In this document: positions 1-64,000 of the stretch, piece by piece
Numbering within the stretch: position 1 is the first letter of the stretch
Layout: the number at the start of each line of letters is the position of its first letter
NCBI RefSeq assembly: GCF_004331915.1
Contig: NZ_CP036528.1
Location: 1,006,567 to 1,070,566, forward strand
DNA: 64,000 nt
From: Ureibacillus thermophilus
GTDB lineage: Bacteria > Bacillota > Bacilli > Bacillales_A > Planococcaceae
Direction of reading: 5' to 3'
Notes under the pieces: generated by a model
Database searches by the model: none
Told to the model about the DNA's origin: nothing
The model's input: only the letters and a program-made list of their open reading frames with translations
Position numbers and translations under genes: made by a program

Positions 1-2
1 GC

Positions 3-542
3 CAATATTTCAATATTCTCATGCCGAATGAAAACGGCGAAATCAATATGGTCTACTCCCGCCAAGGCAACTTCTATGTATCGCCAATTAACGATGAACA
101 AGTGATGCTTGTCACAGCGGAAGGCTATGCAGTAGCTGATAGCAACGGCAACCCAATTGTATTGAACGACAACGTAAAAAGTTTTACATTAAGAGAAAAC
201 GGCTCATTGGTTGTTAATTATAATGACGACACAGAAGAAACTTTCCAATTGGGAGTAACAGAAATCCAATTGCCGCAAGTAATGGAGGCAGTTTCTGGCC
301 CTTATCTTGCATTACCTGCAAATTTTGATGAATTAGGTTATGATGAAAATGATATTCTAACAAACTTAGTGGGAATTGTCCGGGAAAACATTGGCCTTGA
401 AAATCAAAAATTAGAAATGTCGAACGTGAATCTTTCTAAAGAAATGACAAACTTAATTCAAGCCCAGCGTACTTATCAATTTAATGCCCGTGCCATTACA
501 ATTGCCGATCAAATGATGGGGCTCATTAACGGAATTCGCTAA
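3..542 (+). CDS. flhP: Flagellar hook-basal body rod protein, FlhP/FlgG type (5' end outside window)
   Basis: The reading frame is open from base 3 and runs in from the left edge, so only about the last 180 residues are present. The C-terminal end has the FlgG-family signature NVNLSKEMTNLIQAQRTYQF followed by NARAITIADQMM, the alpha-helical tail that packs in the flagellar rod and hook. In Bacillus, flhO and flhP encode two such rod proteins and lie upstream of fabZ, which matches the gene order here. The protein is exported by the flagellar type III apparatus. The choice of FlhP over FlhO rests on synteny; the family assignment rests on the sequence. Confidence 0.85.
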   Translation, partial: QYFNILMPNENGEINMVYSRQGNFYVSPINDEQVMLVTAEGYAVADSNGNPIVLNDNVKSFTLRENGSLVVNYNDDTEETFQLGVTEIQLPQVMEAVSGPYLALPANFDELGYDENDILTNLVGIVRENIGLENQKLEMSNVNLSKEMTNLIQAQRTYQFNARAITIADQMMGLINGIR

Positions 543-660
543 TAATTGACCAAAAACTTTGGCTAACTAATGTTTTGACGTATCGACAACATTCATTCAT
601 GGCAAACAGAACAGGACCATTCGTTTACTAAAAAATCTTTGCAAACAAGGAGAACAGAAA

Positions 661-993
661 ATGGCAAACGAACTAAAAAGCGGCTCCACTCTGCCTCAAA
701 AAAGATCAAGACGCCGAGAAAATGAGAAACAGAAGCGGTTCAAGTGGATGAATGACATACATAAAAAAGAGAGCCCACAAAATAACGACAAAGAAAGTAG
801 AAATTTCAAAATATATCGCACCCGCAAGATTCCCATTTGGCTAAGAATCGTGATTGTGCTGATTCTAATGTTTTTTGCGTCCATATGTGGACTGATGATC
901 GGATATGGTGTAATTGGCGAAGGCGCCCCAATGGATGCATTGAAATGGGAAACATACCAACATATTCTCGATCTCATTAACGGAAAAGAATAG
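661..993 (+). CDS. EpuA-type small membrane protein ('DNA-directed RNA polymerase subunit beta' family)
   Basis: A 110-residue protein with a strongly basic, charged N-terminal half (lysine/arginine rich, residues 1-60) and one hydrophobic membrane segment at about residues 61-86. A short conserved tail follows that contains GEGAPMDALKWETYQHI. This layout matches the EpuA family (Pfam PF11772), which databases often label as an RNA polymerase beta subunit only because of gene neighbourhood in some genomes. The ribosome site AAGGAGAA precedes the ATG. It sits between flhP and fabZ, as in several Planococcaceae. The function is not established. Confidence 0.75.
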   Translation: MANELKSGSTLPQKRSRRRENEKQKRFKWMNDIHKKESPQNNDKESRNFKIYRTRKIPIWLRIVIVLILMFFASICGLMIGYGVIGEGAPMDALKWETYQHILDLINGKE

Positions 994-1114
994 CGTATGC
1001 ACCACAAATTTTCGTGGAAAGATGAAAGTAATGGATTCACTCCTTCCTAAGGATGTCATATCCAAGGCTGCCGCTTTTTTCGTTTGCTTTATTTTGAAAT
1101 GAGGGGGAAATATC

Positions 1115-1558
1115 ATGTTAAATGCTGAACAAATTCAAGCCATTTTGCCGCATCGTTATCCTTTTTTGCTAGTTGACCGCATCATCGAAATCGAAGAAGG
1201 GAAAAAAGCAGTAGGCATCAAAAATGTGTCTATTAACGAACCATTCTTCAACGGCCATTTCCCAGGCTATCCAGTGATGCCGGGGGTATTAATTGTGGAA
1301 GCATTGGCGCAAGTTGGCGGAGTGGCATTATTGAATTCTGAGGAATTTAAGGGAAGATTAGCCTTTTTAACAGGAATTGACAACGCCCGCTTTAAACGTC
1401 AAGTCGTTCCAGGTGATCAGTTGAAATTGGAAGTGGAGTTTGTGAAATTGCGCGGCACGATGGGGAAAGGCCACGGCGTTGCGACAGTGAACGGCGAACT
1501 TGTCGCAGAAGCAGACATTTTATTTGCAATCGGCCCGGAAGCTCCAAAAACAAAATAG
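1115..1558 (+). CDS. fabZ: 3-hydroxyacyl-[acyl-carrier-protein] dehydratase FabZ
   Basis: A 147-residue hot-dog fold dehydratase of type II fatty-acid synthesis. It removes water from (3R)-hydroxyacyl-ACP in each elongation cycle in the cytoplasm. The start [13 protein letters not shown] is characteristic, and the catalytic pair is visible as His48 in [12 protein letters not shown] and Glu62 in IVEALAQ. The length is normal for the family. A GAGGGGG ribosome site lies just before the ATG. The flhP-fabZ neighbourhood is the same as in Bacillus subtilis (fabZ = ywpB). Nothing looks damaged. Confidence 0.97.
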
Positions 1559-1761
1559 GTTTCGTTCCGTTTATGCACCTCCTTCTTCCTAGAGACGAAG
1601 CCGAAAATGAATAATTCGAACAGAACTGTATACCCTTAAATGGTAAATAGGTTTGAAAAAAGATAGTAAAAGAGATAAAATGTAACAGTTGACTTTATTA
1701 TTTTTCATAGATAGAGTATAAGCACCCTTGGCTTTTTTATTATAGGAGGTTTAATAATAAA

Positions 1762-2157
1762 ATGTATAAACAGCTATCTTCGGGCGTAAAAATCAGCATT
1801 ACACGTTCCATTTCAACCGCTTTTGAAAATTATTTGGCGAGCATTGGCTGGGATGAAGATCGCTTCTCGATGGAAGAGTTTATGAAAAGATGGCAAGAAT
1901 ATTTCTTAGAAAATGCAGCATGGTTTGAAAAAGTGCCGCAAGAAGTGTTATTGAGCCCTGAATTCCACGAAGAAATCGCTCAAAAAATCGATGAAGTCAT
2001 TGCCAAAATTTTGAATGAAAAACCGACGAAAAAACAGATTGAATCCATCGAAAAAATGCAGAAACAGCTCGGCACAAATTATACCTATGGCTGTAAGGCA
2101 GAAGCAAATTATGTTGAACAATTGTTGAAAGAGCGATTGAAAGAAAAGGAATGCTGA
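1762..2157 (+). CDS. Conserved hypothetical protein, helical, 131 aa
   Basis: I do not recognise this protein. It is 131 residues, predicted mostly helical and highly charged, with no membrane segment or signal peptide. The C-terminal third is lysine/glutamate rich (KEKEC end) and holds two cysteines, Cys95 and the terminal Cys131. A strong TAGGAGG ribosome site sits 12 bases before the ATG, and codon use resembles the neighbours, so it is very probably a real gene. About 200 bases separate it from fabZ and it is followed by a lipoprotein gene on the same strand. Confidence 0.7.
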   Translation: MYKQLSSGVKISITRSISTAFENYLASIGWDEDRFSMEEFMKRWQEYFLENAAWFEKVPQEVLLSPEFHEEIAQKIDEVIAKILNEKPTKKQIESIEKMQKQLGTNYTYGCKAEANYVEQLLKERLKEKEC

Positions 2158-2280
2158 CAGACTCGATCAAATAAATGGAAAAAGTTCTAAAATCGATAAT
2201 GGATAGTTCCCTCCTTTTTCGCACAAATTAAAATCAGTCACTGACGAGGTGACGATTCGCGAAGAAAGGGGGGATTTTTT

Positions 2281-2616
2281 ATGAAGCCGTTCTTCTATGC
2301 GTTATTGTTAGGGTCTATTTTATTAGTGGGCTGTAATAATAACGATGACGACAACGCCATTAACGATGTAGACAATGGCGTGGAAAAAGGCGTAGAAGAT
2401 GTAGGTGAAGGTATTGAAGAAGGCGTGAATGATGTCGGAGAGGGCATAGACGAAGCTCTTGACAATGACGTCAATAATAACGATCGACAAAACCCAGGAT
2501 TGCGTAATGATGTCATGCCAGACGATAAAGGTGTAAATGGCGATGAACGCGGCAACCAAGAAGATGTAATCGAGGACGCTAAAGACATCCGCGACGAAGA
2601 TACGAAAGATGAATAA
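2281..2616 (+). CDS. Small acidic lipoprotein
   Basis: A 111-residue predicted lipoprotein. It has a short hydrophobic signal (residues 3-17) ending in the lipobox LLVGC, so Cys18 should be lipidated by Lgt and cleaved by LspA. The mature part is almost entirely hydrophilic, rich in Asp, Glu, Asn and Gly. It contains internal near-repeats of about 9-12 residues around GVEKGVEDVGEGIEEGV and NDVGEGIDEAL. Such acidic low-complexity lipoproteins are common and mostly uncharacterised in Bacillales. The ribosome site AAAGGGGGG is strong. A transcription terminator follows the stop. Confidence 0.75.
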   Translation: MKPFFYALLLGSILLVGCNNNDDDNAINDVDNGVEKGVEDVGEGIEEGVNDVGEGIDEALDNDVNNNDRQNPGLRNDVMPDDKGVNGDERGNQEDVIEDAKDIRDEDTKDE

Positions 2617-2625
2617 TCCATTTAA

Positions 2626-2660
2626 GGGGCTATCTGATTTAGATAGCTCCTTTATTTAAA
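2626..2660 (+). terminator. Rho-independent terminator after the lipoprotein gene
   Basis: GGGGCTATCT pairs with AGATAGCTCC around a five-base loop (one G-T pair), followed by a T-rich stretch. Confidence 0.8.
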
Positions 2661-2743
2661 GGAACTCTCCTTACATACATCTGCCCTTGGAACTGGGCGA
2701 AAAATAGAGCAATTTAGTAGGTTCAAAAAACTATACTTGGAGC

Positions 2744-3095
2744 ATTGGTTTGGGTCGAAAATTCCCCCTCGGAGCAACAGCCGCCCCCTGCAATGCTGGG
2801 TCGAAAAATTTATCCTCGGCGCATCGGTCGCCCCCTGCAAAGCTGGGTCGAAAAATTTATGCTCGGCGCATCGGTCGCCCCCTGCAATGCTAGGTCGAAA
2901 AATTTATCCTCGGCGCATCGGTCGCCCTAAGCAATGCTGGGTCGAAAAATTTATCTTCGGCGCATTCGCCCTAAGCAATGCTGGGTCGAAAAATTTATGC
3001 TCGGCGCATCGGTCGCCCTATGCAATGCCGGGTCGAAAAATTTATGCTCGGCGCATCGGTCGCCCTATGCAATTCTTGGACTAAATAAATTTATC
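2744..3095. repeat. Tandem array of eight 47-bp repeats
   Basis: The motif GGGTCGAAAAATTTAT recurs at 2751, 2798, 2845, 2892, 2939, 2983, 3030 and, degenerate, 3077. The period is 47 bp except one 44-bp unit. Each unit continues with CTCGGCGCATCGGTCGCCC and TGCAATGCT. Because 47 is not a multiple of three, open frames through the array change register in every unit, so a protein is unlikely. It lies between the converging lipoprotein and ywpF-like genes. The first and last copies are the most divergent, typical of a tandem array. No known function recognised. Confidence 0.9.
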
Positions 3096-3507
3096 CTCTC
3101 AAGGACGGCCGCTCCTTCATACCTTTTCGAAATTCGTGCAATAATTCCTCTTTCGTCAAATTTTTCTCAAGCAAGGATTGCAGCAACTGTTCAGCATATT
3201 TTAAACGCACCGCTCGAATATGCCCCTTTAATAAGATTGAAAGCCGATTGCCGATTTCTTCAATGGTTAGCACTTTGACTGTAAATGGGGCAGGTTCATT
3301 ATCCATTGAAGTAATGGTCACTCGCACATCAAAAAACTCCTGGGTATCCAAAAAATTTTTAAAATGCTGCTTGTATTGCTGCTCCACTAGCAATTCTAAT
3401 ATCCAAGTTTTTTCCTTATTTTCTTGATTAATCGTAATACCGTCAATCAGAGGAACATCTACACCATCTTGTTCAATTTGAAAGGAAATCATTTTGAAGG
3501 TTTTCAT
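3091..3507 (-). CDS. ywpF: YwpF-like protein
   Basis: A 138-residue protein beginning MKTFKMISFQIEQDG with VPLIDGITINQENKE, the start typical of the YwpF-like family (Pfam PF14183) found next to ssbB in Bacillus. Function is unknown; no membrane segment or signal is visible. The second half has a helical KYAEQLLQSLLEKNLTKEE stretch. A GGAGGG ribosome site lies upstream on the minus strand. It is transcribed divergently from ssbB, with about 270 bases between them. The 3' end touches the last unit of the 47-bp repeat array. Confidence 0.8.
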   Translation of the reverse strand: MKTFKMISFQIEQDGVDVPLIDGITINQENKEKTWILELLVEQQYKQHFKNFLDTQEFFDVRVTITSMDNEPAPFTVKVLTIEEIGNRLSILLKGHIRAVRLKYAEQLLQSLLEKNLTKEELLHEFRKGMKERPSLRG

Positions 3508-3730
3508 GCATCTCCCTCCTAAAACGGAACTATGTTTTCAGTATAACATGAGGAATTTCTACTTCATGTATAAAAAAATTAAAAATTGCAAAATTTTTGT
3601 TTTGAGCGTTTTTGAAAAAGGCGTTCCAAAGCTGTTATCAACGTAGTTTTGCATGATTTTGGGAACATTTATTCTGTTTGAAAATATAAAAATCAAATGA
3701 AAAATAAGGGAATATCACGAATTTCCAATT

Positions 3731-3774
3731 TTGATAGCAACAATCAAAATAGATAAGATGTAGAAAAGGAGGTG
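3731..3774 (+). promoter_or_regulatory. Promoter and ribosome site of ssbB, with overlapping inverted repeat
   Basis: TTGATA (3731-3736) and TAAGAT (3754-3759) are separated by 17 bases, a good SigA-type promoter, followed by AAAGGAGGTGA. The inverted repeat TTTTGAT / ATCAAAA covers the -35 box and could be an operator. The AT-rich region upstream (3560-3700) has AAAA/TTTT runs reminiscent of ComK boxes but no clean AAAA-N5-TTTT pair. Confidence 0.55.
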
Positions 3775-3779
3775 AATGA

Positions 3780-4184
3780 ATGAATCATGTCGGACTAGTC
3801 GGGCGATTAACAAAAGATCCGGTTCTTCGGGCGTTTGGAGATAATCGAGTTGCTACGAGCTTTATCGTAGCTGTTAATCGCAATTACCGCAATAGTCAGG
3901 GGGATGTGGATACGGATTTCGTTACATGCACAGCATGGGGGAAACTGGCAGAACGCATCGTCCAATATTGCGGCAAAGGATCACTTATCGGAATCAACGG
4001 TCGATTGCAATCCCGCTCCTATATGGCAAAAGAAAATGTGAGAGTATTTACAACGGAAGTCGTCACCGATGATGTCCGATTTTATTCACTCAAGCCACCA
4101 AGTAAGCAGGTGGAAATAGAAAAGGATTTCGTCCTTCCTGAAACAGAAGAAGGACTACCCATTGCACAAGGGTCTTCCATTTAA
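3780..4184 (+). CDS. ssbB: Single-stranded DNA-binding protein, short SsbB type
   Basis: A 134-residue OB-fold protein starting MNHVGLVGRLTKDPVLR with the SSB core features VATSFIVAVNRNYRN, DFVTCTAWGKLAE and INGRLQSRSY. It binds single-stranded DNA as a tetramer. It lacks the long glycine-rich linker and the acidic DDDIPF tip of housekeeping SsbA. That makes it like B. subtilis SsbB (YwpH), which serves in natural transformation. The ywpF-like neighbour supports the SsbB assignment. The ATG at 3780 follows AAAGGAGGTGA at ideal distance. Confidence 0.9.
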   Translation: MNHVGLVGRLTKDPVLRAFGDNRVATSFIVAVNRNYRNSQGDVDTDFVTCTAWGKLAERIVQYCGKGSLIGINGRLQSRSYMAKENVRVFTTEVVTDDVRFYSLKPPSKQVEIEKDFVLPETEEGLPIAQGSSI

Positions 4185-4325
4185 GAATGGCTGATGAATT
4201 TGGGAATGGTTTAGGGAAAATATGGAGGTTAGAAGAAGCAAAGGATTTCGGGTAAACATTAGTGGTTGGAAAATGTGTACGGAAGGTAAATGAAGAAAAT
4301 TTGTTGGAGCATTTAAATGAAATGA

Positions 4326-4544
4326 ATGGGGAGAATGGCTAAAAAATTGAAACAGGGGGTGAGAAGAAAACTGCTGGTTTGTGACCGCCCAGCAGTTCAG
4401 AAAAAGGATACAGAATTATTAATTGGAATACAATTGAATATCGTGAACCTACATATGAATAACTTGGTTGAAAATGAAGTGAGGCTACAAACGAATAAAC
4501 GAGGAAATCAGAATACACCTATCCTAACTTCCTCCTATAGTTAG
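4326..4544 (+). CDS. Doubtful small ORF, 72 aa
   Basis: An open frame of 72 codons with a basic N-terminus and no recognisable domain. The purine-rich stretch before the ATG is too close to serve as a clean ribosome site, and codon use is unconvincing. It is reported because it is the only open frame of any size between ssbB and a strong terminator at 4549, so something in 4185-4548 may be transcribed. The rest of the 4185-4690 interval shows nothing else. Confidence 0.2.
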   Translation: MGRMAKKLKQGVRRKLLVCDRPAVQKKDTELLIGIQLNIVNLHMNNLVENEVRLQTNKRGNQNTPILTSSYS

Positions 4545-4548
4545 TTCT

Positions 4549-4589
4549 AGGCTGTCTAGAGAGCAAGGCTTTCTCGACAGCCTTTTTTT
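4549..4589 (+). terminator. Strong rho-independent terminator
   Basis: AGGCTGTC pairs with GACAGCCT, extended by an inner GAGAG/CTTTC pairing, followed by seven T residues. It ends the ssbB transcription unit. Confidence 0.85.
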
Positions 4590-4704
4590 GTGGAGTGAAT
4601 GAATGGATATGAGAGGGATAGACGAATAACTCGGCTGCTTCTTCTGTTGGGGATAATGCTTCATTTTGTACGTATATAACCTCAATTAGTTAGTATATTA
4701 ATTT

Positions 4705-5372
4705 ATTTAGTGCGTATGCAACTTCATTTGGTGCGGATACTGCCTCGTTTCGGGCGTTTGCTACTCCATTTGGTGCGGATACTGCCCGGTTTCGTGCGTT
4801 TGCCTCCTCCATTCGTGCGGATACTGCCACGATTCGTGCGTTTACTTCCTCATTTCGTGCGGATACTGCATGGTTTCGTGCGTTTACTTCTTCATTTCGT
4901 GCGGATACTGCATGGTTTCGTGCGTTTGCCTTCTTATTTAGTGAGGATACTGCTCGGTTTCGTGCGTTTACCTCCTTATTTCGTGCGGATACTGCATGGT
5001 TTCGTGCGTTAGCCTCCTCATTTGGTGCAGATACTGCTTGGTTTCGTGCGTTTACTTCCTCATTTCGTGCGGATACTGCCTCGTTTCGTGCGTTTACTTC
5101 CTCATTTCGTGCGGATACTGCATTGTTTCGTGCGTTTGCCTCCTCCATTCGTGCGGATACTGCATGGTTTCGTGCGTTTGCTTCCTCATTTGGTGCGGAT
5201 ACTGCCCCGATTCGTGCGTTTACTTCCTCATTTGGTGCGGATACTGCTCCATTTCGTGCGTTTACTTCCATATTTCGTGCGTTTACCTCCTCCATTCGTG
5301 CGGATACTGCCATGATTCGTGCGTTAGCCTCCTCATTTGGAGCTGATACTGCTCCATTTCGTGCGTTTACTG
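4705..5372. repeat. 21-bp minisatellite array 1 (about 32 units)
   Basis: The core G-G/T-GCG (usually TTTCGTGCG) recurs at an exact 21-bp period from 4710 to 5361: 31 steps x 21 bp = 651, with no net indel. Two unit types alternate, one ending GGATACTGC and one ending TTTACTTCC, giving a 42-bp higher-order repeat. Open frames on both strands (for example a minus-strand 207-codon frame of SARNEE/NARNHA heptads) follow from a stop-free unit whose length is a multiple of three. No ribosome site or start supports translation. The same core recurs at 8964-9070 and 12320-13307. Confidence 0.95.
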
Positions 5373-5413
5373 TAAATTATCACTTTATTTCGGAACAAAA
5401 GAGCCATTTTTTT

Positions 5414-5467
5414 GCACATTCCTTCAGAAAGCCCTCTCCCCTTTTCTGAAAGAATGTGCTAAATTTT
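5414..5467 (+). terminator. Hairpin with T-run before the DUF6431 gene
   Basis: GCACATTCCTTCAG pairs with CTGAAAGAATGTGC (one mismatch), followed by AAATTTTTTG. It may block read-through into the element that begins here, or be part of that element's left end. Confidence 0.6.
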
Positions 5468-5500
5468 TTGTGAATTATTTCATAGGGGGATGGAAGATCT

Positions 5501-6040
5501 GTGATCTTGATTCATGATTTTGGAGTCGATCTCGAAACCTATCATGAATTAGGAAAAAACAATGACTTTCCTATGGTGGAGGAGTGCCCACATTGTCATG
5601 CGAAGCATTCCCTTCATCGCCATGGTTTTTATGAACGGAATGCCATCACCGCAGAAAAGGAATATCGTCTCTTGATCTGCCGTTTTCGTTGTTCGATTTG
5701 TTTCCAAACGGTGTCCATCCTCCCTCACTTTCTTCTCCCATACTTTCAACATACGACTCGTACCATCGTTCAATGGCTCCATGATGTGCTTCATCAAACC
5801 GGCACAAATCCATCAAAAAGACAACTCATTTCTTTCTATCTCCGACGATTTATCCAAACAATTTCATGGATTTATATGTATTTTGCTTCGGTGAAGAAAT
5901 CTTTCGGTTGGGAGCGAGATACCCAACAACAAGCTTGTCGATCGATCGGGAAAATCCAACAATGGGGAGAGGAACGGTTTGTCAAAGAGTCGTGGGGGTA
6001 TTTGTCGACCTACTTTATGGCACATTGTTTTGGACGATAA
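5501..6040 (+). CDS. DUF6431 family protein, transposon-associated
   Basis: A 179-residue protein with a GTG start behind AGGGGGATGGA. It carries a Cys4-like zinc-binding region, CPHCHAKHSLHRHGFYER (about residues 28-45) and CRFRCSICFQT (about 64-74), with many aromatic residues. It closely resembles DUF6431 proteins that sit immediately upstream of integrase-type transposases in Geobacillus and Bacillus. The likely role is DNA binding within that mobile element, but this is inferred from context. The gene appears intact, whereas its partner transposase just downstream is truncated. Confidence 0.65.
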   Translation: MILIHDFGVDLETYHELGKNNDFPMVEECPHCHAKHSLHRHGFYERNAITAEKEYRLLICRFRCSICFQTVSILPHFLLPYFQHTTRTIVQWLHDVLHQTGTNPSKRQLISFYLRRFIQTISWIYMYFASVKKSFGWERDTQQQACRSIGKIQQWGEERFVKESWGYLSTYFMAHCFGR

Positions 6041-6169
6041 GGAAGCGCATCTAGGTGTTGAGGTCGTCCCACATACCTTTTGCCTCGACAGGTGGAAAAG
6101 AAGAATTTATCATCAAAGGTGAAATGGATAGCCGGCTGTCCTTCGAAATGAAAAAGGAGGATGGAAACG

Positions 6170-6538
6170 ATGGACGAACACATGAGAGAACAAATTGCCT
6201 TATTCCGATTCGGATTGATTGCCCCACTTTTGAATGAACAAGTAGATCCGAAGAGCTACCTCACTGAGATGGCTAATCGCATTCATGAAATGCCGTATTA
6301 CGGAGAGAAACGGATCGCTGCGAAAACGATTCAAGACTGGTACTTGCGTTATCGGAAAATGGGATTTGAGGGATTAAAACCGAAGAAGCGCTCGGATCGT
6401 GGACATTCCCGAAAGCTGTCTCCAGAAGATGAGGATTATATTCTAGCGATGAGAAAAAAATTTCCCCAAGTGCCAGTGACGGTTTTTTACCAACAACTGG
6501 TACACCAAGGGGAAATCAACGTTGTCAATCACTTATGA
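6170..6538 (+). pseudogene. Integrase-type transposase, N-terminal fragment
   Basis: The first 120 or so residues of a DDE integrase-type transposase of the kind paired with DUF6431 proteins. There is a helix-turn-helix region around IAAKTIQDWYLRYRKMGF, then the basic linker KPKKRSDRGHSRKLSPEDE. The frame ends at 6538 where sequence switches abruptly to the middle of an IS66 TnpC gene, so the whole catalytic core is missing. AAAAAGGAGG lies upstream; the likely start is the ATG at 6170. Family inference is moderate; truncation is directly visible from the joined IS66 sequence. Confidence 0.65.
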
Positions 6539-7716
6539 CAGAGATTGGTAGCACTATTGTGCGGGAAGAAGCAAAATTCATACCAGCTACCATGAAGCGT
6601 GTTCAGCATATTGAACACGCCTATGAGTGCAGGTCCTGTAAAAAAGATTTGAACAAAAACTCACAAATCAAACGCGGGAAAGCACCACAACCTGCCATTC
6701 AGCGAAGCATTGCAGGACCAACGGTCTTAGCAAAACTTATTTATGACAAGTTTGTCCTTTATTTACCCTTATATCGGCAAATAAAGGAATGGCATCGTTA
6801 TGGGCTCTTGACAAATGACAAGAATCTTTCCAACTGGGTGATTCGCACAGCAGAAGATTGGCTTCTTCCATTATATAATCGGATGAAAGAAAAGCTCATG
6901 AAAAAATCCATCCTCCATGTCGATGAAACCTATGCCCAAGTTTTGAATCGCTCTGATGGGAAGCCAGCCCAGTCTAAGGCTTACAACTGGGTATTCCGTA
7001 GCGTAGGATCTCAAGGTCCAGCAATTGTTCTGTTCCATAGTGCTTTATCCCGAAGTCGGGAAATTTTGACTGACTTTATGAAAGGCTTTAAAGGGACGAT
7101 TATCTGCGATGGATATTCTGCATACCATGATGTGCCAAATATTCATTTTGCCAACTGCTGGGCTCATGTTCGTCGATACTGGTTAAAAGCCGAAAGTAAA
7201 AATGGACAGATTGGTGTCGATTATTGTGATTGACTTTACCGCCTAGAACGGAAATTTAAGAAACTTCGGCCGAGCGAACGGAGAAAAGCTAGACAAAAAG
7301 AGTCCAAACCTATCGTTGAGGCATTTTTCAAATGGATTGATGAATCTCCTTTCTATGGGAAGAATGCCCTTGCCAAAGCTGCGGAATATACATTGAAGCA
7401 CGCCGAAGGTTTAAAAGCTTTTCTGTATGATGGACGCATTGAAATGGACAACAACCCAGCTGAAAATGCGATTCGGCCGAATGTCATTGGACGAAAAAAC
7501 TGGCTGTTTTCCGTGAGTGAATCGGGAGCCGATGCAAACGCCATCTGTTTAAGCTTGGCTGAAACGGCAAAAGCGAATGGAATTGATTTTTATCAATACT
7601 TAGTGAAAGTATTGTCGGAACTCCCAAGTTTACCAATCCATCAACAGCCAGAAATATTAGATCGCTATTTGCCATGGTCGAAAACAATTTGTGAATCATG
7701 TGCAATGGCAAAATAG
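6535..7716 (+). pseudogene. tnpC: IS66 family transposase TnpC, 5'-truncated and with an internal stop
   Basis: Homologous to IS66 TnpC from the zinc-finger region (HAYECRSCKKDLNKNS) to the C-terminus. The catalytic triad survives as D in ILHVDETYAQV, D in TIICDGYSAYHDV and E in DNNPAENAIRP. The N-terminal coiled coil and leucine-zipper part is missing. The frame is cut by a TGA at 7231-7233. The partial second copy at 13.3 kb reads CGA there (GATCGACTTTACCGC), so a single C-to-T change made the stop. The product, if any, would be inactive. The element's right end is at 7811. Confidence 0.9.
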
Positions 7717-7811
7717 CCCTTAATCCGAAAAAATATTGGATTGAAGGGCTATTCGTCGTGCGTACCAGAGGGTGCGCATTTTTTTATTTATCTCACATAT
7801 TTCGGGCTTAC
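6535..7811 (+). mobile_element. IS66 remnant 1 (right part)
   Basis: Runs from the junction inside the truncated integrase gene to the right terminal repeat TTCGGGCTTAC at 7801-7811. That repeat is the reverse complement of the left terminal repeat GTAAGCCCGAA seen at 7819. A terminator hairpin (CCCTTAATCC / GGATTGAAGGG) lies after the stop at 7717-7749. Confidence 0.8.
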
Positions 7812-7818
7812 TTGCGAC

Positions 7819-8143
7819 GTAAGCCCGAATTCAAATGACGCATATCAATCGATCGTACCTCCCTGTAAGATAGAGTTATCGATTACAGAGGAGGTATTTT
7901 TGTTTGGCAGTTGAAAAATTAAATATCGTCCCTGTCAATTTGGAATCCGATTCTGATTCAACTCCACCCTCAACGAGTCGTGGTCCTCTCTAACCTGTAT
8001 GCGTTATTCAAGCAACAAATTTTAAAATCTCCTTTTACCCCGGTGTAAAACCTCACATCATTCAAATGGTCATCAAGGAGTTTAATAGAAGTGATTCATG
8101 ATTTTACTAAGTGTAAAAATATCTACATCATTTGTGGTCGTAC
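7819..8143 (+). mobile_element. IS66 remnant 2 (left end, decayed)
   Basis: Begins with GTAAGCCCGAATTCAAATG, the same left end as at 30173. It holds a TTG-started accessory gene (7914-8101) with a TAA stop in the middle where the 30.3-kb copy reads AGA. Next come about 50 bases of tnpB start (GTG at 8091). Homology stops at about 8143. Only 7 bp separate it from the right end of remnant 1, so two IS66-type elements sit head to tail. Confidence 0.8.
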
Positions 8144-8235
8144 GTATATTTTCAGCATCCGATTATACAGAGTTTTCTATTAACTATGTGGAATGTAAAT
8201 CCTTATATTTTTAATATCAATGTTCGTCAGCGAAC

Positions 8236-8457
8236 TGTTGTGTAATGCAAAATAAAAGTGCAGAGTATTGCCATACACTTGGCGTTGGGACTTTACATGG
8301 AGTGGCGAGCATGATAGCCTCGTTCAGGCAAAAGCCAGCCCTTGATATTGCTGGCTTCGAGGCTTTTTAATCATGCATGCAGAGGCTCCATGTCAAGTTG
8401 CAACACTATGCATTTGCAATTGCACAACTGTGTACTCTTTCATTGCAAAACACAACA
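8236..8457. mobile_element. 222-bp miniature element derived from an IS21-type transposon
   Basis: TGTTGTGT at 8236 is matched by ACACAACA ending at 8457, and similarity continues inward (ATGCAAAATAAAAG against the complement of the right end). The right end aligns base by base with the region downstream of the istB-like fragment at 31240-31285, which marks it as IS21-type. There is no coding sequence. The interior (8295-8393) is a large imperfect palindrome (ACATGGAG..GCATGAT..AGCCTCG with its complement). ATCAATG occurs on both sides, at about 8217 and 8458, as a possible target duplication. Confidence 0.55.
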
Positions 8458-8671
8458 ATCAATGCCTCGCATAGGCAACTGCTGGGACAATGCTTGCATC
8501 GAGAGTTTCTTTTGCAAATTGAAAGCTGAATTACCCGCTTTTTCAGTACCAGAAACGAAAACAGAAATGATTCAAGCTGTATCAGAATATATCTTGTATT
8601 ATAACGAAATTCGGCCCCAATTAAAACTAAAAATGAGTCCGATAAAATATCGCAAATTAAAAATAGCCTAG
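8452..8671 (+). pseudogene. IS3 family (IS150-like) transposase, C-terminal fragment
   Basis: Encodes only the last 70 or so residues of an IS3-type OrfB: QSMPRIGNCWDNACIESFF, containing the catalytic glutamate in ACIESFF, then YILYYNEIRPQLKLKMSPI near the end. Both upstream catalytic aspartates are missing. The fragment starts exactly at the right end of the IS21-derived miniature element, which suggests that element inserted into or deleted the upstream part. Not functional. Confidence 0.85.
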
Positions 8672-8960
8672 GATGAACAGAGCGTTTTTTCCCTTCCATT
8701 TTTGAAGCAACCAACCATGGAGTTTTCACTCTATATCCTGAGTAATCTGTCAAAGGCTCTTTTCACTTTGACTCATTACTTACGATATAGAATCATCCAT
8801 CCATGGTGGTTGTATCAAAAAAATGTGCCTTTTTCGCACTAAAAAATAATACTGAATAGGAAAAAGAGAAAGAATGTAATTCATCAATCGAATGAAGGCA
8901 AGATTACTCAAATAAAAATGGACGCTTTTTTTATTGTCCACTTGACAGGTAATAAGTCAA
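8672..8960. other. Non-coding interval after the IS3 fragment
   Basis: AT-rich sequence with no convincing gene, promoter or terminator that I could support. Confidence 0.6.
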
Positions 8961-8961
8961 C

Positions 8962-9072
8962 CAACTTGTGCGTTTGATAACCCCTTTGGTGCGGATAGAA
9001 TCCAAATTCGTGCATATAGAGACCCTTTTCGTGCAGATGGAATCCCAATTGGTGCGTATAGATCCTTTTTTT
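8962..9072. repeat. 21-bp minisatellite array 3, degenerate (5 units)
   Basis: GTGC occurs at 8968, 8989, 9010, 9031 and 9052, exactly 21 bp apart, each within TT(C/G)GTGC followed by an A/T-rich GATA-like triplet. The intervening bases have diverged more than in the long arrays but the period is unbroken. It shares the core of arrays 1 and 2 and precedes the gene at 9250. Confidence 0.8.
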
Positions 9073-9249
9073 TGAGCAGAAGAAAATGATTCCCTCTTTT
9101 ATGCGAATACAAGCTAATATTTGAAGAAAATCCCACACAATATTTTCATCAAATCCGCTTTCCTCTTTGGATACAAATACACATTGAATTTACATTGGAG
9201 AATGTGGTAAAATATGGTTATTAGCATCGTTATCAAAGGAGGAAAAGGG

Positions 9250-9546
9250 TTGGACTGGAATGATTTCATTTTAGCATTGGGAATTGCGGCAGCTGGATAT
9301 TTTATTGGGGAAGGTTTAAAGAATTTCAAAAGACCCGATGTTCTGGATTCATTGGATGATGACGATTACGAACTGATCAATGAACGGGACGTGCATTATT
9401 TTATGGGGATTTCCAAAGAAGATGCAAAATCATTGATCCAGGAACATCCTGACATTCCGCATATTTTGATTAATGGCAAAGTGTATTATCCAAAGGCCCA
9501 ATTGCGTGAATGGTTAATGAATCTAGGGATGGAACAACAAAAATAA
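9250..9546 (+). CDS. Membrane-anchored helix-turn-helix (excisionase-like) protein
   Basis: A protein of about 98 residues. The TTG at 9250 is chosen because AAAGGAGG sits 8 bases upstream; the frame can be extended to an ATG at 9214 but that lacks a ribosome site. Residues about 5-20 (FILALGIAAAGYFIGEGL) form a single hydrophobic segment. The C-terminal half, ERDVHYFMGISKEDAKSLI followed by PHILINGKVYYPKAQLREWL, has the pattern of winged-helix DNA-binding domains of the excisionase/MerR type. Function unknown; the domain call is by pattern. Confidence 0.6.
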   Translation: MDWNDFILALGIAAAGYFIGEGLKNFKRPDVLDSLDDDDYELINERDVHYFMGISKEDAKSLIQEHPDIPHILINGKVYYPKAQLREWLMNLGMEQQK

Positions 9547-9613
9547 TTTTGAATGATTCAACCAAGCCCGGCATGATGAAAAATTTAAAATAGAAAGAAA
9601 GGCTGTATGTGCA

Positions 9614-10291
9614 GTGAATGATTGGATGACGAAAGTAAAGAATAAAAAATTTATCGCATCCTTCAGCGGGGGAAAGGACAGTACGCTTGCTTTATATAAA
9701 GCCATGCAAGCGGGAGAACCGGTTGGACTGATCGGGATGCTGGATGAAACGGATCACTTCTCCTACTCCCACCGATTGTCACCTGAATTTTTGGAAGCGC
9801 AAGCCCGTGCCATAGGCTGTCCCATCTTTACACGCGCCGCCAGCTGGACAACCTATGAAGAAAAGTTCATCCAGCTATTGGAGGAGGCAAAGGAAAAAGG
9901 GGCGGAAGTGCTCGTAACCGGCGATGTGGACGTACCTGACCACGGTTCCTGGCACGAAAACGTCGCGAATAAGGTGGGGCTTAATTTATGTATGCCCCTT
10001 TGGCACAGAGAGCGTCGAGAAATTGTCGAGGGATTTGTTGATTCTGGTTTTGTGGCCATGGTGACAACAGTGAATTTATCAATGGGTATGCGCATGGATG
10101 ACTTGGGAAGAATATTGACCCGTGATTACATAGAGGAGCTTGTGGAACGGTCCATCGATCCATGCGGGGAAGCAGGGGAATTTCATACAACGGTGTTGGA
10201 TGGTCCGATTTTTTCGGCGCCGATTCAAGTGGAAAAGTTGGACATCATTCGCAAAGATGCATATGTCTTTTTGCCGTTGAAATTGAAATAG
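9614..10291 (+). CDS. Dph6-like ATP-pyrophosphatase (diphthine-ammonia ligase family)
   Basis: A 225-residue N-type ATP pyrophosphatase. The P-loop-like motif SFSGGKDSTLALYKA (about residues 16-30) binds ATP. The family's C-terminal signature is present as GEAGEFHTTVLDGPIF. In eukaryotes and archaea this family amidates diphthine on EF2; bacteria lack diphthamide, so the bacterial substrate is unknown. GTG start behind AAAGG. It stands alone between the HTH-like gene and the yerD-like gene. Length fits bacterial members of about 220 aa. Confidence 0.8.
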   Translation: MNDWMTKVKNKKFIASFSGGKDSTLALYKAMQAGEPVGLIGMLDETDHFSYSHRLSPEFLEAQARAIGCPIFTRAASWTTYEEKFIQLLEEAKEKGAEVLVTGDVDVPDHGSWHENVANKVGLNLCMPLWHRERREIVEGFVDSGFVAMVTTVNLSMGMRMDDLGRILTRDYIEELVERSIDPCGEAGEFHTTVLDGPIFSAPIQVEKLDIIRKDAYVFLPLKLK

Positions 10292-10639
10292 TAATAAATA
10301 TCGCATGTTTAATGCAGTTAGCAATGTCCCTGAACTTTTCGGTTATCCAAAGGGCGCTACATTTCGGTGCATCGAATTATTGCCATTTATTCACAACATA
10401 AAACCATTCCCACCTGCGGAAACGAGCATGAAAAAATATGCAAGTTACTAAATTTAATAAGATCCGATTTGCTCGTTTATGGCGAAAAATGGACATTCTC
10501 TGGTGTTTATGGGCATCGGAATAAGGGAATTTCAATAGAAAGGAAGCATTTTGCCCAAATAATCAATTGAATATTTTACCTATACTTGAGAAATCTAAGA
10601 TATGTGGATGAATAACGGTTTTTATTGGAGGTAGCGCTA
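10292..10639. other. Intergenic interval with no recognisable gene
   Basis: About 350 bases. Short open frames are present but without ribosome sites. The yerD-like gene's ribosome site GGAGG is at 10627-10631. No hairpin terminator for the preceding gene was obvious. Confidence 0.5.
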
Positions 10640-12229
10640 TTGAATCTCGCAGATGTGTTGATTATTGTCGGTTCGGTAATCATATGCTTCATCTTCATAG
10701 TTTTTATCGTCAGTGGATTATATTTGTATTTTATTGACCGCAGCCAAAAGCAACATCCGGTGTTGCGCAATTATCCGGTTATCGGCAGGGCGCGGTACTT
10801 ATTTGAAACAATCGGCCCCGAATTGCGCCAATATTTATTCGATCATGATACAGAAGGGAAGCCCTTTTCCCGATTTGAATATCAAACCATTGTGAAGTCT
10901 GCCAAATATAAACGGGATGTGATTGGATTTGGATCATTGCGGGATTTCGAGAAACCCGGTTTTTATATCCGCAATTCCATGTTTCCGAAACTGACGGAAG
11001 AATTGAAAATGGATGAAGAAACAACGGTGAAGACGAAAAGATACATCCTTTTGAATGAGCCGTTGTTTGGACAGCGAAAAGAAAAGTTCGAGGACCACGA
11101 ATCCAAGGCCTTTCTCTTGCAAGATGAAGATGCAATCGTCATTGGGGAAAACACAAGGCATCCATTCATCGTCAAAGGGCAAATCGGCATGTCCGGTATG
11201 AGTTACGGTGCCTTGGGCAAAAATGCAATTACTGCGTTATCCGAGGGGTTGGGAATAGCAAAAGGGACATGGATGAACACCGGAGAAGGCGGGCTTTCTG
11301 AATATCATCTGAAAGGCAATGTGGATATCATTATGCAAATTGGTCCCGGTTTATTTGGCGTACGGGATAAAGAAGGGAATTTCAACTGGGATGCATTGAT
11401 GGAAAAAAGCCAAATTCCGCAGATCAAAGCCTTTGAACTGAAATTGGCGCAAGGGGCGAAAACGCGCGGTGGCCACATCGATGCTGAAAAAGTGACGGAG
11501 GAAATTGCAAGAATCCGCATGGTGGAGCCGTTTACATCCATTGACAGCCCGAACCGGTTCAAAGAGTTTGATGATTTTCATTCTTTATTCAATTTTATGG
11601 AACAAATCCGGGAGAAAACGGGGAAGCCGGTTGGAATGAAGGTCGTAATTGGAAGTCCTCATGAAGCGGAAGAATTGGCAAAGGCCATGAAAGAAACTGG
11701 GAAAGGTCCAGATTTTATTACGGTTGATGGTGGGGAAGGCGGTACAGGTGCGACTTATCAAGAATTAGCTGATAGCGTTGGATTGCCAATTAAGTCTGCC
11801 TTGCCGTTATTGCATACTTCGCTAGTGAAACATGGCGTGCGGGACCAAGTGAAAATTATTGCATCAGGCAAATTGTTTTCCGCAGACCGAATTGCCATTG
11901 CTCTAGCCATGGGAGCGGATCTTGTTAATATTGCCCGCGGATTTATGATTACGGTAGGTTGCATTCAAGCATTAAAATGCCATTCCAATGCTTGCCCTGT
12001 TGGTGTTGCAACAACGGATCCGGATTTGCAAAGAGCACTGGTTATTGATGAAAAGAAATACCGCACGGCCAACTATGTTATTACATTGAGGGAAGGATTG
12101 TTTCGCATTGCTGCTGCATGCGGCATTGATTCCCCAGTTCACTTTAAACCAGAACATGTAGTTTATAAAGATGAGAAAGGAAGAGCCTTTCCATTAGAAG
12201 AGATGTATGAATCATTATTGAAAAGTTGA
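10640..12229 (+). CDS. yerD: FMN-binding glutamate synthase family protein (YerD-like)
   Basis: About 529 residues. An N-terminal membrane segment (ADVLIIVGSVIICFIFIVF) is followed by the FMN-binding alpha/beta barrel of the glutamate synthase central domain. Visible landmarks are GQIGMSGMSYGALGKNA, DGGEGGTGATYQE, a K-IIASGKL strand, and the iron-sulfur cysteine motif CHSNACPVGVATTDP. B. subtilis YerD has this architecture; its physiological reaction is not firmly known. The TTG at 10640 is chosen because GGAGGT lies 8 bases upstream. The earlier in-frame TTG at 10625 overlaps the ribosome site. Confidence 0.9.
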   Translation: MNLADVLIIVGSVIICFIFIVFIVSGLYLYFIDRSQKQHPVLRNYPVIGRARYLFETIGPELRQYLFDHDTEGKPFSRFEYQTIVKSAKYKRDVIGFGSLRDFEKPGFYIRNSMFPKLTEELKMDEETTVKTKRYILLNEPLFGQRKEKFEDHESKAFLLQDEDAIVIGENTRHPFIVKGQIGMSGMSYGALGKNAITALSEGLGIAKGTWMNTGEGGLSEYHLKGNVDIIMQIGPGLFGVRDKEGNFNWDALMEKSQIPQIKAFELKLAQGAKTRGGHIDAEKVTEEIARIRMVEPFTSIDSPNRFKEFDDFHSLFNFMEQIREKTGKPVGMKVVIGSPHEAEELAKAMKETGKGPDFITVDGGEGGTGATYQELADSVGLPIKSALPLLHTSLVKHGVRDQVKIIASGKLFSADRIAIALAMGADLVNIARGFMITVGCIQALKCHSNACPVGVATTDPDLQRALVIDEKKYRTANYVITLREGLFRIAAACGIDSPVHFKPEHVVYKDEKGRAFPLEEMYESLLKS

Positions 12230-12239
12230 GTTATAAAGG

Positions 12240-12272
12240 GATAGATGCAATAAAGGGGCATCTATCTTTTTG
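12240..12272 (+). terminator. Rho-independent terminator after yerD-like gene
   Basis: GATAGATGC pairs perfectly with GCATCTATC (9 bp), followed by TTTTTG. Confidence 0.9.
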
Positions 12273-12319
12273 TATGTATTAAGTAGATGAAGTTTAATGG
12301 ATGTGGAAGGAATCTTAAC

Positions 12320-13307
12320 AATTGGTTCGGATACAGCATCAATTCGTGCGGAAGCTACTTCAATTCGTGCGGATACCACTCCAATTTGTGCGGATACCCC
12401 CCAATTCGTTCGGATGCCACTTCAATTCGTGCGGATACCACCCTAATTCGTGCGGATATCCCCCAATTCGTGCGGATGCCCCCTCAAGTCGTGCGGAAGC
12501 TACTTCAATTCGTGCGGATACCACCCCAATTCGTGCGGATACTACCTCAATTCGAGCGGATACCCCCCCAATTCGTGCGGATGCCACCCCAATTCGTGCG
12601 GATACTACTTCAATTCGTGCGGATGCCACCCCAATTCGTGCGGATACCACCTCAATTCGTGCGGATACTACCTCAATTCGTGCGGATACTACCTCAATTC
12701 GTGCGGATACCACCTCAATTCGTGCGGATACTACCTCAATTCGTGCGGAAGCTACTTCATTTCGTGCGGATACCACCCCAATTCGTGCGGAAGCTACTTC
12801 ATTTCGTGCGGATACCACTCCAATTCGTGCGGAAGCTACTTCAATTCGTGCGGATACCACCTCAATTCGTGCGGAAGCTACTTCATTTCGTGCGGATGCC
12901 CCCTCAATTCGTGCGGAAGCTACTTCAATTCGTGCGGATACCACCCCAATTCGTGCGGATACCACCCCAATTCGTGCGGATACCACCTCAATTCGTGCGG
13001 ATACCACCTCAATTCGTGCGGATGCTACTTCAATTCGTGCGGATACTACCTCAATTCGTGCGGATACCCCCCCAATTCGTGCGGATACTACTTCAATTCG
13101 TGCGGATGCTACTTCAATTCGTGCGGATGCTACTTCAATTCGTGCGGATGCTACTTCAATTCGTGCGGATACCACCCCAATTCGTGCGGATGCCACTTCA
13201 ATTCGTGCGGATACCACCTCAATTCGTGCGGATGCCACTTCAATTCGTGCGGATGCCACTTCAATTCGTGCGGATGCTACCTCAATTCGTGCGGATACCA
13301 CCCAACT
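12320..13307. repeat. 21-bp minisatellite array 2 (about 47 units)
   Basis: The unit ATTCGTGCGGATACCACCTCA repeats about 47 times. The GTGCG core is spaced 21 bp throughout except two 20-bp units (ending at 12408 and 12470), each explained by loss of one C from a C-run. From 12470 to 13289 the phase is perfect (39 x 21). Variation is confined to a few positions (GAT/GAA, ACC/ACT/GCC/GCT, CCA/TCA), while ATTCGTGCGGA is nearly invariant. All stop-free frames here are products of the repeat. The array ends abruptly in the middle of an IS66 transposase gene. Confidence 0.95.
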
Positions 13308-13867
13308 GCTGGGCTCATGTTCGTCGCTATTGGTTAAAAGCTGATAGTAAAAATGGGCGGATTGGTGTAGATTATTGTGATCGACTTTACCGCCTAGAAC
13401 GGAAATTTAAGAAACTTCGACCGAGTGAACGGAGAAAAGCTAGACAAAAGGAGTCCAAACCAATTGTCGAGGCATTTTTCAAATGGATTGAAGAATCTCC
13501 TTTCTATGGGAAGAATGCCCTTGCAAAAGCTGCGGAGTATACATTGAAGCACGCCGAAGGCTTAAAAGCTTTTCTGTATGATGGACGCATTGAAATGGAC
13601 AACAACCCAGCTGAAAATGCGATTCGGCCGAATGTCATCGGACGAAAAAACTGGCTGTTTTCCGTGAGTGAATCGGGAGCCGATGCAAATGCCATCTGTT
13701 TAAGCTTGGCTGAAACGGCAAAAGCTAATGGAATTGATTTTTATCAATACTTAGTGAAAGTATTGTCGGAACTCCCAAGTTTACCAATCCATCAACAGCC
13801 AGAAATATTAGATCGCTATTTGCCATGGTCGAAAACAATTCGTGAATCATGTGCAATGGCAAAATAG
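13304..13867 (+). pseudogene. tnpC: IS66 TnpC, C-terminal fragment fused to the repeat array
   Basis: About the last 185 residues of the same IS66 TnpC as at 6.5-7.7 kb, beginning at NCWAHVRRYWLKADSKNG. The last catalytic residue (E of DNNPAENAIRP) is present but the two aspartates are absent. The frame joins without a stop to the array upstream, giving a misleading 526-codon open frame from 12287. Unlike the first copy it has no internal stop (CGA at 13380). The two copies are nearly identical, so the duplication or second insertion is recent. Confidence 0.9.
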
Positions 13868-13963
13868 CCCTCAATCCGAAAAAACTTGGGATTGAAGGGC
13901 TATTCATCGTGCGTACCAGAAGGGTGCGCATTTTTTTATTTATCTCACATATTTCGGGCTTAC
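13868..13963 (+). mobile_element. IS66 right end with terminator hairpin
   Basis: The hairpin CCCTCAATCC / GGATTGAAGGGCT follows the stop. The terminal repeat TTCGGGCTTAC ends at 13963, identical to the end at 7811. Confidence 0.75.
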
Positions 13964-14110
13964 AGCGGAAAGCGTCCCCGGAACGGAAATCAATTTTAAT
14001 AACATATCAAAAAAACATCATTTTCTCCAAAGAGAAAATGATGTTTCAGCTTGTAGACAAAGTCCCTAACTAGTGGCCAAATCTACAGGCTTTTTTTGTA
14101 TAATAGGGAT
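13964..14110. other. Insertion-sequence debris with two hairpins
   Basis: AACATCATTTTCTC pairs perfectly with GAGAAAATGATGTT (14010-14045), and AGCTTGTAGA pairs with TCTACAGGCT before TTTTTTTG (14047-14097). The pairing followed by a TTGTAGACAAAGT-like stretch resembles the 3' tail of IS1182-type elements, as at 52620-52680. No transposase remains. The 14110-14260 part shows nothing. Confidence 0.4.
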
Positions 14111-14260
14111 AGAATTCTTGGTTAACGGGGGAGGGTAGTGTATTTGGGGAATGTTGGCAAGTGGTTTTTTGTTTTATAGGACCTGCATAAATTAATTGCC
14201 AAACGTTACATTTTTAGTTTGCCATAAACACTATCGGTAGGCGGGAACATATCGACATAT

Positions 14261-14307
14261 ATAATTATAACGCCAACTACTAGATTTGTAATTGGCGTTA
14301 TAATTAT
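14261..14307 (-). terminator. Terminator of the ars operon
   Basis: A 16-bp perfect inverted repeat, ATAATTATAACGCCAA / TTGGCGTTATAATTAT, abutting the arsC stop codon. AT-rich flanks would allow termination in either direction. Confidence 0.8.
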
Positions 14308-14708
14308 TATGACTTTAGTTTTGCTTTTAACTCTTTTATTTTTGATTCTATTGTTGATATTACTTTTTTAAATTCCTCATCACTCTTACCTGTAGGATCA
14401 TCCAACCCCCAATCTTCCCTGTGTTTACATGGAAGGTAAGGGCATTCCACATTACACCCCATTGTAATAACAATATCTACTGGAGGTATTTCATCAAGCA
14501 ACTTTGAATATTGAGTTTTCTCCATATCTATATCATAAAGCTCTTTCATTAGGCGCACAGCATCTTGGTTAATTTGAGGTTTTGTTTCTGTGCCAGCAGA
14601 GTAGCTTTCAAATACATCTCCTGCAAAGTGCTTACCAAGTGCCTCGGCTATTTGGCTTCGACATGAATTATGAACACATATAAATGCGACCTTTAGTTTA
14701 TTGCTCAT
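14307..14708 (-). CDS. arsC: Arsenate reductase ArsC, thioredoxin-coupled type
   Basis: A 133-residue low-molecular-weight phosphatase-fold enzyme that reduces arsenate to arsenite for export. The nucleophile loop CVHNSCR (Cys11 to Arg17, CX5R) is intact. The relay cysteines are in CNVECPYLPC (Cys85, Cys89, Cys94), and the catalytic Asp is in GLDDPTG (about 104). This set is typical of the Staphylococcus pI258/Bacillus thioredoxin-dependent ArsC. Its ATG overlaps the end of acr3 by 11 bases, consistent with translational coupling. It is the last gene of an arsR-arsD-acr3-arsC operon. Confidence 0.95.
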   Translation of the reverse strand: MSNKLKVAFICVHNSCRSQIAEALGKHFAGDVFESYSAGTETKPQINQDAVRLMKELYDIDMEKTQYSKLLDEIPPVDIVITMGCNVECPYLPCKHREDWGLDDPTGKSDEEFKKVISTIESKIKELKAKLKS

Positions 14709-15777
14709 TAAACATTACCTCCTTTCTAGCTTTTTCTGGAAACCAGTGCCTTGTATTATTCGCTATCTTTACTAATATCAACATAACAGGCACTTCTGTT
14801 AGAACCCCTACAATGGTAGCAAGTGCAACTGGGCTTTGTGTTCCAAACAATGCAATCGCAACGGCAACTGCCAGTTCAAAAAAGTTAGAGGCACCAATCA
14901 TACCAGCAGGCGCTGCTATCTCATGAGGTAGTTTTATAACCTTGCTTGCTAGATATGCAATGAAAAAGATTAGGAAAGTCTGAATAATTAATGGTATAGC
15001 AATTAAAACAATATGAAGTGGATTATTCAGAATTACATCGCCCTGGAATGAAAAGATTATTATTAATGTTAGCAATAGACCTATGGTAGTGATATTCCCA
15101 AACTTCGGTATAAAACTCTTTTCAAAGTAATCGAGTCCTCGCTTTTTTGTGATGTAATTACGGGTAATTATACCACCAGCCAGCGGGATAACAACAAACA
15201 ATACTACAGATAAAACAAGAGTGTCCCAGGGTATGGTTACACCGCCCACACCTAGAAGAAACGCAACTATAGGCGTGAAAGCTATGAGAATTATAAGATC
15301 ATTTGTTGCCACTTGCACGACGGTATAAGCCGCGTTGCCTTTGGTCAAATAACTCCATACAAATACCATCGCTGTACACGGTGCAGCTCCAAGAAGTATT
15401 GCTCCCGCAAGATAGTCTTGTGCCAATTCTGCCGGAATTAGAGATTTGAAAATTACAAAGAAAAACAGCCATGCAATGCCGAACATAGTAAATGGCTTTA
15501 TCAACCAGTTGGTTATCCATGTAACAAAAAGCCCCTTAGGATTTTTACCTACATTTCTTATGCTTTGAAAATCTACTTTTAACATCATTGGATATATCAT
15601 AAGCCAGATTAAAATAGCCATAGGTATTGAAACATTTGCATATTCAAAACGCCCTAAAAACGCTGGGATTCCGGGTAAAAACTTTCCAATCAATACACCT
15701 GCAAACATACATAAAATAACCCATACAGTTAAGTACTTTTCAAAAAATCCAATTCCACTATTACGTTCCTTACTCAT
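14698..15777 (-). CDS. acr3: Arsenite efflux transporter, ACR3 family
   Basis: About 359 residues with ten predicted membrane helices. The hallmark segment GAAPCTAMVFVWSYLTKG holds the conserved cysteine of ACR3 arsenite/H+ antiporters, and ATNDLIILIAF follows as expected. It exports arsenite made by ArsC. The ATG at 15777 is preferred because AGGAGG lies 10 bases upstream; an in-frame TTG at 15786 is too close to that site. Sometimes annotated arsB in Bacillus, but it belongs to ACR3, not the ArsB family. Confidence 0.95.
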   Translation of the reverse strand: MSKERNSGIGFFEKYLTVWVILCMFAGVLIGKFLPGIPAFLGRFEYANVSIPMAILIWLMIYPMMLKVDFQSIRNVGKNPKGLFVTWITNWLIKPFTMFGIAWLFFFVIFKSLIPAELAQDYLAGAILLGAAPCTAMVFVWSYLTKGNAAYTVVQVATNDLIILIAFTPIVAFLLGVGGVTIPWDTLVLSVVLFVVIPLAGGIITRNYITKKRGLDYFEKSFIPKFGNITTIGLLLTLIIIFSFQGDVILNNPLHIVLIAIPLIIQTFLIFFIAYLASKVIKLPHEIAAPAGMIGASNFFELAVAVAIALFGTQSPVALATIVGVLTEVPVMLILVKIANNTRHWFPEKARKEVMFNEQ

Positions 15778-15804
15778 GTAAATCAATCCTCCTTTCTTTC
15801 TAAG

Positions 15805-16106
15805 CTATCGAAAAATGTAATTAAGTTTTGTGGGATTTGTTGGATAGCTTTTGGTTTTTACAATTTCACCATCTAAAAGTGTTACAGGAAGAATATCTGC
15901 TCCTTCCTTTTGTAGAATTTCACTTATAACTTTATTGGAGAAAAAATCCTGAGGTTCACTTGACAAACCATGCCTTTTTATAATAATCCTTTTTCTTTAA
16001 GCGAATTAATAACAGTTGTTACTCTTAACAGCTCTGGGTCATTAGATGGTCCACAAACTCCTGTCGAGCAACACATTGCTGGGTCAAAAATCTCAATATT
16101 TTTCAT
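15805..16106 (-). pseudogene. arsD: arsD, frameshifted
   Basis: Reads MKNIEIFDPAMCCSTGVCGP and on to NSLKEKGLL, then a TAA. Homology continues at once in another frame: KRHGLSSEPQDFFSN, then EILQKEGADILPVTLLDGEI to the end. This is the full ArsD length (about 100 codons) with a single frameshift near 15978. ArsD is an arsenite metallochaperone and weak repressor. The metal-binding cysteines CCSTGVC remain in the first part. A sequencing error cannot be excluded. It lies between arsR and acr3. Confidence 0.85.
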
Positions 16107-16119
16107 TACTAAATCCTCC

Positions 16120-16455
16120 TTAACAACACTGATTATCAGATTTTTTATTTTTGCTCTTTTTACAAATACAATCTTCTTTATCGTTTGTTATGCATGTAAA
16201 GAAAGCTATAACCTCATCCGTTTTTTCTCTGTTTAATGTATATCTCATCCAAGCCCCATCACGTACTGCATTTACAAGACCGCTTTCAGATAATATCTTC
16301 ATATGATAACTAAGAGTGGATTGAGAAATACTGAATTCTTCTAATATATCGCATGCGCACATTTCTCCACACGATAGCATATCTATAATCTTTAACCGTG
16401 TTTCATCTGACATAGCCTTAATTGCAGGAACATAATCTGCATATGAATGTTTCAT
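16120..16455 (-). CDS. arsR: Arsenic-responsive repressor ArsR
   Basis: A 111-residue winged-helix repressor of the ArsR/SmtB family. The metal-sensing motif GEMCACDILEEF in helix 3 has the Cys-x-Cys pair that binds As(III)/Sb(III). The recognition helix is SQSTLSYHMKILSESGLV. The C-terminal tail is rich in Cys and Lys (DCICKKSKNKK, NQCC), possibly extra metal ligands. It heads the ars operon and should repress it until arsenite binds. TAGGAGGTAATT upstream is a strong ribosome site. Confidence 0.95.
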   Translation of the reverse strand: MKHSYADYVPAIKAMSDETRLKIIDMLSCGEMCACDILEEFSISQSTLSYHMKILSESGLVNAVRDGAWMRYTLNREKTDEVIAFFTCITNDKEDCICKKSKNKKSDNQCC

Positions 16456-16488
16456 AAAATTACCTCCTATATATTCATATGTATCAAT

Positions 16489-16547
16489 GACATCGAATAT
16501 TCTCGATATCTTATAACAAGAATATCAGGCATATCGATAGTTATCAA
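16489..16547 (-). promoter_or_regulatory. ars operon promoter and ArsR operator
   Basis: On the minus strand TTGATA (16547-16542) and TATTCT (16524-16519) are 17 bases apart. The inverted repeat ATCGA-N6-TCGAT (16492-16507) lies just downstream of the -10 box, a normal ArsR operator position. The operator itself is inferred. Confidence 0.65.
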
Positions 16548-16572
16548 TATGGTTTTATAATAAGTTAACGAC

Positions 16573-16613
16573 AAAAAGCGCCGACTAAGATGCCACTGCA
16601 CCTCAATCGGCGG
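16573..16613 (-). terminator. Terminator of the serine recombinase gene
   Basis: On the minus strand GCCGATTGAG pairs with CTTAGTCGGC (two G-T pairs), followed by GCTTTTTG. Confidence 0.7.
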
Positions 16614-16624
16614 TCAAATTCGTT

Positions 16625-18019
16625 TTATTTTTCTATATCAATTTCTATACCAGATTTAAATTCAATAGTTAGTTTATCATCATAGACCGTTATTTTCTCT
16701 ATAAGTCTCCTTACTAGTTGCTCATCATACTCCTCAAGGAGGATGGATTGTTCATTAATGAATTTTTCCATATCTTCTAGCCTTTGCTTGGAGCCCTTTT
16801 TGCCAGCTTCTTCTGCTAAAGCCTTATGCCTTTCCTCTCTGAGCCTGTAAATCTCATCGGCTATATCGTTATAATCTTCTTTGGAATTGGCCAGCCTCAA
16901 AAGGTCTTTTTGTAATTCCTCTAGCTTTTTATCTATCTCGGAAACAATATTATTGTCCGTTTCACTTATCACTGTTTCTATATTTTCCTTTAAGATAGTT
17001 AAAAAGCCATCCTTTTGCCCTATTAGTTTATTAATTGCATCAACCGTAGCAAGGCCTATCATATCCTCCAGCACGGTTCGGGAATGACAAGTTAACCCTG
17101 TATTCTCAAGTCTACTGACGCATCTCCAAACAATCGATTTTTTACCTCGGTTATTCCAATGAACTCTACGGTATATTTCGCCACACTCTCCACAGAAGAT
17201 AATTTGTGAAAATACATGATTTGAACTAAAGTTTCTTTTCTTTCCGCTAGTACTTATATGTCCTCTACTTCTACGGACTAACTCTTCTTGTACCTGCATG
17301 AAAATTTCACGCGGGATAATGGCTTCATGGTTATTCTCTACATAATACTGAGGTACGATTCCGTTATTCACAACCCTCTTTTTTGTAAGAAAATCTACCG
17401 TATAAGTTTTTTGGAGCAGTGCATCACCAATGTATTTTTCATTGCTTAATATTTTCCTTATAGTACTGGTATGCCACCTTTTTTTCCCCGCTCCCGTAAG
17501 TATGCCATCAGCTTCAAGTCCTTTTTTGATTTTATCCATACTTGAGCCTTCAAGATACTCTCGGTAAATCCTTTTGACTATTTCAGCTTCCTCCGGCACA
17601 ATTACTAATCGCTTATTTTCATCTTTGGTATATCCTAAAAACCTAGAACAATTGACCATTACCTCTCCCTGTTGGTATCGGTATTGATAGCCAAGTTTTA
17701 CATTCTGGCTTAATGACTGGCTCTCTTGTTGCGCTAAGGATGCCATAATGGTAAGCATAATTTCACCTTTGGCATCCAGTGTATTGATATTTTCTTTCTC
17801 AAAATATACCGCAACGTTTTTATCTTTAAGTTTTCTGATGTATTGTAGACAGTCCAAGGTATTTCTAGCAAATCGGCTTATTGATTTGGTAATAACCATA
17901 TCAATTTTCCCAGCCATGCACTCATCAATCATTCGATTAAATTCGTCGCGATTTTTTGTATTTGTGCCGCTGATACCATCATCAGCAAAGATCCCTGCAA
18001 ATTCCCACTCTAAATCAGA
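16625..18019 (-). pseudogene. Large serine recombinase, N-terminus missing
   Basis: About 465 codons remain, from [18 protein letters not shown] onward. The rest of the resolvase catalytic domain follows ([20 protein letters not shown]), then the recombinase domain, a zinc ribbon ([10 protein letters not shown] and later cysteines) and a coiled coil near the C-terminus. The first 60 or so residues, with the YxRxS catalytic serine, are absent. A TAA precedes the homology at about 18020, where the unrelated gene at 18030 ends. An ATG at 17932 would give a 435-residue product without the nucleophile. Such recombinases move integrative elements, so this may be what is left of the ars island's integrase. 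Confidence 0.85.
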
Positions 18020-18029
18020 AGTATTTTAC

Positions 18030-19127
18030 TTATGACATATCTAATACTTTATTGACTTCATCTAGGATTATCTCTTGAACTGTTTTTACTCCTCCATGAA
18101 TGATATTAATGTTAAGTTCTTTTAAATTATTTAGTATATTTTCTAAAAGTTTTTTACCTTTTATCCGCTTAATGTATTCTCCATATTTGAATTTAGATAG
18201 TGTTTCTAATGGAATTGTATTATACATAATATTAAAAATTATAGATTTCTCAATCATTAATTTAGTCTGAACATCATCAATAAAAGTGTCTTTTAATAAT
18301 AAAAAATATCTAAACGTCACATCATGTCTAATATATGGAGTAAAACCTAATGCCAAAGAGGTTAGTAAGATTTCCAATGTTTGTGCAACATATGAATACG
18401 TTGCTATGTTAAATACATCAATATTAGATAAATCTTGAAATTGGGGATATTCTTTTTTATATCTTTCACAACGTTGTTCTAAGGTCATTTGAGAGTCTGT
18501 GGAGTCAATGTATACTAGATTGTTCAAAATAAATTCGTCGATCTTACTTTCGATGTCTGATATCGTTCTAAATTTCTCATAAAATTCCTGTTTTCCACTT
18601 ACTTTAGTATTAAGTATGCTTGAAATAAAAATCCAATAAAACTTATTTATAAAATCTTCGTTTTTAGTTTCATATTTCAATAACATTGATTTAATCGGTA
18701 GAATATGGATTGTGTTTTCAATATTATTTAACAGATTTAACGTATCATGAAAAGCGGTTTTAAAAATTCTTATAGTATTTTTATCTACAAACTTATCATC
18801 TGGTATCCTAAAAAAAGGTTCCATTTTCAATATAGGGTCTGGAACTACATGGTAATCTCCAAATAATTTGAAATAATAATGTTCAAAATCATCTATATCT
18901 AAATATATAGCACCCGATAACAATAAACTTTCAATTGAATTAGGACGCCTATCATTTTCAAAAACCAACAAACTTAATCTTTTAAGCCAAAAAATTTTGA
19001 CCTCATCTATTATTTTTAAAATAGTATTTGAATCTAAATCTTCTTTCAACACAAATGGCTGATACTTTATTAATAAATCACTATATTCTTTCTGAATCTT
19101 GTTTAATACAGGACTGTTAAATTCCAT
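18030..19127 (-). CDS. Unknown protein, second gene of a two-gene accessory operon (365 aa)
   Basis: I do not recognise this family. It is 365 residues, predicted mainly helical, rich in Ile, Leu, Phe, Asn and Lys, with no signal peptide and no obvious catalytic motif. Some hydrophobic stretches (FYWIFISSIL, TLEILLTSLALGFTPY) are short and more likely core helices than membrane segments. The ATG has a good AAGGAG site inside the end of the upstream gene; the two genes overlap by 11 bases, so they are almost certainly co-translated. Base composition is clearly more AT-rich than the core genes, suggesting acquisition by transfer. Context suggests a defence-type operon; this is inference. Confidence 0.7.
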   Translation of the reverse strand: MEFNSPVLNKIQKEYSDLLIKYQPFVLKEDLDSNTILKIIDEVKIFWLKRLSLLVFENDRRPNSIESLLLSGAIYLDIDDFEHYYFKLFGDYHVVPDPILKMEPFFRIPDDKFVDKNTIRIFKTAFHDTLNLLNNIENTIHILPIKSMLLKYETKNEDFINKFYWIFISSILNTKVSGKQEFYEKFRTISDIESKIDEFILNNLVYIDSTDSQMTLEQRCERYKKEYPQFQDLSNIDVFNIATYSYVAQTLEILLTSLALGFTPYIRHDVTFRYFLLLKDTFIDDVQTKLMIEKSIIFNIMYNTIPLETLSKFKYGEYIKRIKGKKLLENILNNLKELNINIIHGGVKTVQEIILDEVNKVLDMS

Positions 19128-20589
19128 AGTTTAACTCCTTATATTTTTGTTTATACCAATCTGGAAAATCATATTGACTTGCTAACAATTCTATGTGCTT
19201 TCTAAAAACTTTCTCTGTATCATAAATAACGCTCGGTAACTTTTGATAATTCTCTATATCAGGTATCGAATGGTATTTATGGAGTGGGTTGTCACAAAAT
19301 ATCATTGAACTTTCTCGTATTGCTCCCCAAAAGCCATGAACATAGTTGTTATCATATTCATAATAAATTTCATATAATTCCTTTTCATCTACTATTTCAA
19401 ACTTCTTTTTAATAGATTGTGTATCAAAGTATCGAACATCTATATCTAAAAACTCCTCAAACATAGGTTCATTTACAAGTGCATTTAATATTGGTATTTC
19501 AATATGGCTATTTTCATCAACAATTGAACTTTCTCTTGCTCTTAACAAAACATGTTTATATTTTCCTACTCCATAAAGTTGATAATCTAAAAAAATACTT
19601 GAATTTGTATTTTCATTCATTAACAAATACTTCATCATAATGTAAACTTCTAAAATAGTTCTAAAAGCATGTCGCCCTAAAATAGAGTTTTCCAATTTTT
19701 TATCAATTAGTTCTTCAAATATTTTTGTCATATATACTGTTGATCCTAGTAGTACATTAAATTTTGCATCTTCTAATAAATTTTTTTTATTCTCTAACAG
19801 TAATTGTTCTAATACTTTTTTAGTATCATCAATGAATAAATTTACATCTGAAATTTGCTCACGAAACTCTATATACATGGGTTTACAATCAGTTAGCATT
19901 CCTAACTCACTCCAAAAATAGGAAATGTAACTGTCGTTCTTTTCTTCAAAGTCTAACCCCTCTAAAGATCTTATAGATGATCTGTATAATCTCATTCTTT
20001 CATCTTCATGTTCAATTAGGCTATAATTTTTGATAGCCTCCACCCCATTAAGACCTTCGAACAAATTTATTTTCCCTATATATAATGGTAAACAAATAAT
20101 AAGATATCGAAGATCAGTAGTTGTATTAGATTGTGGATTATTAAACTCTTTAACAGCCTCCCTGATTATTGATAACCTATACTCCACAGTTTGCTCTCTA
20201 ACGTAAAAGTATTTGTTAAACAGTTCATACTTATCACCTCGAAATAAAATTGTGAGAGGAGATAAAACAGCTGGCTCGACAAAACGATTGATTATATCAT
20301 AAATTTCCCTTTGTTCTTGTTCCTTAGCATTTGTTATTTGAGATATTTTTGGTTTATAAATATCTATATCTAATCTTGATAATAAATATAGGATTCTTTG
20401 TCCAATTTCTAATCCTTCTTTTCTACCGTAATGGAGTAGTATTAATCCCAACCATAGATACTCTGGTAATCTTTCTTTAGTCCAAGAGTTTAATGCTAAT
20501 TTATCTCCAAGTATTGAATTCATAGGAGTAATAATTTTCCCTTTAATATATTTATGGTCAGACAATCTACTTCGCCCTTTTGTTTCCAA
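19117..20589 (-). CDS. DUF5677-like protein, first gene of a two-gene accessory operon (about 490 aa)
   Basis: A large helical protein with no signal peptide. The region GRHAFRTILEVYIMMKYLLM, followed about 100 residues later by YVHGFWGAIRES, matches the arrangement of DUF5677-type proteins: an Arg/Glu helix, then a helix with a conserved His. Its biochemical role is unknown. The TTG at 20589 is chosen because AGGAGGT lies about 7 bases upstream; an in-frame TTG at 20610 lies upstream of that site. It overlaps the 365-aa gene. It sits among restriction-modification, nuclease and recombinase genes in an AT-rich block, so a phage-defence role is a reasonable guess. The domain call is from memory of the pattern. 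Confidence 0.6.
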   Translation of the reverse strand: METKGRSRLSDHKYIKGKIITPMNSILGDKLALNSWTKERLPEYLWLGLILLHYGRKEGLEIGQRILYLLSRLDIDIYKPKISQITNAKEQEQREIYDIINRFVEPAVLSPLTILFRGDKYELFNKYFYVREQTVEYRLSIIREAVKEFNNPQSNTTTDLRYLIICLPLYIGKINLFEGLNGVEAIKNYSLIEHEDERMRLYRSSIRSLEGLDFEEKNDSYISYFWSELGMLTDCKPMYIEFREQISDVNLFIDDTKKVLEQLLLENKKNLLEDAKFNVLLGSTVYMTKIFEELIDKKLENSILGRHAFRTILEVYIMMKYLLMNENTNSSIFLDYQLYGVGKYKHVLLRARESSIVDENSHIEIPILNALVNEPMFEEFLDIDVRYFDTQSIKKKFEIVDEKELYEIYYEYDNNYVHGFWGAIRESSMIFCDNPLHKYHSIPDIENYQKLPSVIYDTEKVFRKHIELLASQYDFPDWYKQKYKELNYGI

Positions 20590-20709
20590 CAGATTTACCT
20601 CCTGTTTCAATCTATTTTTGTATTAATAATTGTTTAACAGAACTTACTCCATTAAAGAAAGAGAGAGCAGAGTTTTGCCAACAACAAAAAAGAGAAATTG
20701 AACAACATA

Positions 20710-21501
20710 TTATAAATTTTCTTCTAAAACGGACCAATCCCTACCTTGTGAGAGGTCAACTTGGAACTCTTCAAGGAATAGTTTTAAGACATATTCTGCA
20801 TTATCTGGCCCGCCAATATACCAATGTTCAGGAGAGAGAGCAACAGTAATGACATCCCATGAATACATTTCTCTCAGGAAACGCAAGTCCCTTCGTATTT
20901 CCTCTGTATCCTTTAAAATGTAGCAAGTATGTCCAGATTCAGTTTTACTTTGGAACGCAAAGAAGTCCAAATCCAGGTCTAAGATTAAGGAATGTCCTTC
21001 TGTATATGAGTTCATGAGATTCATCTCCTTAGCAAACTCTAGCATCTCTATTGAATCCCAATGAATCCCCCAAAGTTTCTCTATCCGTTTTTTGGGGAGA
21101 TGTTTTTGCAGGTAAAGTGAGTGAGACTCTTGATCGAATAACCCATCTTGATCTTCTGGAGAAACATAAACTATTGTTTGGATTGTTTCTCTTGCAAAAC
21201 CAGCCCATATGAAGTTATCTATTCCTACAATTGTTTCATTCCCTAATTTACTTTCCGTTAGAGATGACAGTTCCTTTAATCCCTTAGCTTGTAACAGCCC
21301 TGGAACCATTGCTCCATCGTTTGCAGCATCGAGGTGCTGGTCAACATGAAATAGCGTTGCATTGTTTTGAATCCACCCCTTGTCACGAGCTAAATCCCAT
21401 GCAACAAATGCCCAATTATGGTGTTTCATTAGAAAAATTTTTTGCTCTGGAAACACAACTTTCCATTTATCGTCCTCTCTCCAAGTCACTTTTGTTTTCA
21501 C
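20710..21501 (-). CDS. UPF0489 family protein (arginase/deacetylase-like metal motifs)
   Basis: A 263-residue protein. HVDQHLDAAND (Asp54, His56, Asp58) and ILDLDLDFFAF (Asp175, Asp177, Asp179) look like the metal ligands of the arginase/histone-deacetylase fold. They are also the landmarks of the UPF0489 family, which includes human C5orf22. ALSPEHWYIGG near the C-terminus also fits. No enzymatic activity is established. The GTG at 21501 is directly behind AGGAG; an in-frame GTG at 21489 is an alternative. Transcribed toward the two-gene operon, 120 bases away. Confidence 0.7.
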   Translation of the reverse strand: MKTKVTWREDDKWKVVFPEQKIFLMKHHNWAFVAWDLARDKGWIQNNATLFHVDQHLDAANDGAMVPGLLQAKGLKELSSLTESKLGNETIVGIDNFIWAGFARETIQTIVYVSPEDQDGLFDQESHSLYLQKHLPKKRIEKLWGIHWDSIEMLEFAKEMNLMNSYTEGHSLILDLDLDFFAFQSKTESGHTCYILKDTEEIRRDLRFLREMYSWDVITVALSPEHWYIGGPDNAEYVLKLFLEEFQVDLSQGRDWSVLEENL

Positions 21502-22199
21502 ACTCCTCTTCTCCTTTAATCTTTACCTATATTATTCAGCTAAATATAAAGAAACCTTTCTTTAAATAATCTGCTCTCGTTCAACAAAGGTTTTTTTACT
21601 CCTTTTTAAACTATTTATTCCTAATCACACCGCTTGACACGCTTGTAAGTATCAATAAGAAACACCCATCAAATCAAGGAGTCCCCTATGATTCAATTCT
21701 ATCTTTTTTCTTCTTCGCCATGTTCTTTAACTTCTAAATTTATTTATCTGACAAATGGATCAGACAGTTTCAATCGCCATCACCCCACACATAATTCCCC
21801 ATATCTTATATTTTGTGTAACTCGCTAAATAGATGAAAGGCTTGTTAATTTCTATCTTCTTTAGTGTTTTGTTTTTCAGTTAAACACTCAATTTATTAAG
21901 TGTACTTACAATAATGCTAGTAATAAATTGTCATTTCATAAAGGTTCTTATAGAAATTTGTTGAATATTGTATATTTAATTAAATGGCCCTTTAATTGAA
22001 TAAAAGAAGCGATACCTCATTAAAGCATCGTACACGTTAACCATCCTCGAAGCGAGCCTCACCACAGATCATGGAAGTTAATTAGTTCTTCACTGGGAGT
22101 TCAATAAGGAAAAGAAAATTAAGATAATACACGTTACGCTTTAAATTAGCTTTTCATTTAATGATTTTTTGAGTTTATTAATACTTCAATAGGAAGAGG
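21502..22199. other. AT-rich intergenic region
   Basis: About 700 bases with no convincing coding sequence. The divergent promoter for the UPF0489 gene should lie near 21510-21560. Nothing else supported. Confidence 0.5.
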
Positions 22200-22700
22200 T
22201 TACCTCTTAGTACATCTATACTTGAAGGGGGTGGGGCGCAAAACGTTAGTAGCCGAAGGCTTGATATATGTTACTCCCCCTCGGAATTTTTTTATAAAAA
22301 ATCCCTTATATAGGGTGATTTCAAAAATTCTAAAGTATTTTTTAGAAACTTTAAGGAGTTTACTAAATGTCTTTAATCATCCTCAATATTCTTTTTATTT
22401 GATAAAAATTTCTTTTTTCTTAAGCATGTTTTCTCCGCCAGTTATAAATAGCTCTTTAATTTGGACAAATCTACTAATATTGTAAAATATTTAAATTTAA
22501 TGTAAATATTTTTCCTAATTCCCACTTATTTTTTTATATCTAATAAGCAGGAAATTATGTCAAAAATACCATACAAAAAAGGAATTGCAAAAATGATGCA
22601 GAAATAAATGGAAATAAAAGGGATGAATAGTTATGAAGGTAAATGGAGTAGAGGTAATAGAAATTGTCAAAACAAAAATACCGGAAGATAAAGTCTTTAA
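22200..22700 (+). repeat. Direct repeat, copy A (leader plus start of small gene)
   Basis: This stretch is repeated at 27411-27790. Identity is high in the leader (22208-22350), the 22350-22400 stretch and around the small gene start (22550-22710). Copy A has about 150 extra bases near 22400-22545. The two copies flank the restriction-modification genes in the same orientation. Confidence 0.9.
22222..22293 (+). ncRNA. Structured RNA leader or small RNA, copy A
   Basis: TTG-A-AGGGGG (22222-22231) pairs with CCCCCT-CGG (22276-22284), followed by AATTTTTTT. This gives a terminator-like stem with one bulged A and a 44-nt loop containing GGGGCGCAAAACGTTAG. In copy B the outer pairs are C-G instead of T-G, so pairing is kept while sequence changed. 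The loop differs at only two positions. This argues for a functional RNA. A second small hairpin (CCCT..AGGG) follows at 22303-22315. I do not recognise an Rfam family. Confidence 0.6.
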
Positions 22701-23007
22701 GGTAATCTACAAAGATAAAAAGATATTAAAGAAAACTATCAAAGCTGAGTTTCGAATGGTAAACAAACATAGGAAAATATGGGCCTATATAGTAAAAGAT
22801 GAAAACTTCATGGATCTTCAAGAGGATTACATAAATATATTTAGCAAAATCCATGAAAAGATATATGAATACTTAATAAGGCACCATGGATATATTATCA
22901 GTCCATTGTGTTTAGCAATTAAAAAATCCAGTGTTTTGCAAGATTTAGAAAAAATGAAAAAGCAAGTACAAACTGATAGTTCAGGATGGTATTTCCTTCT
23001 TGAATAA
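22633..23007 (+). CDS. Unknown small protein downstream of the RNA leader (124 aa)
   Basis: Not recognised. A basic protein of 124 residues beginning MKVNGVEVIEIVKTKIPEDK, with a beta-rich start and helical middle (EDYINIFSKIHEKIYEYLI), no signal or membrane segment. A short upstream frame, MSKIPYKKGIAK, precedes it and is also present in copy B, where it runs in frame into the gene start. The truncated duplicate at 27635 shows the N-terminus is conserved (conservative changes V/I), which supports real coding. The gene lies about 340 bases after the structured leader and converges on the methyltransferase gene. Confidence 0.65.
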   Translation: MKVNGVEVIEIVKTKIPEDKVFKVIYKDKKILKKTIKAEFRMVNKHRKIWAYIVKDENFMDLQEDYINIFSKIHEKIYEYLIRHHGYIISPLCLAIKKSSVLQDLEKMKKQVQTDSSGWYFLLE

Positions 23008-23142
23008 TCCCGCTTACGTTGACGTCCCATGTATTCACAATAACAGGTGGAACTATAGGGCTAGGTGGATATACAACTCAATTCTAATGCCTAAAGTAAA
23101 CCAGAATATTATGGGAAGGACTCCAATCATGGAGCCCTATAT

Positions 23143-24729
23143 TTACAGTAATAAAGTAAGCTGTTGAGGTTGTTCCGACTCTTGTACACCCATAATTCTA
23201 GCTAATTTCTTTGCAGATATCTTTCCTAATTCTTTAGGTTCAACTTTTTTTAGTCCTCCCCCATATTCTCGTCCCGCTTTAATAAATTGCTCATGTCCAA
23301 TACTTTGTAGTGCATTAAAAACAGCTTCGTACAATAATGGATCGTTATTTAGCGCCTTCTTCAAGGAACCTTTTGGATACAATAATAAGAATACGTTAGT
23401 AGCGATAGCCTGGGATTTATTCCAGATAAATCTAAATGGATTTGAATCGCCTTCTCCCCTTCCCATATAAGTACATAAGAAGGGGGCTGGTTGCCTTTTC
23501 TCTTGGCTATACCATATCTTACGCTTACTTGTTAGATAACCGTTAGCAACTCCTAATTCCTTTCCCTTTTGCAGGTACTCCCAAAAATCAGGATATCTTT
23601 CTTGTATTATCTCTTCTGGAAGGTCACAATCAATCACAACTAAATTTTCGTTAAGTAATGGATATCCGTTTTCTCCGCTTTCGATAATGTCATTTTTAAG
23701 AATTCTAGGGGGTGGGAGAATCGGACGTAAGCATTCGAATGGAATTCCCTTTTGTACGGCGTCATCTTTACTTAGGATGAAGAACTCATTGTTTCCAGTT
23801 GCGATACCTCGTTTAATATCAAAGAACTCCGATAGAATTGAATAAGTCTGGTCTTCTTTGTTGTTTTCCTCGGTGGAGTTCGGTGTTAAAAATACTGTCC
23901 ACTTATCAATCTTCTTCAACTCACCAATGCTTACGGTTTTAGTAATGAGTGGTTTCTTAGGGCTTCCACCAAAGGAGAAAGTTACCATATCTAAATCACA
24001 AGGAGTTTTCTTTTGGTACACTACCACCGACGATGTCACAAGTGCATCATCAAATCGTAAGTCTTTTGGGTCGTATTTATGAATATGAGTTACTGTAACT
24101 TTTTCTGTTAGATAACTTCTTATCACTCTTCCATAATTTACATCCATAAACTCGGAAGGTATTAACCAAGCAGCAATTGAATCATTTTCCAACCATTTAT
24201 GGGAGAGCAGTATAAAGTAACAGTACAAGCCTGCCAATCCGCTTATGTTTAGATCCAATTGTTCCTTAACCGCATTCTTTAATAGCTCTTTGTAATCTTT
24301 ATCCAAGTGATGATGCCTTACATAAGGTGGATTTGTAATAAGTAAGTTGAATAAGTCCTTTGAATTAACCTCCTGTGTAAAATCGCCATTTCTTATGTCG
24401 AGGTTCCATCCCCTCCAAAGGTTTTGAGAATAATTTACTATTTCTTCATCTTTTTCAATTCCGAGTGCAATTTCAACTTGCTCATTATCAATCTTTTGCA
24501 ACAAAGCTGAATAAAAGGAACCTGTACCAATTGCAGGTTCAAGAAATCTTATGACTTCATCTTTCTTACCCATTTTTTTTCGAATAGTTAATACAAAATC
24601 GACAATTTCAGAAGCTAATCCTGGCGGAGTGGCGTATTGACCTAGCTTGTTTCTTTCGACCATACTCTTGGATTCATCAATCTTATGTTGTACGTTTAAT
24701 CTTTCCTTTTCAATGTCATAGATGTTCAT
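23143..24729 (-). CDS. N6-adenine DNA methyltransferase of a XamI-type restriction-modification system
   Basis: A 528-residue methyltransferase of the Eco57I/gamma type. Motif X-like GQYATPPGLASEIVDF (about 30-45) is followed by AdoMet motif I FLEPAIGTGSFYS (about 62-74) and catalytic motif IV ITNPPYVRHHH (about 135). The C-terminal half is the target-recognition region. It methylates adenine in the recognition site to protect host DNA. The start is 5 bases from the stop of the restriction gene, so the two form an operon with the nuclease first. No damage seen. Confidence 0.9.
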   Translation of the reverse strand: MNIYDIEKERLNVQHKIDESKSMVERNKLGQYATPPGLASEIVDFVLTIRKKMGKKDEVIRFLEPAIGTGSFYSALLQKIDNEQVEIALGIEKDEEIVNYSQNLWRGWNLDIRNGDFTQEVNSKDLFNLLITNPPYVRHHHLDKDYKELLKNAVKEQLDLNISGLAGLYCYFILLSHKWLENDSIAAWLIPSEFMDVNYGRVIRSYLTEKVTVTHIHKYDPKDLRFDDALVTSSVVVYQKKTPCDLDMVTFSFGGSPKKPLITKTVSIGELKKIDKWTVFLTPNSTEENNKEDQTYSILSEFFDIKRGIATGNNEFFILSKDDAVQKGIPFECLRPILPPPRILKNDIIESGENGYPLLNENLVVIDCDLPEEIIQERYPDFWEYLQKGKELGVANGYLTSKRKIWYSQEKRQPAPFLCTYMGRGEGDSNPFRFIWNKSQAIATNVFLLLYPKGSLKKALNNDPLLYEAVFNALQSIGHEQFIKAGREYGGGLKKVEPKELGKISAKKLARIMGVQESEQPQQLTLLL

Positions 24730-24734
24730 TATTA

Positions 24735-25694
24735 CTACAACCCCAATTTATCCATATCTTCAATTCGATGTTCCCAAACCCAATCCAATCCCTCAGCTGC
24801 TTCATATCCTAAATATCCTGAATCAAAATATCCACACAGAAACAATATAAGTTTAATCTCCTTACCGTATGTAGCCTGTAACTGCCGTATTTTTGTGGCT
24901 TCTTCTTTTCTCCTTTTGTTAGTATTAGTGAAGTCGCCTGCTGATTTACACTCAATAAGAATTGGATATTCAACGTCTTTAGCGTTTTTCCTCTGAATAA
25001 CTACATCAATGGGAATATTAACCTTTTTATCATTATCATTCTCTAATATGACAGGTATATTCATTCTAAAACTATACGTTCCCTTTTTCATCTCTGTAAT
25101 AGGTTTATCACTCGGGTGAATCAACTTAACGTAACCACGTTTCTGAAGAAAATCATCAATCAATTTAAGTTGGCGTTGTTCTTGAGCATTTTTGATAATC
25201 GGGTCAGCTACCGAACCACAAAGACGGTCAGCTACAATGCTTGAAGCACGATAGCGTTCTTCATTATTGGGTTTTTTTCCCTCTGCAAGCCATGTAAATA
25301 TATCTTTATCTAGTAATTTAATTATAACACCGCAAATTGCTGTTAAATTACGTTCTAATTCCTCTTTTTTCATTCTTTTCGGTAACTTTCCTTCTTCCAA
25401 AGTCTTGACAATAGAACCGTTTGCATACGCTAATCCAGTTAATCTGTCCCTTGCAATAGGCGGTGATGTACACATTCTAAGGACAGATACTATCGAAGGA
25501 TGTTGTTTAATTTTTTCTGGACTTATGTTAGTCAGGTCTTCAAGAATTTTCAATCCTTGTTCAACCTGTTTTGTTGTTTCAATTCTGGTTACTCTGTATG
25601 CTTCTGGAGCAAATTCCATAAACCATTTATTGTATAGGTCAACAGATTGCGCCACATCTTTTTTCCAAAGAAATGGTTTATCAGCATTTATCAA
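24735..25694 (-). CDS. XamI family type II restriction endonuclease
   Basis: A 319-residue protein that matches the XamI restriction enzyme family (RE_XamI): KPFLWKKDVAQSVDLYNKWF, APEAYRVTRIETTKQVE and TSPPIARDRLTGLAY. A PD-(D/E)XK nuclease core is visible as Asp230 in NIPIDVVI and Glu248-x-Lys250 in PILIECKSAGD. The prototype XamI cuts GTCGAC; specificity here is inferred only from family membership. A TTG start follows AGAGGG. It is transcribed before its methyltransferase, so protection on entering a new cell must depend on a control not seen here. Confidence 0.88.
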   Translation of the reverse strand: MINADKPFLWKKDVAQSVDLYNKWFMEFAPEAYRVTRIETTKQVEQGLKILEDLTNISPEKIKQHPSIVSVLRMCTSPPIARDRLTGLAYANGSIVKTLEEGKLPKRMKKEELERNLTAICGVIIKLLDKDIFTWLAEGKKPNNEERYRASSIVADRLCGSVADPIIKNAQEQRQLKLIDDFLQKRGYVKLIHPSDKPITEMKKGTYSFRMNIPVILENDNDKKVNIPIDVVIQRKNAKDVEYPILIECKSAGDFTNTNKRRKEEATKIRQLQATYGKEIKLILFLCGYFDSGYLGYEAAEGLDWVWEHRIEDMDKLGL

Positions 25695-26427
25695 GGTTAT
25701 CCCTCTTTTTTCTATTCATTTGATATATCTATTATACCAAGAAACTATCAATAAAGGTACTTTGCATTCAGACAAAATCCAGATAGATTCATATAAGTAC
25801 TCTCCTTTCAAAACTGTATTAGTACAGGATCCTTTTCGGTGCACCTGCTTATAATGAGGACGGTCTGGTTCGTCAGGGGACAAAAGTTTTTTACTGTTCG
25901 GGGGAAACAGCTATCTATAATGCGACATGTTCATTAAATTGTATGAAATGAGTATTCCAAGAGGTATATGACTTGTATTCCCAAATAGCCTTGTAAAATG
26001 AAACGAATCACTGCAATTCACTTTGACATGTTCACCTTTTTCATTTTGCGTTCCTGTTCTTCAAGGCGTTCGATGGTCCAACCATGATTGTTCGTGTAAT
26101 CCTTTTTTCTTCATCATTCATCCACTCCTTTGATTTATCTGTTTAGAAGCAGTATAGACCAAGGATAGAGGTTGATTAAAAATGTCGAAATTTCAAGCTG
26201 AATTTATATAAATAAAGAATGCTGGAGAATTCTTCGATATTTGTTAAAGGCACATTTCCTACTACCTCATGGTACACTTCCGTGCAAGATTTGAGATCCG
26301 TTCTCCACCCTGGTCTCCCCCAACAGCCGATAAGCAGGTAAAAGCCTCTATAAATAAGTTTACATGGGTTAAATTCTGAAAATAATAAATAAATCACCAT
26401 TCATTTTAAAAGAGGTGAATTTTATAA
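25695..26427. other. Intergenic region with gene debris
   Basis: No intact gene. On the minus strand near 26020-26100 a stop-free stretch reads DYTNNHGWTIERLEEQERK, which looks like the tail of a lost helical protein without start codon. The promoter of the restriction gene should lie at 25700-25760. No hairpin of note. Confidence 0.4.
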
Positions 26428-26952
26428 ATGAAATTTATAAACAACCTGAAAGGACTTATACCTATTTATGATGCATATTCAAAGAAGCATATATACAATT
26501 TCCCAAACATTGGTAATAAACTTGAATACTCACTTTGCTATAAACTAAATGATGATGAGCGTCGAAGGATACCCAATAAAACAGCTGGAATTTATTTTTT
26601 AGGACTTAATTTTACTACTAGTAATTTAGATCCTTCCTTTTCACCAGCTTATGTAGGATCATCTGTAGATATTAGAGACAGATTAAGGGATTATACTATT
26701 ATTTTACGTGGGAATAACAAAGTGCTGAATAAAAGTTATGAGCTTGCCTTGGAACATATCCCACAACAATATTGGACTTTTGTTTGGACTGCTTGCCCAG
26801 ATTACCAAGATGTTGAAAAATATCTAATAAAAACACTCTGTACATTTAATGGGGTGTACCTTCTTAAAATAAATTTACAGGAAGTTATTCTAATGGAAGC
26901 ATCTCATTCCAAATGTGGAAAAGATTCTATCTTGATTTTTAAATCTCTATGA
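26428..26952 (+). CDS. GIY-YIG nuclease family protein
   Basis: A 174-residue protein with a GIY-YIG nuclease module: GIYFLGL (54-60), AYVGSSVDIRDRLRDY (74-89, with the conserved Arg83/85) and the metal-binding glutamate in DVEKYLIKTL (Glu130). About 45 N-terminal residues precede the module. Stand-alone proteins of this type cut DNA and are often mobile (homing) or defence related. A GAGGTGAATTTTATA region precedes the ATG. It lies inside the direct-repeat-bounded block with the XamI genes but on the other strand. Confidence 0.75.
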   Translation: MKFINNLKGLIPIYDAYSKKHIYNFPNIGNKLEYSLCYKLNDDERRRIPNKTAGIYFLGLNFTTSNLDPSFSPAYVGSSVDIRDRLRDYTIILRGNNKVLNKSYELALEHIPQQYWTFVWTACPDYQDVEKYLIKTLCTFNGVYLLKINLQEVILMEASHSKCGKDSILIFKSL

Positions 26953-27165
26953 TTATATAAACAATCTTCTAGTGGCATATTTGGACATCCTATTAAGTTG
27001 AAATGTAGTGTTTAGTTTATTTCACTTTACAATTGATTGTCTCCAACCAGTAGAATTCACCATAAAAAGTGCAAATATGACAAAACGAGCAACTACCGTT
27101 CTTCTCATATGAAAATCGACTAAGAAAAGTGTGATTTGTAAATCAATTCCGTGCTACATAAAGAA

Positions 27166-27383
27166 GCAATTCGAAAATTGGTTATTTCTTTGTAGAACAC
27201 ATTGCAAATATTTCAGAAAAACAAGCAAAAATCTTTTTCATTTTAACCATCAATCCTCTAAATAGCGGTGTTAATATACTTTGGGCATTAATACTATCTG
27301 TAATTTGTGTTGTGTTCCACTTGATTGTTTTTGAATATTTAGCTCAAAAAAAGCATTTGAACCTAATGAAAAAAGATTCATGA
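27166..27383 (+). pseudogene. Fragment of a small membrane protein without start codon
   Basis: An open frame of about 70 codons after a TAA: KIGYFFVEHIANISEKQAKI, then a hydrophobic segment NILWALILSVICVVFHLIVF and a KKHLNLMKKDS end. There is no ATG, GTG or TTG at the expected position, so it looks like the tail of a broken gene. The rest of 26953-27410 contains nothing I can support. Confidence 0.35.
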
Positions 27384-27410
27384 ATAAATAGCTAGAGGTT
27401 ACTTTAACAC

Positions 27411-27790
27411 TCAGTACATCTTCTATACCCGAAGGGGGTGGGGCGCAAAACGTTAGTAGCCGAAGACTTGATAAATGTTACTCCCCCTCGGAATTTTTTT
27501 ATAAAAAAACCCTTATAAAGGGTTCATTCAAAAATTCTAGAGTATTATTTAGAAACTTTAAGAAGTTTACTAAAGGTGTTTAATCATCCTCAATCTTCAC
27601 TTGTTTGATATAAACTTCTAATAAGCCGAAAATTATGTCAAAAATACCATACAAAAAAGGAGTTGCAAAAAAATATGTAGAAATAAATGGAAATAAAAAG
27701 GGGGGAATAGTCATGAAGATAAATGGAGTAGAGGTAATAGAAATCGTCAAAACAAAAATACCGGAAGATAAAATCTTTAAGATTATCTAC
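27411..27790 (+). repeat. Direct repeat, copy B (leader plus truncated small gene)
   Basis: Second copy of the 22200-22700 module. It contains the structured leader (27429-27500), the short frame starting MSKIPYKKGVAKKYVE at 27635, and the small gene start at 27714 (MKINGVEVIEIVKTKIPEDK). The gene is cut after about 25 codons at 27790 by insertion of IS66, whose terminal repeat GTAAGCGCC begins at 27791. Confidence 0.9.
27429..27500 (+). ncRNA. Structured RNA leader or small RNA, copy B
   Basis: CCG-A-AGGGGG (27429-27438) pairs with CCCCCT-CGG (27483-27491), followed by AATTTTTTT. The loop of 44 nt is nearly identical to copy A. Outer CC here replaces TT in copy A, converting T-G pairs to C-G pairs. 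The following hairpin AACCCTT-ATA-AAGGGTT (27508-27524) is a perfect inverted repeat, also altered but still paired relative to copy A. Confidence 0.6.
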
Positions 27791-27811
27791 GTAAGCGCCA
27801 AATATCCCACA

Positions 27812-27867
27812 CCTTCTAACCATTTTGATGTTTTGTGATAATGAGATCAACATCAAAAGTTAGGAGG
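27812..27867 (+). promoter_or_regulatory. Hairpin covering the tnpA ribosome site
   Basis: CCTTCTAAC (27812-27820) and TTTTGATGTT pair with AACATCAAAA and GTTAGGAGG (27859-27867). The AGGAGG ribosome site of tnpA would thus be sequestered in transcripts that enter from outside the element, a known way for insertion sequences to limit impinging transcription. Confidence 0.6.
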
Positions 27868-27878
27868 TTTTTATTTTT

Positions 27879-28205
27879 ATGTCCTCAGATGAACGAAAAC
27901 AATTGTGGCAACAACGAATTGAATCTTATCGATCTAGTGAAGAGTCAAGTGTAAAAGCTTGGTGCAAACAAAATCAAGTAGGTCACCAAAGTATGTATAA
28001 ATGGATGAAAAGACTAGAGTTAGAGACAACTGAAACTTCACGGACTTCCCCTCAATGGCTAACTGTTGAAGTATCCCATCCGTTGGATGAAAAAAACTCC
28101 CCGCTCATCGTTAACATTGGGGAATTTTCCATCGAAGTAAAAGAAGGTTTCAATCCACTCCTTTTCAACGAAGTGGTTCAGGTGCTGAAAACACATGTTA
28201 AGTAA
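27879..28205 (+). CDS. tnpA: IS66 accessory protein TnpA
   Basis: A 108-residue protein. The N-terminal helix-turn-helix is visible as RIESYRSSEESSVKAWCKQN then VGHQSMYKWMKRLE, typical of IS66 TnpA. It is needed with TnpB and TnpC for transposition. GGAGG lies about 12 bases upstream and can be hidden in a hairpin. The stop overlaps the start of tnpB by 11 bases, the usual arrangement for coupled IS66 genes. The gene appears intact. Confidence 0.9.
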   Translation: MSSDERKQLWQQRIESYRSSEESSVKAWCKQNQVGHQSMYKWMKRLELETTETSRTSPQWLTVEVSHPLDEKNSPLIVNIGEFSIEVKEGFNPLLFNEVVQVLKTHVK

Positions 28206-28549
28206 AACACCCATTCAACATGTTTATTTAGCAGCGGGGGCAACGGATTTACGCAAGTCGATTGATGGATTAACAGCCATTATTCAAATGAGCTTTCAGT
28301 TAAATCCTTTCTCTTCTAATCTCTTTGTTTTCTGTAATCGGAAACGAGATAAATTGAAAATTCTCCATTGGGATCACAATGGGTTTTGGTTGTACTATCG
28401 TCGTTTAGAGAAAGGTCTTTCAATGGCCTGATGAAAGAACTCCCGGCCCTTTGTGCATCACTCCCCGCCAATTCAGTTGGTTGCTCGATGGTCTTTCATT
28501 TGAACAAAAACAAGCACATGAACAAGTATCAGCTAAAATCATGGTTTAA
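28195..28549 (+). pseudogene. tnpB: IS66 tnpB, frameshifted
   Basis: Starts MLSKTPIQHVYLAAGATDLR with the IS66 Orf2 (TnpB) signature TDLRKSIDGL, and runs normally to YYRRLEKG. Here the frame shifts and ends in a TGA at 28431. The remaining homology (FQWPDERTPGPLCITPRQFS, WLLDGLSFEQKQAHEQ) continues in another frame to a TAA at 28547. Loss of one base near 28410 would explain it. Without TnpB the element should be unable to move on its own. Confidence 0.88.
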
Positions 28550-28598
28550 AAGGAATTTGACATTGACCTGTCAATTCCTTTCCTTTATTCTTTAACTT

Positions 28599-30176
28599 AT
28601 GAACAAACACAAACAAACCCATGAATCAACAATTGAAGAACTGCAAGCGAGAAATGCGGAACTCAAAAAACAAAATGAAGCCTTACAGGCTAAAATCAAA
28701 TGGTTGGAAGAACAATTCCGCCTTAGCCAACATAAAAAATTTGGGGCTTCCAGTGAAAAAACGAATCCGGATCAACTCGAACTTCCTCTTTTTAATGAAG
28801 CTGAAATCACAGCGGATACAGAAGTGGAAGAACCTACACTTGAAACCATTACTTATAAACGGAAGAAGTCTGTAGGACAACGCGATGCGAAACTAGAGAA
28901 CTTGCCGACGGAAACGATTCACTATCGTTTAGCCGAAGAAGAGCAGGTTTGTTTGTGTTGCGGTGGAACCGTACACGAAATGAGTACGGAAATACGAAGA
29001 GAAATCAAGATTATTCCTGCTCAAGTAAAAGTCGTTGAGCATGTTCAACATATTTACAGTTGCCGTCAATGTGAACGGGAAGGAATCGAGACACCGATTG
29101 TCACAGCCAAAATGCCAACACCAATTTATCCAAAAAGTTTGGCATCTGCATCGGCTATGGCCTATATCATGAACCAAAAATACGTGGAAGGAATGCCTCT
29201 TTATCGTCAAGAAAAGCAGTTGGAACGATTCGGTGTGTATTTATCACGCCAAACGCTCGCCAACTGGATGATTTATGGTGCAACCAATTGGCTTTCCATT
29301 CTATATAAACGGATGCATGAGCTATTACTCGAAAACGATATTCTACATGCGGATGAAACTACACTTCAAGTTCTAGCAGAACCTGGACGAAAAGCGGATT
29401 CGAAGTCTTATATGTGGATGTATCGAACAGGACGAGACGTACCGCCGATCATCTTATATGATTATCAAACGACTCGTCACAGTAAACATCCGAAGGCTTT
29501 TCTAAAAGGATTTAAGGGATATCTGCATGTAGATGAATATGCAGGATATCATGAATTAAAGGATGTCGAACTGGTAGGGTGTTGGGCACATGCAAGGCGA
29601 AAATTCGATGAAGCACTGAAGGCATTACCAGCCAATGTGGATAAAACATCATCAACCGCTGCAGAAGGAATTCAATTCTGTAATCAATTATTCCAGATTG
29701 AAAGACAAATCAGTGAAAAATTTGAGAACTGTACTCCCGAACAGCGCAAAGAATACCGTCTTGAACACAGTAAACCTGTGTTAGACGCTTTTTTGGCATG
29801 GCTAAAAACAAAACGCCCTCAAGTTCCCCCAAAAAGCAAATTGGGAGAGGCAATTACATATTGTATAAATCAATGGAGTAAGCTCATAGTGTTTTTAGAA
29901 GATGGTCGACTTGAAATCGATAATAATCGTGCAGAACGATCGATTAAACCATTCGTGATGGGCCGGAAGGCATGGCTATTTGCACAATCGATGAAAGGTG
30001 CATCAGCCAGCGCTATTATTTATAGCATTGTCGAAACAGCTAAAGAGAATCAATTAAATCCATTGAACTACTTAACCTATCTTTTCGAACAATTACCATT
30101 GATAGATCACAATGATGTAGAAGCCATCGATCAACTCCTTCCTTGGTCGAAGACAATTCCAGAAGAATGTCGGTAA
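28599..30176 (+). CDS. tnpC: IS66 family transposase TnpC
   Basis: A 525-residue full-length IS66 transposase. It has an N-terminal leucine-zipper-like coiled coil (residues 5-45), zinc-finger cysteines CLCCGG and CRQCERE, then the DDE core. Catalytic residues are in [25 protein letters not shown] and [13 protein letters not shown]. The HTH signature KFGASSEK is present. The gene is uninterrupted and distinct in sequence from the copies at 6.5 and 13.3 kb, so a different IS66 subgroup. The stop codon overlaps the left end of the next IS66-type element. Confidence 0.93.
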
Positions 30177-30257
30177 ACCCGAATTCAAACGACGCATTTC
30201 AACCAATCGCACCTCCCTGTAAGATAGAGTTATCCATTACAGAGGAGGTGTTTTTGT

Positions 30258-30455
30258 TTGGCAGTTGAAAAACTAAATATCGTACCTGTCAAATTGGAAT
30301 CTGATTCCGATTCAACTTCAACCTCAACGAGTCGTGGTCCTCTCAGACCTGTATGTGTTATTCAAGCAACGGATTTGAAAATCTCCTTTTACCCCGGGGT
30401 AAAACCTCACATCATCCAAACGGTCATCAAGGAGTTGAATCGCAGTGATTCATGA
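30258..30455 (+). CDS. IS66 accessory protein fragment-like ORF (65 aa)
   Basis: A TTG-started frame beginning at or just before 30258 (AVEKLNIVPVKLESDSDST, ending FYPGVKPHIIQTVIKELNRS). It follows CAGAGGAGGTG and overlaps the next gene, as IS66 tnpA-tnpB pairs do. It is shorter than typical TnpA and lacks the HTH, but has the same layout as the decayed copy at 7914-8101 and so is a normal component of that IS66 subgroup. The left terminal repeat is at 30173. Confidence 0.6.
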   Translation: MAVEKLNIVPVKLESDSDSTSTSTSRGPLRPVCVIQATDLKISFYPGVKPHIIQTVIKELNRSDS

Positions 30456-31236
30456 TTTTACTAAATGTAAAAATATCTATATTATCTGTGGACGAACGGA
30501 TATGAGAAAAGGAATTGATGGTTTGGCAACGTTAATCCAAGATTCTTTCGAACTTGATCCATATAGTGACGCCATTTTCTTATTTTGTGGACGGAAGAAA
30601 GACCGGTATAAATGTTTATATTTTGATGGGGATGGCTTCGCCATGTTATACAAACGAATCGATAATGGCAAACTCCAATGGCCCAGAAACGAAGATGAGG
30701 TTCGAAATCTGACTCAACAGGAGCTTAGATGGTTACTGGAAGGGCTCTCGATTCAACAACCTAAAGCCATCCAAAAATCGAAAAAAGGTATCTCAGGGAA
30801 GACTCATTTAGCCACAGGACTAGGGAGAAAAGCTTGTGAACTAGGTTATGAGGTTCGTTTTTACCGTGTTGCCCACCTAGTTGAGGAATTAGAGCAAGCT
30901 TTACGTAACAACCGTTTATCAGCATTTAGAAAACGGATGGAGAAGGTTGATTTGGTCATTTTAGATGAAATGGGATACTTACCATTTAGTAAAGAAGGAG
31001 CTGAATTATTATTCCAAATTATATCGGAGTTTTATGAACAGAAAAGCGTAATTATTACATCTAACTTAGAATTTAGTCAATGGAACCGGATCTTTACAGA
31101 TTCTCGTTTAACAGCAGCGTTAGTGGACAGGCTAATTCATCACGCCCATATCATCTCTTTTCATGGCGAGAGCTATAGACTGTCCCACGCATTGTCGAAA
31201 AGGAATGAAATGGGTGGCAAACCTCTGCATTTTTAA
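30445..31236 (+). pseudogene. In-frame chimera of IS66 TnpB and IS21 IstB
   Basis: The first 113 or so codons are IS66 TnpB (IICGRTDMRKGIDGLATLIQ through LEGLSIQQPKAIQKS). From about codon 116 the protein is the IS21 helper ATPase IstB: GKTHLATGLGRKACELGYEV, the Walker B region VDLVILDEMGYLPFSKEGAE, and IITSNLEFSQWNRIFTD. The first part of the IstB Walker A loop (GxxGxG) is missing: the join reads KKGISGKTHLA. The reading frame stays open for 263 codons. It arose by deletion between two elements; an intact P-loop is lacking, so ATPase activity is unlikely. Confidence 0.85.
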
Positions 31237-31285
31237 TTGCATTTCTCTGCACTTTTCTATTGCAAAATACACGAGCGCTTTCTTA
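31237..31285 (+). mobile_element. IS21-type right end
   Basis: CTCTGCATTTTTAATTGCAT then CTGCACTTTTCTATTGCAAA follow the istB part. The pattern of spaced TGCA words matches the right end of the miniature element at 8405-8457. Confidence 0.6.
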
Positions 31286-31467
31286 TTCGATGATCAGCGG
31301 AAAAAGTGTGGGAAAGAAGAAGACTTGCCCTTGCATGGTTATGTGAAACAAAATATATTTCAGGCAGGAGAAGATTTATCAATTTGTAATGGAATATTTT
31401 TTAAAATCTGTTAAACTATTGTTGCCATTCTCCTCTTCATCATAAAGGGACAATCTAATGGTCTCGA

Positions 31468-31522
31468 AAAAAGAGCGAATTGTGAAAACGAAGCGTTTTC
31501 CAATTTGCTCTTTCATTTTTGT
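31468..31522 (+). terminator. Strong hairpin upstream of the phosphoglucomutase gene
   Basis: AAAGAGCGAATTG pairs with CAATTTGCTCTTT (G-T pairs allowed), with inner GAAAACG/CGTTTTC, followed by CATTTTTG. The remaining 31286-31635 interval has no gene. Confidence 0.75.
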
Positions 31523-31635
31523 TAAAATTAAGACATTTCCTAATTATGGTAAAAATATTGGCTTTTTAGTTTATCTATGCCATAATTAAAAGCATGAAAA
31601 GGAAGGTACAATTGCGTTATTGAGTAGGTGTCAAA

Positions 31636-33345
31636 ATGAACGTGATAGCACTTTATCAACAATGGAAAAATGAAGACTTGCCGAATTATTTAAAAGAAGA
31701 ACTGGAGCAAATTGCAGAAAATTTTGCTGCGATTGAGGACAGGTTTTATCAATATTTATCCTTTGGGACAGCGGGGATGCGCGGTATCCTTGGTGCAGGT
31801 ACGAATCGCATGAATATCTATACAATTCGTCGAGTTGCTGAAGGGCTAGCTTGTTATATCGATTCTCAAGGGGAATCAGCAAAACGCCGGGGAGTCGTCA
31901 TCGCTTATGATACTCGTCATTATTCTTATGAATTTGCGCTGGAGACGGCTTGTGTTTTAGGGGCTCATGGAATTTCTTCTTATCTATATAAGGAACCGCG
32001 GCCAACACCACAATTGTCCTTTACTGTTCGAGCGTTACATGCCTTCGCAGGTGTTGTGATTACGGCGAGCCACAATCCAAAACAGTATAATGGTTTTAAA
32101 GTGTATGGCGAAGATGGGGCGCAGTTAGTTCCGTCAGCGGCGAAAACAATAGTGGATCATATGGAAAAAATTGAGGATATATTTGCGATTGAAGTGGCGT
32201 CTGAAGATAAATTAGAGAAGCAAGGTTTATTGCATTGGATTTTAGAAGAGTATGATGAAAAGTATTTGGCAAATTTATTGACGTTAAAGAATCGACAAGA
32301 CTTAGCTCTTGGGTTAAGCATCGTGTATACCCCGTTGCACGGGACAGGTTTTGTACCAGTAACAAAGGGATTAGAGGCATTTGGATTTACAAATATTCAT
32401 GTAGTAGAATCCCAGGCAACTCAAGATGGTTCGTTTCCAACAATTGCTTACCCGAATCCTGAAGAACCTGCTGCTTTTAAGCTAGCGACGGAGTTGGGCG
32501 AAACAGTTGGGGCAGATTTGTTATTGGCGACCGATCCAGATGCCGATCGCCTCGGTGTTGCTGTTTGGAACGGGGAGAAGTATGAACTTTTAACAGGAAA
32601 TCAGCTTGGTGCTCTATTATTCCAATATTTATTAGAGACGAAGAGAGAGCAAGGTACTTTGCCGGAAAAAGGCGCGATGGTGAAGACGATTGTAACTTCA
32701 GAAATGGGTACTGCGATTGCGAAGAAATACAATGTAAAGACTTTTGACACATTAACTGGATTTAAGTACATGGCTGAAAAAATTGCGGAGTTTGAGAAAA
32801 CGGGAGAATATACATTTATATTTGGATATGAAGAAAGTTACGGTTATTTGATTAAGCCATTTGCTCGCGATAAAGATGCCGTACAAGTAGCGATTCAGGT
32901 CGCTGAAATGGCAGCTCATTATGCTACGAAAGGAAAAAAATTGTCGCAAGTGTTGGAAGAATTATATGGGGAGTTTGGTTATTATCGTGAGGCTCTAGTG
33001 TCAAAAGTGTTTGAAGGAAAAGATGGACAAGAGAAAATGAAAGCCATTTTAGATAGGTTGCGTAAGGATTTACCAAAGGAAGTTGATGGCGTGCCGGTCG
33101 TAAGGGTGGAAGATTACTGGAAGAGTTTGGCATATTTGGTGGACGGCACAACTGAGCCATTAACTTTGCCTAAGGAAAATGTATTGAAGTTTGTGTTGGC
33201 AGATGACTCCTGGGTAACAATCCGTCCATCCGGAACTGAACCAAAATGTAAATTCTACTTTGGTGTGGTGAAAGAAAGCAGAGAAGCAGCGGAAGAATCG
33301 CTGGAATCCTTAGTGAGTGCTTGGCATCACTACTTGGCGAGATGA
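31636..33345 (+). CDS. pgcA: Alpha-phosphoglucomutase
   Basis: A 569-residue alpha-D-phosphohexomutase that interconverts glucose-1-phosphate and glucose-6-phosphate. It supplies UDP-glucose for teichoic acid glycosylation and glycolipid anchors. Family motifs are all present: catalytic phosphoserine loop TASHNPKQYNGFKVYG (about 144-159), metal loop ATDPDADRLGVAVW, sugar loop GYEESYGYL and phosphate loop RPSGTEPKCKFY. Length fits B. subtilis PgcA (YhxB). The ATG has a weak ribosome site (GTAGGTGTC). Its composition resembles core genes, so it is resident chromosome between mobile blocks. Confidence 0.95.
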   Translation: MNVIALYQQWKNEDLPNYLKEELEQIAENFAAIEDRFYQYLSFGTAGMRGILGAGTNRMNIYTIRRVAEGLACYIDSQGESAKRRGVVIAYDTRHYSYEFALETACVLGAHGISSYLYKEPRPTPQLSFTVRALHAFAGVVITASHNPKQYNGFKVYGEDGAQLVPSAAKTIVDHMEKIEDIFAIEVASEDKLEKQGLLHWILEEYDEKYLANLLTLKNRQDLALGLSIVYTPLHGTGFVPVTKGLEAFGFTNIHVVESQATQDGSFPTIAYPNPEEPAAFKLATELGETVGADLLLATDPDADRLGVAVWNGEKYELLTGNQLGALLFQYLLETKREQGTLPEKGAMVKTIVTSEMGTAIAKKYNVKTFDTLTGFKYMAEKIAEFEKTGEYTFIFGYEESYGYLIKPFARDKDAVQVAIQVAEMAAHYATKGKKLSQVLEELYGEFGYYREALVSKVFEGKDGQEKMKAILDRLRKDLPKEVDGVPVVRVEDYWKSLAYLVDGTTEPLTLPKENVLKFVLADDSWVTIRPSGTEPKCKFYFGVVKESREAAEESLESLVSAWHHYLAR

Positions 33346-33519
33346 GACAGAAAGGTGTCTGAGTAAGACCCTATCACTAAACATTTTTATAAGGATAAAA
33401 ACGGCATAAATTCTGATCACACAGTTTTTTCTTATAATTGGTCTACCTTCTTTTACACTTATGAATAGAATTTCCCTAATTATGAATAAAAGAATAAATG
33501 TAGTGTTCACTTGATATAC

Positions 33520-33686
33520 GTAAGCGCCAAATATCCCACACCTTCTAACCCTTTTGATGTTTTGTGATCATGAGATCAACATCAAAAGTTAGGAGGTTTT
33601 TATTTTTATGTCCCCAGATGAACGAAAACAATTGTGGCAACAACGAATCGAATCTTATCGATCTAGTGGAGAGTCAAGTATAAAAG
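33520..33686 (+). mobile_element. IS66 left-end fragment
   Basis: Near-identical to 27791-27957: terminal repeat GTAAGCGCCAAATATCCCAC, the ribosome-site hairpin, and the first 24 or so codons of tnpA (MSPDERKQLWQQRIESYRSS). Homology ends at 33686, then a few codons and TAA. A relic of a second insertion of the same IS. Confidence 0.9.
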
Positions 33687-33691
33687 TAAAC

Positions 33692-33734
33692 GTAAAATAA
33701 CGCCCACGTGTTTTTTCGTGGGCGTTATTTTGCT
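33692..33734. terminator. Strong bidirectional terminator
   Basis: AAAATAACGCCCACG pairs perfectly (15 bp) with CGTGGGCGTTATTTT around an eight-base loop. Confidence 0.85.
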
Positions 33735-33746
33735 ACAAAAGGGATC

Positions 33747-34062
33747 TTTACTAAAGATAAATTACCTACATTCCCTGCTTATGAGAAGGAAGTAACATTC
33801 TCTGTTCCAACAGTCGAATCAGGAAATAAAACGATGAGAGTTAACTTCTCTGAAGCGGTATCAATGTCTCCTGCGTTTGTAACAGCTGCTGGAAGCAAAT
33901 TCAAAATCGATGGACAAAGCTTATTAAATGATGGTTTTGCTTCAGCAACAGTTGTAGATCCTACGAATATGAATCCATATGCTCAATCTATTGATAACAT
34001 TTAATGTACTTGATGGTGTTCTAGAAGAATTAGCAATTACTCCAAATGGTACAAGTTCTTAA
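33747..34062 (+). pseudogene. Fragment of a surface-layer-like protein
   Basis: Reads KLPTFPAYEKEVTFSVPTVE, then VNFSEAVSMSPAFVTAAGSK and DPTNMNPYAQSIDNI. It then changes frame and continues FNVLDGVLEELAITPNGTSS to a TAA at about 34062. The beta-rich sequence resembles an Ig-like domain of secreted or S-layer proteins. There is no start, signal or ribosome site; the 5' side is cut by the terminator and IS66 fragment. A hairpin AAGATTTT / AAAATCTT follows at about 34073-34100. Family call is tentative. Confidence 0.45.
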
Positions 34063-34224
34063 GCCTTTCTCTAAGATTTTGATCCAATCAGAAAATCTTT
34101 TGGTCTAGCAAAATGCTTTACACAAACTTTTATCCATCATCTTGTTAAGAGAGAGATACACAAAATTAACCTTATCTTAATAATGTCTCTCTTGAAAAAC
34201 ACCATGTAGACGTGATACGATGCT

Positions 34225-34250
34225 ATCGATTTTCGATATCGAAATTCGAT
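34225..34250. promoter_or_regulatory. Palindromic operator upstream of padR-chrA
   Basis: ATCGATTTTCGATATCGAAA then TTCGAT forms a 26-bp palindrome with one mismatched pair (central TTTCGATATCGAAA is perfect). It lies 14 bases before the padR start, the expected place for autoregulation by a PadR dimer. Confidence 0.65.
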
Positions 34251-34263
34251 CATGAAGGGGATC

Positions 34264-34576
34264 ATGATGGAAAATAAAGTGTTGCGTAAATGGCTCCTTG
34301 GTTTTATTCACATACACATTTTACATCACGCTAAAGAAAGAACCCATATTTGGTTCATGGCTGTTAGAAGAACTGAAGAAACACGGCTATCAGATGAGCG
34401 CGGGAACCTTGTATCCTTTACTGAACAAGATGGAGTTAGCGAATCTATTAGAAAGAGAAGAAAAAACTGTTGAAGGGAAGATTAGAACAGATTACAGAAC
34501 AACCGAAAATGGAAATGAGGTACTTATGAAAGCGAAAGAAAAAGCTTATGCGCTATTTAAAGAAATAAAGGATTAA
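34264..34576 (+). pseudogene. PadR family regulator, frameshifted
   Basis: Starts MMENKVLRKWLLGFIHIHIL in one frame. After HHAKE the homology moves to the next frame: EPIFGSWLLEELKKHGYQMS, AGTLYPLLNKMELANLLERE, through to EKAYALFKEIKD. One extra A in GAAAGAACCC near 34343 explains the shift. The GTLYPLL motif is the PadR winged-helix signature. PadR regulators often sit beside chrA and control it. If the frameshift is real, chrA expression should be constitutive. Confidence 0.85.
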
Positions 34577-34661
34577 CGCGCTTAAACTTGGTGAGTTTGT
34601 TACATGTGGTACAGTACGTCATAGCAGTAACAAGATATTATATCATTAGGAGGAATAGGCG

Positions 34662-35867
34662 TTGAATCAAGAAATTAAGTTGCAACAGGAACAAAGAGGT
34701 TCTGTTTGGGAAGTGTTGAAAACAGCGACCCGGTTAGGATTGACTTCTTTCGGGGGGCCTATTGCTCATTTAGGATATTTTCGCGAGGAATATGTGAACC
34801 GGCGAAAATGGTTAGATGAAAAAACATATGCTGATTTGGTCGCGCTGTGTCAATTCTTACCGGGGCCGGCGAGCAGTCAGGTTGGAATAGGGATTGGATT
34901 TATGCGAGCGGGTTTTTGGGGGGCGATAGCCGCTTGGTTTGGATTTACCCTCCCTTCTGTCATTGCGCTTGTCTTGTTTGCCTACTTTTTAAAAGGTACT
35001 TCCTTTAGTGACGCTGGCTGGCTCCATGGATTACTGGTTGTGGCAGTTGCTGTCGTCGCTCAAGCTGTGTGGGGCATGGCAAAAAACTTTGCATCCGATC
35101 GTCCACGTGCCACCATTGCCATCGCAGCAGCGATTTTGACTTTGATTATTCCGAGTGTCTTTAGTCAAGTAGGAATCATCATAGGTGCTGGAATCCTAGG
35201 ATGGTTTTTGTTCCGAAGCACGCCAGATTCAAAACCAGTTCCGATTTCGATCTCGATTCATAAAAAGACAGCCAGTATCTTGCTTATTTTATTTTTTGTT
35301 TTGTTAGGGGTACTTCCTATAATCCGACAGTTTACTGACTCGAATCTGATTGCGCTCTTTGATAGCTTCTATCGCTCTGGCGCCTTGGTATTCGGTGGAG
35401 GACATGTTGTCCTTCCATTATTACAAACAGAAGTGGTTCCTACAGGTTGGCTAACAGCTGAACAATTTTTAGCCGGTTACGGAGCAGCACAAGCAGTGCC
35501 CGGACCGTTGTTTACATTCGCATCGTACTTAGGAATGGCTAGTTTCGGATGGGAAGGAGCTGTAGTGGCGACTCTTGCAATCTTTCTACCTTCTTTTCTG
35601 TTAATCCTTGGAGCCCTTCCTTTTTGGAATTGGCTTCGTCATCATCCTCGTTTTCAAGCAGCACTGTACGGCATCAATGCAGCTGTTGTGGGAATTTTAC
35701 TCGCAGCACTATATCATCCTGTATGGACGAAAGCGATTAAAAGTCCGCTCGATTTTTGCCTTGCTCTAGCCGCGTTTGGCTTATTAACGGTCTGGAAGTT
35801 TCCGCCTTGGATTGTCGTTGTATTTTCCGCCGTCGCAGGAGTTTTTCTTTCCTTTATTTCATCATAA
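34662..35867 (+). CDS. chrA: Chromate efflux transporter ChrA
   Basis: A 401-residue membrane protein of the CHR superfamily with two homologous halves. The N-terminal half has TRLGLTSFGGPIAHLGYFRE and QFLPGPASSQVGIGIGF. The C-terminal half has SGALVFGGGHVVLPLL and AQAVPGPLFTFASYLG. These are the paired FGGP/PGP signatures of long-chain ChrA. It exports chromate from the cytoplasm. A TTG start follows TAGGAGGAATA. The frameshifted padR gene and a palindromic operator lie upstream; a terminator follows. Confidence 0.92.
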   Translation: MNQEIKLQQEQRGSVWEVLKTATRLGLTSFGGPIAHLGYFREEYVNRRKWLDEKTYADLVALCQFLPGPASSQVGIGIGFMRAGFWGAIAAWFGFTLPSVIALVLFAYFLKGTSFSDAGWLHGLLVVAVAVVAQAVWGMAKNFASDRPRATIAIAAAILTLIIPSVFSQVGIIIGAGILGWFLFRSTPDSKPVPISISIHKKTASILLILFFVLLGVLPIIRQFTDSNLIALFDSFYRSGALVFGGGHVVLPLLQTEVVPTGWLTAEQFLAGYGAAQAVPGPLFTFASYLGMASFGWEGAVVATLAIFLPSFLLILGALPFWNWLRHHPRFQAALYGINAAVVGILLAALYHPVWTKAIKSPLDFCLALAAFGLLTVWKFPPWIVVVFSAVAGVFLSFISS

Positions 35868-35880
35868 TATATCCACTAGC

Positions 35881-35925
35881 AAAGTCGGGTTCACAGGAAC
35901 TCGGCTTTTATTCTTTAGTTTAATA
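35881..35925 (+). terminator. Terminator after chrA
   Basis: AGTCGGGTTC pairs with GAACTCGGCT around ACAG (two G-T pairs), followed by TTTATTCTTT. Confidence 0.75.
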
Positions 35926-36191
35926 AAAGAGAAAAGGAGCGTACAGATTGGTCGTGTATCAGATGTGCACCCCTTATTTTTTAGGCTTTTATCATTTCGT
36001 TCCTGATAAGACCATTCTCTAAGCTTATTTTGTTTAAACTGGAATTAGTTTTGGACAGTGTGAAAATTTAGCTAACGAGGAATATTAATGGAATAAAAAC
36101 AAGGGAAAAACCTATTTTATTCAACGTAAAAATGTAGCTGCTACGTTAGCGATGCAAAAGTTGCTCGAAACAGTAATGGATTCTTGTTAGT
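35926..36191. other. Intergenic debris
   Basis: No intact gene. A plus-strand stop-free stretch near 36113-36190 (KNVAATLAMQKLLETVMDSC) may be the tail of a lost gene. Confidence 0.35.
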
Positions 36192-36560
36192 CTAAGGGAA
36201 AGAGGAGGGAAGAGAGCGTACTTTTCTTCCAGTAATCAGGAGGGCTTGACCCTTTTCCCCAAACACTGCCATCGTATGAATTTCGCCAAGATCCACACCA
36301 GCCAAATGTCCCGGCTGATAGGTTTTCGCTTTCTGGCCACTTTCATACGTAACCGCTAAATACCAACCGTTATCGTAACAACATTCGATTGCTTTAATCG
36401 TTCCTTGAGGTAAATTCGAGGCATAGACGATAATCGGCTTTTCTCTCTTCCCGTTATGGATGCCCATCGATAAGGTAATTTTCCCATTTTCATGAATCGT
36501 GAAACCGTCTTTCGCCCATTTAGCGGTGACAGTTTTCAGTTGGTTAGATGAGGCAGAAGT
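36192..36560 (-). pseudogene. IS200/IS605 family TnpB, internal fragment
   Basis: About 120 residues from the middle of TnpB: TAKWAKDGFTIHENGKITLS, EKPIIVYASNLPQGTIKAIE, then the first RuvC motif AGVDLGEIHTMAVFGEKGQA with the catalytic aspartate. The remaining RuvC motifs, the zinc finger and the N-terminal RNA-binding part are missing. TnpB is the RNA-guided nuclease of IS605 elements and ancestor of Cas12; this copy is dead. No associated right-end RNA region remains. Both ends are abrupt. Confidence 0.8.
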
Positions 36561-36680
36561 AGAAGAACTCAGGAACACGTTTCCGTCTCCGCATACAAAG
36601 GAAGAGGACGAGTGGTTTCAACAAGCGATAGAGTATGATATGCTTAAGAACGACCTGCATGAGCCGAATGTTGAATAAGA
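36540..36680 (+). pseudogene. C-terminal fragment of an unknown protein
   Basis: A plus-strand stop-free stretch of about 45 codons, SWLDEAEVEELRNTFPSPHT then EDEWFQQAIEYDMLKNDLHE, ends in TAA at 36678. No start is present. It adjoins the TnpB fragment and reads like the end of a real acidic protein. Not identified. Confidence 0.35.
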
Positions 36681-36822
36681 AAATAAAAAAGAACCTGTAA
36701 CGCTCTTTACCACACCGTTCAGATGTTTCTTGTCGACAAGCATTCATATTAATGACCCATGATGTTCACATCGCTGAGACGGCGGAAGAGGGAGCAATTA
36801 CTAAAATGTGTTTGGCAAACGG

Positions 36823-36862
36823 CAAGCACTGTAGACTTAAATCTGCAGTGCTTTTGTATTTG
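36823..36862 (+). terminator. Rho-independent terminator
   Basis: AAGCACTGTAGA pairs with TCTGCAGTGCTT (one G-T pair) around CTTAAA, followed by TTGTATTTGG. Nothing else is supported in 36681-37153 apart from an 8-bp separated inverted repeat CCATATCG/CGATATGG (37060-37122) ahead of the kinase gene. Confidence 0.75.
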
Positions 36863-37153
36863 GTTTCTATTGAATTTATCGCTATGATAACGTAAGAATA
36901 CGGAGCGGTTGTAATAATTTTACGATAAAAGTGAAATCGTCCCCAACCGTTACACTTGATTGAAATCCATAAATTCTGCAAATTTAGTTTATAAAATAAA
37001 CATATCGTCCAAAGGCATAAATAGAGAGAGCGTACCAATATTTATTTGACGGAACCCATATGCCATATCGCTCGGAATCAACGAAAAAGAGATCAAAAAA
37101 CAGTTTTTCCTAAACGATATGGAAGTTAATGGACTGATAAGGAAGGGACAAAA

Positions 37154-38524
37154 ATGAGAAAAATCTCGTTTAAATTAGGACTATTCTTTTTTCTATTTGT
37201 GTTAGGAATCGAAACGGTTTTGTTTGTGTCATTATATATTACGCTTGTTCATTCTAGAATTAATGAGGAATTTGAGCAGCTGTTGGCAAGAGGAAATAAT
37301 CACCGCGATGTGTTAGAAAAAAATTACGACTCTTCTACGTTGGAACATGTCACCATGATGGAGTCGGAAGCGGTGACGGACGTTGTTATTACAGATGACA
37401 AGGGGAATATATTATATTTTTCGGATCATATTTTACCATTTGCCAAAAGAATAATAAAAAACGAAGTTAAAAACATTCCCCATGATGGTATGATTGTACA
37501 AAAAAATTGGCAAAAAGAGTCGCATATTTCAACAGTAAGCCCGATTCGGGTTGACGGCAAGATAAAAGGGTATGTCTATATGTTTCAAAATACAGCTTCC
37601 ATTCAAAACATGATTTATAAGTTAAAGCATCATTTTATTATCGTTGGAATTCTTTCTGTATTTTTAACGATTATAACGATTGCTTTCTTATCAAGAGTGA
37701 TTACGATTCCTCTCATTCGCATGAAACAGGCGACCGAAAAATTGAGCAAAGGTGATTTTTCTGTCCGTTTACAAGTAAAAGGAGAGGATGAATTAGCGCA
37801 ATTAGGAAAATCTATTCAAACATTGGCAAGGGATTTAGAATACTTAAAAAAAGAAAGAAACGAATTTCTTGCCAGTATTTCTCATGAGCTTCGTACCCCT
37901 CTCACATATGTAAAAGGATATGCGGACATCGCCAGAAGACCAAACATTAAGGAAGAAGAGAGAGAGAAATATTTGACTATTATTTATGAAGAAGCAGAGC
38001 ATATGCAAAAATTAGTAAAAGAACTTTTTGAATTAGCAAAAATGGATCAGCATTCCTTTCACATTCATCAGTCATCGACCAACTTATGTTCATTTTTAAG
38101 AAAAGTATACGAGAAAATGCACCCTGCTTTTCAGGCGAAAAACATGTCTCTTATATATCACTGTGATGGAAACATTACGGTCCATATAGACCAAAAACGT
38201 TTTGAGCAAGTGATGATGAATCTGTTAGATAATGCTTTAAAATATTCTGAGCAAGGTTCTACCGTCTCTATTGATGTAAGGACGGAGAAAAAGAACATCG
38301 TGATAATTGTTTCAGACGAAGGCAGAGGAATTCCTGAAGAGGATTTGCCGCATATTTTTGAACGGTTCTACCGGGTGGATAAATCAAGATCAAGAGCCAG
38401 CGGTGGAACGGGATTGGGCTTAGCGATAGCAAAAGAAATTATTGAAGCCCATGGAGGTTCTATTTATGCGGATAGTATCTACGGAAAAGGAACGAAAATG
38501 ATGATTACATTACCGAAGGAATGA
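37154..38524 (+). CDS. Sensor histidine kinase (two-component system)
   Basis: A 456-residue membrane kinase. Transmembrane helices lie at about residues 9-31 and 161-181, enclosing an extracytoplasmic sensor domain of about 130 residues. A HAMP linker (IPLIRMKQATEKLSKGDFSV) follows. The phosphorylated His244 is in SISHELRTPLTYVKGY, and the ATP-binding domain has NLLDNALKYSEQG, DEGRGIPEEDLP and GGTGLGLAIAKEI. It should phosphorylate the response regulator encoded 6 bases downstream. The signal is unknown; downstream genes suggest metal or envelope stress. Confidence 0.93.
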   Translation: MRKISFKLGLFFFLFVLGIETVLFVSLYITLVHSRINEEFEQLLARGNNHRDVLEKNYDSSTLEHVTMMESEAVTDVVITDDKGNILYFSDHILPFAKRIIKNEVKNIPHDGMIVQKNWQKESHISTVSPIRVDGKIKGYVYMFQNTASIQNMIYKLKHHFIIVGILSVFLTIITIAFLSRVITIPLIRMKQATEKLSKGDFSVRLQVKGEDELAQLGKSIQTLARDLEYLKKERNEFLASISHELRTPLTYVKGYADIARRPNIKEEEREKYLTIIYEEAEHMQKLVKELFELAKMDQHSFHIHQSSTNLCSFLRKVYEKMHPAFQAKNMSLIYHCDGNITVHIDQKRFEQVMMNLLDNALKYSEQGSTVSIDVRTEKKNIVIIVSDEGRGIPEEDLPHIFERFYRVDKSRSRASGGTGLGLAIAKEIIEAHGGSIYADSIYGKGTKMMITLPKE

Positions 38525-38530
38525 GGGAGC

Positions 38531-39202
38531 ATGTATACGATATTACTTGTTGATGATGAAAAACGAATGTTAGATTTACTTGATCTTTATCTTTCGCCTA
38601 AAGGGTACCGTTGTGTAAAGTGTGAATCCGGTTTATCAGCAATACAGTACTTAGAAAATAACAAAGCGGATTTAGTGTTATTGGATATTATGATGCCGGA
38701 GGTGGATGGTTGGGAAACTTGTAAATGTATTAGAGAATTTTCCAATGTCCCTATTATTATGGTGACCGCAAGAGATCAAACATTGGATATCGTAAAAGGA
38801 CTTAATATGGGAGCTGATGACTATATCACAAAACCATTTGACGAATCCGAACTGCTTGCCCGCATAGAGGCGGTTCTGCGCCGTTCAGCAGGGAAACAAC
38901 CAAAAATTGAGTTTCAAGGTTTGGTGTGGGATGAAGCTCAACATAAGGTTCAATATAATAAACATGATCTTTTTCTGACACCTAAAGAGTTTGCCATATT
39001 GGGGCTTTTTCTGAAAAACCCAGGCAGAGTGTTTAGCAGAGAACAAATTATTCTATCACTATGGGGCTATAACGCAAATACAGAAGAGCGCACTATTGAT
39101 TCTCATGTGAAAAATATTAGAGAAAAGCTGAGACAAGCTGGGTTTCCAATCGATCGATTTCTGCAAACTGTTTGGGGGGTGGGGTATAAATGGAAGGGAT
39201 AA
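38531..39202 (+). CDS. Response regulator, OmpR/PhoB family
   Basis: A 223-residue transcription factor. The receiver domain has the acidic pair in LLVDDEKRML, phospho-acceptor Asp52 in LVLLDIMMPE, and the conserved lysine in YITKPFDE. The C-terminal winged helix includes LTPKEFAILGLFLKNPGRVF, SREQIILSLWGY and TIDSHVKNIREKLRQAG. It is the partner of the upstream kinase (6-base gap) and probably controls this operon. A GGGAGC site precedes the ATG. Confidence 0.95.
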   Translation: MYTILLVDDEKRMLDLLDLYLSPKGYRCVKCESGLSAIQYLENNKADLVLLDIMMPEVDGWETCKCIREFSNVPIIMVTARDQTLDIVKGLNMGADDYITKPFDESELLARIEAVLRRSAGKQPKIEFQGLVWDEAQHKVQYNKHDLFLTPKEFAILGLFLKNPGRVFSREQIILSLWGYNANTEERTIDSHVKNIREKLRQAGFPIDRFLQTVWGVGYKWKG

Positions 39203-39214
39203 GATGGGAAGAGA

Positions 39215-39784
39215 ATGAAAGAGCAAATGATTACACTACTCAACACCTATGAAAATGCTGCTTATCTCATCAGCATTGTGATAAATATTATAATTAGTAT
39301 TTTAGGACTTGTACCAAGCGTTTTTCTCACAGCTGCCAATTTGGCCGTGTTCGGGTTTTGGAAAGGTACTTTTTTATCTTTTGCAGGGGAAGCAATCGGA
39401 GCGATTATTTCTTTTGTTTTATATCGTAAAGGATTTAGGAAACTTTCGGTAACGAAGTTGTTTTCCCACCCGAAAGTCAGACGTTTGCTTGAAGCAAAAG
39501 GTTTAGAAGCCTTTTTTCTTGTTCTATCTTTGCGCCTTTTCCCTTTTGTTCCGTCAGGAGTAGTGACCTTTGTTGCGGCGATCGGAAAAACATCCTTGCT
39601 TATCTTTATGATTGCTAGCTCAATAGGGAAAATACCTGCCTTACTTTTAGAAGCCTATTCGGTTTATCAATTAATGAATTGGACATGGCAAGGGAAAGTA
39701 ATATTAACATTTTTGTCTGTTTTTTTATTTCTTTTTACTTGGAAGAAAATCAATCGAAAAAAGGCTCAAACCAACAAAACTTAG
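39215..39784 (+). CDS. TVP38/TMEM64 (VTT domain) membrane protein
   Basis: A 189-residue protein with five or six hydrophobic helices and the VTT/DedA-like core: LTAANLAVFGFWKGTFLSFA then GEAIGAIISFVLYRKGF. The re-entrant loop segment is LRLFPFVPSGVVTFVAAIGK. Relatives in the DedA superfamily act in lipid scrambling and envelope integrity. It starts 12 bases after the response regulator stop, so it belongs to the same operon. The specific function is not known. Confidence 0.8.
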   Translation: MKEQMITLLNTYENAAYLISIVINIIISILGLVPSVFLTAANLAVFGFWKGTFLSFAGEAIGAIISFVLYRKGFRKLSVTKLFSHPKVRRLLEAKGLEAFFLVLSLRLFPFVPSGVVTFVAAIGKTSLLIFMIASSIGKIPALLLEAYSVYQLMNWTWQGKVILTFLSVFLFLFTWKKINRKKAQTNKT

Positions 39785-39908
39785 AGAGTTTATGTTTATG
39801 AAGAGTGACAAATATCATATCCAAAGAAGCAAACTCCATAAATTCTGCAAATCTTTCTGCTATAAAATGTACGATCGCTATTTCATACACAAAAAGGGGT
39901 TATCAGCA

Positions 39909-40886
39909 ATGAAAAAAATGACGAAAGCTATGATGATTACATCGGCCATTCTTCTTCTAAGCGCTTGTTCATCATCCAATGAAAAAGAACAGTCCTTTAT
40001 TACGAGCAAAGAACAAGCAAAATCCAACACATCTGTTACAAATAATCCTTTCTTTAAAGAAAAGAAAGAAGGAAAGTTCGAACATTTACATGGAATTGGT
40101 TATGCAGGCAACCAAAATGCGATTTACTTTGCTACACATGAAGGTTTACTTGTTTACCAAAATAATAAGTGGTATGAAACGACTTCCAATAAACATGATT
40201 ATATGGGCTTTTCTGCAACAGACGATGGGTTTTATGCATCGGGACACCCAGAAGAAGGTTCATCTTTAGGAAATCCGCTTGGTCTTGTAAAAAGTCTTGA
40301 TCATGGACAAACGTTGATGAACTTAGGGTTTTATAAAGAATCTGATTTTCATTATATGGCAGTAGGCTATAAAAGCCATACGATTTATGTCGTGAACCAA
40401 GAAGAAAACAAAAAGCTAGGACAAGGGTTATTTTACAGTAAAGACGACGGCAAAACGTGGTCGCCAAGTCAATTAAACGGCCTACCGCAAACTGCTGCAG
40501 GAACGATTGCTGCCCATCCAACGGAGGAAAATATGGTCGGAATTAGTACGCCCGAAGGAATTTTCGTTTCAAAAGATAATGGAAATACCTTTGAACGGTT
40601 TACTCGAAAAATCAATACAATGGCTTTTTTCTTCCAAGAAAAATCGATTTTATTTGCTGCTGTAGAAAACAATAAGCCTGTACTTATCAAACAATCATTC
40701 GATTCAAAGCAGGAGGAAGTTCTTTCTGTTCCTGCACTCGATGAAAAAGATCATATCATGTATATGGCTTCTAATCCGAAAAATGAAAAGGAAATGGTGA
40801 TGGCCACCATGAATGGCGATATTTTCGTGACAACAAATAACGGTGAAAGCTGGACTCAAATAGCAGTAAAGGGGAAACTACTATAG
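39909..40886 (+). CDS. Lipoprotein with BNR/sialidase-like repeats (F510_1955-type)
   Basis: A 325-residue predicted lipoprotein. The ATG at 39909 is chosen over the frame's first ATG at 39792 because AAGGGG precedes it and the signal peptide MKKMTKAMMITSAILLLSAC starts there; the lipobox is LLSAC. The mature protein carries beta-propeller type Asp-box/BNR repeats: SKDDGKTWSPSQ, SKDNGNTFERF and TTNNGESWTQIA. Database entries of this type (F510_1955 family glycosylhydrolase) often lie in copper or metal operons of Bacillales. No catalytic activity is demonstrated. Co-transcribed with the two-component genes. Confidence 0.75.
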   Translation: MKKMTKAMMITSAILLLSACSSSNEKEQSFITSKEQAKSNTSVTNNPFFKEKKEGKFEHLHGIGYAGNQNAIYFATHEGLLVYQNNKWYETTSNKHDYMGFSATDDGFYASGHPEEGSSLGNPLGLVKSLDHGQTLMNLGFYKESDFHYMAVGYKSHTIYVVNQEENKKLGQGLFYSKDDGKTWSPSQLNGLPQTAAGTIAAHPTEENMVGISTPEGIFVSKDNGNTFERFTRKINTMAFFFQEKSILFAAVENNKPVLIKQSFDSKQEEVLSVPALDEKDHIMYMASNPKNEKEMVMATMNGDIFVTTNNGESWTQIAVKGKLL

Positions 40887-40998
40887 GCTAATGACAAGGC
40901 GTGCGATTAGCATGTCTTTGTTATTTACCACTCCATATTTCTACAAAATCCACTGCTACAATATAGACATCAGATTAGAGGGGAAGGTGAGAGGAAGG

Positions 40999-41730
40999 AT
41001 GTATTCATTTTTCAATCAAATAAGTAACCTTTTAAGTCAACCATTTCTAAATATTGCACATGATACAACCACTATCCCCATTTTATCAGCGTTTGTTCTT
41101 GGTATAGTAGGAGCGATGGCCCCGTGTCAACTCACCGCTAACTTAGGAGTAATCACGTTATACAGTAATCAGTCCTTGCAAAAAGGAATTGCGTGGAAAG
41201 AGTTGTTTCTTTATATTTTTGGTAAAATTATTGCCTTTTCCGGTTTGGGGATGATTGTCTGGCTTTTGGGGAATGAGATTCAAAGTACACTAACATTCTA
41301 TTTTCCGTGGCTAAGAAAGCTGATCGGTCCCATTCTCATTCTTGTAGGTTTATACTTGTTAGGGCTTTTTAAAATGTATTGGAACCTAACCTTGTTCAAA
41401 ATACCTGAGAGATTTTTAAAGAAAGGAAAAACAGGTTCTTTTTTAATGGGGTTCAGTTTTTCGTTAGCGTTTTGTCCAACGATGTTTGTGCTGTTTTTCG
41501 TGACTTTAATGCCTCTTGTGTATTCAACGTCTTATGGAGTGATATTGCCGGGCATCTTTGCCATCGGAACCTCTGTACCTGTTATTTTCTTCATCTTCAT
41601 TCTATGGTACTTAGGATTTAGCGGTACTCTAATGAAAAAAGGAAAACAAGCAGGAAGGTTCGTTCAGAAGGCAGCTGGAATCGTGATAATCTTACTTGGC
41701 ATATTAGACACCATCACTTATTGGTTTTAA
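40999..41730 (+). CDS. CcdA/TauE-like membrane transporter (UreH-domain type)
   Basis: About 243 residues and six or seven membrane helices. The segment FVLGIVGAMAPCQLTANLGV and the second half's SLAFCPTMFVLFFVTLMPLV resemble the paired cysteine-containing helices of CcdA/DsbD-type proteins. Databases usually call this a sulfite exporter TauE/SafE or UreH-domain protein. It may shuttle reducing power or metal across the membrane. The ATG at 40999 is preferred, after GAGGGGAAGG; the frame extends to 40891 without a ribosome site. Part of the same operon. Confidence 0.7.
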   Translation: MYSFFNQISNLLSQPFLNIAHDTTTIPILSAFVLGIVGAMAPCQLTANLGVITLYSNQSLQKGIAWKELFLYIFGKIIAFSGLGMIVWLLGNEIQSTLTFYFPWLRKLIGPILILVGLYLLGLFKMYWNLTLFKIPERFLKKGKTGSFLMGFSFSLAFCPTMFVLFFVTLMPLVYSTSYGVILPGIFAIGTSVPVIFFIFILWYLGFSGTLMKKGKQAGRFVQKAAGIVIILLGILDTITYWF

Positions 41731-41759
41731 AATTAGGAAAAGGAGGAAAGTGAACGGTG

Positions 41760-41954
41760 ATGTTTGGAGATTTGGCCATGATGATTGGGATGATGTTATT
41801 CTGGGTTGTATTAATCGCCATTGGTTTTTATCTCTTACATCGTTTTATCAATGACCGCAAAGAAGAGTTATCTCCGATGGAAATATTAAAAGTGCGATTA
41901 GCCAAAGGAGAGATCACTTTAGACGAATTTGAACAACTATCCAAAAAGCTATAG
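41760..41954 (+). CDS. Small membrane protein with SHOCT domain
   Basis: 64-65 residues. One membrane helix (about 7-28) is followed by a SHOCT motif, SPMEILKVRLAKGEITLDEFEQL, a short C-terminal oligomerisation module. AGGAGG lies upstream; the start is the ATG at 41760 or GTG at 41757. Last gene of the kinase-led cluster. SHOCT membrane proteins are common in copper and metal operons of Bacillales, but their role is unknown. Confidence 0.8.
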   Translation: MFGDLAMMIGMMLFWVVLIAIGFYLLHRFINDRKEELSPMEILKVRLAKGEITLDEFEQLSKKL

Positions 41955-42037
41955 TAAAATCTAGCCTCTTTTATTGTATCAAGCATCAGAAATGTGATTT
42001 ACAATTGTCTCCCCCTATTTCAATTTTATATAGATGA

Positions 42038-42085
42038 AGGAAGTTGTTGATAAGAGTATTGTCAACAACTTCTTTTGTTTTTTTA
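42038..42085 (+). terminator. Terminator of the two-component/metal operon
   Basis: GAAGTTGTTGA pairs with TCAACAACTTC (11 bp), followed by TTTTGTTTTTTT. Confidence 0.85.
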
Positions 42086-42109
42086 GCTTTTCTGAACATA
42101 ATAATCTCT

Positions 42110-43042
42110 TATATTGCAGAACGGAAAAGTCGAGAAGAAAACAGTAGGTGGGGGACGTCCAACACCCGGCTACTCTCTAACGGCAACTGGCGAAAAAGTG
42201 CCAGACGAACAAATCCAAGAATGGATCTCTGAGCTTGTGATGGGAGAAGGATTTGCCTACGGATATCGCAAGCTGACCATTCAGTTAAGAAGAGACCATC
42301 AGCTTGTGATCAGTAAGAAAAAAGTATATCGATTGTGTAAAGCGATGGATTTACTACGTCCGCAGCGAGAGAAACGGATTCCATATCCGAAGAAACTCGC
42401 TCGAAATCGCATTATTACAGGCTCGAATCAGTTATGGGAAATGGATGTGAAATATGGATATATCGAAGGAGAAGAACGCTTTTTCTTTGTTTTGTCGCTC
42501 ATCGATGTGTATGACCGTTCGGTAATTGATTACCATATTGGGCTGAGTTGTTCAGGAAGCGATGCCGTAAAGACGCTTCAAAGAGCGTTATTCAAGCGTC
42601 AGCAATTTGAACAGGCAAATAAACCTGTGATTCGGACAGACAACGGCCCACAATTTATTTCTCATGCCTTTGAAGCTGCCTGTGAGCGATTTGGAATCGA
42701 ACATGAACGGATTCCACCACGGACGCCGAATATGAATGCGCATATTGAAGCGTTTCATCGTTTACTGGAGGAGGAATGTCTAGGAAGAATGGCGTTTGAC
42801 AGCTATGAAGAAGCTTATCAAGCCGTGATGGAGTACATGAAATTTTATAACGAGCGAAGGATTCATTCGAGTATTCTCGATCTTCCACCGCATAAATTTT
42901 ACAAAAAAGCGCAAACGGAATCGTTAATCATCAAAGAAGTTCGCGTATAAGGCAAGAGGATTTTGTCTTCTTGCCAAGAAAAAACGAGAAATTTTGAGAA
43001 TAACCTAAAATAAGATAGGATGTGTCCAAATTTAGGGGGTCA
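42110..43042 (+). mobile_element. IS3 family element, 5' part lost
   Basis: Contains the IS3 orfB region from its linker onward and a right end GTGTCCAAATTTAGGGGGTCA at 43022-43042. Its complement TGACCCCCTAAATTTGGAC is a typical IS3 terminus. orfA and the left end are missing; the left break abuts the terminator at 42085. Confidence 0.75.
42114..42950 (+). pseudogene. IS3 family transposase OrfB, nearly complete but without orfA
   Basis: 278 codons covering the HTH_21-type region (EGFAYGYRKLTIQLRRDHQL) and the whole DDE core: Asp in NQLWEMDVKYGYI, Asp in VIRTDNGPQFISH, Glu in NMNAHIEAFHRLLEEECLG. The C-terminus MKFYNERRIHSSILDLPPHK is intact. IS3 transposase is normally made as an OrfA-OrfB fusion by frameshifting; orfA is gone and the TTG at 42114 has no ribosome site. 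It closely resembles Geobacillus/Bacillus IS3 copies. A hairpin GGCAAGA/TCTTGCC follows the stop. Confidence 0.85.
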
Positions 43043-43044
43043 AT

Positions 43045-43687
43045 CCGGTGCCTTTTCGTCTATGGTGAACGATAATGATGAAAAAAATAATGAATTTGAT
43101 TCTGCGGAAGTCAAAGATGTAAACACTCATTCGCAAGAACTCCTTGAACAGCTGTTGGAGAGAAGAAGCAATTAGAAAATCAACTCATTAGCATGCAGGA
43201 CGAGATGAATCTTGTTTATAGGAAAGTGGCTGAATTAACCACTGAAGTTCAAAAGCTGAAGGAAGAAAATGCTTTTTTTATCGATTTATATGAGCAAATA
43301 GATGAGATGTATCAAGAATTAAAAAAGAAAAATCAACAAGAAAGTAGTAATGAAACACTAAAAACAATGGAGCGCAAATTAAAGAAAGGTATGTCTGCTG
43401 AAGATTTTAAAATGATTGTTAAAGAAGTGATCAATGAATACGAAAGTGAAACAATAAACTTCATGCAGCAAGAAGGTGAGCCAATCAACGAAATATATCC
43501 ATTGTTTTTCAATAAAGATGAGGAGTTAAGAAATGAGATTATTCATGATGAAGAATATAGTTGTCCATTGACTGGAAAGAAATACAAAAATTTAAAATCC
43601 ATGCTCAAAAACACTATCCGAACCAAATTAGAACAAACCCTGAATCCAATTGACGGAACATCGTTCACTAACGGCTCGAGTCGTTAA
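43045..43687 (+). pseudogene. Coiled-coil protein, 5'-truncated and frameshifted
   Basis: The first part reads GAFSSMVNDNDEKNNEFDSA to SQELLEQLLER, then shifts frame near 43157 and continues EKKQLENQLISMQDEMNLVY. The rest (43193-43687 is open) includes a coiled coil VAELTTEVQKLKEENAFFID and a C-terminal region CPLTGKKYKNLKSMLKNTIR. The 5' end is cut by the IS3 element. I do not recognise the family; the charged coiled coil suggests a structural or DNA-organising protein. Confidence 0.5.
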
Positions 43688-43715
43688 TCTTTTTTCTTTT
43701 TAAACAAATAAAGAT

Positions 43716-43952
43716 TTGGAGTTAACAAACGAACTGAAACAAAATTTGTTTGCTTGCAATCTAGATCCGGAAGCAACAATCAAAGCCTATCGAGAAAAAG
43801 TTGTGGGTCCCTATCGCAAAAAGTTACCGGATTCTGTTGTTGCCTCAATGGAGGAACAATTGTCGGGGGCTTGTACAGTAGAAATTGCTGCTTTCGATGA
43901 ATTTACCAACTTGTTAACCAACCTTGATACATCGAAACGAAAGAAACATTAA
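43716..43952 (+). pseudogene. ArsA (arsenite pump ATPase) internal fragment
   Basis: 78 codons that match the middle of ArsA-type ATPases: NLFACNLDPEATIKAYREKV, then VGPYRKKLPDSVVASMEEQL and SGACTVEIAAFDEFTNLLTN. The P-loop upstream and the DTAPTGHT signature downstream are both missing. The remnant suggests that a second arsenic gene set once stood here next to the mercury genes. Confidence 0.7.
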
Positions 43953-44011
43953 AACGTTTGTTTCCAAAAGCATAGCGACTAACGATCAATTAAGAAAAGG
44001 GGAAGAGAAAT

Positions 44012-44243
44012 ATGGTGATTACTGATCAAGCGAAACAAGCACTACAAGATATTTTAAAGAAACACGGTAAAGAAGGAGTTTGTCTTTATTCTGCAAACCA
44101 CAGATCGGTTGGAGATTATTAATGGTATTCGGGTAGCGATGGATGAGAAAGTGGCTTCTATCATCGAGAGAGTTACACTTGATGTGGAAGAAACGGGAAA
44201 AGGCGTTCAATTCGTCTTATTAGGCTTAAATCAATGTTGTTAA
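44012..44243 (+). pseudogene. HesB/IscA-like protein, decayed
   Basis: Begins MVITDQAKQALQDILKKHGK then EGVCLYSA, typical of HesB-like proteins found in ars and mer clusters. It jumps by internal deletion and frame change to LEIINGIRVAMDEKVASIIE and VQFVLLGLNQCC. About 25 codons, including a GCCGP-type motif, are lost near 44095. GAGAAAT precedes the ATG. Not functional as read. Confidence 0.65.
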
Positions 44244-44347
44244 AAAGTTGAATTGCTAATAGACCAAAGTAATGAGGACAAAAAAGTTGTTTAAACATAA
44301 ATTAACGAAAGTAGATTTTAATAAGCTATAAAAACTTCGAAATTCAT

Positions 44348-44379
44348 TTGACCCTGTACTATGGTACAGGGTTTATACT
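44348..44379 (+). promoter_or_regulatory. mer operator-promoter (MerR-type)
   Basis: TTGACC (44348-44353) and TATACT (44374-44379) are separated by 20 bases. The dyad ACCCTGTAC-TATG-GTACAGGGT fills the spacer. The overlong spacer and centred dyad are the hallmarks of MerR-activated promoters. MerR would both repress and, with Hg(II), untwist and activate it. Confidence 0.9.
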
Positions 44380-44397
44380 TTATCTAGGGGTGATAAG

Positions 44398-44796
44398 ATG
44401 AAATATCGTATTGGTGAACTGGCTGACAAATGTAACGTTAATAAAGAAACCATTAGATATTACGAGAGAAAAGGCTTAATCAAAGAAACTTCACGAACAG
44501 ATTCAGGGTATCGAATGTACTCGGAAGAGACTGTGAAGCGCATTGGTTTTATTAAACGTATGCAGGAACTAGGGTTTTCTCTAAGTGAAATTCATAAATT
44601 ACTTGGTGTTGTTGATAAGGATGAGGTTCGATGTGCGGATATGTATAGCTTTGTTTCTCAAAAAATAGGTGAGGTTCAACAACGAATTAAAGATTTAAAG
44701 CGTATCGAAAATATGTTGAATAATTTAAAAGAAAGCTGTCCGAATGAAGAGCAACTACATGAATGTCCAATTATTGAATCTCTGATTGATGATTAA
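44398..44796 (+). CDS. merR: Mercury-responsive regulator MerR
   Basis: A 132-residue MerR family regulator. The winged helix is YRIGELADKCNVNKETIRYY with ERKGLIKETSRTDSGYRMYS. The three Hg(II)-binding cysteines are visible: one in DEVRCADMYSF (about 79), then Cys-x8-9-Cys in SCPNEEQLHECPII (about 114 and 123). That set distinguishes MerR proper from other family members. Length matches Bacillus MerR. It lies directly behind its own operator and reads in the same direction as merA, as in Bacillus mer operons. Confidence 0.95.
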   Translation: MKYRIGELADKCNVNKETIRYYERKGLIKETSRTDSGYRMYSEETVKRIGFIKRMQELGFSLSEIHKLLGVVDKDEVRCADMYSFVSQKIGEVQQRIKDLKRIENMLNNLKESCPNEEQLHECPIIESLIDD

Positions 44797-44812
44797 AGAA
44801 ATGAGATATCAA

Positions 44813-45127
44813 TGAAAAATAAGACATTTATAGTGATCGGAACACTTGTTACATTATTACGACTTGTAGTAACGAAAATAATGTAGAAACTACAGCGAAT
44901 GGAAATAATACTAAAAGTGCTACCTTTACCATTACTGAAATGGATTGTTCAAGTTGTCCTGTGTTGTCAAAAGTGCTCTTGAACGTGTAGAAGGTGTAAA
45001 AACAGTGGAAGTAACCATTACAGAAGGTTCCCAAGGAACAGCTAAAGTTGTGTTTGATGCTTCAAAAACAGATGTAAAAACTTAAAAAAATACCGTCTTA
45101 GAATTAGGATATGGTGTTAAACAATAG
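44813..45127 (+). pseudogene. merP: merP-like mercury-binding lipoprotein, decayed
   Basis: Starts MKNKTFIVIGTLVTLL (signal). After a frame change it reads ATCSNENNVETTANGNNTKS then FTITEMDCSSCPV, the heavy-metal-associated (HMA) motif. A second frame change gives VVKSALERVEGVKTVEVTIT. An in-frame TAA interrupts shortly before the end NTVLELGYGVKQ. So two frameshifts and one stop in about 104 codons. The intact protein would hand Hg(II) to the transporter. No merT-type transporter is visible between merR and merA. Confidence 0.8.
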
Positions 45128-45139
45128 GAGGTGTTTCAT

Positions 45140-46795
45140 TTGTCAATTCGTAAATATCGTTTACAAGTGGAAGGTATGACATGTACTGGGTGTGAAAGGC
45201 ACGTTGAAACAGCTCTAAACAGCATAGGAGCTAAAAATGTAGATGTAAATTTTCGCCGTGGAGAAGCTGTTTTCGAATTGCCAGAACATATAGGTATCGA
45301 GAAAGCCAAAGAAGCTGTGAATAAGGTTAATTATAAGGCAGGTGAAGCTGAAGTTATTCATCAACAAAAAAGCTCCGTTGTTGGTGATGATGAAGGTGAT
45401 TATGATTATGACTTTATTGTCATTGGTTCTGGGGGAGGAGCTTTTTCTGCTGCTATTAAAGCAGTGGAATATGGGGCAAAAGTGGCGATGATTGAGCGTG
45501 GTACCATCGGTGGGACTTGTGTAAATATTGGATGTGTTCCATCAAAAACATTGCTACGTTCTGGAGAAATCAATCATTTAGCAAAAAACAATCCATTCCT
45601 TGGTTTAAATACTTCAGCTGGTTCGGTAGATTTGAAAAAACTAATGGAACAAAAAGATGAACTGGTGAGAGAATTACGTCAGCAAAAGTATGTTGATTTA
45701 ATTGATGAATATGGGTTTGAACTAATACAGGGAGAAGCAAAATTTGTCAATGAAAAAACAATAGAAGTAAACGGGAATAAAAGAACAGCTAAACGCTTTT
45801 TAATCGCAACAGGAGCTTCCCCATTGATTCCTAATATTCCGGGATTAAAAGATGTTGACTACTTAACAAGCACTTCTTTGTTAGAGCTTAAAGAACTGCC
45901 AAAAAGTCTTGCTGTTATTGGTTCAGGATACATCGGATTGGAGTTAGGTCAGCTTTTTCACCATTTAGGAGTGGAAGTAACGTTAATGCAGCGTAGCCAA
46001 AGAATTCTTAAAGAATATGATCCTGAAATTTCAGAAGCTGTAGAAAAAGCATTAACAGAACAAGGCATTCATGTTATTACCGGTGCTACATTTGAGCGTG
46101 TAGAACAGAATGGAGATATGAAACAAATTCATGTTACTGTTCATGGTGAAAAGAAAATCATTGAAGCTGAGCAGCTACTTGTAGCTACGGGGCGCAAGCC
46201 AAATACGGAAGCACTAAATCTTCAAGCTGCAAACGTAGAAGTGGGTTCTCGCGGTGAAGTTAAAGTTGATGACTATTTACGAACCTCCAATCCTAGAATT
46301 TATGCTGCCGGAGATGTAACAATGGGACCGCAATTTGTTTATGTTGCTGCATACCAAGGTGGAATTGCTGCCGATAATGCAATCGGTGGCTTGGAGAGAA
46401 AAGTAAATCTTGATACTGTTCTGGCTGTTATATTTACTAGTCCATCGATTGCTACGGTAGGATTAACTGAGGAGCAAGCTAAAGAAAGAGGATACGAGGT
46501 GAGAACTTCTGTTTTACCACTTGATGCAGTTCCAAGAGCGCTTGTGAATCGCGAAACGACAGGTGTATTTAAACTTGTTGCTGATGCAAAAACATTAAAA
46601 GTGCTAGGTGTTCATATTGTTGCCGAAAATGCTGGTGATGTGATTTATGCAGCCACATTAGCTGTAAAATTTGGTCTAACGGTGGAAGATTTGCGGGAAT
46701 GCCTTGCACCATATTTAACGATGGCAGAGGGATTGAAATTAGTTGCCTTAACATTTGATAAAGATGTTAAAAAATTATCTTGTTGTGCTAGTTAA
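45140..46795 (+). CDS. merA: Mercuric reductase MerA
   Basis: A 551-residue FAD/NADPH-dependent enzyme that reduces Hg(II) to volatile Hg(0). An N-terminal HMA domain is present ([17 protein letters not shown]; Cys15, Cys18). The FAD-binding start is [17 protein letters not shown], the redox-active disulfide is [13 protein letters not shown] (Cys127, Cys132), and the C-terminal Cys pair is in LSCCAS. NADPH and central motifs are [14 protein letters not shown] and [16 protein letters not shown]. The TTG at 45140 is preferred; the GTG at 45131 lies inside the AGGAGGTG site. Complete and probably functional, though merP is broken. Confidence 0.96.
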
Positions 46796-47115
46796 AGCTC
46801 CTTTTCATAAACATATAGGATTTTTGATTATTCTAACTGTACTTGAGTAAATTTACAATGAAGCAGAAAAAGAGATACGAACCGATTCCTTGGTTAGAAT
46901 AGAATGTACCATCAAATTCCCCAATCAAGGACAAGGAGGGAAGATGGAAAATTGGAAGGGAATTTTTTATGGGAACAGAAGCTCTCCAACTGATTGGAGA
47001 GACGTTTACTTGATAAACACTCCAAATTAAAACATTTTCATTAGCATCATTGTCGATTTCTATTAGAATCGAAACAGTATGATGGAAATCATATGAACAA
47101 AAGGAGTATATAAAC
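46796..47115. other. Interval with a possible short broken ORF
   Basis: From about 46860 a plus-strand frame reads MKQKKRYEPIPWLE, a TAG, then NVPSNSPIKDKEGRWKIGRE and FFMGTEALQLIGETFT. The coherent text on both sides of the stop suggests a small decayed gene, not identified. Nothing else supported. Confidence 0.3.
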
Positions 47116-48033
47116 ATGGATTCAACTGTTTCAAAGAAAGTAACGATGATTTCATATATCATTAGCATTACATTCATTATCGCGATGATTACGGCTTCGG
47201 TGATGTTGAAAGATCACGAAATTATTTTGCCGGAAGTTGCGGCAATGGCGATTGCCATGTGGGTGTACCGAGAAGCAGGATGGATCAGGCAACCATCGAA
47301 AATTTTTCTTGCGCCGTCCATCACGGCAGTGATCGGTTTCGCAGTGAATCAACTACACATTTCTTATTTAGGAAAAGTAAGCCTTACCCTTATACTTTTA
47401 ATGCTCTTTTTACGTATCATTCAATCAAATTTGGGACCGTCCATTGCAACGGGCTTACTGCCAGTGGTGACAAATGCAAATGAATGGTCATTTATTATAT
47501 CCGTTTTTATTTTTACCTTTATATTGATGCTTGGAGTTCTCAAATTTGGATTGAATAAAGGACTTGAAAAGAAAGTGAAGATACAGTACAAGTACATGCT
47601 GGTATTCTTAGTGCTGATTTTCGTGTGGATGGGTTTATGCTGGCTTGCTGGCTACCCACTGGCAGTGATCCCGCCGATTCTCGTTGTTGTGTATGAGTCA
47701 CTTCAGAAGCCGATGTACAACGGAAAAATGGCTTTTAAACAAGGGCTTGTATTGACCATATCTGCGACTGTCGGAACGCTGTTGTACTTTGCTATTGATT
47801 CGTGGATATTGGTCACCCTGTTAGATATGATTTTAATGCTTATTCTGTTACGTATTGTTGGCATCCGTGTCCCGGCTGTGTACGCCTTTCCACTGCTCCC
47901 GTTTGTCTTTCCTGATCATATCGTAGCCATGTTGCCGCTAGGTTCGTTGATTACATGTGTATTCTTGTTTACTTCGGTGTTAGCATATAAAAAGATGGAG
48001 ATGAAGCGAAGTAGAAAGGTAATGCAAATGTAA
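47116..48033 (+). CDS. Integral membrane protein, HPP-like, 305 aa
   Basis: A protein with about eight hydrophobic helices in two similar halves. The N-terminal half has MAIAMWVYREAGWIRQPSKI, FLAPSITAVIGFAVNQL and SNLGPSIATGLLPVVTNANE. The second half starts about residue 160 (YMLVFLVLIFVWMGLCWLAG). The arrangement recalls HPP-type membrane proteins but the HPP tripeptide is not obvious, so the family is uncertain. AAAAGGAG precedes the ATG. It lies alone between the mer and cop clusters, so a metal link is possible but unproven. Confidence 0.6.
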   Translation: MDSTVSKKVTMISYIISITFIIAMITASVMLKDHEIILPEVAAMAIAMWVYREAGWIRQPSKIFLAPSITAVIGFAVNQLHISYLGKVSLTLILLMLFLRIIQSNLGPSIATGLLPVVTNANEWSFIISVFIFTFILMLGVLKFGLNKGLEKKVKIQYKYMLVFLVLIFVWMGLCWLAGYPLAVIPPILVVVYESLQKPMYNGKMAFKQGLVLTISATVGTLLYFAIDSWILVTLLDMILMLILLRIVGIRVPAVYAFPLLPFVFPDHIVAMLPLGSLITCVFLFTSVLAYKKMEMKRSRKVMQM

Positions 48034-48152
48034 AGGAGATAAAAGAATTCATGTACTCGAAGAGAGGACCTATTTTCTATTCTTCGTAGGCATCTCGTTT
48101 ATCCGCATAAAAAGATTTGGTGACTAGGTTATAAAGTTAAACGTCATGTTTT

Positions 48153-48190
48153 AGGCTATCGGAACGGAAAACCACCGATAGCCTTTCTAT
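48153..48190 (+). terminator. Terminator after the membrane protein gene
   Basis: AGGCTATCGG pairs perfectly with CCGATAGCCT (10 bp), followed by TTCTATT. The 48190-48430 region is AT-rich with no gene. Confidence 0.85.
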
Positions 48191-48431
48191 TAGCGTTAAA
48201 ACCTATTGAATTTATATAAATTTAATCAAAAATTATTCAATAAAAAATAATTGTAATTTATGTTGATAATTTGACTGTTATTTTGTACAGAACCCGTTAC
48301 TTTAAAGAACGAGTTCCTTTTGTATCGATACAGATTTAAACAGAAAATAATTGAATAGATGTACGTTACTCTGATTCAAAATAGGAATAAAAAATTACAC
48401 ATAGAAAATCATACATTAAGTAAGATATCAT

Positions 48432-48460
48432 TTGCATTTTATACCCAATACCGGTATAAT
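48432..48460 (+). promoter_or_regulatory. cop operon promoter with CsoR operator
   Basis: TTGCAT (48432-48437) and TATAAT (48455-48460) are 17 bases apart. ATACCCAATACCGGTAT (48441-48457) fills the spacer and overlaps the -10 box, matching the pseudo-palindromic ATACCC..GGTAT pattern of CsoR operators. Confidence 0.8.
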
Positions 48461-48501
48461 GTATTCGAAGACAACTGTTATAAACAAATGAGGTGGTAGC
48501 A

Positions 48502-48813
48502 ATGAATCAATATGAAGATGACAATATAAATGCCAAAATGGTTCCGCGAACCGAAGAAGAGATCGAAAGCATCGTCAAGCGCTTGAAGCGCATTGAAGGA
48601 CAAGTGCGCGGTGTGCAAAAAATGGTGGAGGACAATCGTTATTGTATTGATATTTTAGTGCAAATTTCAGCGATCACGGCAGCGTTAAATAAAGTAGGAT
48701 TGAACTTGCTAGAACGTCATGTTGGCCATTGTGTGTCGAAAGCGATTCGCGAAGGAAGCGGAGAAGAATCCATTCGCGAATTAATGGATGTCATTAAACA
48801 GTTCTCAAAGTGA
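48502..48813 (+). CDS. csoR: Copper-sensing repressor CsoR
   Basis: A 103-residue helical-bundle repressor (DUF156/CsoR-RcnR family). The Cu(I) ligands are Cys48 in DNRYCIDIL, and His73 and Cys77 in [10 protein letters not shown]. The DNA-contact start [18 protein letters not shown] is conserved. The ATG at 48502 follows GAGGTGG; the frame runs back to a GTG at 48493 inside that site. It releases the cop promoter when Cu(I) binds. First gene of csoR-copA-copZ. Confidence 0.96.
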
Positions 48814-48830
48814 AAGGAGTGGGAAGCATT

Positions 48831-51227
48831 ATGAGTGAACAAAAGCATGTCACACTTAGAGTGACCGGCATGACATGTGCCGCGTGTGCCAATCGGATTG
48901 AGAAAGTATTAAATAAGATGGATGGAGTAGAAGCCAATGTCAATTTGGCAATGGAAAAAGCAACGATTAAATATGATCCATCGAAGCAAACGATCGCCGA
49001 TATCGAAACGAAAATTGAGAATTTGGGGTATGGCGTTGCGACTGAAAAGGTGACGCTGGATATTGAGGGGATGACATGTGCGGCATGTGCGACACGGATT
49101 GAAAAAGGGTTAAATCGTATGGAAGGTGTTACGAGCGCTGCTGTAAACTTGGCGACAAACAGTGCCGTTGTAGAATACAATGAAGGCATTGCATCTGTCG
49201 AAGACATTTTAGAGAAAATCAAAAAGCTTGGGTACAAGGGGCAGATCCGAAACGAAGAACAAGAGCAGGCAGGCCGGAAAGAAGAACTGCTTAAGCAAAA
49301 ACAACGGCAACTCGCCATTTCCATCATTTTATCACTGCCTTTGCTTTATACGATGATTGCTCATATGCCGTTTGATATAGGCTTACCGATGCCGCACCTA
49401 TTGATGAATCCGTGGTTCCAGCTTCTTTTGGCTACACCCGTTCAGTTCTACATCGGCGGTCCCTTCTATGTAGGGGCGTACCGGGCATTACGAAACAAGA
49501 GTGCGAACATGGATGTACTAGTGGCGCTTGGAACATCGGCAGCTTACTTTTACAGCTTGTACGAAGCTTTCAAAACATTAGAAAATCCCGAATATATGCC
49601 AAGATTGTATTTTGAAACGAGTGCTGTGCTGATTACGCTTGTACTTGTCGGAAAATACTTTGAATCAGTAGCGAAAGGAAGAACAACAGAAGCCATCTCT
49701 AAACTGTTGAGCCTGCAGGCAAAAGAAGCTCTTGTCATCCGCGATGGGGAAGAAATAAAAGTTCCGCTCGAGGAAGTAGTGATTGGTGATACCATTCTCG
49801 TCAAGCCAGGAGAAAAAATCCCGGTAGACGGAACGGTCATCGCCGGAGTATCCTCCGTGGATGAATCAATGATTACCGGTGAATCCATTCCGGTTGATAA
49901 GAAGGAAGGCGATTCTGTCATCGGAGCAACCATTAATAAAAATGGTGTACTCACCATTCGGGCAGAAAAGGTAGGGAAAGATACCGCACTTGCCAATATC
50001 ATTAAAATCGTAGAAGAGGCTCAAGGCTCGAAAGCGCCGATTCAGCGTATGGCTGATATCATTTCGGGTATTTTCGTACCGATTGTCGTAGGCATTGCTG
50101 TTGTTGCGTTCATCATATGGTACATCTTTGTTGCTCCGGGGGACTTGCCAAAGGCGCTTGAGGTGGCTATCGCGGTTCTCGTCATTGCATGTCCTTGCGC
50201 GCTCGGTCTGGCGACACCGACATCGATTATGGTCGGTACAGGCAAAGGGGCAGAAAAAGGGATCCTCTTTAAAGGAGGTGAGTACCTGGAGGGAACACAT
50301 AAAGTTAATGCCGTGCTTCTGGATAAAACAGGAACAGTGACAAAAGGAAAACCGGAAGTAACAGATGTGCTTAAGTTCCGAGAAGACATGCTCGATTATG
50401 CCGTTTCCGCCGAGAGTGCTTCGGAACATCCGCTGGCTCATGCGATTGTCGAATATGGAAAGAAACAAGCGATTTTGGTTAAGCCGTTGGAGCATTTCTC
50501 CGCCATTACTGGTCACGGAATTGAAGCAGTCATTGATGGCAAAAATGTCCTTGTTGGAACACGAAAGCTGATGAAGGAACGCTCTGTAGAGCTTTCCATG
50601 CATGAAGATAAAATGGCAGAGCTTGAAAAGCAGGGGAAAACCGCTATGCTTGTTGCCATTGATGGGCAGCTTGCCGGCATCATTGCTGTCGCTGATACGG
50701 TAAAAGAAAGCTCAAAAGAAGCGATTCAAACATTAAAACAAATGGGCATCGAAGTGTACATGGTAACGGGAGACAACAAACGGACAGCAGAAGCCATTGC
50801 TAAGCAAGTGAATGTAGATCGCGTCTATGCAGAAGTGCTTCCTGAAGAAAAAGCGAATATTGTCGAAGAGCTGCAAAAACAAGGGAAGCGGGTGGCGATG
50901 GTCGGTGATGGAATTAATGACGCTCCGGCTTTGGCAAAAGCGGATATTGGTATGGCCATCGGCACAGGAGCGGATGTTGCTATCGAAACGGCCGATGTTA
51001 CCTTGGTCGGTGGAGATTTAGCCCATATCCCGAAAGCGATTGAGTTAAGCCGCAAAACAATGAAAAACATTCGGCAAAACCTGTTCTGGGCTTTGTTCTA
51101 TAATACGATTGGTATTCCGGTAGCCGCCGCTGGATTATTGGAACCTTGGGTTGCCGGAGCGGCCATGGCATTCAGTTCCGTATCAGTTGTGACAAACGCG
51201 CTTCGTTTGAAACGCGTGAAAATATAA
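48831..51227 (+). CDS. copA: Copper-exporting P1B-type ATPase CopA
   Basis: A 798-residue P-type ATPase that exports Cu(I) using ATP. It has two N-terminal HMA domains ([20 protein letters not shown]) and eight membrane helices. The transmembrane Cu site is CPC in [15 protein letters not shown], the phosphorylation site DKTGTVTKG, the TGE motif [10 protein letters not shown], the ATP-binding HP motif [11 protein letters not shown] and the hinge [11 protein letters not shown]. The ATG at 48831 follows AAAGGAG; the frame runs back to a GTG at 48810 overlapping csoR. The operon continues to copZ. Confidence 0.98.
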
Positions 51228-51253
51228 AAATATAATTTAAGGAGGAATTGATA

Positions 51254-51457
51254 ATGACTATTACATTACATGTACAAGGCATGACTTGCGGACACTGCAA
51301 AGCGGCAGTGACGAATGCCCTTAAAGAACTGGATGGGGTAAAACGTGTAGAAGTGCATCTGCAGGAAGGTACTGTCGATGTAGATTATGATGAAACAAAA
51401 GTAAATGTAGAAAAACTTAAAGAAGCGATTGAAGAGCAAGGATACGATGTCAAGTAA
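51254..51457 (+). CDS. copZ: Copper chaperone CopZ
   Basis: A 67-residue ferredoxin-like copper chaperone with the Cu(I) site GMTCGHCKAAV (Cys-x-x-Cys about residues 12-15) and the typical end EEQGYDVK. It delivers Cu(I) to CopA and CsoR. The ATG at 51254 follows AAGGAGGAA; the in-frame TTG at 51248 is too close to the site. It begins 26 bases after copA. Confidence 0.95.
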   Translation: MTITLHVQGMTCGHCKAAVTNALKELDGVKRVEVHLQEGTVDVDYDETKVNVEKLKEAIEEQGYDVK

Positions 51458-51477
51458 TAGTAAAAACATACTAACAT

Positions 51478-51522
51478 TAGTAGTACAGACCTAGGCCAAG
51501 GTTTGTGCTACTATTTTTTTAT
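51478..51522 (+). terminator. Terminator of the cop operon
   Basis: TAGTAGTACAGACC pairs with GGTTTGTGCTACTA (G-T pairs allowed) around TAGGCCAA, followed by seven T residues. Confidence 0.85.
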
Positions 51523-51711
51523 AGTAGAAGTGAAGGAAGGTTGAACAGCTCCTGGGACCAAATAGAGTCCGTATTAAAAACAGACCAACTTCACACCCTT
51601 ATTTGAATCAGTTTAGTATGTTGGGTCCATAGAGACCGTGTATAAGAAAATGGAATCGATAAGGCAATGTGAAGAACTTCTATGTTTGGCTAAAAAGGAG
51701 AGGCAGAAAAT

Positions 51712-52560
51712 ATGAAACACGTAGTGGCATTTGATGTCAGTATGGGGAAAAGTACAATGGTCATTTACGACCGTTATCGTCAATGCGAATATGAGGGTGA
51801 AATAACCCATAACCGTTACTCTTTCGAGAAATTAAACGAAACCCTTATAACTTTAACACAAAAAGATGGACAGGCCCCTGATATTGTCTTTGAAGCAACA
51901 GGCGTATATTCAAAACCACTAGAACGATTCTTAGGTGATTAAGGTTATATGTATTATCGAGTGAATCCACTCGAAGCGAATATTCAAATGGCTTCCATGA
52001 GGAGACAAAAAACAGATAAAAGCGACGCTCATGAACTTGCGAAAACTCACTTTAGAGTTGAACGTGAACAAACTTATCAAGAAGAGGATTATTATAAACA
52101 AATGCGTGCAATGACGAGATATTATGATGAATTAAGTAGTGAAATGACGCATTTATATAGTCGTTTACATGCGATTCTACAATTGAGTTTTCCCGAGTTA
52201 GAAAAGCTATTCAGTAAACGTTCTGCTTTATTTTTGAATGTCGTTCAATTATACCCTCATCCGGATCATGTGTTAGTTTGTTCAAAAACAGTGATTCGTA
52301 ATCGTTTAAAAGCCAACACAAGAAAAAACTTATCATTGGCACGTGCTGAAGAAAAAGGGATCGCTTTAATCGAAGCAGCAAAAGAAGCGTATCCAGCAAT
52401 TTCAAAAGATGATATTCGCTGTGAACAAGTGCGGGATTATGCCAAACGGATTGCAGACTTGAAGGAGAAAAGAGATCAACTTGTCCAAAAGATGGTTAAA
52501 TTATCGAAAGATAAACAAGAGTTTCGCTGCCATGAACTTAAAGAAAATGGCAAACTGGAC
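51712..52560 (+). pseudogene. IS110 family transposase, interrupted and 3'-truncated
   Basis: The DEDD-type N-terminal domain of IS110: VAFDVSMGKSTMVIYDRYRQ (first Asp), IVFEATGVYSKPLERFL (Glu), and RRQKTDKSDAHELAKTHF (Asp pair). A TAA at 51940-51942 splits the frame (GD-stop-GYMYYRVNPLEAN). The C-terminal Transposase_20 domain with its catalytic serine is missing: at about 52560 sequence switches to the tail of an unrelated element. GGAGAGG precedes the ATG. Not functional. Confidence 0.85.
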
Positions 52561-52690
52561 ATGGAAAAGACCATGTCCAGCCTAAATAAGACAAGAATCT
52601 TAGAAAATGATGAGCAAAAAAAGACAAACCCCAACTCAAATGAAACATTTGAGTTGGGGTTTGTCGACAGTCTGAAAGCATGTTTATACA
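52561..52690 (+). mobile_element. 3' tail of an IS1182-type element
   Basis: Codes for SSLNKTRILENDEQKKTNPN and FELGFVDSLK, the C-terminal end pattern of IS1182-type transposases, fused in frame to the IS110 fragment. The perfect hairpin AAACCCCAACTCAAAT / ATTTGAGTTGGGGTTT (52624-52660) and GTCGACAGTCTG follow, as in IS1182 termini. Family assignment is by pattern only. Confidence 0.5.
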
Positions 52691-52880
52691 TGCTTTTATT
52701 ATTATAGGGTGGCGTTATTTTATTGCTCTTCATTGTATGAATTTGTGATGATGCAAGTATTTAGCGGTAAACCGCAAGTAATTATCAAGTGTTTGAATAA
52801 AGTTCAGTTCATTTTATCGCTCAGATTCATTTAATGAATTTAAGTATCTCCGCAAACAATAACAAGAGGAGGAGGGCAAA

Positions 52881-53411
52881 ATGAAATCAGCGGTCTTTTT
52901 AGATCGAGATGGCGTTATTAATGAAGTGCTTACAGAGAGAGTAAAATTCGTAAATAAACCAAAAGATCTTTACTTTTTACCGGGCGTACCGGAAGCTATT
53001 CGAAAACTAAATGAACATTTTGATTATATTTTCGTGGTGACGAACCAAGGAGGCGTTGGGCTTGGATTTATGAGAGAAATCCAGCTTCAAAAGGTTCATG
53101 AGCATATGGTGAATGAATTGAAAAAACAAGGGGCAATTATACATGATGTTGTCTATTGTCCACATAAACCGAAAGCTGGATGTGCCTGTCGCAAACCAGG
53201 TTCTAAAATGATTGAAGATTTGGCTGAAAAATATAACGTGGACCTGCCCAAATCTTACATGGTGGGGGATACGGATACAGATATCCTAGCAGGGAAAAAT
53301 GCAGGTACAAAGACGGTTTTTATTGGAGACGAGGAACCTTTAGCCGATGCAACCTTTCCGAATTTATTGACTGCAGTCGATTGGATAATCAAGGATTCAA
53401 AATTGCATTAA
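52881..53411 (+). CDS. HAD-IIIA phosphatase, GmhB/HisB-N type
   Basis: A 176-residue HAD phosphatase. The nucleophile motif is AVFLDRDGVINE (Asp8, Asp10), motif II is in FVVTNQGGVGLG, and motif IV is MVGDTDTDILAGKNAGTKTV. The zinc loop CPHKPKAGCACRKPG (Cys93, His95, Cys101, Cys103) is typical of D,D-heptose 1,7-bisphosphate phosphatases (GmhB) and histidinol-phosphate phosphatases. No other heptose genes are near, so the substrate is open. AGAGGAGGAGG precedes the ATG. Monocistronic as far as seen. Confidence 0.88.
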   Translation: MKSAVFLDRDGVINEVLTERVKFVNKPKDLYFLPGVPEAIRKLNEHFDYIFVVTNQGGVGLGFMREIQLQKVHEHMVNELKKQGAIIHDVVYCPHKPKAGCACRKPGSKMIEDLAEKYNVDLPKSYMVGDTDTDILAGKNAGTKTVFIGDEEPLADATFPNLLTAVDWIIKDSKLH

Positions 53412-53597
53412 TATGAGAGATGCGAATATTTTATTGAAAGCTGCAAGTAAATGGGCGCATGTCGCAAGTATTTGATTAATTGCCAAACTACCTTCGCTCG
53501 ATACCGCATGAATTTGTTCATCACATATCCTAAATGCGAAGAAAGTATAAACCGCCACTTACTTGCAAAAATAAAAAAGAAAAAAGGAACGATTCAA

Positions 53598-55049
53598 ATG
53601 CAATTAAAACCTGGATGGAATTTCCATAACAGTTATGCAACATTACCACCCATTTTCTATACACAACTAAACCCTACACCAGTAGCATTTCCCAAGCTGG
53701 TTGTTTTCAATGAATCTCTTGCTGAAGAATTGAATTTGAATAGTGATGCACTGCAGACAGAAGAAGGGGTTGCTACATTTTCGGGTAACAAAATACCGGA
53801 AGGAGCGGAACCGCTCGCTCAAGCTTATGCAGGGCATCAATTCGGTTATTTCACTATGTTGGGCGATGGACGAGCCATTCTTTTGGGAGAGCATGTGAAT
53901 ACTCAGAATCAGCGCTTTGATATACAGCTAAAAGGTTCGGGGAGAACGCCATATTCCCGCGGCGGTGATGGACGAGCAGCTCTTGGACCAATGCTTCGAG
54001 AGTACATTATTAGTGAAGCGATGCATGCCCTTGGGATTCCTACAACGAGAAGTTTAGCCGTTATCACAACAGGGGAAACGGTCATTCGAGAACAACTGCT
54101 TCCAGGTGCTATTTTAACAAGAGTGGCTTCAAGCCATATCCGCGTTGGAACTTTTGAATTTGCACGAAAATTTGGTTCAAAAGAAGACTTACAAGCTCTT
54201 TGCGACTATACTATTGAAAGACATTATCCTCATCTTGCAAAAGAAAAGAATCCATATCTGCAATTATTAAAAGAAGTCATCGAAAAGCAAGCAGCACTTA
54301 TTGCTAAGTGGCAACTCGTCGGCTTTGTCCATGGTGTGATGAATACTGATAACATGACCGTTAGCGGGGAGACCATTGATTACGGGCCATGCGCTTTTAT
54401 GGATCTTTATCATCCTGAAACAGTTTTTAGTTCGATTGATACTTACGGCCGCTATGCTTATGGAAATCAACCCAAAATTGGAGGATGGAACTTAGCAAGG
54501 TTTGCCGAGGCACTTATTCCGCTGCTTGATGAAAATAAAGAGAAGGCGGTCAGACTGGCAAAAGAAGCCATAGAAACTTACCCAGACCTTTACGTATTTT
54601 ATTATCTCGACGGTATGCGTAAAAAATTAGGGCTCCTTAATGAAGAAGCGGATGATGAAGCACTCATACAAGATTTACTTCAATTAATGGAAACATATAA
54701 ACAAGATTATACAAATACGTTTAGAGCGTTAACTTTGCAAAAATTCGAAGAACCATTTTTCCAAACTCCAGAATTTCAAGATTGGTACCAACGTTATCAA
54801 GCTCGCTTAAAACGCCAAAATTCTATAGATATTATGCAAATGATGAAGCAACATAACCCTTCTGTGATTCCTCGAAACCACCGGGTAGAAGAAGCAATCG
54901 AAGCAGCGGTGGAGCGAGGAGACTTCACCGTTATGAAAAAATTGCTATCGATTATCACGAATCCTTATGCATATTCAGCGGAACAAGAGGAATACTGTAC
55001 ATTGCCTGAATATCCAGATGAACCGTATATTACCTATTGCGGTACGTAA
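53598..55049 (+). CDS. selO: Protein adenylyltransferase SelO (YdiU family)
   Basis: About 483 residues of the SelO pseudokinase family, which transfers AMP from ATP to protein Ser/Thr/Tyr and is linked to oxidative stress. Typical stretches are [20 protein letters not shown] at the start, [20 protein letters not shown], then [20 protein letters not shown] (glycine-rich nucleotide loop). Metal residues lie in [20 protein letters not shown] followed by GPCAFMD. The ATG at 53598 after AAAAAAGGAA is chosen; the open frame runs back to 53451 without a ribosome site or family homology. The C-terminal selenocysteine of animal SelO is replaced by Cys (ITYCGT). Confidence 0.93.
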
Positions 55050-55075
55050 AACTCGCAAAGAATGGAGGAACTCAA

Positions 55076-55348
55076 ATGGAAAAAATCGAAGTTGGCGAAG
55101 TGTTTACCATCGGGGATGACGAACAAGAAGAGGAAGTTGAAGTTGTTGCAACGCTGACAGTAGATGGACAAGATTATGTCGCAGTTGCCTTTACAGATGA
55201 TTTACATGAAGAGAATGAAGAGGATATCGAAGTCTTTTTCTTGAAAGTGGATGATGAGGGAGACTTCGACGTGATTGAATCCGATGAAGAATTCGATAAA
55301 GTGTCAGAAGCCTTTGATCAAATGATGGATGAAATGGATGAAGAGTAA
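55076..55348 (+). CDS. DUF1292 domain protein
   Basis: A 90-residue, extremely acidic protein beginning MEKIEVGEVFTIGDDEQEEE with VATLTVDGQDYVAVAF. This matches the DUF1292 family (YrzB-like) common in Firmicutes, of unknown function. The ATG at 55076 follows TGGAGGAA; an in-frame start at 55037 overlaps the end of selO. It is 26 bases after selO, so the two may be co-transcribed. Confidence 0.85.
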   Translation: MEKIEVGEVFTIGDDEQEEEVEVVATLTVDGQDYVAVAFTDDLHEENEEDIEVFFLKVDDEGDFDVIESDEEFDKVSEAFDQMMDEMDEE

Positions 55349-55369
55349 TATGTTTACGGGAGCAAGATT

Positions 55370-56863
55370 GGCTCTATAATATTTGGTGTTGGTGAGTAAA
55401 AACCAGCACCAATTTTTTTGAACAAAAAAATGAGACATGTGACAAACTCTGGTAAAATGTAATCGCCAAAACACATTTTCCAAAGGAGTTGCGTCACATG
55501 TCTCACCATCATTCTATACGAAACCTACTCAATATAAAAGACAAAAATATCACATTTGATGAAAATTTTTGTGCAGAAGAACTCATTAAAGGGGTCCAAT
55601 CAAAAGTCTTTTATGGACAATTCACTTACCAACCAAAAGCTTGTTATGCTTGTGGACAGGTCTTCGATGATCAAATCATTAAACACGGTTTTAAAACGTC
55701 TCTCATTAAAATGCCTAGCATTTCAGGTTTTCATACCTATTTAAAATTGCGTAAACAGCGTTATTTCTGTAAACATTGTCATGCCACGTTTACTTGAAAA
55801 ACGAGCGTCGTGGCGAAAAACTGTTGCATTTCCAACAATACAAAAGTATCAATTGCTTGAAACGCCAAAGATAAAATATCCGAAAAAGATATTGCGATGA
55901 AACATAATGTTTCTCATGCCACTGTCAGTCGTGTCATTGACAGCTTTTATAGCTACTATCAACCAAATGTTCACTACCTTCCAAAGCATTTGTGTTTTGA
56001 CGAGTTTAAATCAGTGAAATCCGCAGCTGGAGCGATGTCCTTTATTTTCTGCGACTCTGAAACGGGGGAGATTGTGGATATCGTGGAGGACCGGAGATTA
56101 CCTGTCCTCAAAGAGTATTTCTTACGGTATTCCAAGAAGGCGAGAGATGCGGTAAAAACGATTGTCATCGATATGTATAGCCCTTATATTTCCTTAATCC
56201 AAGAAGTTTTCCCTAAAGCGGAAATCGTACTCGACAAATTCCATATCCTCCAACTATTTAGCAGAGCTTTAAACAAAACGCGCATCAACGTCATGAATCG
56301 GGATAAAAAGAATTACAATAAATTAAAAAAATACTGGAAGCTCCTTCTGAAAGATCAAACAAAACTTGATTATAAGAACTATAAATATCATCGTTGCTTT
56401 AAAAAGCATATGTGTGAGGTGGAGATTCTCCACTATCTCATTGATTTAGATTCTGAATTAAAAGCGTCCTATGAGTTATACCAATACGTTCGCCATTGCA
56501 TCAAAACCAAAGACTTTGAGCTCCTAAAGAAAACATTAGAGAATAAACAAAATATCGTTTCCAGCTATATGAAAACCGCCATCAAGACAATCAACAAATA
56601 CATCAATTACGTCGAGAATACGCTAAAGTACGATTATAATAACGGCATTTTAGAGGGGAGTAATAACAAAATCAAAGTGATTAAACGCATTTCTTTCGGT
56701 TATCGATCCTTCTATCACTTTAGAAACCGAATATTCATTACCCAAAACTTAGCGAAAATAAAAACCGCTTAGGGGAACCTCGAATTTCCCCTAAGCCATC
56801 CGATTACATATTACCAAATAATGTCACTAGAATTTATTCACCAACACCATTTGACAAAGAACC
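55370..56863 (+). mobile_element. ISL3 family insertion sequence
   Basis: The left terminal repeat GGCTCTATAATATTTGGTGT (55370) is matched by the complement of ACACCATTTGACAAAGAACC (ends 56863), sharing the inner TTTGGTGTTGGTGA. The element is about 1.49 kb with a single transposase gene. No 8-bp target duplication is apparent. A hairpin TTGGTGTTGG / CCAGCACCAA followed by TTTTTTT (55383-55420) near the left end can stop transcription coming from selO-DUF1292. Confidence 0.8.
55498..56772 (+). pseudogene. ISL3 transposase with two in-frame TGA stops
   Basis: 425 codons. The N-terminal zinc ribbon is CYACGQVFDD with KQRYFCKHCHATFT, then comes an HTH (MKHNVSHATVSRVIDSFYSY). The DDE core has LCFDEFKSVKSAAGAMSFIF, TIVIDMYSPYISLIQEVFPK and, near the end, NNGILEGSNNKIKVIKRISF. 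The frame is interrupted at 55795-55797 and 55858-55860, both TGA, with coherent homology between and after. All catalytic residues remain. Start ATG 55498 follows AAAGGAG. Without stop suppression the product is a 99-residue zinc-finger fragment. Confidence 0.88.
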
Positions 56864-57409
56864 ACTTTCACAATTATTTTTTTCTTAAGCAGATTGAAAA
56901 GTTTTCACTAATCAATTGAAGAAGCTACTGTAAAAACATACTTATGTTATATCAAGAAAATAGACATGATAAACAGAGTGAAATAGCTGAACCTATGCAG
57001 CTACTTGTTTCTGATTAGCATAGTAAGTAGAAAATTTAGTTTTTCCTAAATCGAATAGACCAGTTAATCACAAAACAGGCCTCTACAAAAATGAAAACGC
57101 CAGCTTTCTTTATGCCATCAGAATCTGACTAGCTGAGAGAACTTATTCCAACAGGTGGGTAAAATAAAAACCGCTGCTTTAGCAACGGAAAATCCCACAT
57201 TACTAAACACACGCTCGCCAATTTTTTAGCCCCAAAAAAAGCCCCAATTAGTCCCATATCAGAACATGATTTTGCATTATTTTACGTTTTTCTAAAAAAG
57301 AGAAATAACTAAAACCGTTGATAGTATTGGTTTTTTACAAATTGTATGTTATCCTTTACGTTTTTATATTATAATGATTCATTATAAATAGATAAAAGGA
57401 TGTAGGTTC
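56864..57409. other. Intergenic interval without recognisable gene
   Basis: About 545 bases. AT-rich with scattered stop codons in all frames. A stretch near 57200-57290 with repeated GCCCCAA words (AGCCCCAAAAAAAGCCCCAA) is of unknown meaning. The promoter for the 57410 operon should lie in 57300-57390. Confidence 0.5.
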
Positions 57410-58555
57410 ATGAAAATCGGAATCGTAGGCAATTACGGTAATGATAATAACGGGGACGAATCGATTTTGCTCAGCATCATTATGCAGCTTGAGCAAGTTT
57501 TTCATGTTTCCCGTGAAGATATCACTGTTTTCAGCAATAATACCCAACAAACAAGCGAACAATATGGGGTTAAAAGCTATCCATTATATTATAAAAGTAA
57601 AAATTTATATAAAACATTTTATCGGACGTATAAATCAAATAAAAAGTACGTTTCTCAATTTGATTTGCTGATTATTGGCGGCGGCGGCATTTTAATGGAT
57701 TTTTATCGCCGTGAAGCCCATCTTTATAGCACCTATGCCTTGATGGCGCAACATGCTAAGGTACCGTATATCGTTTATGGCTGTGGTGCTGGTCCACTCG
57801 ATACGATTACAGGCCGACTAATGATACGTTTTATGTGCAAGCATGCTTCCAATATTTCAGTGAGAGATTCGGAATCAAAAGAATTATTAAAACGAATCGG
57901 CGTGAAAAAAGAAATTAAAGTCATCGGTGACCCTGCCTTTACGTTATATCATCCAAAAGAAAGTTATAATGACGCTCCAAAAGAAGTAGCGGTTTCTTGT
58001 GTGCCGATGTTTAATGCGAACTACTGGCCCTATGGCGACGTCGATAAATATGAGAATTATGTGTCTGGGATGGCAAAAAATTTAGATCATTTAATTGAAA
58101 AAGAAAATGTCAATATTACTTTTTTTGCTACGAAATATCCTCAAGATGTATATGTGACGAAGGATATTCAAAAGAAAATGAAGCATCATTCGAGGACTAA
58201 AATTATCGACGAAAACTTAAAGCCTCAAAAATTATTGGAAATCGTCAGTCGGCACGATGCGGTCATCGGAACACGATTGCATTCTTTAATTATTGCGACT
58301 TGTTCGGCAACACCTGTAATTGGCATTTCCTATCATCCGAAAGTATCCAATTTCATGAGATTAACAGGCATCGAAAATCGCTGTCTTACCCTTGAAGAGA
58401 TTCAAAAGGACGAAATGATTTTATCCCGCGCCTTTTGCGAACTTCGAAAGAATTGGAAAGAAGTTATAAGCGAAACGAAAACCATTGCACAAAAGGCCTA
58501 CGAAGAAGCGAGCAAAGGCAAAGAATTGATGATGAAGGCAGTGAAGGACAAATGA
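57410..58555 (+). CDS. Polysaccharide pyruvyl transferase family protein (CsaB-like)
   Basis: A 381-residue protein of the family that adds pyruvate ketals to cell-wall polysaccharide. The N-terminal start MKIGIVGNYGNDNNGDESIL and FDLLIIGGGGILMDFYRREA are typical. The C-terminal GT-like site is HDAVIGTRLHSLIIATCSAT then PVIGISYHPKVSNFM. CsaB pyruvylation creates the anchor for S-layer (SLH) proteins in Bacillus, and this is the inferred role. It is first of three genes that overlap by ATGA start-stop junctions. AAAAGGATGTAG precedes the ATG. Confidence 0.85.
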   Translation: MKIGIVGNYGNDNNGDESILLSIIMQLEQVFHVSREDITVFSNNTQQTSEQYGVKSYPLYYKSKNLYKTFYRTYKSNKKYVSQFDLLIIGGGGILMDFYRREAHLYSTYALMAQHAKVPYIVYGCGAGPLDTITGRLMIRFMCKHASNISVRDSESKELLKRIGVKKEIKVIGDPAFTLYHPKESYNDAPKEVAVSCVPMFNANYWPYGDVDKYENYVSGMAKNLDHLIEKENVNITFFATKYPQDVYVTKDIQKKMKHHSRTKIIDENLKPQKLLEIVSRHDAVIGTRLHSLIIATCSATPVIGISYHPKVSNFMRLTGIENRCLTLEEIQKDEMILSRAFCELRKNWKEVISETKTIAQKAYEEASKGKELMMKAVKDK

Positions 58556-59652
58556 AAAAAGTATTTGTAATCAGCAATATGTATCCTTCAAATGAACATC
58601 CGTCATTTGGCATTTTCGTAAAAAATCAAGTGGAAGCACTGCGAAACGAGAATATGGAAGTCGTGGTCGCTGCAAATCAGGATCCAAGAACGGGCAAGAA
58701 AAATACGTTATTGAAATATAGTAAATGGGCAAAAGAGGTCCTTGCAAAAGCATGGAAATATAAAAAGGAAATTTCCGTTACCCATGCACACTATGTGTTC
58801 CCATCCGGCGTTTTTTCATTCATGATGAAGAAATGGTTCCACATTCCATATGTGGTGACTGCCCATGGAGGCGATATTGAACGGATGGCGAAGAAAAGGG
58901 CCAGCATTCGCAATTGGACGGAGAAAATTTTGCGAGAAAGTAGCTTTGTCATTGCAGTAGGTCCGGTGCTTGCGGAACAAATTGAAAAAGAATATGGTAT
59001 TCCACGAGATAAAATCCTTATCTGCAGCATGGGAGTGAATCGGGAACAATTTAAGCCTGGCGATAAAGAGGCGGCGAGAAAACAATTGGGATTGGATGAC
59101 GATGCATTTATTTACTTGTTTGTTGGAAATGTGATTAAGCAAAAAGGAGTAGAAGAACTGCTAATCGCATTTCAACAAGTGAAAAAACAAACAAATCAAA
59201 AGGTTAAACTTGCCATCATCGGCTCTCAGCGGGATGTGAATTTTGTCAATAGTTTAAAACCATTGACAGATGAAGATGTCATGATGGTTGGACCGATGAA
59301 GCAAAAAGAACTGGTGACATGGTATCAAGCGAGCGATGTGTTTGTACTGCCTTCCCATTTAGAAGGGTTTGGATTAGTGGCGTTAGAGGCTATTGCAACG
59401 GGACTGCCTGTGATTGCTTCGAATGTTGGGGGATTGACGTACCTTTTGAAAGATGGTGCCGGCCATTTGGTGGAACCGAAAAATTCGAAGGCGCTTGCAG
59501 AGGAAATGCTCAATGCTCTGACGACACCTAAAGAACAATATGTCAATCAAAAAGCTTGTGAAAACATTTTGCATATCCATGATGCGGATGAAATTACGAA
59601 ACGTGTCATTAGGCTGTATGAATCTGCGGCGAACGGAGGTTCAAGCCTATGA
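58552..59652 (+). CDS. Glycosyltransferase family 4 protein
   Basis: About 366 residues, GT-B fold. The start MKKVFVISNMYPSNEHPSFG and VTHAHYVFPSGVFSFMMKKW give the acceptor half. The donor half has the family signature FVGNVIKQKGVEELLIAFQQ and the EX7E motif PSHLEGFGLVALEAIATGLP. It transfers a sugar from a nucleotide donor to an envelope lipid or polysaccharide; the donor cannot be read from sequence. The ATG at 58552 overlaps the preceding stop (ATGA), so the longer open frame from 58435 is rejected. Confidence 0.9.
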   Translation: MKKVFVISNMYPSNEHPSFGIFVKNQVEALRNENMEVVVAANQDPRTGKKNTLLKYSKWAKEVLAKAWKYKKEISVTHAHYVFPSGVFSFMMKKWFHIPYVVTAHGGDIERMAKKRASIRNWTEKILRESSFVIAVGPVLAEQIEKEYGIPRDKILICSMGVNREQFKPGDKEAARKQLGLDDDAFIYLFVGNVIKQKGVEELLIAFQQVKKQTNQKVKLAIIGSQRDVNFVNSLKPLTDEDVMMVGPMKQKELVTWYQASDVFVLPSHLEGFGLVALEAIATGLPVIASNVGGLTYLLKDGAGHLVEPKNSKALAEEMLNALTTPKEQYVNQKACENILHIHDADEITKRVIRLYESAANGGSSL

Positions 59653-61190
59653 ATAAGTTTTTAAAAATCGTTGGAGCAGTAGCAATCATTAACATTGCAG
59701 CGCGGCTTTTCGGATTTTTAAGGGAAATGGTCATCGGCTACCAATACGGTTTTTCCTTCGCAGCCGACAGCATTTTTACTGCCTATATGGTGCCGAATTT
59801 CTTATATCTAGTTGTGGGCGGCGCTTTTACGACAGCGGTGATTTCATTATATAACCGAAAGACGACCAATCAGGCGGAATTTGTGAAGCAGTCTTTCACG
59901 ATTGTATTGACGTCCGGTATCGTCATGACGGCGATTTTGGTGTTGTTTGCCGATCCAATTATTAAGATGTTATACGAGAATAACGAAAATATTACACCGG
60001 CAGCGATTGAATTGACGAAGCATTTATTTTATTGGATGATGCCTTCATCAATTTTCCTAATTCTTGCATCGTATTACAGCGGTTTATTAAATGTTCATGA
60101 TAAATTCCACTTATCCAGTTTCTCGATTTTAATTTACAATGTGGCGTTTATCGTCATTGCCGTTACTTTATCTTTCGTAATGGGGCCAATCGGTTATGGG
60201 ATTAGTGCTTTAGCCAGTTCCATTATCATGATTTACTTTTTAATTGCTGGCTACCGCAAATTGAACACCTATCCAATCGGCATTTCTTTTAAGCGGGATA
60301 TGACGACAAGGGATTTGTGGATTATGGTGGTGCCTGTCATGATCGGCGGAGGAACAGTCCAAATCTATGCCATGCTGCAGCGTTTCTTTGCCAACCTACT
60401 GGGATTTGGGGAAAGTGCCATTTCAGTTGTCAACTATGCATCTCGTTTAACCCAATTTCCACAAACCATTTTAATTACAGCAGTAACAACGGTGATTTAT
60501 CCGATTTTAAGCCGGAAAGAAGCAGAGGATGACCACGAATCCATTAAAAAATTATATACAAGAGGTTTGCGTTATTTAGTATTGCTCATGGTTCCGGTTT
60601 CCATTTTCGCGTATTTTTACGCAGAGAATATCATTCAAGTTATTTTTGAGTACGGAAACTTTACAGAAGAGGGAACAAAATTAACAACGCCTGTGATGCA
60701 AATTTTTGTATTGTCCATGTTCTTCTTGGCGGCAAATACGTATATCACGCGCTTCTATTATGCAAAAGGCGATTCCCTTGCGCCGGTGATTTTCAGTATC
60801 ATCAATGTATTTATCGTCAATATTGCAGTGATGTATTTCCTTGCTGATTTAACAGGAGTTGCTTCCATTGCTTGGGGTACATTGATCAGCTCTGTGGTGA
60901 ATACGTTATTATTAATTGTATATGCACATTTTAAATACGGCTTGAAAGTGACTAGTGGCCAATCCGTTAAAGCGGGCTTACAGTTGTTTATTCCGCTTGT
61001 GTTAATCGGCGTTATTACTTACTTTTCTAGCAAATATCTGGTATTTAACCATAAATGGATTACCTTTATGGTTGGTCTTGTAATCTTTGGCGCAAGTACC
61101 CTTGGATTATTTATGATTTTTAAAATCCAGGAAGTTGGAGATTATATTCAGATGATGAAAAAGAAATTCTTTGGAAATCCTAAAGCATAA
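59649..61190 (+). CDS. MurJ-type lipid flippase (MVF/MOP superfamily)
   Basis: A 513-residue membrane protein with about fourteen helices. The N-terminal MurJ signature is AARLFGFLREMVIGYQYGFS with ADSIFTAYMVPNFLYLVVGG and AFTTAVISLYN. Further family positions are VVPVMIGGGTVQIYAMLQRF and LTQFPQTILITAVTTVIYPI. MurJ flips lipid II. The link to a pyruvyl transferase and glycosyltransferase suggests this paralogue may instead flip a pyruvylated secondary polymer precursor. It overlaps the glycosyltransferase stop by ATGA, showing tight coupling. Confidence 0.9.
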   Translation: MNKFLKIVGAVAIINIAARLFGFLREMVIGYQYGFSFAADSIFTAYMVPNFLYLVVGGAFTTAVISLYNRKTTNQAEFVKQSFTIVLTSGIVMTAILVLFADPIIKMLYENNENITPAAIELTKHLFYWMMPSSIFLILASYYSGLLNVHDKFHLSSFSILIYNVAFIVIAVTLSFVMGPIGYGISALASSIIMIYFLIAGYRKLNTYPIGISFKRDMTTRDLWIMVVPVMIGGGTVQIYAMLQRFFANLLGFGESAISVVNYASRLTQFPQTILITAVTTVIYPILSRKEAEDDHESIKKLYTRGLRYLVLLMVPVSIFAYFYAENIIQVIFEYGNFTEEGTKLTTPVMQIFVLSMFFLAANTYITRFYYAKGDSLAPVIFSIINVFIVNIAVMYFLADLTGVASIAWGTLISSVVNTLLLIVYAHFKYGLKVTSGQSVKAGLQLFIPLVLIGVITYFSSKYLVFNHKWITFMVGLVIFGASTLGLFMIFKIQEVGDYIQMMKKKFFGNPKA

Positions 61191-61202
61191 AAATGTTAAA
61201 TG

Positions 61203-61243
61203 GGCTGTCCAGAAAGTCGAACACTTTCTGAACAGCCTTACTT
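61203..61243 (+). terminator. Terminator of the envelope-glycan operon
   Basis: GGCTGTCCAGAAAGT pairs with ACTTTCTGAACAGCC (one mismatch) around CGAAC, followed by TTACTTCTT. Confidence 0.8.
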
Positions 61244-61287
61244 CTTATAGGAATATTCTCTTAAAAACTTTCCCTGCGGTGGTCACA

Positions 61288-61390
61288 AAACGCGCCTCCT
61301 CGTCGCAATTGATCTGCGGCAAAAACTCTAGCTAAAGCCGCAATTTATCTGCGGCGAAACTCTAGCGACAGCCGCAAAGGGGGCAGCTCA
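61288..61390. repeat. Short tandem repeat, about 35 bp, 2.3 copies
   Basis: G(C/T)CGCAATT-ATCTGCGGC then AAACTCTAGC occurs twice in succession, followed by a third partial GCCGCAAAG. Each unit contains the inverted pair GCCGCA/TGCGGC. Function unknown. Confidence 0.6.
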
Positions 61391-61650
61391 AAATAACTTT
61401 TCAGACGCCCCCCATTTTTTATTAACAAACTGCTAAATAAGAAAATGAGCAAAAATATTGAAAATAGGAGGCGAAGCGGTTTATTATATTAATATAGATA
61501 ATGGGTAATTATACTCTGATTTTCACAAAATTTAATAATACTATTCGATTAATATTACCTTCCAAGAATAAGTCGTTTTTTCTATTTTTACCAAATGTTT
61601 TGATAAAAATAGAAAAGTTATGATAAAACTAATTTCTACTAAATCTATTA

Positions 61651-61850
61651 TAATTGAGCATTTTGCATATTTTTTGACCCAAGAGCCATAAGGATTTCAA
61701 AGACATAAAAAAGGACTTCACCCCTAAAATGTAGAATTTTTGAAGTGACATAATTGAGCATTTTGCATATTTTTTGACCCAAGAGCCATAAGGATTTCAA
61801 AGACATAAAAAAGGACTTCACCCCTAAAATGTAGAATTTTTGAAGTGACG
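61651..61850. repeat. 100-bp tandem duplication upstream of the IS4-like transposase
   Basis: Bases 61651-61750 are repeated at 61751-61850 with 99 of 100 positions identical (final base A versus G). Each copy contains TAATTGAGCATTTTGCATAT and ends GAATTTTTGAAGTGAC. It is presumably the left end and promoter region of the element, doubled. The rest of 61391-61650 is AT-rich without genes. Confidence 0.95.
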
Positions 61851-61882
61851 AAACCACAAAAATTCAAAAGGAGGAAGTCACT

Positions 61883-63085
61883 TTGTATATTCTACAAGAA
61901 AGCCTATTTTCCTTTGAAGAACTGCAAAAATTAGAGTCAAAAGAGAAATTACCTATCTTTTTTAGCTCGCTTGATTTACGCCCTTATGCTAAACAGTTGA
62001 GAAGTTCTTCACCCCGAGGGGCTGACGGTCATTCCAGAGAAGGGATTCTAAGGGCTCTCATCGCTGCCCCACTCGAAGGCATCGACACCTTTACCGCCCT
62101 TCATCATCGATTGGATAAAGACCTTCGTTTCCGTTATCAATGCGGTTTATCGATTGATCGCCCCGCACCGTCTATCTCCACTCTCAGCCGGGTTTTTGCG
62201 GCACTTACCAAAAAAAAGCTGGCTGAAAAGATCTTCCTTGACTTGGTACAGTTAGCTCAGGAGGAAGGAATAATTGACGGCAGCCACCAGGCCATCGACA
62301 GTGCCGCCATTGATGCTTACGAAAAGAAGCAGCCTAAGAAGCGAAGTGAACAAACAGGCAACGCTAATTGGGGGGCAAAGTTTGATTCCTTCGGTAATAA
62401 AATTACTTGGTTTGGCTATAAGATGCATCTTTCCGTTGACACCAAAAGTGAATTACCAATGGCAATTGAAGTAACCCCTGCTCATATCAACGATGGGGAT
62501 GTCGCACCACAATTAATTAAACAAGTAAAGAGTTGTACAAACTCTAAAATTGATTTCCTGATAATGGATGGTGGGTACGACCAGCTTAAAAACTACGAAT
62601 CCACCAAGAACATCGGGGCTCAAGCTATTATTCCACTCAATTTGCGTAATGAAAAGGAGCCTCCCGAAGGAATTGCCTCCAATGGAACTCCACGCTGTTC
62701 GATGGGGTACGAAATGACTTATTGGGGCGCCAATAAGGATCAGCTCAAATTCAGATGTCCACACGCAACCGGAAAAGTGGATTGCCCATTAGGAATGGCA
62801 GCCTGTTCATCCTCCAACTATGGAATGGTAGTAAAAATTAACGTGAATAAGGATCTTCGCCGGTACTCTAATCCACACCGCGATTCCAAACGTTGGAAAG
62901 AACTTTACAATGAGCGAACCAGTGTAGAACGGTGCAATTCAAGAATGAAAAGTTATCTTACAGCGAACTCCCTGCATGTGTGGGGAATCGATAAAGTAAA
63001 AACTCATATTTACTTGAACGCCATCGTATTACTGGTTTCAGCTCTCGCAATGGCAAAAGAGAGTAAAAAGCAACAAACCGCTTAA
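61883..63085 (+). CDS. IS4/IS5-superfamily DDE transposase
   Basis: A 400-residue intact transposase. An N-terminal DUF772-type domain is visible (GILRALIAAPLEGIDTFTAL, LRFRYQCGLSIDRPAPSIST). The DDE_Tnp_1 core has DGSHQAIDSAAIDAYEKKQP, WFGYKMHLSVDTKSELPMAI, FLIMDGGYDQLKNYE and the glutamate in ERTSVERCNSRMKSYL. A TTG start follows AAAGGAGGAAG. No stop or frameshift, so this is the one apparently complete transposase here besides tnpC at 28.6 kb. The exact IS family needs a database check. Confidence 0.85.
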   Translation: MYILQESLFSFEELQKLESKEKLPIFFSSLDLRPYAKQLRSSSPRGADGHSREGILRALIAAPLEGIDTFTALHHRLDKDLRFRYQCGLSIDRPAPSISTLSRVFAALTKKKLAEKIFLDLVQLAQEEGIIDGSHQAIDSAAIDAYEKKQPKKRSEQTGNANWGAKFDSFGNKITWFGYKMHLSVDTKSELPMAIEVTPAHINDGDVAPQLIKQVKSCTNSKIDFLIMDGGYDQLKNYESTKNIGAQAIIPLNLRNEKEPPEGIASNGTPRCSMGYEMTYWGANKDQLKFRCPHATGKVDCPLGMAACSSSNYGMVVKINVNKDLRRYSNPHRDSKRWKELYNERTSVERCNSRMKSYLTANSLHVWGIDKVKTHIYLNAIVLLVSALAMAKESKKQQTA

Positions 63086-63399
63086 AAAATTTTTAAAGCG
63101 AAAAATTCTGCAAGTACAGCCAAAAAAGGACAAACAGAATATTTGTAAACCAAAGATACAAAATACCCCAATTTATTTGGGTTTCTTTTAAAACTCTTTT
63201 TAATAAAAATCTAATTTTGCAAAACTCTCAATTAGTAAAACTATTAAATTTTAAACAAATAGCGTGGATGATCTATTTTCCACGAATTATGAAATAAACA
63301 ATAAAAATGTGTTTTTTAATTTTCGCAATGTGTCGCATTCGTATTTGGCTAAATGTAAATTGAAAAACTGGTTTGTTCATTGAAATGGAGGTAATTAAT
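63086..63399. other. Intergenic region between transposase and TetR gene
   Basis: AT-rich. It presumably contains the right end of the IS and the TetR promoter, but I could not define a terminal repeat. Confidence 0.4.
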
Positions 63400-63972
63400 T
63401 TGCCAAGGGGCCGAAAAGTGAACTCTAGCGGAGAAAAAAGTAAAAAGTTACTGCTAGAAAAGGCTATCGAGTTATTTTCTCAACGCGGTTATCATGAAAC
63501 AAAAATTAGTGATATTGTAAAAGCCGCTAATCTCACACAACCAACTTTTTATTTATATTTTACGAATAAGGAATCTTTATATACTGATTTGTTATCGCAG
63601 TTTAATAACAGTGTAATAGACATTATTCATCGTGATTTAAACGATCATCATGATGGAAATGTAATTAGAAAAGTTGAAAATTGCATTTCCAATTTATTTA
63701 AATATTTCAAGGAAAATCAAAATTTAACAAAAATGGGATTTCATTCCGAAGTTTCAGAAGAAATTAAAAATTATTTTTCACAATTGCTTGAAGAACAATT
63801 CAATTTGGTGAAAAATCAGTATGGAGTGCATATAGACTCCAAGCTAATTGCTGATAGCCTCATAGGCAGTGTTGAAAGATTAGCATTTACCGCCTTGTTG
63901 GAAGAAGAAAAACAGCCAGAAGAATTAGCTTCAACAATTATCCAAATCTTCTTCCATGAGGTGTATGTATAA
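63400..63972 (+). CDS. TetR/AcrR family transcriptional regulator
   Basis: A 190-residue regulator. The N-terminal TetR HTH is LLEKAIELFSQRGYHETKIS then DIVKAANLTQPTFYLYFTNK. The C-terminal two-thirds is a helical ligand-binding and dimerisation domain without recognisable specificity. The TTG at 63400 is chosen because TGGAGGT lies 9 bases upstream; the frame extends back to 63373. The target gene probably lies to the right, outside the window. Confidence 0.9.
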   Translation: MPRGRKVNSSGEKSKKLLLEKAIELFSQRGYHETKISDIVKAANLTQPTFYLYFTNKESLYTDLLSQFNNSVIDIIHRDLNDHHDGNVIRKVENCISNLFKYFKENQNLTKMGFHSEVSEEIKNYFSQLLEEQFNLVKNQYGVHIDSKLIADSLIGSVERLAFTALLEEEKQPEELASTIIQIFFHEVYV

Positions 63973-64000
63973 TCCTTCATACTATAAGAAAAAGTTAGGC

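Follow-up and report, generated by a model that had tools for sequence, protein, structure and literature searches.

A short intergenic element, made of a GC-rich stem, a conserved loop and a terminal run of U, occurs twice in a 64,000-nucleotide stretch of the Ureibacillus thermophilus genome (NZ_CP036528.1, positions 1,006,567 to 1,070,566; the window) and once in each of two other genomes, its known carriers being three genomes from three bacterial families. Our leading, still tentative, reading is that the element is a candidate small RNA of about 75 nt that would end at its own terminator and belong to defence-carrying islands.

The two window copies, with the stem parts given in the preliminary description, can be read directly in the sequence:

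22222..22293, + strand: element copy 1, with outer triplet, GGGGG/CCCCC stem, 44-nt conserved loop and T-run (read directly; covariance-model match)
22222-22224 (TTG), 22225 (A) and 22226-22231 (AGGGGG), + strand: 5' side of copy 1 (sequence)
22232-22275 (44-nt loop), 22276-22281 (CCCCCT) and 22282-22284 (CGG), then AA: loop and 3' side of copy 1
22287..22293, + strand: T-run (U7) at the 3' end of copy 1 (sequence)
22227..22246, + strand: stretch containing GGGGTGGGGCGCnAAACG, invariant in all four known copies (four-copy alignment)
22294..22318, - strand: AT tract and small hairpin (CCCT/AGGG) right after the T-run, in both window copies (terminator scan and sequence)
27429..27500, + strand: element copy 2, in the register of copy 1 at an offset of +5207 (read directly; covariance-model match)

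As had been described, the loops differ at two of 44 positions (22259 and 22267); over the hairpin stretch, copy 1 and copy 2 differ at 22222 (T/C), 22223 (T/C), 22259 (G/A) and 22267 (T/A). These differences had been called pairing-preserving. The outer T/C changes do keep the pairing in the window copies, but both are one-sided, and the G/A change at 22259 disrupts an inner pair in copy 2. A terminator scan for loops of 3-8 nt called neither copy on the + strand, where the element loop is 44 nt, and scored the AT tract with its CCCT/AGGG hairpin as terminator-like on the - strand for copy 2 only.

Both hairpins are parts of one duplication of about 400-600 bp on either side of a XamI-type restriction-modification cassette. 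By local alignment it extends over about 22125-22710 and 27333-27790, is weak before about 22188 and contains one large intergenic gap. The surrounding genes are as follows:

18030..20610, - strand: DitB and DitA defence genes, divergent from copy 1 (PADLOC)
22633..23007, + strand: ORF of 124 aa, 339 nt past the T-run of copy 1, an orphan in the searches made
23143..25694, - strand: type II methyltransferase and XamI-type restriction endonuclease, between the copies (protein-family and defence-model matches)
27713..27790, + strand: second copy of the 124-aa gene, start only, with an in-frame upstream ATG at 27635; interrupted near 27790 by an IS66-type insertion

Hairpin and tail are identical between the window copies at 77/82 positions, compared with 73/78 for the first part of the 124-aa coding sequence (Fisher p = 1.0) and 76/86 for the non-coding stretch after the tail (Fisher p = 0.28); the comparison leaves out the 35 bases before the ATG, which hold an indel. 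The loop had been described as strongly kept. Within the duplication the hairpin is no better kept than the coding part, but much of the loop sequence is retained by homologues in two other families. Because the hairpin is conserved no better than coding sequence and folds no better than dinucleotide shuffles (z -0.32 and -0.64 for 81 nt, -0.83 and -0.87 for 139 nt, and -0.23 and +0.39 for 73-nt stretches), the two window copies prove little and by themselves do not make the case for an RNA element.

The insertion (27790-31236) lies in the second copy of the 124-aa gene, and the ORF after it resembles, by eye, fused IS66 OrfB and IstB-like pieces. The repeats 22125-22710 and 27333-27790 are direct and flank the XamI cassette, and recombination between them would delete it. 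Elsewhere in the window, long ORFs of low-complexity repeats (12287-13344 and 4690-5313; for example PPQFVRI, NARNEAVSA) leave several frames open on both strands. The 124-aa protein has no homologue outside the source genome among 61 relatives and 261 order-level genomes, none in the genome-contig, viral-contig, plasmid or phage searches, no similarity to DUF771 and no relative found in the PDB; AlphaFold models it alone with a mean pLDDT of 59.

The evidence for the element comes from other families. Covariance models were built from the two window copies (R1), then from three (R2) and four (R3) sequences. The search from the window copies, which the preliminary description had proposed, led to two further full-length copies in two other bacterial families:

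L024 7700-7804, + strand: element of genome G525 (covariance-model match)
L067 9886-9981, - strand: element of genome G870 (covariance-model match)

In 398 class-level genomes R1 matched the source genome and one other, G525, at full length (52.6 bits, E 6.2e-6 for one genome), and in 299 genomes of the order of G525, R2 matched G525 and the new G870 (48 bits, E 3.0e-6). Multiplying E by the number of genomes searched gives about 0.003 (G525) and 0.001 (G870) expected false matches, the E-values being rough. The source genome was the only carrier among 261 genomes of its own family, both with R1 and with a 22-mer pattern allowing up to 3 mismatches; likewise, R1 found only G525 among 34 genomes of that family, and R3 only G870 among 16 genomes of its family. 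A pattern scan of 284 class genomes returned G870 and, by chance, G409. Carriers are few and scattered, as seen in searches that, over more than 40 genomes, ran with strict filters under which weaker copies may be missed. The one-mismatch match in G409 gave no R3 match with filters off and is presumably part of an endonuclease III-like coding frame, judging by eye from a familiar motif.

Known families and mobile-element collections gave no counterpart. The proposed Infernal search against Rfam was also run, and no Rfam 15 family reached its gathering cut-off in the window; at permissive E up to 10 there were 4 and 10 weak matches, all below gathering. The exact loop 22-mer had no match in genome or viral contigs. 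Among the listed matches of the element in plasmids and phages none covered 80% of the query, and the short ones were judged chance; further BLAST searches of plasmids and phages gave no matches. Pattern scans of viral contigs yielded 31, 9, 0 and 3 stretches, on all of which the covariance models found no match (E <= 5 or E <= 1). With blastn, 61 relatives held, outside the source genome, only seven AT-rich matches of 20-37 nt (E 7.8e-4 to 0.0035), which align to the tail or to the stretch after it. At these loci R3 gave two weak matches, one in L011 (24.9 bits, E 0.0096) and one in L012 (16.9 bits, E 0.95), both mostly deleted, tail-borne and judged chance. Four weak blastn matches in the source genome (L003, L004, L005, L007) gave no R3 match in a test that left out L006, L008 and one match without a locus. 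In the literature extracts consulted, no description was found of such an element beside BREX, restriction or integrase genes, and four element sequence strings gave one match, on a mycobacterial enzyme.

Over about 70 nt the window copies are 77-83% identical to the two homologues (core identities: copy 1-G525, 57/69; copy 1-G870, 56/70; copy 2-G525, 57/69; copy 2-G870, 54/70), and G525 and G870 share 52/70. In each of the six pairs the 80-nt cores outscore 200/200 shuffles. For the 300 nt upstream, the score is matched by 9/200 shuffles (copy 1-copy 2), 11/200 (copy 1-G525) and up to 177/200 in other pairs, and for the 250 nt downstream, compared between window and homologues, by 20 to 112 of 200; only copy 1-copy 2 and G525-G870 beat all 200 downstream. 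The homologue flanks are unrelated to those of the window and near chance level. Since the cores beat shuffles and the flanks mostly do not, the four copies have in common a short, bounded block whose end is the U-run.

Invariant in all four copies are GGGGTGGGGCGC, AAACG, CCGAAG, CCCCTC and GAATTTTTT; other ways of delimiting the constant parts give GGGGUGGGGCGCnAAACG, CCGAAG, the GGGG/CCCC stem and the U-run, or GGGGTGGGGCGCnAAACG, CCGAAG and CCCCTCnGAATTTTTT. The U-run has seven residues in copy 1, copy 2 and G525 and six in G870. With much of the loop sequence and the U-run kept in two other families, the earlier claim of a conserved non-coding element with a terminator-like 3' end holds, and a conserved block with non-conserved flanks and a U-run end is what a small RNA should show (G525 and G870 share one extra downstream block).

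Structure adds less. The GGGG/CCCC stem is present in all four copies and, since it never varies, is uninformative by covariation. A second hairpin (P2, GGCG-(5 nt)-CGYY) pairs in 4/4 copies with one-sided G-U/G-C variation at two pairs. A third (P3), around CCGAAG, pairs throughout in copy 1 and G870, has one mismatched pair in copy 2 and is broken in G525 (2/4 pairs mismatched). RNAalifold on the four sequences recovers the same three stems, with no pair changed on both sides; the single folds differ between copies, the consensus shows one structure, and no alternative pairing kept across copies was seen. The outer triplet, said to pair in either form, does so in both window copies and is unpaired in G525, the homologue at a BREX locus. 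Homologues that break the stem had been named as evidence against the proposal, and with this triplet G525 is in part such a case.

On the chosen strand G870 is more stable than shuffles (z -2.23, 8/200), and the other three copies fold no better than shuffles. On the opposite strand z is -2.54 for G525, -1.98 for copy 1, -0.06 for copy 2 and -1.14 for G870, and the inner stem retains, by eye, a U-G pair in copy 2. Despite the better folding of G525 and copy 1, the opposite strand was rejected as the RNA, as its outer pairs and U-run do not fit; the named strand is preferred because of the U-run. An RNA structure is therefore plausible from the sequence but weakly supported by covariation, and sequence conservation is the stronger evidence.

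Each locus has defence genes nearby: DitAB and the XamI restriction-modification genes in the window, BrxA-BrxB-BrxC in G525, and HsdM-HsdS-HsdR (type I restriction) in G870. To the left of copy 1 lie a UPF0489 gene and DitA/DitB, divergent; to the left of copy 2 the XamI cassette is divergent, with a weak GIY-YIG-like + strand ORF in between. The G525 element has an 88-aa ORF, BrxA, BrxB and BrxC on its left, all divergent, and on its right DUF771 (8109 +), a tyrosine integrase (8545 +) and then a tRNA cluster starting with tRNA-Leu. In G870 the element follows a short resolvase-domain ORF on the same strand and a 274-aa ORF, beyond which HsdM, HsdS and HsdR diverge, and precedes, in the same orientation, a 53-aa ORF and a large serine recombinase. 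Each of the four copies is directed away from a defence operon that lies 5' of it, although other ORFs stand between them in copy 2 and G870, and its T-run is 212-339 nt from the next same-strand ORF.

For comparison, a control of 150 proteins (from 154 ORFs of at least 150 aa in 20 random 10-kb windows of G870 and the source genome) was run as a rough check, and PADLOC hits at E <= 1e-30 were confined to five models (mad3, DrmD and three for Cas9), each with one or two members. Mobile islands tend to be rich in defence genes in any case, and the association of element and defence genes at three loci is suggestive.

Several features beside the copies were also recorded. DitA and DitB are strong PADLOC matches (E 1.9e-178 and 6e-89) and lie near a serine recombinase and, by eye, arsenic-resistance-like genes; in the literature extracts covered, a whole-word search turned up neither DitA nor DitB together with defence terms. 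The UPF0489 protein adjoining them (20710-21501) has a below-cut-off NCBIfam peptide arginase match. An open + strand frame without ATG at about 27160-27383 resembles the end of a small membrane protein and stops about 45 bases before copy 2, and the 118-aa resolvase-domain ORF of G870 (L067 9994-10350), with an apparently short C-terminus, stops a few bases before the element.

Past the element, G525 and G870 share a second block of 41 nt with 34 identities, including TATAAT (L024 7953-7993, +; L067 9694-9734, -). Its alignment score beats 1000/1000 dinucleotide shuffles and 812/812 other window pairs from these loci. The block sits upstream of two unrelated recombinase operons and, from its sequence, looks like the promoter region before the recombinase operon. 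This resemblance suggests that the element is not simply the leader of that operon. The window lacks the block (allowing up to 3 mismatches), which also had no BLAST match in phages or plasmids; a 20-mer of it had 10 viral matches, near which the covariance model found no element RNA.

The nearest known classes each share part of this picture. Like small regulatory RNAs that end in a terminator, the element is about 75-80 nt long, intergenic, bounded in its conservation, ended by a U-run and set among mobile genes; unlike them, it matches no Rfam family and is known here from sequence alone. The antitoxin RNAs of type III toxin-antitoxin systems also combine a conserved RNA-like element and a terminator with a following small ORF in a mobile setting. 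Here, in contrast, each site has one element and not tandem repeats (the window copies are 5.2 kb apart), and the genes after it are not a shared family.

The chief rival, ranked after the small RNA and before a DNA-level site and an attenuator, is an insulating intrinsic terminator that would keep transcription of the cargo side from running on into the island's recombinase operon or the one that comes next, its loop having been kept by horizontal spread and not by function. We hold this to be a real but rather unlikely possibility. As in Rho-independent terminators, a GC-rich stem is followed within a few bases by a U-run of 6-7 nt in all four copies, and in G525 and G870 the separate TATAAT-bearing block stands between the element and the next operon. 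Shortly upstream of copy 2 and of the G870 element, an open frame or gene fragment of the same strand stops, which suits a plain terminator too and counts against a small RNA, as does the lack, by eye, of a promoter at a conserved upstream position. Against an insulator, terminators do not usually have a loop as long as the 40-44 nt seen here, and the loop sequence ranks with the best conserved parts, above the closing outer pairs. Recent transfer should moreover leave similar flanks, whereas those of window and homologues are near chance, and the nearest upstream genes in G525 are on the other strand.

It is improbable, in our view, that the element acts as DNA, for instance by binding a protein, serving as a single-strand origin or being a target of recombination, with a hairpin that could form in the single-stranded state. 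Sequence conservation that outweighs structural covariation would suit such a site, as would the site-specific recombinases near two of the three loci; yet the U-run that closes the block is specific to one strand, a feature required of an RNA terminator but not of a DNA site, and the G525 integrase lies between the element and the tRNA genes, which places the element away from the presumed island edge. Least probable of all is an attenuator or riboswitch-like leader with conditional termination into the downstream gene, which the terminator-like 3' end before a same-strand ORF in every copy would fit, but which is at odds with the unrelated downstream genes (the 124-aa orphan; DUF771 and a tyrosine integrase; a 53-aa ORF and a serine recombinase), with no conserved alternative pairing having been seen and with the TATAAT-bearing block that G525 and G870 have beyond the element, which suggests a later promoter. 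The leader or attenuator role for the 124-aa gene proposed earlier is not supported: that gene had no homologue outside the source genome in the searches made, and three loci with three different downstream genes argue against a dedicated leader.

In the small-RNA reading, the element would be a non-coding RNA gene of about 75 nt, or the 3' part of one, whose RNA would end at its own intrinsic terminator, the U-run. The carriers, in at least three bacterial families, would be mobile islands equipped with anti-phage defence genes, and in two of three loci the element precedes what is likely the promoter region for the recombinase operon of the island. The conserved loop (the GCGCnAAACGYY hairpin and CCGAAG loop) may bind an RNA or protein target and so regulate the island. 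What the sequences show directly is the element itself, its conservation across families in a bounded block, its location and the polarity of the U-run; transcription, its end at the U-run, the regulation and its target are all points that we infer. A bolder version, in which the element is a new class of small RNA of defence-carrying integrative islands whose loop couples mobility on the recombinase side to the diverging defence cargo, seems to us doubtful.

How the movement of defence islands and the expression of their cargo are controlled is poorly understood. If the reading is true, the element would offer a handle on a shared control of such islands, across Dit, XamI restriction, BREX and type I restriction and two kinds of recombinase, and would serve as a sequence signature for finding more of them.
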